From: Acanthopleura granulata
Taxonomy: Eukaryota; Mollusca; Polyplacophora; Chitonida; Chitonidae
Assembly: GCA_016165875.1 (NCBI GenBank)
Contig: JABBOT010000015.1
Coordinates: 1 to 64,000, forward strand
Direction: 5' to 3'
Length of the DNA stretch: 64,000 nucleotides
Both the position numbers and the translations under genes were made by a program. The notes below the pieces were generated by a model. That model made no database searches, was not told the origin of the DNA, and worked only from the letters and a program-made list of their open reading frames with translations. Shown here one piece after another: positions 1 through 64,000 of the stretch (positions within the stretch are counted from its first letter, which is position 1; each line of letters opens with the position of its first letter).

Positions 1-61
1 AACTTGTATTTCTCATTTGGTTCTGGCAATCTAACACAGGAGTATTGGGGTTATTTTTCAG

Positions 62-2839
62 ATGAATGTCAAACAAAGTATGGAAATGCGAATGCCTGGC
101 GATACTGCTGTAAGGTGTTTGACCTTCTCACCATTGCAGCGGTAAGTATGTACCAGTAAAATCTGCTTATCATACCACTGTATTCTCACTACAGTAGTGG
201 TAAGTATGTACCAGTGAAACCAGCTTCAATTAGAAAACATATGAATTCAAATCAAGAGGCTGCATGTTCCTTTGTCTGGTTTCTTTGAATTGTGCTCAAC
301 TTGATGCCTCTGACAATGTTTACTTAAATGTTGTTGCCAAGCAGTGAAAAAGCCACCAGCAGCAAGAAGTCATTTACAGCTATCAAAGTGGTTGTGATTT
401 CAGATAATTGATGACAGCGTTCTGTGTGTGCATGGTGGCTTGTCACCCGACATCAAGACCATTGATCAGATCCGAACCATTGAGAGGAACCAGGAGATCC
501 CCCACAAAGGCGCCTTCTGTGATATCCTTTACTGCAGTTGTAACCCTCAGCCTGAATCATCCTTATATAGTCCTTGACTTCATTTGGCCCTATTGTAATC
601 CTCAGCATGATTCAGCCCTTATATAGTCCTTGACTTCAGTCGGCCCTGTCGTTATCCTCAACATGATTCCGTCCTTGTATAGTCCTTGACTTCAGTCGGC
701 CCTGTCATTATCCTCAACATGAGTTGGCCCCTATATAGTCCTTGACTTCAGTCGGCCCTGTAGTTATCCTCAACATGATTTGGCCCTTATATAGTCCTTG
801 ACTTCAGTCGGCCCTGTCATTATCCTCAACATGAGTTGGCCCCTATATAGTCCTTGACTTCAGTCGGCCTTGTAGTTATCCTCAACATGAGTTGGCCCTT
901 ATATAGTCCTTGACTTCAGTCGGCCCTGTCATTATCCTCAACATGAGTTGGCCCTTATATAGTCCTTGACTTCAGTCGACCTTGTAGTTATCCTCAACAT
1001 GATTTGGCCATTATATAGTCCTTGTCTTCATTTTGCTCGGAAATATATTTTGACGGAATTTGATTAGTCCTTGACTTCAGTTTGCCTTCAGATATTCCTT
1101 GACTTCAGTCTGTCCTTATGTTCTTTTACTTCAGTTCACCCTTACAGATTTCCTGATTTAGTTTGCCTTGTACTGGACTTCAGTTTGTTCTTACACATTC
1201 CTTGAAGGACCTCTGTGGTTAAGGTGGTAAGGGCAGCAGTGCAGCGCAGTGAGCCAGGAGCCCCTCACCAATGCAATCTCTGCGAGTTCAAACCTAGCTC
1301 CTGCTGTGGGAAGGCCTACCACTAACCTGTGGTTGTTCGTGGGTTTCCCCCCTGACTCTGACCGGTTTCCTACCACTGTAATGCTTGTTGCCTTTGTATG
1401 TGAAATATTCTTGAGTACGGTATAAAATACCAGTCAAAGAGATGAAAAAAATAGATATTCCTTGACATCAGTTTTCATACATCTTAACTTCAGTTCGCCC
1501 ATACATAGTCCTTGACTCCAGTTTGATATTAGATGGTTCTAAGGAGTGAACAAGTGTTTTAGGCAATTTTTTTGTTTTTGGTCAGACAATTTTATCAAAA
1601 TTTGTATGGTCAGGGAAAACTAAGTCTTGTTATAAAAGCTTTAAACTTGCTGAAAGCCAGCTATGTGAAAACAGTCCAGTAATGTGATATGTTTTTATAC
1701 TGTTGACATCCTTAACTCCCCGTATATCTGGTGTGGTCTGATCCAGAAGACGTGGAGACCTGGGCTATAAGTCCACGAGGGGCAGGATGGCTGTTTGGCT
1801 CAAAAGTCACTCAAGAGGTATAGTAGGGCATAGCTTGTTGAAATACATGTTGTATAGAGGTATAGTAGGGCATAGCTTGTTGAAATACGTGTTGTATAGA
1901 GGTATAGTAGGGCATAGCTTGTTGAAATACATGTTGTATAGAGGTATAGTAGGGCATAGCTTATTGAAATACGTGTTGTATAGAGGTATAGTATGGCATA
2001 GCTTGTTGAAATACGTCTTGTATAGCTAAAGTGGAAGCATCGGGACGTTAATGATTGATAATGTTCAGTATGGCCATGTTAGAGTATTGTTGAAGTTATC
2101 TTTGTACACCTGACATTCTTATTCGTGAATGACTTTGTAGGCAGTTTCATCATTGTGATCGAAAATTGTTTATAAATGCCATTGTGTTTTCATCCTTGCT
2201 ATTCATGGCGCAATTCAAAAATTTATTTGCTTGAAACAATTTTGAAATCAGTGTTACGTGCCAGTTCAGTACGCTTGGAATTATTGTACCTTTTTGTCTC
2301 TTTTTCAGTTCGTTCACATTAACAACATTAAGCTGATATGTCGAGCTCACCAGTTGGTTCATGAGGGTAAGTCGTATATGTGCACCTGTGGGTAAACATT
2401 GTAGGGCACTATTACCAGACATGCTCAGCAGCTGGTTCATGAGGGTAAGTCTGGGGCTGTGGGTGATGCCCTGCGTACAGACATAAATGCACCTGTGAGT
2501 AACCATTCTGGGGCACTATTACACTGGTAATCAGTAACACAGGCTGTAAATCTAACCCTTGATTTGCTGTGGTGTAGGATATTATGCACGACCAGTTTGT
2601 GCTATGGTTACATAAATTGAAGCATTGCAATTCTTTTGTTGTTTTCAGGCTTCAAGTATATGTTTGAGGAGAAGCTGGTGACAGTTTGGTCCGCCCCTAA
2701 CTATTGTTATCGCTGTGGCAACATCGCCGCTGTTCTCTCCTTCTCAGACTGTGATCATCGCGAGCCCAAACTTTTCCGGGCTGTCCCAGACAATGAACGC
2801 GTTATACCTTCCCGAACAACAACACCATACTTTCTCTAG
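62..2839 (+). CDS. PPP6C: Serine/threonine protein phosphatase 6 catalytic subunit, C-terminal 179 codons (5' part lies outside the window)
   Basis: Catalytic subunit of PP6, a cytosolic and nuclear PPP-family metallophosphatase that works with SAPS and ankyrin regulatory subunits. Exons: 62-141, 404-521, 1726-1817, 2309-2366, 2649-2839; phases agree at every junction. Visible family motifs are [19 protein letters not shown], the [19 protein letters not shown] stretch, RAHQLVHEG (metal-binding His), [11 protein letters not shown] and the terminal TTPYFL with the methylated Leu. The end [17 protein letters not shown] is PP6-like rather than PP2A or PP4. The family is about 305 residues, so about 126 N-terminal residues lie upstream. 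Four introns are seen; 522-1725 has U12-type signals, and three of the donors are duplicated in tandem downstream. A possible poly(A) signal AATAAA is at 4419-4424. Confidence 0.95.
540..1080. repeat. 56-bp minisatellite inside the PPP6C U12-type intron
   Basis: About eight copies of a unit containing TATATAGTCCTTGACTTCAG and CCTCAACATGA. Successive CATGA starts at 718 and 774 give 56 bp. The first, most diverged copy begins within about 15-30 nt of the 5' splice site. Degenerate fragments (CCTTGACTTCAG) continue to about 1200 and past the SINE. Confidence 0.9.
1204..1440 (+). mobile_element. tRNA-derived SINE, family A
   Basis: The head ACCTCTGTGGTTAAGG is A-box-like and GCGAGTTCAAACCTA is B-box-like. 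The body shares AGGAGCC, GGAAGGCCTACCA and GGTTTCC with the other copies. The 3' tail TGAAATATTCTTGAGTACGG leads into an A-rich end. The same family lies reversed at 22208-22471. The match to a Pol III internal promoter is by eye. Confidence 0.75.
1812..2026. repeat. 42-bp minisatellite starting at the PPP6C exon C splice donor
   Basis: Five near-perfect 42-bp units (GGTATAGTAGGGCATAGC...). The first GAGGTATAGTAG is the real exon-intron boundary at 1817/1818, and every later unit repeats AGAGGTATAG, so the donor itself is copied. Translation shows a 14-residue periodic ORF that is not a gene. An in-frame TAG directly follows the donor. Confidence 0.92.
2345..2520. repeat. Tandem duplication of the PPP6C exon D end with its splice donor
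   Basis: The exon end TTGGTTCATGAGGGTAAGTC (donor after 2366) recurs about 86 bp downstream as CTGGTTCATGAGGGTAAGTC. The flanking intron sequence (ATGCACCTGTG, GGGCACTATTAC) is also present twice. The second copy is a perfect decoy donor. Confidence 0.85.
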
Positions 2840-4632
2840 AGATTTGTGCATCAGATACAGATTTCTACTCCAATTTACAGAGGTGGGGGACAAGGGAGGT
2901 CACTCTGCTGGTGGATCAAGGGAGATAACCCGTCATCTTTTGTTCAGGTGTTTCATGACACGGACTGAAATTCACAGTACAACTAATGCAACCCAGGTTT
3001 TTGTAATGACCTGAAGTTACACTTCTTTTGTAAATTTTTAATACGTTGAACATACATGTATGGAAACTATGTTGCAAACGGAAGTGCATGCCATTTCTGA
3101 AGATGTGAACTTTTGATTAAGAGAAGGGTACACTGGAGCAGTTCAAGATCCACAAAGTGTATTTCCAGACAATAACTGATTAGCAGCCTACAATCCATAA
3201 TTGGGGAGTGTGTACATACTATATCTGTAATCCATCATCAGAACACTAACCAAAGGTGAATCAGTTAACAGTATACTAGGGCTTATAGAGAACTGATTTG
3301 GTCTGTGATTTCCATGCCCATGAAGTGCACATATGCTCATATAGAATGTGTGGTTTGAGCAGGATTGATTCCCCTTTGAACCAGACCAGGTGGCAGCACT
3401 AGCTGTAGTATACACCAGGTTTGCCTCTGCTTGACTCAGTACTGGCTTCATCCTTCAGTCTGTGGTACAAACACACATCCAGCGAAGCTGTTAACATAGA
3501 ACCTGTTCTGTCATCAGACTCCGGATCCAGTGTTCCCTGAGAGCACTGGAATTCCACAGCCAGATTTAATGTGGTTTTTGCATAGTGTTGGCACAGATAT
3601 CCCTGTTTCTGGTGTTGATAGAAGTTAGCTGTACACCTATAACTGATAAGAAGAGATTAAGCCAGGAGTGTGAATGAAAAATGCACGTATGTCCACGGTT
3701 GTATCTTAACATGTTGATGATTGAGTGATGGGCAGACTTGTCATTCAGGGGAAATCTGGGCTTGTTTGCTGTTGACTCAGGCAGATGGACTTTTAACCAT
3801 GAGTTTTTAAGCAAATGTCTATTAAGTTTTAGACAAGGTACTTTGAGAGAATGAAGGTACATATGAATTCCTGTACAATATCTTAGTCATATCCCAATTT
3901 AAACACGCAATTCCAACCAGGTCAGAATTGGTCACATGTTCTAATGATACTAATATTTCCTTGCTTTGCATGTCTTTGTGTTCAAATGTCAAATTGTGAA
4001 CAATCCAAGAAGGATACATCACTGGTCTTATCTGCATTTATCGTGGTAAGATAATGATGAAAACATCCTTCTTGACTTGAAAAATCCTGACTGCCCATTC
4101 ATGGAATGTGTTGGAGACATAAAGAATTTCATTCTACATCTTATAGCGGCATAGGTTTTTTACACAACCATATATTTTACCTGTACCACTGGCAAGGAGA
4201 GTTATGCTAATTTATTGGTCAATTACAACGCTTTGTTGTTTTCTGCTGCAGAATCTTATTTGTCAATAGAGTGAGTATGAGTGAAATTCTCAGTGACTTT
4301 TTACACTCACAATCAGGGCACAAGGACCATGTACCCTTTAACATCAGGAACAGTGACTAATGTATATACCAATACAAATAGGCTGAAGGTGTTGTACATA
4401 ATATATAAATACACGTGGAATAAAAGAACAAAAATTTTAAATCCATTTTCTTCCTTCATTTACATGCACATGTTGTGTTTGGTTGTCTAATGGGACTGTC
4501 CTGTATATCAGTCGTAGAGCGACAGAGCAATGTTTCCGAGTAGCACAGCAGTCCCATCTGTGCTGCCTCACGGAAATGCCATGCTGAAGACATCAGACAC
4601 AATGCTGCCACTGCTCAACACTGCTTGGCTCT
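2840..4632 (+). other. Probable PPP6C 3' UTR and downstream sequence
   Basis: No coding potential is convincing here. AATAAA at 4419-4424 followed by an A/T-rich stretch could end the transcript, giving a UTR of about 1.6 kb. No repeats or structured RNA recognised by eye. Confidence 0.4.
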
Positions 4633-4970
4633 GGACCACCTGTGGCCTGGTAGTCTGAGCGTCTGCCTTGAGGTCCCGGGATCAAACCTGGGTCAGGTCA
4701 CACTAAAGACTTTGAAAATGGTACTTGTTGCTACCTTGCTTGGCACTGGGCACTGAGAGGCTAGGGCAACAAAACATTACTGGTTGGCCTTGTGTCAGTT
4801 TATCTGACTGGGTGGGGTGTCATGTCTGGTGTCTTCGGCATAATGCTCCAGTGGCAGCAGACTCGCCCTGCCAAAAGGAGACACAGCGCATCTACATTCT
4901 AATGGCTCCTCATTGTCATATGACTGAAAAATTATAGCATACATCATTAAACCCAAGCATACACACATGC
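4633..4970 (+). mobile_element. tRNA-derived SINE, family B
   Basis: The head carries GGCCTGGTAGTCTGAGCG and the B box GGGATCAAACCTGGGTC, followed by a body shared with copies at 56264 and (reversed) 51486: ACTAAAGACTTTGAAAATGG, GGTGTCATGTCTGGTGTCTTC and a final part ending AGGAGACAC... Confidence 0.7.
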
Positions 4971-5383
4971 TTGACTGCAAAGTGACTATCAGTACAGCTC
5001 AGTAGTGCTCCAATGCAAGTCCACATCAAAGACAACAGAGAGGCAGCCTCTCCCTATTCACAGAAGCCAGGCCAATCCGAGTTTGCCGTTTTACCAAACT
5101 CATGATTCTTGGATAATCCACGGAAGTCACGACATCTGGTTCATCACATGAAAGGCTCACCATACTGGTGGAAGACAAGTGATCCTCAGTGAGTGTTAGA
5201 CTGCACAAATGGTTAGACAAGTGTTGTCCAGTACTTACTGTCACCAAGTCCCTGCTAACAGTGAACGCCGAGCGATGTGCAAATTTGCTGTCCAGGGCCA
5301 CCTTGATGACAGAACCATATACCAAATGTTTGATATACATATAAGCTGATTATAGTTGGAGGAAACCAGCATGTTTGAAGATC

Positions 5384-6905
5384 TATGGACGGTCTGGAGG
5401 AATACCAGAAGGCCTTACCAATAACTGATGAATTCTCCTACATGTGGAGAATACTTCCATCCTCAGTGAAAGTTCAATGTGCACATCATATTGGTTGTGT
5501 AGGCAAGCAAAGAATTCTCTACTTGGTGTGCACTTCCTTCCTCAATGAGAACTGTGTGTGTACATCATACTGATGGTATCAGCAAGTGAAGAATTCTCCT
5601 ACATGTGGGGCACACATCCATTCTCATTGAGAGCTTTGTGTGTACATCATACTGATGGTACAGGCTGGTGAGGAATTCTCCAGGTTTTGGAAACTTCCTT
5701 TTCTCAATGAGAACTTAATGTGTACACCATTTTGATAGTATAGGCAAGTGAAGAATTCTCCTACATTTGAGGCACTCTTCCTTCCTCAGTGAGAGCTTTG
5801 TGTGTACATCATACTGGTGGTATAGGCTGGTGAAGAATTCTCCCACCGGTGGTGCACACTTCCTTCCTGAGTGAAGGTCCAGTATGTACATCATATTGAT
5901 GGTATAGGCAAGTGAAGAATTGTACTACATTTGGGGCACAATTCCTTCCTCAGTGAGAGCTCAGTGTGTGTGTCCTATTGATGGTACATGTATAGGCTAG
6001 TGAAGAATTCTAATACATATGGGGCACACTTCTTCACTCAGTGTGTACACCATATTGATAGCATAGGCAAGTGAAGAATTCTCCTACATTTTGGGCACAC
6101 TTCCTTCCGCAATGGGAGCTTTGTGTGTACATCATACTGGTGGTATGGGCTGGTGAAGAATTCTCCCACCGGTGGTGCACACTTCCTTCCTCGGTGAGAG
6201 TTCAGTGTGCGCATAATATTGATGGTATAGGCGAGTGAAGAATTCTCCTACATGTGGGGCACAATTCCTTAATCAGTGAGAGCTCAGTGTGTATGTCCTA
6301 TTGATGGTACATGTATAGGCTGGTGAAGAATTCTAATACATGTGGGGCACACTTCTTTGCTCAGTGAGAGCTCAGTGTGTACACCATATTGATAGTACAG
6401 GCAAGTGAAGAATTCTCCTCCATGTGCAGCATGCTTCCTTCTTCAAGGAGAGCTCAGTGTGTACACCATATTGGTAGTATAGGCAAGGGATGAATTCTAC
6501 ATGTGGAGCACACTTCCTTCCTCAGTGAGGGCTCAGTGTTCACATCATATTGATGGTATAGGCATGTGAAGAATTTTCCTACATGTGGAGCACACTTCCT
6601 TCCTCAGTGAGAGCTCAGTGTGCACATCATACTGATGGTATAGGTATGTGAAGAATTCTATTACATGTGGTGCAAACTTCCTTCCTCAAAGAGAACTAAA
6701 TATGTATGTACTATTGATGCTACATGTATGGGATGGTGGGGAATTCTCCTGCATGTGGAGCACACTTTCTTCTTGAATAACTCAGTGTGTGCACCATATT
6801 GATGGTACATGCATAGGCAGCGGGGAATTCTCCTGTATATGGAGCATATGTCAATCCTCAATGAGAGCTCAGTGTGCATGTCAATTTATGGTAAAGGCAA
6901 GTGAT
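5384..6905. repeat. Degenerate minisatellite of about 81 bp, about 18 copies
   Basis: GAAGAATTCTCCTACATGTG, GCACACTTCCTTCCTCAGTG and GTACATCATACTGATGGTAT recur in fixed order about every 81 bp, with substitutions and small indels. It is older and more diverged than the other arrays. Short ORFs across it are repeat artefacts. Confidence 0.85.
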
Positions 6906-8663
6906 TACATGTTCTAACAAACTTCTCATCTTACCACCTGAGAGGCACTGAACTGTCAACCGTTCATTTCCACGGCCTCAAGATCCATGCAGGCCAAAGA
7001 ATCGTGAAATTTCCTTACTTAAAGCCAGAACTGACCCTACACTGTAAGTGCCTGAGGGATTGGAAGATCCGCATATCAGCCATGCCTTGACTGGGCTACG
7101 TTTGTCACATGCCTGCCAAGCACCAGTGGTGTCCCCTGAGTAGTCCGCACAGCTTCCTGCATGTTTCATACACCTTTCCACCATCTCACAAGTGAAACAG
7201 TTGTGAGCGAAAGAGTTACAAGTGAAACACTTTCAAGTGAAAACAGTCTTGAGTATCATGTAAAACACAAACTGAGAGAACAAGGCAAAATGACAGATAC
7301 AGTACAAATGGTTTGCCAACAAAAGAAAGGTTTTATTAACTATTTACAATCTTATTATACAATGAAGTGGGCATAAAATGACATGTACAGTACTTATGAA
7401 ATGAGACCAGTCAATTGTGTATTTAGAATCGCATACAAAAACAGATTTACAACAATAATTACAAGAAAATACTGATGTCAGTGATAATGAGAGCTGATTC
7501 ACTAAACTGCCATGTGTCAACATACAGTAAGGTTCTGTGTATCCCTCAATCCTGTAGTACACATTTCCTCCACAGCTACAATCACCAGGCATGTCAGGGG
7601 TCACGCTGTACATTCTAAAATTGCCTGATTTAAGCTGCAGCAACAAACACGTTACAAGGTATATGTTCATACAAACTGGTCCACAAAGTTATAGCGCTTA
7701 CAATTTCCTACCTTAATCTTTTCATCATGCAAGTATCTAACACCCCAGTTATGCCAGTAAACGTTTTACATGCACTACCTCTATGCACAGACAGCATTAT
7801 GCTTATAACTTAACACTTGCCAGTTATCATTATGACCTCAGAACATGTTCCAGCTGCTTGTGCTGCCACACCGTTCTCCCGCTGACAACTTCCACTCACT
7901 AGGTGGAAAAAGAACATTTTATTCTACACCTGGAAACTGACTTTTGCATTGAAGAGCTCACTTGAAAAAAGATTTACCAGCATCTGGTTCAATATCCTGG
8001 ATGTAACATTCAACCCAAAGATAATCAATTCTACTTATTTCCAGTGTTGGGTCCAAAAGCACATTTTTTTATATACAGATGCAATGCATGCAGTTGTATT
8101 TTGGAACCCATGTGAGAACTTTTTGATGTTTTAAAATGCCGACTTCATCTTATCAAATACATCCGACTTATTGCCTCTAAGCCTTATCAGAACGCTAAGA
8201 GTAAAATTAGGCCATAACACTGATGTGGGCCACTGGACATTTTATTACAAACTAAGACCTGAAAACCTACTAAGACTCAGAAAACAATGTTCCAGATGTC
8301 AAGTTTTACACACAAACTTTGTCAGTCTTGGAGAAGCTCAGTGCACTAAATATCACACTTGTAGGGGCTAAGTTCAAACACGTGACTTCAAGTTGTCAAG
8401 GGATCACTATCACTACACTGGTAGTAACCCTTTTATGGCTGTAAAAGGATGTGGGTTTCTTTGTCATCATTTTTGCCTCATTCTGGTATACTGCACATTT
8501 GTCTTACTCTTCCACCCTGAACACAGCCACATTTCGCCTCACCATTACATAAGGGCTAAGTTTAGAGATACCTGTGTACACTAACACTGACGCACATGTA
8601 CTGTACATGAGCTAACATTTCCCACCCAAACCTGCTGTGACGAACCATACCATTGCCGGCTGT
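6906..8663. other. Intergenic sequence without recognised genes
   Basis: Between PPP6C and the 57-bp array. Contains scattered short ORFs (72 codons or fewer outside the array tail, one of 108) with no recognisable motif, and a small cluster of AAGTGAAACA-like words at 7188-7245. Confidence 0.3.
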
Positions 8664-8746
8664 TAAGCTCCAGTGCTGGTGAACTTCTGTTAGGGTTAGG
8701 GTTAGGGTTATTACTAACCCTAAGCTCCAGTGCTGGTGAACTTCTG
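8664..8746. repeat. Interstitial telomere-like repeat flanked by 26-bp direct repeats
   Basis: TTAGGG three times plus TTA at 8690-8710, then TTAC and the inverted form CTAACCCTAA. The whole block is bracketed by a perfect 26-bp direct repeat (TAAGCTCCAGTGCTGG...) at 8664-8689 and 8721-8746. It directly precedes the 57-bp array. Confidence 0.85.
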
Positions 8747-8751
8747 AGCAG

Positions 8752-10590
8752 GATATAATCCCTATCAGGGCTGCTTTGGCCAGGGTAATGTTATTACTAT
8801 CCTTCTTCGAGCTGATCCCTATCGAGACTGCTTTGGCCAGGGTAATGTTATTACTATCCTTCTTCGAGCTGATCCTATCAGGGCTGCTTTGGCCAGGGTC
8901 ATGTTATTACTATCCTTCTTCGAGCTGATCCCTATCAGGGCTGCTTTGGCCAGGGTCATGTTATTACTATCCTTCTTCGAGCTGATCCCTATCAGGGCTG
9001 CTTTGGCCAGGGTCATGTTATTACTATCCTTCTTCGAGCTGATCCCTATCAGGGCTACTTTGGCCAGGGTAATGTTATTACTATCCTTCTTCGAGCTGAT
9101 CCCTATCAGGGCTACTTTGGCCAGGGTAATGTTATTACTATCCTTCTTCGAGCTGATCCCTATCGAGACTGCTTTGGCCAGGGTCATGTTATTACTATCC
9201 TTCTTCGAGCTGATCCTATCAGGGCTGCTTTGGCCAGGGTCATGTTATTACTATCCTTCTTCGAGCTGATCCCTATCAGGGCTGCTTTGGCCAGGGTCAT
9301 GTTATTACTATCCTTCTTCGAGCTGATCCCTATCAGGGCTGCTTTGGCCAGGGTAATGTTATTACTATCCTTCTTCGAGCTGATCCCTATCAGGGCTACT
9401 TTGGCCAGGGTAATGTTATTACTATCCTTCTTCGAGCTGATCCCTATCGAGACTGCTTTGGCCAGGGTCATGTTATTACTATCCTTCTTCGAGCTGATCC
9501 CTATCAGGGCTACTTTGGCCAGGGTAATGAGCTGATATTACTATCTATCCTTCTTCGAGCTGATCCTATCAGGGCTGCTTTGGCCAGGGTCATGTTATTA
9601 CTATCCTTCTTCGAGCTGATCCCTATCAAGACTGCTTTGGCCAGGGTCATGTTATTACTATCCTTCTTCGAGCTGATCCCTATCAGGGCTACTTTGGCCA
9701 GGGTAATGTTATTACTATCCTTCTTCGAGCTGATCCCTATCAGGGCTACTACTTTGGCCAGGGCCAATGTTATTACTATCGGCTTCTTCGAGGCTGATCC
9801 CTATCAGACTGCAACTTTGGCCAGGGTAATGTTATTACTATCCTTCTTCGAGCTGATCCCTATCAGGGCTACTTTGGCCAGGGTAATGTTATTACTATCC
9901 TTCTTCGAGCTGATCCTATCAGGGCTGCTTTGGCCAGGGTCATGTTATTACTATCCTTCTTCGAGCTGATCCCTATCAAGACTGCTTTGGCCAGGGTCAT
10001 GTTATTACTATCCTTCTTCGAGCTGATCCCTATCAGGGCTACTTTGGCCAGGGTAATGTTATTACTATCCTTCTTCGAGCTGATCCCTATCGAGACTGCT
10101 TTGGCCAGGGTCATGTTATTACTATCCTTCTTCGAGCTGATCCCTATCAGGGCTACTTTGGCCAGGGTAATGTTATTACTATCCTTCTTCGAGCTGATCC
10201 CTATCAGGGCTGCTTTGGCCAGGGTAATGTTATTACTATCCTTCTTCGAGCTGATCCCTATCAGGGCTACTTTGGCCAGGGTAATGTTATTACTATCCTT
10301 CTTCGAGCTGATCCCTATCAGGGCTGCTTTGGCCAGGGTAATGTTATTACTATCCTTCTTCGAGCTGATCCCTATCAGGGCTACTTTGGCCAGGGTCATG
10401 TTATTACTATCCTTCTTCGAGCTGATCCCTATCGAGACTGCTTTGGCCAGGGTCATGTTATTACTATCCTTCTTCGAGCTGATCCCTATCAGGGCTACTT
10501 TGGCCAGGGTCATGTTATTACTATCCTTCTTCGAGCTGATCCCTATCAGGGCTACTTTGGCCAGGGTAATGTTATTACTATCCTTCATCG
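8752..10590. repeat. 57-bp minisatellite, about 32 copies
   Basis: Unit CTTTGGCCAGGGTAATGTTA plus TTACTATCCTTCTTCGAGCT plus GATCCCTATCAGGG and a few more bases. Variants (GTAATG/GTCATG, CAGGGCTGC/CGAGACTGC/CAGGGCTAC) alternate in blocks, so groups of units were copied together. The unit is a multiple of three, so long periodic ORFs appear on both strands (up to 254 codons); none is a gene. Confidence 0.97.
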
Positions 10591-11007
10591 AGTAGTACAT
10601 AAAACACCTTGACAACAAAGACATGTGACACAACTGCCAAGCCTATGAAGTGCATCTGACCAGATTTTTGCACTGTGCAACTTCACCCAAATGTGGAACA
10701 AGATTGGATCAAAATCATCCAAATGGTTAAGTGACCAAGCCTTGAGCATGGAACAAGATGTAAGTGAACAGAACAGATCTTCTGGTGTGCTACACTAACA
10801 CGTGTGTTTAAACTCTGCCATCACACAAATCACTTATTAGCATCAGGTCCATGCAATCTTGCCTTGCAATTGTGTGAGAAACGAGAGGGTGGGGAGGGGA
10901 GAAATGTGCCAAAAAGAAATACCCATGCAAACTGTTAATTCACAAGAACATATGCATATGAAAACAAGTTTGTACACTTGTCACATGTTCATGTGTAAAC
11001 ACTTATT

Positions 11008-11570
11008 ACTTGCCAGCCAGGTGTGTGTAGACATACCACGCCAGGAAGGTATGTGCAGACATAATACACCAGCAAGGCGTGTGTTCAGACATACCACGCC
11101 AGCCAGGTGACATACCATGTCAGCCAGGTGTGTGTAGATATATGACGCCAGCCAGGTGTGTGTAGACACGCCATGCCAGCCAGGTGTGTGTAGACATACG
11201 ACGCCAGCCAGGTGTGTGTAGACACACCATGCCAGCCAGGTGTGTGTAGACATACCACACCAGACAGGTGTGTGTAGACACGCCATGCCAGCCAGGTGTG
11301 TGTAGACATACCACGCCAGACAGGTGTGTGTAGACATACCATGTCAGCCAGGTGTGTGTAGACATACGACGCCAGCCAGGTGTGTGTAGACACACCATGC
11401 CAGCCAGGTGTGTGTAGACATACGACGCCAGCCAGGTGTGTGTAGACACACCATGCCAGCCAGGTGTGTGTAGACATACCACACCAGACAGGTGTGTGTA
11501 GATATACCATGCCAGCAATGTGTGTTCAGACATACCACGCCAGCGAGGTGTGTGCAGACATACCAAACCA
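11008..11570. repeat. 28-bp minisatellite just 3' of CDC73, about 20 copies
   Basis: Unit CCAGCCAGGTGTGTGTAGAC plus ATACGACG with variants. It lies within about 130-690 bp downstream of the CDC73 stop codon, so it may fall in the 3' UTR or the termination region. The His/Thr-rich ORFs on the minus strand are artefacts. Confidence 0.93.
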
Positions 11571-11693
11571 GACATGCCAGTACAGCACAAGTTTTAAATG
11601 TTATTGGCAGCTGTGATAATCTTACAGTATTTACATATGTACATAAAAATGTGAGATACTAAGGTTTTCTGTCCGAGTCGTCTTATTTCCTCC

Positions 11694-48025
<36,332 letters not shown>

Positions 48026-48286
48026 CTTGCCTTGCTCCGGATTGCCCTCATGCTTGACTCGTACATTTCTACAGTTAATTCGCCTGCAGGGTCCATGCAT
48101 GGTGAACGTGCCACCAGTATCAACCCTGCTGCAGTTTCGCACACATAAATTTATGTTCAGTAACATTTACTTGATTATTGTTTAACGTCTCTTCTTTTCA
48201 TATAAGAATAAAGTTTGCTCTCTCTAGAATACTGTTGTTGGTTTATATTTTCGACTTGAACACCAATTGTGTTCATACATAAATTT

Positions 48287-48298
48287 ATATATATACAT

Positions 48299-48363
<65 letters not shown>
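48287..48363. repeat. (TA)n microsatellite
   Basis: About 26 uninterrupted TA units at 48310-48361 preceded by CATACACACACATACA, about 280 bp 5' of the CDC73 start codon. Confidence 0.97.
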
Positions 48364-48369
<6 letters not shown>

Positions 48370-49579
48370 GTATATAAGATAGGCGATAAGTCAGATGTTA
48401 TGACTTTGTTTTCTTCACTAATAGCCTGGTCATGCCCCCCCCCTGCCCCCCACATTGTTTCACGGCGTTGACAGTTGATAAATCCAGATTGGAAACACAA
48501 AGCCTATGAAGTAAGGGAAATGACAAAACCGATGTAGTCATAAAGACATTACGACGAGAGCGGCTTGTGTTCAGCCAGCACAGCCAACAGAACCAGTATC
48601 GGTCAACTTTCGTGTTGATAGGAAGCCGGAAAATGTATACCAGAACACCTGACAAGAGCACCGCGGACAAAACGCCCGCCTGGTAATATTCCCGCCGGAC
48701 AAAAGCCTGTCCGTCCACTGACACTTACCATTTATAGTCCCAATTTAAAGGCACAGTTGCATCTTGTTATGCTTTAGAAAGATTCAACTTCTACATGAAA
48801 GCTGAACCTAAAGGATAATTCAGGGAAGTCTAACACGAACTTTAAATATCGGTATAGGATCTTTGTTAGTTCAAATAATAGGCCTACCACATTGCATTTG
48901 GACAGTAATTTTTACAAGAAGCTCTAAAAATGTCTCACCTTATATTCACTAATGCAAAAGTTTTCACAGATTTTGAAAGTACTTCTGAAATCACCAGCAT
49001 TCCCGAAGGATAAAGTTAGGACGACCATATTAATATAACATTAGTTACATAAGTCTCAGAATCCAGGTGACAATTACGGCGGCTTGCAGATCTCGGTTAG
49101 CTGTTAGTGCCATACCATCTTTGGTTTCACTTTTCGTCTTCCACTGATACACATATGTGACGTGTGTGAGGTATGTGGAAGTAAGTCACGTGACGAAAAT
49201 ATCTTCGTTCTGGTTTCCTCCACCGGTGTAAAACTGACTGTCATATTCAGTGTGTTTTATTTGACCCTGCTAAGATGGAATGTATGTTGACTGCACACAT
49301 TCGATCCCGTGGAAATTAGCAACAGATTTCTCTGTTTGTTCTTCTATGCGTTCTACTGAAAATTAAATACACGACAGCCATGATCATGGTTGACAAACGT
49401 CGCCAAGTTGATGTCAAATAGGCCTATATCATAGTTCCTTCACCAATACTTCACAACTCAAGATATCAGTAAAGATGGTGGACAGAAGAACAAAACTGTT
49501 CGATGTGATGCCTGGTTGGCCGAGTTGCAGTTTGTAAGTCCACCATTTTGGTTAGATCGCACGCAATGAGCTCTTGGAT

Positions 49580-49830
49580 AAATGGTATAGCCATCTTTAA
49601 TGATATCATGAATTGAATTCAAGATATTAAGAATTGAATTCATGAGATAATTAACAACACTAATGATATTTTTAATTTGACTAAAACATCAAAAAATGGT
49701 CAGTATTCCAGATATCATTAAATGAATTGATGATATCTTAAATTCAATTCGCCATATCATGACTCCATTTCTTGATTTATTACATAACTTCATGACATCT
49801 TAAATTATTTTAAGATATCACAAAAACTGG
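49580..49830. repeat. A/T-rich block of imperfect inverted repeats
   Basis: GATATCATGAATTGAATTCA, then AAGATATTAAGAATTGAATT, then GATATCTTAAATTCAATTCG and TTAAGATATC. Words and their reverse complements alternate, so the strand could fold extensively. It resembles the inside of a palindromic MITE, but no terminal repeats or target duplication were established. Confidence 0.5.
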
Positions 49831-50448
49831 AATAAAAAGTAAAACGGCTAATCATACGGTAGACCTACATACGCTACCCAAGTTCCTGTATATCAGCTTG
49901 TAGCTTGGAAAACTACTAGAGCGTAAGTGACCTGGGTCGAGGGAACTGAGTTCGAATCTGTTTCTTTGATTCCTCCTGGTCACACAAAATCAGTTTATAA
50001 TGTTAGCCTGACATACAAGGCATTCATCATGTCTAGATACCGTAATCATGCAGTGTTCTAGCCTTGATTTCAGTTTTTCCCCATGAAGTGGGACTGTGAA
50101 TAAACAAACTATCCTCTTGTGATTAATTTGGCTACAGTTTTATTTCCAGATAAGAAAAAATTAAATTGAGGATTATGGTAGGTTCATAGGCATAGAACAG
50201 GTTCGACAAAACCAATAGCTGTCAGGAGTACGTAACCGTTTGGCTTTTTAGTGAATGTACCAGTCTATTGAGATTATAAAACGATCCACTTTATATCTGG
50301 ATCGGTTAAAAAGTTGTCTCCCTACTGACAGTGCTTTCATTCAATCAAACACTCTTTAATTCTTTTAATATGCGAATCAATGCAGTATGCACAATTATCC
50401 CTTCACGATATGATAACATTTTTGTCGAAATGTTAGAGGCTATTCAAG

Positions 50449-53400
50449 ATGGCTGCGCCCACGATCAAGGTGATGGAGAATGATACTCAGGTTGCAAACG
50501 AAGTGTGCGCGTTTATAATCGAAAAAGCAAACAATGCTGTTAAACAGAAGGGGTTATTCACCATTGGACTTTCAGGTGAGACGGGTGTCAACAAAAGATA
50601 TTTCGTGTTTTTGCTCTCGGTGCCTGACTTCCTGGTTGGCATGTGCTATGATGTTGCCTTATTGGGCCTAGGTCGACTTGGGCACGTTGAGTAACCTAAT
50701 GCCCGACTCCCAACTTTACACCAGCTATCCCTGTCATTTTGAGATCGTGCTGTGTCAGATATGTGATGCTCTTGAACGCTAAGTCAATCTTGCTTCGGAT
50801 GTCACCATTTTCAATGGCAGGGATTTGACTAATGATGTCGCGCTAGACACAAGAAGTATAGAAGTTATCTCCCCTCAACAGTAGTGCCAGTAGTTCCCTG
50901 CGCAGTATCCCGTGGATAGGTAAAGCGTTTTGTGATGTGGTGAGCAGCTGTAGATTTAAAAGCAAAACAAGAAAACTTTCTCAATTTTCTACATTGCTGT
51001 ATTCCTGTGTAGTTTCAAACTTTCCAACATTTTCATATTTCATGTTGCTGCAGTTTTGAAAGTTATTTGCCTGCCATTGTGAACCCTCACTTCTTTCTTG
51101 TATTGTATGACAGTTGCCTTAAACTGGGCATGTATTCACCACAGTACACCATGGGCACATTTTGAAAAAAGATTAACTCACAGTAGTGGTCCACTGTTTG
51201 TAGATGACATGGTATTTTAGTGAGGCAGCACTGTGATTTTCTCTGGGACTGTCTCTTGTCTCCTCTGTACATAATTATCCAGTTAATAGCTCGATGAACT
51301 GTGTAACATTTATTCTGCTAAAATCCTTATTGGGACTGGTACTCTTAAATGATAATGCATGTTTTCATTTTCACGTTTGTAAACATATACATGTATGTAT
51401 GCTTGGGTTTTACGTTATATTCAACAATTTTTCAGTCAAATGATGACGAGGACCTTAGAATGTATATATACTGTGTCTTCTTGTGGCAGGACGAGTCCGT
51501 ACTGCTGAAGTTCTGCTGCCACTAAATCATCATGCAGAACACACCAGACATGACACCCAACCCGTTCACATTATACTGACACTGGACATCCAGTCCTGTT
51601 TCCTTCATCTAACCTATCGGTACTGAGCACCACACCAAGTGAGGCAGCAGCAAGTACAATTTTTAAAGTGTTTGGTATGACCCTGAGCCAGGTTTGACCC
51701 CAAATCTTCCAAGGCAGATGCTCTAACCAACAGGTCACCGAGGTGGTTGTGCTTGTAAATGAAGTGTATGTGTCTTTATGCACACTCAGTCTGTCCAAAC
51801 TACCAGATATGCCTGGAACCAGATGGCTGTCAGTGTATGTTAAAGTCAAGGATATGTGATATGAGATCTGTTACATTGCATGTATAGTACTTGTAGAATA
51901 CTATAAAACTTTACATAGTGTTTCAACTTGTTTTCTCTGTTTACAGGTGGCAGTGTGTCCAAATTTCTGAGCATGGGCCTGCCGAAGTTAGAAACAGACT
52001 GGTCAAAATGGAGAGTGTTTTTCTGTGATGAGAGGCATGTACCTCCTACAGACCCGGAGTGTACATACCAAATCTATGTGGACAATTTGCTGTCTAAGGT
52101 GCCACTGAAGAAAGAACATGTCTACCCTATAGACTGGACTGTGTCAGGTAATTTAGCACCCCCAAGGCCATCAAAGGCAATAATTTGGATATATCAGTAA
52201 TTAATTGGATATACATGTAGTAATAAATGTTTTTCGTGTAATAATAAGTATTTTTACATGTAGCAAGACTATACTTTTATCACGTTGGTTGGAGTGTCGA
52301 TCTGGAATGAATCCGATGTGGATTACATACTTTGGCACGTGTATAAACTTTTAGTAATTTACAGTGTTCTAACATGACTACACTCACAGACTTAACAAAA
52401 CTAAAGGTGTGATACGAAGATGTGTGAATCCTGAGTGATCTGCTCAGGAATGCTGGACAGCCTCGCATGTAAATCTGTAATGTCTTCTGGATATTACAGT
52501 GGAAGAAGCAGCTATAGATTACAGGAAGAAGTTACGTGAGGTCTTCCCTGAGTCTGATCTGCCCCGCTTTGATGTTCTGGTGTTAGGCATGGGACCAGAT
52601 GGACACACATGTTCCTTGTTTCCAGGACACAGGCTGTTACAGGTGAGTATGGGATTAGCAGGGGAGGGACCAGATGGACACACATGTTCCTTGTTTCCAG
52701 GACACAGGCTGTTACAGGTGAGTATGGGATTAGCCGGGGAGGGACCAGATGGGCACATATGTTCCTTGTTTGCAGGACACAAACTGTTACAGATGAGTAT
52801 GGGTTTAGCAGGGGAGGGAAGAGACACGCACACGTGGTCCTTGTTTGCAGAACACAAACTGTTACAGGTGAGTATGGGATTAGCAGGGGAGGGACCAGAT
52901 GGGCACACATGTTCCTTGTTTGCAGGACACAAACTGTTACATGGGAGAATGTGGTTAACAGGTGAGCATGCATCCAGACTGACAAATGGGGTACTTGTTT
53001 TCCTTGTAAGTTACAGGCTGACACTTCATGCATCCAGACTGACAAATGTGATACTTGTTTTCCTTGTAAGTTACAGGCTGACACTTCATGCATCCAGACT
53101 GACAAATGTGATACTTGTTTTCCTTGTAAGTTACAGGCTGACACTTCATGCATCCAGACTGACAAATGTGATACTTGTTTTCGGGATACATTTTGTTGCA
53201 GATAAGGGTTGTAGATGGGGGACACCACAAGCATAACAAGCCAAAAACTCTTAAACTGAGTCCATGGGAAGGAATTGTCATGAGACTCAGCTAGTTGTGT
53301 GGAGTCCCAGTCTCCCGGATTCAAAACTGATGACTGGGGTACAACAGCTGTTGACGGGTGTGTTTCTTGTGCATACAAGAGCATACAGGACCCGACGCAG

Positions 53401-54339
53401 AGGTCGAGTTGAGTTGAGTTGGGTCTTAAGCTCTGCGTAAGATTTGTAGGACATAGGAGCAAATGCACACACATTGTTTGCAAGACAGTCTTACTAAAAG
53501 AGAGGTGTGGGTTTGCATAACTGAACCCTAGTCAAATGCTTTCGCGAAACGTGGTAAGGAATCAACTGAAAGGATTATTTTAATAATTTCTGTAACAAAC
53601 ATTGCGATTGGTTGATACAGGTGACGGATGTGATTGCAGCCGCTATCAGTGACTCTCCCAAACCTCCGCTGGCACGAGTGACCTTGACCTATCCAGTGCT
53701 AAATAACGCAGCCTGCGCCATGTTTGTGTCCTGTGGAGCCAGTAAGGCCGAAATTCTAAAGGTAACGTCTAAGCTTTATTTATTTGAGATTTCTTAATAT
53801 GATATGTACCACACATTTATCCACAGAACAGTAGTCCTTACACAGGCACAAATGTATAGCGTGGTTGTGTTTACAGTAGTACAAGCAGGTATTCTGATTT
53901 AGGATACTGTATTTACTTAGTTGACACCATTGCTCAGATGGTGTTGTAGTATGATGGACTTTCATAAATGGTTATCATCTGTTCTAGTTTTAGTGGGTGT
54001 TCTCTAATTTACATGTAAATTCTTTGATGAAGATTTTTGTACCTTTCTTTTGAAATCACACTGATGTGACAGTGGTATAATTTCAAAATAACTGAATGGA
54101 TGGAATATATGAGCACTGTAGTTAATTCATTCATTGCATATTCCTTATTATTCTAAATCTTTGCAGAAGAGAATTTCAAATACACTGTACATAAATTATT
54201 GACTGATATATTGTTGTAGAGAGTGTTAGAGGGGAATGAAGCAGAGCCACTTCCTGCTGCCAGGGTGCGGCCAACCAATGGGGATCTTGTTTGGTTCCTG
54301 GACGCTCCTGCCGCAAAGCTTTTGAAAGTAGCAGTCTGA
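50449..54339 (+). CDS. PGLS: 6-phosphogluconolactonase, complete, five exons
   Basis: Hydrolyses 6-phosphoglucono-1,5-lactone to 6-phosphogluconate, the second step of the oxidative pentose phosphate pathway, in the cytosol. Exons 50449-50575, 51947-52147, 52500-52642, 53621-53761, 54220-54339; all GT-AG and in frame, 732 nt or 243 residues (vertebrate forms about 258). Family motifs: [50 protein letters not shown] (active-site loop) and the C-terminal [16 protein letters not shown]. The start [12 protein letters not shown] fits the family and is the first ATG of the frame. Intron 3 begins with a tandem array of the exon 3 end. A variant poly(A) signal ATTAAA is at 54612-54617. Confidence 0.95.
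51486..51755 (-). mobile_element. SINE family B, reversed, in PGLS intron 1
   Basis: Minus-strand reading: CCTGTTGGTTAGAGCATCTG, GGGGTCAAACCTGGCTCAGG, then ACCAAACACTTTAAAAATTG and TTGGGTGTCATGTCTGGTGT, all matching the copies at 4633 and 56264. Confidence 0.72.
52591..52945. repeat. 75-bp repeat made of PGLS exon 3 coding sequence plus its splice donor, five copies
   Basis: Unit = the last ~52 nt of exon 3 ([17 protein letters not shown]) plus GTGAGTATGGGATTAGCAGG and GGAG. Starts at 52591 (exonic), 52666, 52741, 52816 and 52891. The donor CAGGTGAGTATGG is kept in most copies. 75 is a multiple of three and the PGLS frame stays open through the whole array, so intron retention or use of a later donor would insert in-frame 25-residue repeats of the active-site loop. 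Confidence 0.95.
52965..53190. repeat. 60-bp minisatellite in PGLS intron 3, about four copies
   Basis: Unit CATGCATCCAGACTGACAAA / TGTGATACTTGTTTTCCTTG / TAAGTTACAGGCTGACACTT, nearly perfect, directly following the exon-derived 75-bp array. Confidence 0.95.
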
Positions 54340-55884
54340 TTGGCTATTCCACAGCAACTTGTTCCTGCAACTTAATGATAAAGCTAATCCACCTCAAACA
54401 TGTCAAAAGGGCTCAAAGACTGCAAGAGATTTTGTTTCATTATGGCGCTTGTTGCGGAATGATGTAATTCCTCAACCTTTTTGCATGTTTGCAAAGTGTT
54501 TATTTAAGCATTTTCTGAAGGGATTATTCTGTGTTAGCTGATAAAATTATACTTTTTGTGAAGCCCTGAAACTGGGCCGTTCAACCAATGTAGTTTTGGT
54601 ACTAAAATCAAATTAAAACTGTGCATAAATTACACTGAAAGTTGCTCTCTCAGAAGTGAAAAGCTTGGGGGAATGAGGGTAGCAACATTTTCATTCTTCA
54701 TGTGTAAGCAGGTAATGCTGATTAGGTGAAACCAAACATGTCGTCATGTGTACAGTCCTGTAGTACTGATTGCACAGTGGCAAGCCTGCACATTGGTGCA
54801 TCTCTCAGTTGGAATGGACCATTGGATGTGCAAGTACTTATGTCCACCAGGAAGTGTTGTGGGCTGATTATTGGGAATTCTAGTTTGCCTCCAGGGTAGG
54901 AGTAATTGTAATAGCATTGTATTTTTGGCGTATTATGTGAAACTATGAATTAATAATGTAGAGATAACTGAACCTGAAACCGAATCACAGCGATTGTTGT
55001 GAGGCCTTGCTCTGAGGAATAGCCAGGTTATTAGGTTATGGGCATGCCCTGAGCTGGCTGTGCCCAGATGGGATTTTAAGAAAAAAATAAGTGGTTTATG
55101 AAATTAAACAAGTAAGTATTGGAATATTGTTTCAGTTGTCCAGTATGATAACACTGGTTTAGGTCAGAATTTTCTATAGCTTGTCAGTAAACAAAAAGCC
55201 TCAGGAAAATGCCCATTTTATTCTGTGTTGTTATTCTGAACCGCTGATTCTGCAGGGAAAAGGAAACAGAACAGCCAGTCTTGTTTTCTTCATCATGACC
55301 ACTCTGATCTGGCCAATACAAACCTTACCATGTAAACCAAGGTAGCAGGCTAGTGACTGGACTTATTCTTTGTAACAGTATGTTGGTGCTATAAATTATA
55401 GAAGTGTGTCACTGTTTGTACTCAACAGGCAACCACAGGGCAAGCCTAAAGTAGTTCCCCTTATATTTATATGGCAAAGAGGTCTAATAAGTTCATTTAA
55501 TGTAGGGAGACAGATTTCATATCATCTAAAATACGTAATAGTTTCTATTTTGTAAGATGTTTTATTTTTACAACAATGCCTGTAGGTTTATACCAATAAG
55601 GTTTTGTTACTATTAAGATATCTGATCAGCTGTTGATCCTATTGACCAAGCAGGCTCATTATTTGTTGGTATTTACCAGTGCCCATTGACCATCACAGTG
55701 TTCTCTCAAATGCAGTTGTAATAATTTTGTTTATGGTTTACGTCTGAGATAAAGAAGAAATGAAAGGATTTACATGTCATAATTATTAAAAGGTTATTTG
55801 CTTCAGATATTATAATATTCATGTAGTTACAAATATATCTGCTGCATACACGTATTTGTCTTTATTTGATTATAATTGTGTTTA
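54340..55884. other. PGLS 3' region
   Basis: A/T-rich, no convincing ORF or repeat family. Probably 3' UTR near its start, then intergenic. Confidence 0.35.
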
Positions 55885-56035
55885 TTGATTTATTTATACG
55901 ATTGGTTTTTTACGCCACACTCAAGAATGTTTCACTAATACGACAGTGGCTAGCATTATGGTGGGAGGAAACCGTGCAGAGCCAGGGGGAAACCCACGAC
56001 CATCCACATCTTGCTGTTAGGCCTTCTCACGTACG
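55885..56035 (-). mobile_element. SINE family A, truncated copy
   Basis: Minus-strand reading contains GTGGGTTTCCCCCTGGCTCT and ends TGAAACATTCTTGAGTGTGG, then CGTAAAAAACCAATC. The head is missing. Confidence 0.72.
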
Positions 56036-56081
56036 TTTTAAATTTGTGAGTTAAAAGGGAAAATATTCATCTAGTTTATTG

Positions 56082-56690
56082 ACAGATCGTTATACGTGTA
56101 TAGATGTACAGATTGTTATACATTTATAATAGTACAGATGGTTGTACAGTATAGATATCTGTATGGTTGTACATGTACAGATGTACGGATGGTTGGGTAT
56201 GTATAGATGTACAGATGGTTGTGCATGTATAGTATGGATGGTTGTGCATGTCTAGCGCATGCCCGGATAGCGCAGTTGGTAGAACGTCCACTTTCGGACG
56301 GGGAGATCTGGATTCAAACCTGGGTCGGGTTATACCAAAGACTTTAAAAAATGGTACATTCTCCAACCAGCAATAAGAGGATAGTGGGTGGACTGCTCGG
56401 CCCGGTGTCAGTAGAATGTGACTGGGTGAGGGGGATTGTTGGGTGTCTTCGGCAAGTCGTCTCAGCACCAGGTAAAAAATACGGTGGAAATCCGTCCTGC
56501 ACCAGGAGACACTGCCTTCATATAAGTGAAATATTCTTGAGTAGGGGTTAAACAATAAGCATTCATTCATGAACGGGTGGTTGCACATGTATAGATGAAC
56601 GGCTGGTTGCACAAGTATAGTGTACTGATGGTTATACGTGTATAGATTTACAGGTGGTTATACATGTATAGATGTGCGGATGGTTGCTGT
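56082..56690. repeat. Degenerate minisatellite of about 20-26 bp interrupted by a SINE
   Basis: TATAGATGTACAGATGGTTG words repeat at 56082-56262 and resume at 56572-56690 (GTATAGATGTGCGGATGGTT). The SINE at 56264-56571 splits the array. Confidence 0.82.
56264..56571 (+). mobile_element. SINE family B with the clearest tRNA-like head
   Basis: GCCCGGATAGCGCAGTTGGT followed by AGAACG has an A box, and GGATTCAAACCTGGGTCGGG has a B box. The acceptor ends pair poorly and the body continues well past a tRNA (ACCAAAGACTTTAAAAAATG, GGTGTCTTCGGCAAG), ending GTGAAATATTCTTGAGTAGG, the same tail as family A. It is therefore a SINE, not a tRNA gene. Confidence 0.82.
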
Positions 56691-56879
56691 ATGTTGAATC
56701 TGTATACATGAATGCAAGTTTACGTTTTATGAATAAAACATTTGGCCATTTACGATCCAGTGTACAGTCCTCTGTCTCTGTTATACTCGTCAAGTTAATC
56801 ATGTTGATTGAGCTGTCAGTAGTCTTCATTAGGCATGAGGCCTTAATTACACCCTGCATATCTTTGACGCTAATAGTAA

Positions 56880-57235
56880 AAGTACAGGGTCAAGCCACAC
56901 AGGCGCACAGGTGAAGCCACAGAGACGCAAAAGGTCAGGCCACACACACGCGCAGAGTCTAGCCCAAGAGATGTGCAGGGTTAAGCGACGGAGACGTGAA
57001 GGATCAAGTCAGAGAGACACGCAGGGTCAACCCACAAGAGACGCGCAGGGTCAAGCCACAGACACGCAAAAACGCGTAGGGTCAAGCCACAGTGACGCGC
57101 AGGGTTTTGCCACAGAGACGCAGAGATGCACAGGGTCTAGCCATAAAGACAGGCAGGATCAAGCCACAGAGACGCACAGGGTAGAATCACAAAGACGTGA
57201 AGGATCGAACCACAGAGGCATGCAGCGTCTAACAC
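56880..57235. repeat. Degenerate minisatellite of about 24 bp
   Basis: CAGGGTCAAGCCACAGAGAC plus GCG recurs about 14 times with many changes. The Arg/Gln/Thr-rich 172-codon ORF at 56911-57429 is explained by it. Confidence 0.82.
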
Positions 57236-57434
57236 TATCATTTGGAATATCACTAGAAATTCCCGTGTCTCCTTCACCATGGCCTTTTTGTGCAAAAGAA
57301 GATAGTTCGAATCCAGCTCTCTCTTACATCATTTTACCCAGGAATTTAAAAACGAAGGACCGAGTTGTTTGCACTTCTTATTTTGTGACACAAAGTTACG
57401 TGTTCTCTCTGTCTTATTTTACCTTTTAATTTTC

Positions 57435-57545
57435 GGTGTTGACACTGTGAGTTCAATACCAGCTCATGCTGGCTTCCTCACCGGTCCATGGAGGGAAGTT
57501 CTTCCAGCAACATGCGGATGGCCCGGTTACATCTCACCATAACTA
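57435..57545 (+). mobile_element. SINE family A internal fragment
   Basis: GTGAGTTCAATACCAGCTCA, TGCTGGCTTCCTCACCGG and CCAGCAACATGCGGATGG match the middle of the copy at 22208-22471. Both ends are missing. Confidence 0.65.
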
Positions 57546-58583
57546 CTAGGTAGCCTGAGGCCAATGATACCTACTGTTCCCTTCGGCGGCTCCAACAAAA
57601 TTGCCCACATGATACCAACTGACTAATATTTAAAAGGCCTTAATTCTTTAGAGGTGTTCTCATTTTAAGAACAAACTTAAGAACCTACTTATGTGTCTGC
57701 CATGTTTTAACACGGAGACAATGATTAGCACACAAGGAGAACTGTGTACGAGCCTCTACATGCTACATAGTGTGGTTTGTACCACAGATGTTCTCCGTTA
57801 TAAGGACGAAGCAATTAACATTAGGTTAGAGCGAGACAGCCCGTGAGCTACGGCTATTTAAAGTGTGATATTCCGGTGAAAATTATTCTGTGGATGAACC
57901 TGTAATTTAGCTTTACGGATTTTACAATCTAATACATGAAAGTTTTATTGTAAAGTTCAAAGCAATCAAACGCAATATCTTCACACGTTTTGCGTCACCC
58001 ATTTGTTAACTTACAATTATTTTGTCCTCCTTTCAGTTACTGTTTTCCGGGTGATTAACAGATAACGATTCGCTTGTGAAATGATGTATTTGTATGACTG
58101 ACATAACTGGAAAGTGACTACATGTGAATATCTTGCCGAAGGTCAGTGGTTTATTACATGCCCTCCGGTTTACTCCACTTATCAAGCTGACCGCTATCGT
58201 GTAAGTGAAAAACTCATTAGCATGGCGTTGAGCAACTCCTAATTAATTGTCTCTTGGCGATAGTCCACGAATCCACGCTTCTTATGTAAAGTCAGAGATT
58301 ACATATAGTCTACAGCAAAGCTGCTTAGCTGCGGTTTCTTATAGTTCTGTGCTACATATAAACACGTACAATCTTAGAGGGACGACTTCTACCTCCAGTC
58401 AACATATCCATGTGCTCCCTTTCCCATAGTTTCGCCTGTCGTCACTCTGGGGATATCTTTGCTATCAACATGTCACCAATTCTCGGCGACACTCCCTCAT
58501 CTCCATGACCTTCAACAGTAACCAGTCATATCGTTGTCTTGGAATCCTCCGCCATTTCCAAGCTGAACTCCCACACAGGCGGC

Positions 58584-61500
58584 ATGTGGCAGACTTTACT
58601 CTGGCTGTCGTGTAAGTTGTCCTTACTATATAGCATTTGTCCGCGTTGTTGTCTTGGTATGTATTAAGTGGATGAGTCTATGTTGTGGCGCTGTTCCATT
58701 TACTGAAAATGGAGGGCACCACTCGGTTTGCTTAGGTACATGTAGTTGTCTGTCGGTGCCGCTCTACCTGTATGCGCAGTTGTAGTCAAACTAGTCTTTC
58801 AAATAATAAGCCGATATGTTAGGTGTATTTGTCCAAAACAGCCATGTGCAGAGGGTTTGTGCCCACTTGCGCGCAGGCTTCTTATCGTTCAGACCACGCA
58901 ACTATCATGGTAGCCAGCGCTGTGGGTGTGGTAGCTATCTGCTCATAACGTTAAAAGGGATTCGTGCAAGTGAGCCCTAGTCTCATTTTTTATCTTTTGT
59001 TTTGGCCAATCGTGTTGCCTCAGTCTTCCTGACGATTGGTCGAATCGGCAGTTTCCTGCCTGGAGTATTTAGGCCCAGCCCATTTTATTTTAACTGGCAT
59101 TGGGAGCTCAGGCTCATAGGCGATGGCCCCTGACACAATGGCTGCTCCCACAACGTTCCAAATCATAAAATTTGTAAATGTTAATCTCGCTTCTGATATT
59201 GATTTGTTTTTTACATTGCCTTTATCTCTTGCAAAGGAATATTTTCGCTTCAGGCGTAGTTATCATTGTTTTCTTCTTTAAGCCAGGAAGTCATTCAGTT
59301 ACGTGGTATTATATTCTTCGGGCTCTGCCAGATTTACTAAAAAGATTAACTTGGCCATAAATCTCCCGGAATCGGACTTTAAACTTCGTTACATCAAATA
59401 AGAAATACGTAAACATTGTGTGCTTGAGTCGCTGATATTTGGTAACCTAAATGTGTACGCCGGATGGACAGGTGGTGGTGCGAAATGCATTCGAGATCAA
59501 GAATACGGGAAATCCCCTCATATATCTATAAATTAGAAACCAACCATGGTAGTATGAGCAGTATGGGGAACGTATAACTCCTGTGAAATGACCACCAGTG
59601 TATTTTATGTGCAACGTTTGAAATTGTTTGGCGTGAGACCCATTTTCCCAGGCCTTGGTGCCATAGACTCGTGTATAGACATCTTTGGTCGTCGTTATTA
59701 GAGTATCCTTCGAGCTTACAAAAGAACTTGTCTCAGCAGTGAGGCAGTTTTTCTAGCGGGTTCTAACCGTATTAACCATGTTCTCGTCTAATACATGAGT
59801 ATTGCGTATCCGGTGTGCCTAGAAAGGCAAGTCAACTACTAAGATCCGAGGTGCTTTGGACCGGAGAGGTTTTCCTATTCACTGTTCACGCGTGCATTGT
59901 TTCGTACATTCAGTCTCAGCGTCCAACAAGTCACAGCCTGAATCGATAAAATCAAGGAACAGGGTTTCTATCGTAACTTTCCTAGGTATTTGAAACTTCG
60001 CCCGACTTGAAGCTACAGCTGATCGGGAATCGAACACGAAGCCTTACTGGTGAATCGTTATTTGATGACGAGTTCGGCTTGTGAGAGACCCTTGGACCAT
60101 TTGCCAGTGTTAGAACTAAGAACATATACCAAATATATTCTCATTATATAACGCTATTCTTCCACTATCTGTTGCAGTGATTGGTCTACTGGGCATAAGT
60201 CAAGGTAAGCTTTGTAACTTATAAGGAAACCTAGCCAACATATCTTGTCAGCTTTCGTAGTCGTGATGACCACTCAAAAATTGTTTACTTGTCTGACAGT
60301 TTTATTGGTGGAGTAAACTGGAGTGCCCTGAATGACTCGGCCATCTTCATCAGGTACCTGACAAACCTTTTCATCCGTTTGAAGAAAACATAAACCCTCC
60401 AAGCATTAATTCATGATATCTTTATGTAATGCTCGCGAGTATCGCGAGAAAGACTTGTAGAATGAAATATGCAGAAAAAATACAGAATTTGATCTTTTTC
60501 TTTGCCCGTTCTTCAAGTGGTGTCGTTTCGGACACTTTCTCACCTTATGACCGCAATGCAGCCAAGCTAATATTTAATCACGTGACATGCTGTAACTATA
60601 TTAAATATCACACTTCTGCGGTAAGCAACGTCAAGTTTACGGAACACTCTCCGGCGACTAGTACAGACTCAAATTCAATTGACCACCATTGCTGTTTTTG
60701 TTCTCTGATCATCCTACCGTATGTTAGTATAGGAGCCCACTTTCTGACAGTGGACAAAAACTCCAAGAGGTTCAAACACAATGGCCAGACAATCTTTTTG
60801 GCGGGTATGAATCAAGCGTGGAATGACTACGCTAAAGATTTCGGCAACAATCTTTACGCCAAAAACAAGGCGGATCTGGAGAGGTACCTGAAGGCTATCC
60901 ATGACGCGGGGGGCAATTCCGTGCGTAAGTATACCCCCTGTGAACCGCTCCAACCATTGTTTAGGCGGAAAACGTCTGCTTCACCATTGCTATATTTCGG
61001 CCACATGAAACAGAAACCAGCTATGGCAGACGCTACACCAACGCCGAGGCAAAAATATTCCCATTCCTGTTCTCGCCACATTTAGCGCTATAACCGTAAT
61101 ACGTGGAATTTCAAGCCTTTTGAAGTCTTAGGCCGTGTCCACCCTGAAATTAATAAGTATTGTCCCGCTTCCTTTATTTGTCATATTTTTCACCGTGGAC
61201 ATCCCCCGTGTACAAGTAACCCTGGGCCTCATAAACTGAGGTTCGTCTTTACGTCTGACCTTATGTCAGACTGTGATGTCTAGAATATCACACAGTGATT
61301 TCTCACCATGGACATCCGCTGTCTACAAGTAACCCTGGACCACATAAACTGAGGATCATCTTTACGTGTGATCGTATGTCACACTATGATATCCAGAGAT
61401 ATCACCATGGACATCCGTTTAAAGGTAACCATGGACCTCATCAACTGGGATAATTTTACGCCTGACCTTATGTCAGACTGTGATATCCAGAATAAAACAC

Positions 61501-64000
61501 GGAGGGTTCTGAGCGCTAGGCTGTGATGGAGATTTCCAAGTTTTCTTCCATGTTACCACATTATTCGTCTTTAAAATAACTTCGGCATAACCGTGAAATC
61601 AATTTATGTATTTTAAAAAAAGCTTCGTTTCGTAAACTTTAAACGGACGTTGCCATTTTCATTGAAACGTCGTCATAACCTTGAAGCCAACCGGAGAATT
61701 CTGAAAGAAACTTGAATATAATGGAAAAAAAGACATTCGTATTTTGAAAGAAACATGGCCATTAAATGTCGTCTCACAATCGACATTTAAAAGAAACGTG
61801 GTCAAAATGTTAAAACCGACCTTAGCATCGGATCTTATCTCAGATTAAATCTCTGACTTTGACTTGTCAGTCAGCTCACTTGTTGACTTTTGTGGACTGA
61901 TTTGCAGGCATCTGGGTGCATATTGAGGGTCAGAACACGCCCCAGTTTGATAGCCACGGCTTCGTGACGGCGCCGGACCGCGAAGGGACTCTGATCAGCG
62001 ACATGAAACAATACCTACAGGCCGCCTATAGGTACAACATCCTGGTGTTCTTCTGTCTGTGGAACGGCGCTACCCACGAGACCAACAAGCTGGAGGGACT
62101 GATCAAGACCGAGGCTAAGCTGGACTCCTACATCCACAAGGCCCTCGTCCCCATCGTCCGTGGGGTGAAGAACGAACCCGCCCTTGGGGGCTGGGATATT
62201 ATCAACGAGCCGAACAACGTCATGATTCCCTACATGTACAACTCTGAACGCTGCTTCGATACCAAGGCCTTCGCTGGGGGCGGCAAGGACCATCTGTACA
62301 CCATGCAGCAAATCCAAAAGTGAGACCAGCTTATTTATTTATTTATTTATTTTGTTCAAGATTTCACTTGTACACGTATGCCCGTCGTTAGGTTAAGAGG
62401 AAAACAGCAGAACCGAGGGGAAAGCACCGCATCTCCAGAGGTTCCTGGAAAATTTCCTGTCACAAAACCGTTCCCGAACCCCGAGCAAATGACCCTATGG
62501 GTGACGGCAACTGGCAGCCCCTATACATGTACCAGCGGAGTCCCTCAGATCTCTAGCATTTGTATGTTTATGGAACTAGCTAGGTTAATGAATCTACACG
62601 TTAAAACCGACATCCGTATACTGCTCGTCATTTGAAAGTGTGGATAGTGGGGATAAGCGACAGGTTGCAGCAAGGCTTCTGGCAAAAAAATGGCAATTCT
62701 CACGATCCATCTTGGAGAAGGGTACAGACACAACTCTGTGTCCCCACTGTTTGGATGTTGTCGTGACAGTCTAGATGCCGTCCCCATAGTCTAGATGCTG
62801 TCCCCATACTCCACATGCAGGCTACAATCAGGGCAGCAACACTTCCTCATGCGCCTTTAACGCTCTCACATTCGTCACCATGTGCTGGTTGTTATGCGGA
62901 TTACCACGTTTTCCATGTTCGTTATCATTATCTACTATTCATGAGTGTTACCACAATATAAATCTCCTTATACCATGTTCCTTGCCACAATGTCGTGCTC
63001 CTTAACATCGTCCGATATTTTTATCAGTATCCCTCCTTTTTACGACTACATTTCATGCTAGTTACCACTATCTTATGTTCGTTGCCGCTCTCTTGCAAAC
63101 TGTCACCGCTATAACACGCTCGTTAGCACTGTAAGTTTCCTTTTACACAATTGTTATCACTTTTTCCTTACCACTTTACCATGCACACTATTTCTATATA
63201 CTGTTATGTTCGTTACGACTGCGTTCTCCTAAACTCATTACCACAATCAGGTGCTTGTACATTCTCTCAGGTTTGTGAACTGGCAGGCCGACGCCATCCA
63301 TCGGGAAGATCCCAAGAGCCTCGTGACGGTGGGCGTTATCAACCAGTGGTTCATCACGGACCAGTTCTATGCCAAGAACTTCTACACCGACCATTGCCTG
63401 AACCTCGCGGGTGGTCGAAGTCAGGTGGGTGTCACTGAACCGAGTCAAATCTCAATCAGCTCAATTCAATTCTAAATGACCTCACTTTAGACAAAGTTTT
63501 CATGAACTTAAAGCTGGACCACTGGGATCAAAAGCGGCAATCTGTCTATGTCCATCATCCACACTGGAAAATGTTTTTCTTTTCACATTTTTCATGTGAA
63601 GTTGATGGCACATTTGTTTTTATTTGGTTAGTGTTTTATACGGTACACAAGAATACTTCACTCATACAATGGCGGCTAGCATTTTGGTGGCAGGATATCT
63701 GACTGAGTCTGTTAGAAACCTACAGCCGTACGTAGGTTGCTAGCAGACCTTGCCACATACAACCGGAGACATGTCCAGCCTGAGCTTGACTTGAACTCAA
63801 AGAGACTGCATTGTGCTAGGCTCCTGAGCCACTGTACTGCTCTAACGCGCTTAAATAACATAAGAAGTGTAAATTAACAACTGCCTTTTGTTGACGATAA
63901 AATGCAATTCGCATAACTCATAATCATACACATATCTTCGTGTACATGTCATTTTTCCTCATTTCTCAGGGACATTTGGACTTCTACACGGTGCATACAT
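58584..64000 (+). CDS. Secreted GH5 endo-beta-1,4-mannanase-like glycoside hydrolase, first 281 codons (continues past the window)
   Basis: Likely a digestive enzyme that cleaves beta-1,4-mannan, similar to molluscan GH5 (subfamily 10-type) mannanases. Exons 58584-58611, 60178-60204, 60733-60924, 61908-62319, 63271-63424 and 63970 to the edge; all in frame with GT-AG introns. Residues 1-19, MWQTLLWLSLIGLLGISQG, form a signal peptide encoded by the two tiny exons; the mature protein starts near AHFLTVDKNSKRF. Conserved pieces: QTIFLAGMNQAWNDYAKDFG, AGGNSVRIWVHIEGQ, LVFFCLWNGA, GWDIINEPNN with the general acid/base Glu (GAG at 62207-62209) and LDFYTVHT. The nucleophile Glu would lie beyond 64000. 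Exons 1 and 2 are my prediction; exons 3-6 are firm. The exon 3 frame stays open upstream to 60429, but that part is intronic. Confidence 0.85.
58612..60177. other. Intron 1 of the GH5 gene
   Basis: No repeats or genes seen. 58990-59060 has two CCAAT-type words (GGCCAATCG and CGATTGGTCG) and GTATTTAGG, which could mark an internal promoter, but nothing else supports it. Confidence 0.35.
61175..61500. repeat. Repeat of about 105-115 bp in GH5 intron 3, three copies
   Basis: CACCATGGACATCCGTTGT-like words, then AAGTAACCCTGGACC, ATAAACTGAGG and CTTATGTCAGACTGTGATAT recur three times in the same order. Confidence 0.85.
62860..63250. repeat. Highly degenerate short repeat in GH5 intron 4
   Basis: CATGTTCGTTACCAC-like words (GTTCGTTATCATTATC, GCTAGTTACCACTATC, GTTCGTTGCCGCTCTC, GTTCGTTACGACTGCG) recur about every 22-30 bp up to the exon 5 acceptor region. 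Confidence 0.6.
63618..63848 (-). mobile_element. SINE family A, near full length, in GH5 intron 5
   Basis: Minus-strand reading has GTGGCTCAGGAGCC, TTGAGTTCAAGTCAAGCTCA, GGTCTGCTAGCAACCTACG, GCTAGCCGCCATTGTATGAG and the tail GTGAAGTATTCTTGTGTACC. It is more diverged than the 22208 copy. Confidence 0.78.

Follow-up and report, generated by a model that had tools for sequence, protein, structure and literature searches.

Results

Tandem Repeats Spanning Exon-Intron Boundaries

Tandem repeats whose unit extends across a splice junction and carries a copy of the splice site were found at 10 of the 277 modelled junctions (57 in the window, i.e., the whole 64-kb stretch analysed here, and 220 elsewhere), in five of eleven genes. 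Random tandem duplication made harmless by splicing, rather than copying aimed at the junctions, is the probable explanation of these straddling arrays, and the clearest signal of the analysis is the absence of tandem arrays from positions where they would alter a protein.

The window represents the first 64 kb of its contig in an assembly of 606.5 Mb. Exons were placed with the use of reading frames, splice signals and homology, which gave 57 splice junctions instead of the approximately 45 that the original prediction had regarded as visible. The modelled genes are as follows:

PPP6C, + strand, 5 exons in the window, partial gene
CDC73, minus strand, 14 exons
PGLS, + strand, 5 exons
GH5 mannanase, 6 exons, incomplete model

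Pfam confirmed CDC73, the PGLS family and the metallophosphatase domain in PPP6C. The best matches of the GH5 mannanase were the PDB chains 3vup and 2c0h, the Aplysia and Mytilus enzymes, which points to a mollusc as the probable source. A separate spliced aligner, supplied with a human CDC73 template, gave the same introns as the manual CDC73 model in all eight resolved cases. No Rfam element was found in the window at the gathering score, and the open reading frames of the flanking 60 kb yielded no gene model usable for the counts.

Two paralogues of ~135 aa with two exons each, likewise included in the 57 junctions, lie on the + strand (25207-27193 and 31446-33348), nested in the ~20-kb intron 11 of CDC73; a Pfam scan of one of the two gave no match, and a further partial copy seems to be present near 22582-22710. 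The PPP6C intron 521-1726 bears U12-type signals (ATATCCTTT at the 5′ end and TCCTTAAC just before the 3′ end) and apparently AT-AT termini; a 56-bp minisatellite begins a few bases inside its donor.

In a systematic scan, 7 of the 57 window junctions had a significant tandem copy no more than 300 bp away, the identical seven being obtained at three probe lengths. Eight straddled junctions had been predicted; seven of them were confirmed, and the eighth, the CDC73 exon 4 donor, is only abutted by its array. The seven confirmed units measure ~36-93 bp, close to the predicted 35-93 bp. The arrays are listed below with their positions:

125..228, +, PPP6C donor after 141 (exon 62-141): a pair of copies spaced by 58 bp, with 17 bases of the exon in the copy; second haplotype of equal length
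1808..2030, +, PPP6C donor after 1817 (exon 1726-1817): 42-bp unit x 5, 2-4 exon bases copied; second haplotype +87 bp
2340..2524, +, PPP6C donor after 2366 (exon 2309-2366): a pair of copies spaced by 78 bp, with 22 bases of the exon in the copy; second haplotype +372 bp
18968..19175, -, CDC73 exon 13 acceptor (exon top 18984): ~33-39-bp units, degenerate, that include 14 bases of the exon; second haplotype of equal length
39488..39734, -, CDC73 exon 11 acceptor (exon top 39509): ~4 units of 55 bp that include 15-20 bases of the exon; second haplotype +110 bp
40406..41616, -, CDC73 exon 9 donor at 41529 (exon bottom 41530): 13 units of 93 bp, each with 81 bases of exon and 12 of intron; second haplotype -737 bp
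52583..52957, +, PGLS donor of exon 3 (after 52642): five 75-bp units, each with ~50-51 bases of exon and 24 of intron
44978..45112, -, CDC73 exon 4 donor array: 25-bp units, abuts the donor without straddling it

At donors, the unit consists of the exon end plus the intron start, and at acceptors of the intron end plus the exon start; in all seven window straddlers the outermost unit is the authentic exon edge. The PPP6C arrays at 141 and 2366 comprise only two copies each in the window haplotype, and the exon part of the PGLS unit corresponds to a conserved 13-letter protein stretch. Two further arrays, at the CDC73 exon 4 donor (ending 1-17 bp from it) and at the U12-type donor of PPP6C, begin at the intron edge or slightly within it, with no more than one exon base copied. 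In the gapped scan, the CDC73 exon 11 donor lay exactly at the threshold, but the alignment was weak (score 8.5), and it was discounted as an eighth straddler. A second array (52962-53189, 60-bp unit) directly follows that of PGLS; given the similarity of its last unit to the 75-bp junction unit, one array may have seeded the other.

The 241-bp intron 10 of CDC73 is nearly filled by the exon 11 acceptor array. This is what might be expected if the repeats were remnants of an intron-creating event, as in the Rogers model of intron birth by tandem duplication. However, this model predicts a repeat at both junctions, whereas all ten straddlers overlap an exon at one end only, and the array in CDC73 intron 10 itself stops 16 bp before the other junction. 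We regard such an origin as highly improbable.

Splice-Site Copies within the Arrays

Most copies in the donor arrays reach scores similar to that of the authentic donor, and some are degraded; at CDC73 exon 9, nine donor copies are identical to the authentic one and three are weaker. The acceptor copies at CDC73 exon 11 score below the authentic site; of these, the copies at -110 and -55 would shift the frame, and the copy at -165 would preserve it. At CDC73 exon 13, one copy scores above the authentic site. The use of inner donors would add a stop codon in CDC73 and in all three PPP6C cases. The PGLS donor copies at +75 and +225 are open and in frame, and their use would add in-frame units of 25 residues repeating the conserved 13-letter stretch (52642-52957). 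Judging by the intact conserved proteins, the outer splice site is presumably the one in use, and regular splicing would be undisturbed.

The high scores of most donor copies would also fit selection that retains spare splice sites as backups. The donor columns, however, do not clearly exceed the other columns of the unit in conservation: the minor-base frequency is 0.048 vs. 0.048/0.069 for CDC73 exon 9, 0.143 vs. 0.069/0.094 for PGLS, and 0.000 vs. 0.000/0.026 for PPP6C exon 3. Together with the stops brought in by the inner donors of PPP6C and CDC73, this makes a backup function very unlikely.

The exon portions of the units represent coding sequence of old origin, as seen for PGLS by comparison with solved 6-phosphogluconolactonases, so that the copying ran from the exon into the intron.

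Arrays Are Absent from Protein-Altering Positions

None of the 64 tandem loci occupies a protein-altering position, compared with ~17.6 expected by unconstrained placement (P ~3e-12). Any overlap with coding sequence is shorter than one unit and confined to one end, and loci of this harmless edge type number 10 vs. 4.1 expected. Because of this protein filter, the arrays look as though they stop at junctions. Unconstrained random placement was rejected as a null, since the 7.5 junction overlaps that it predicts for the window would come mostly from protein-altering placements. We therefore used an exon-sparing null, where loci are placed at random and exon overlap is allowed at one end only and for less than one unit.

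The window is rich in tandem repeats (65 TRF rows; 36 loci covering ~19 kb in a self-match scan). Tandem repeats contained 12-14% of the junction probes, 30-32% of the non-coding probes and 3-5% of the exon-interior probes. In the gapped scan, the junction rate of 14% equalled that of intron probes placed 22-40 bp from a junction (14 of 98), and repeat coverage drops from 41% beyond 1 kb to these 14% on approaching the junctions. Enrichment by coverage was thus rejected, junctions being less covered than other non-coding DNA.

The edges and overlaps of arrays gave another picture within the window. Array edges lying no more than 20 bp from a junction numbered 6 of 72 vs. 2.6 expected (circular shift, P = 0.048), and those no more than 10 bp away 1 vs. 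1.4 expected. Under the exon-sparing null, 7 straddlers were observed vs. 1.25 expected (P = 0.0002) in this window, which is the one that had prompted the question. Seven detection settings applied to the whole window gave 6-7 observed vs. 0.92-1.97 expected (P <=0.003), and with intron-only loci P was <=0.005. This five-fold excess, robust to detection settings, is in favour of targeted nucleation, where transcription or splicing (R-loops, breaks, slippage) would turn junctions into hot spots of tandem duplication; the fall of repeat coverage towards the junctions speaks against it. Since the window itself had prompted the question, its excess needs an independent sample.

No Excess of Straddling Arrays in Five Genes on Other Contigs

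As an external sample, we modelled POLR2A, CLTC, VCP, POLR3A and PRPF8 with the same code, obtaining 220 junctions and 28 tandem loci. POLR3A was included since its region surfaced in the POLR2A search. The counts leave out the POLR1A region, for which there was no template, and introns without resolution (three in POLR2A, two each in CLTC and PRPF8); the PRPF8 model ends at about residue 2093. In this small sample, in which some junctions with weak splice scores are possibly misplaced, three straddlers were observed vs. 3.96 expected under the exon-sparing null.

At a POLR3A acceptor, the exon start coding KDPSARGFVQNSF has five upstream copies 106 bp apart. In PRPF8, the donor TLTTK| bears approximately eight 37-bp units, and the adjacent donor NVDAFQ| approximately seven 74-bp units. 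The expectation of a multi-gene phenomenon reflecting a general process was thus borne out by one acceptor in POLR3A and two adjacent donors in PRPF8. PPP6C, extended by the exons upstream of the window, was also inspected in the second haplotype; this comparison stands outside the counts, and the U12-type intron was misjoined there (the code handles GT-AG only). The identical three straddlers were seen, and none was new.

The straddled fraction is higher in the window than outside (7/57 vs. 3/220, P = 0.0008), which would favour targeted nucleation, but the repeat density differs too, the window being richer. Across ~10-kb stretches of the genome, tandem-repeat coverage ranges from 0.5% to 47%. 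When the window and external sample are pooled, 10 straddlers are observed vs. 5.21 expected (P = 0.04).

Array Starts Are Not Fixed at the Junction

The arrays had been described as nucleating exactly on the junctions. This did not hold: the copied exon depth in the seven window straddlers varies from 2-4 up to 81 bp, and the start falls within 5 bp of the junction in only one of eight arrays. The ratio of copied depth to unit length fits a uniform spread (KS P = 0.61 for eight arrays, the two PRPF8 arrays excluded); here the depths were read off alignments and units and depart by up to 5 bp from the values listed above. The ten straddlers comprise seven donors and three acceptors, a bias that is not significant (P = 0.34). 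As predicted, the units are unrelated in sequence: all 45 pairs among the seven window and three external units stayed within the 99% level of shuffled pairs, and a common unit motif was rejected on the same ground. Adjacent-unit identity does not differ between straddlers and other loci (medians 0.78 and 0.77, P = 0.84), so that the idea of straddlers being older or easier to detect was rejected as well.

The suggestion that junction position is the common element nucleating the arrays therefore finds no support in the external count, in the array starts, which reach into the exon by as much as the greater part of a unit, or in the donor-to-acceptor ratio. The same observations argue against targeted nucleation in general, which we consider unlikely. 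A narrower variant appears similarly doubtful, namely that in repeat-rich parts of the genome junctions are true duplication hot spots, approximately five-fold over exon-sparing placement, where splicing or transcription would seed minisatellites and supply splice sites of equal strength.

Allele Lengths of the Straddling Arrays

Six of the seven window straddlers were testable in the second haplotype (contig C45), and all six were present there. Their lengths differ at four, by 2.07, 4.77, 2.00 and 7.92 units, i.e., near whole units in three; the corresponding spans are +87 (unit 42), +372 (78), +110 (55) and -737 (93) bp, and the other two are equal. Among the other loci, 8 of 18 testable ones differ by at least one unit between haplotypes. 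A 67-bp minisatellite at 33925-39228 occupies 5.3 kb in the window and ~3.0 kb in the second haplotype.

Assembly of tandem arrays is difficult, and disagreeing haplotype lengths, like the weak splice scores at some external junctions, might point to errors of the assembly or the gene models. Nevertheless, the recurrence of the six testable straddlers in the second haplotype, the agreement of the pipeline with the manual CDC73 model and the reappearance of the pattern on two other contigs make such an error extremely unlikely.

Discussion

Taken together, the results favour random tandem duplication made harmless by splicing. Tandem duplications would fall roughly at random, and a duplicated stretch bearing a single donor or acceptor would acquire two equivalent splice sites. 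With the outer site used (the first donor or the last acceptor), the mRNA would remain the same and the extra copy would become intron, while a duplication inside or covering an exon would change the protein and be purged. Surviving arrays could then lengthen or shorten on the intron side. The neutrality of the copies and a step of slippage or unequal exchange are presumed in this scheme. The window excess, the edges near junctions, the pooled count and the two additional arrays at donors count against it.

This explanation suggests that a splice junction allows an exon portion to be duplicated free of cost. Each array is a natural experiment in splice-site choice, as at CDC73 exon 9, where ten identical donors (the authentic one and nine copies) stand in a row, and the arrays provide a standing source of exon and intron variants. 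The exon-sparing null, in turn, makes the attraction of repeats to junctions testable in any annotated genome.

Comparable repeats are described in amphioxus. According to PMC3087553, the globin genes BflGb6 and BflGb9 contain boundary-spanning tandem duplications whose unit number differs in two haplotypes; RT-PCR suggests regular splicing, and intron gain is proposed. Adh3 and other amphioxus loci are cited there as "mirages", as is the proto-splice-site model of Rogers, with intron gain by tandem genomic duplication. PMC3902484 adds a PGBD5 mirage and cites troponin C. Somatic instability is reported for the Adh3 mirage.

The original prediction had assigned the present minisatellites to this "mirage" type, and rightly so: the unit spans an exon-intron boundary in seven window and three external cases, the AG/GT signals are copied, and haplotype lengths differ at four of six. 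Amphioxus mirages likewise have a donor or acceptor boundary in the unit, copied splice signals, differing unit numbers between haplotypes and a preserved authentic exon. The present arrays differ in belonging to another phylum, probably the molluscs, in coming from five genes of one genome and in having been examined against a tested null for position; moreover, regular splicing is reported from RNA for amphioxus, whereas the present arrays were analysed in DNA. The portion of the open-licence literature that we covered gave no report of mirages outside amphioxus, molluscs included, and the arrays described here are apparently mirage-type minisatellites outside chordates.

Intron gain according to Rogers shares with our arrays the duplicated exon-edge sequence with AG/GT, but here the repeat reaches only one junction per intron and so defines no new intron. 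Ordinary intronic minisatellites (VNTRs), to judge by the other loci of the window, resemble the straddlers in unit identity and allelic length change; unlike them, a straddler has a terminal unit consisting of coding sequence with a splice site presumed to be in use. All this suggests that mirages, rather than being an oddity of amphioxus, are to be expected as a by-product of frequent tandem duplication in any genome.
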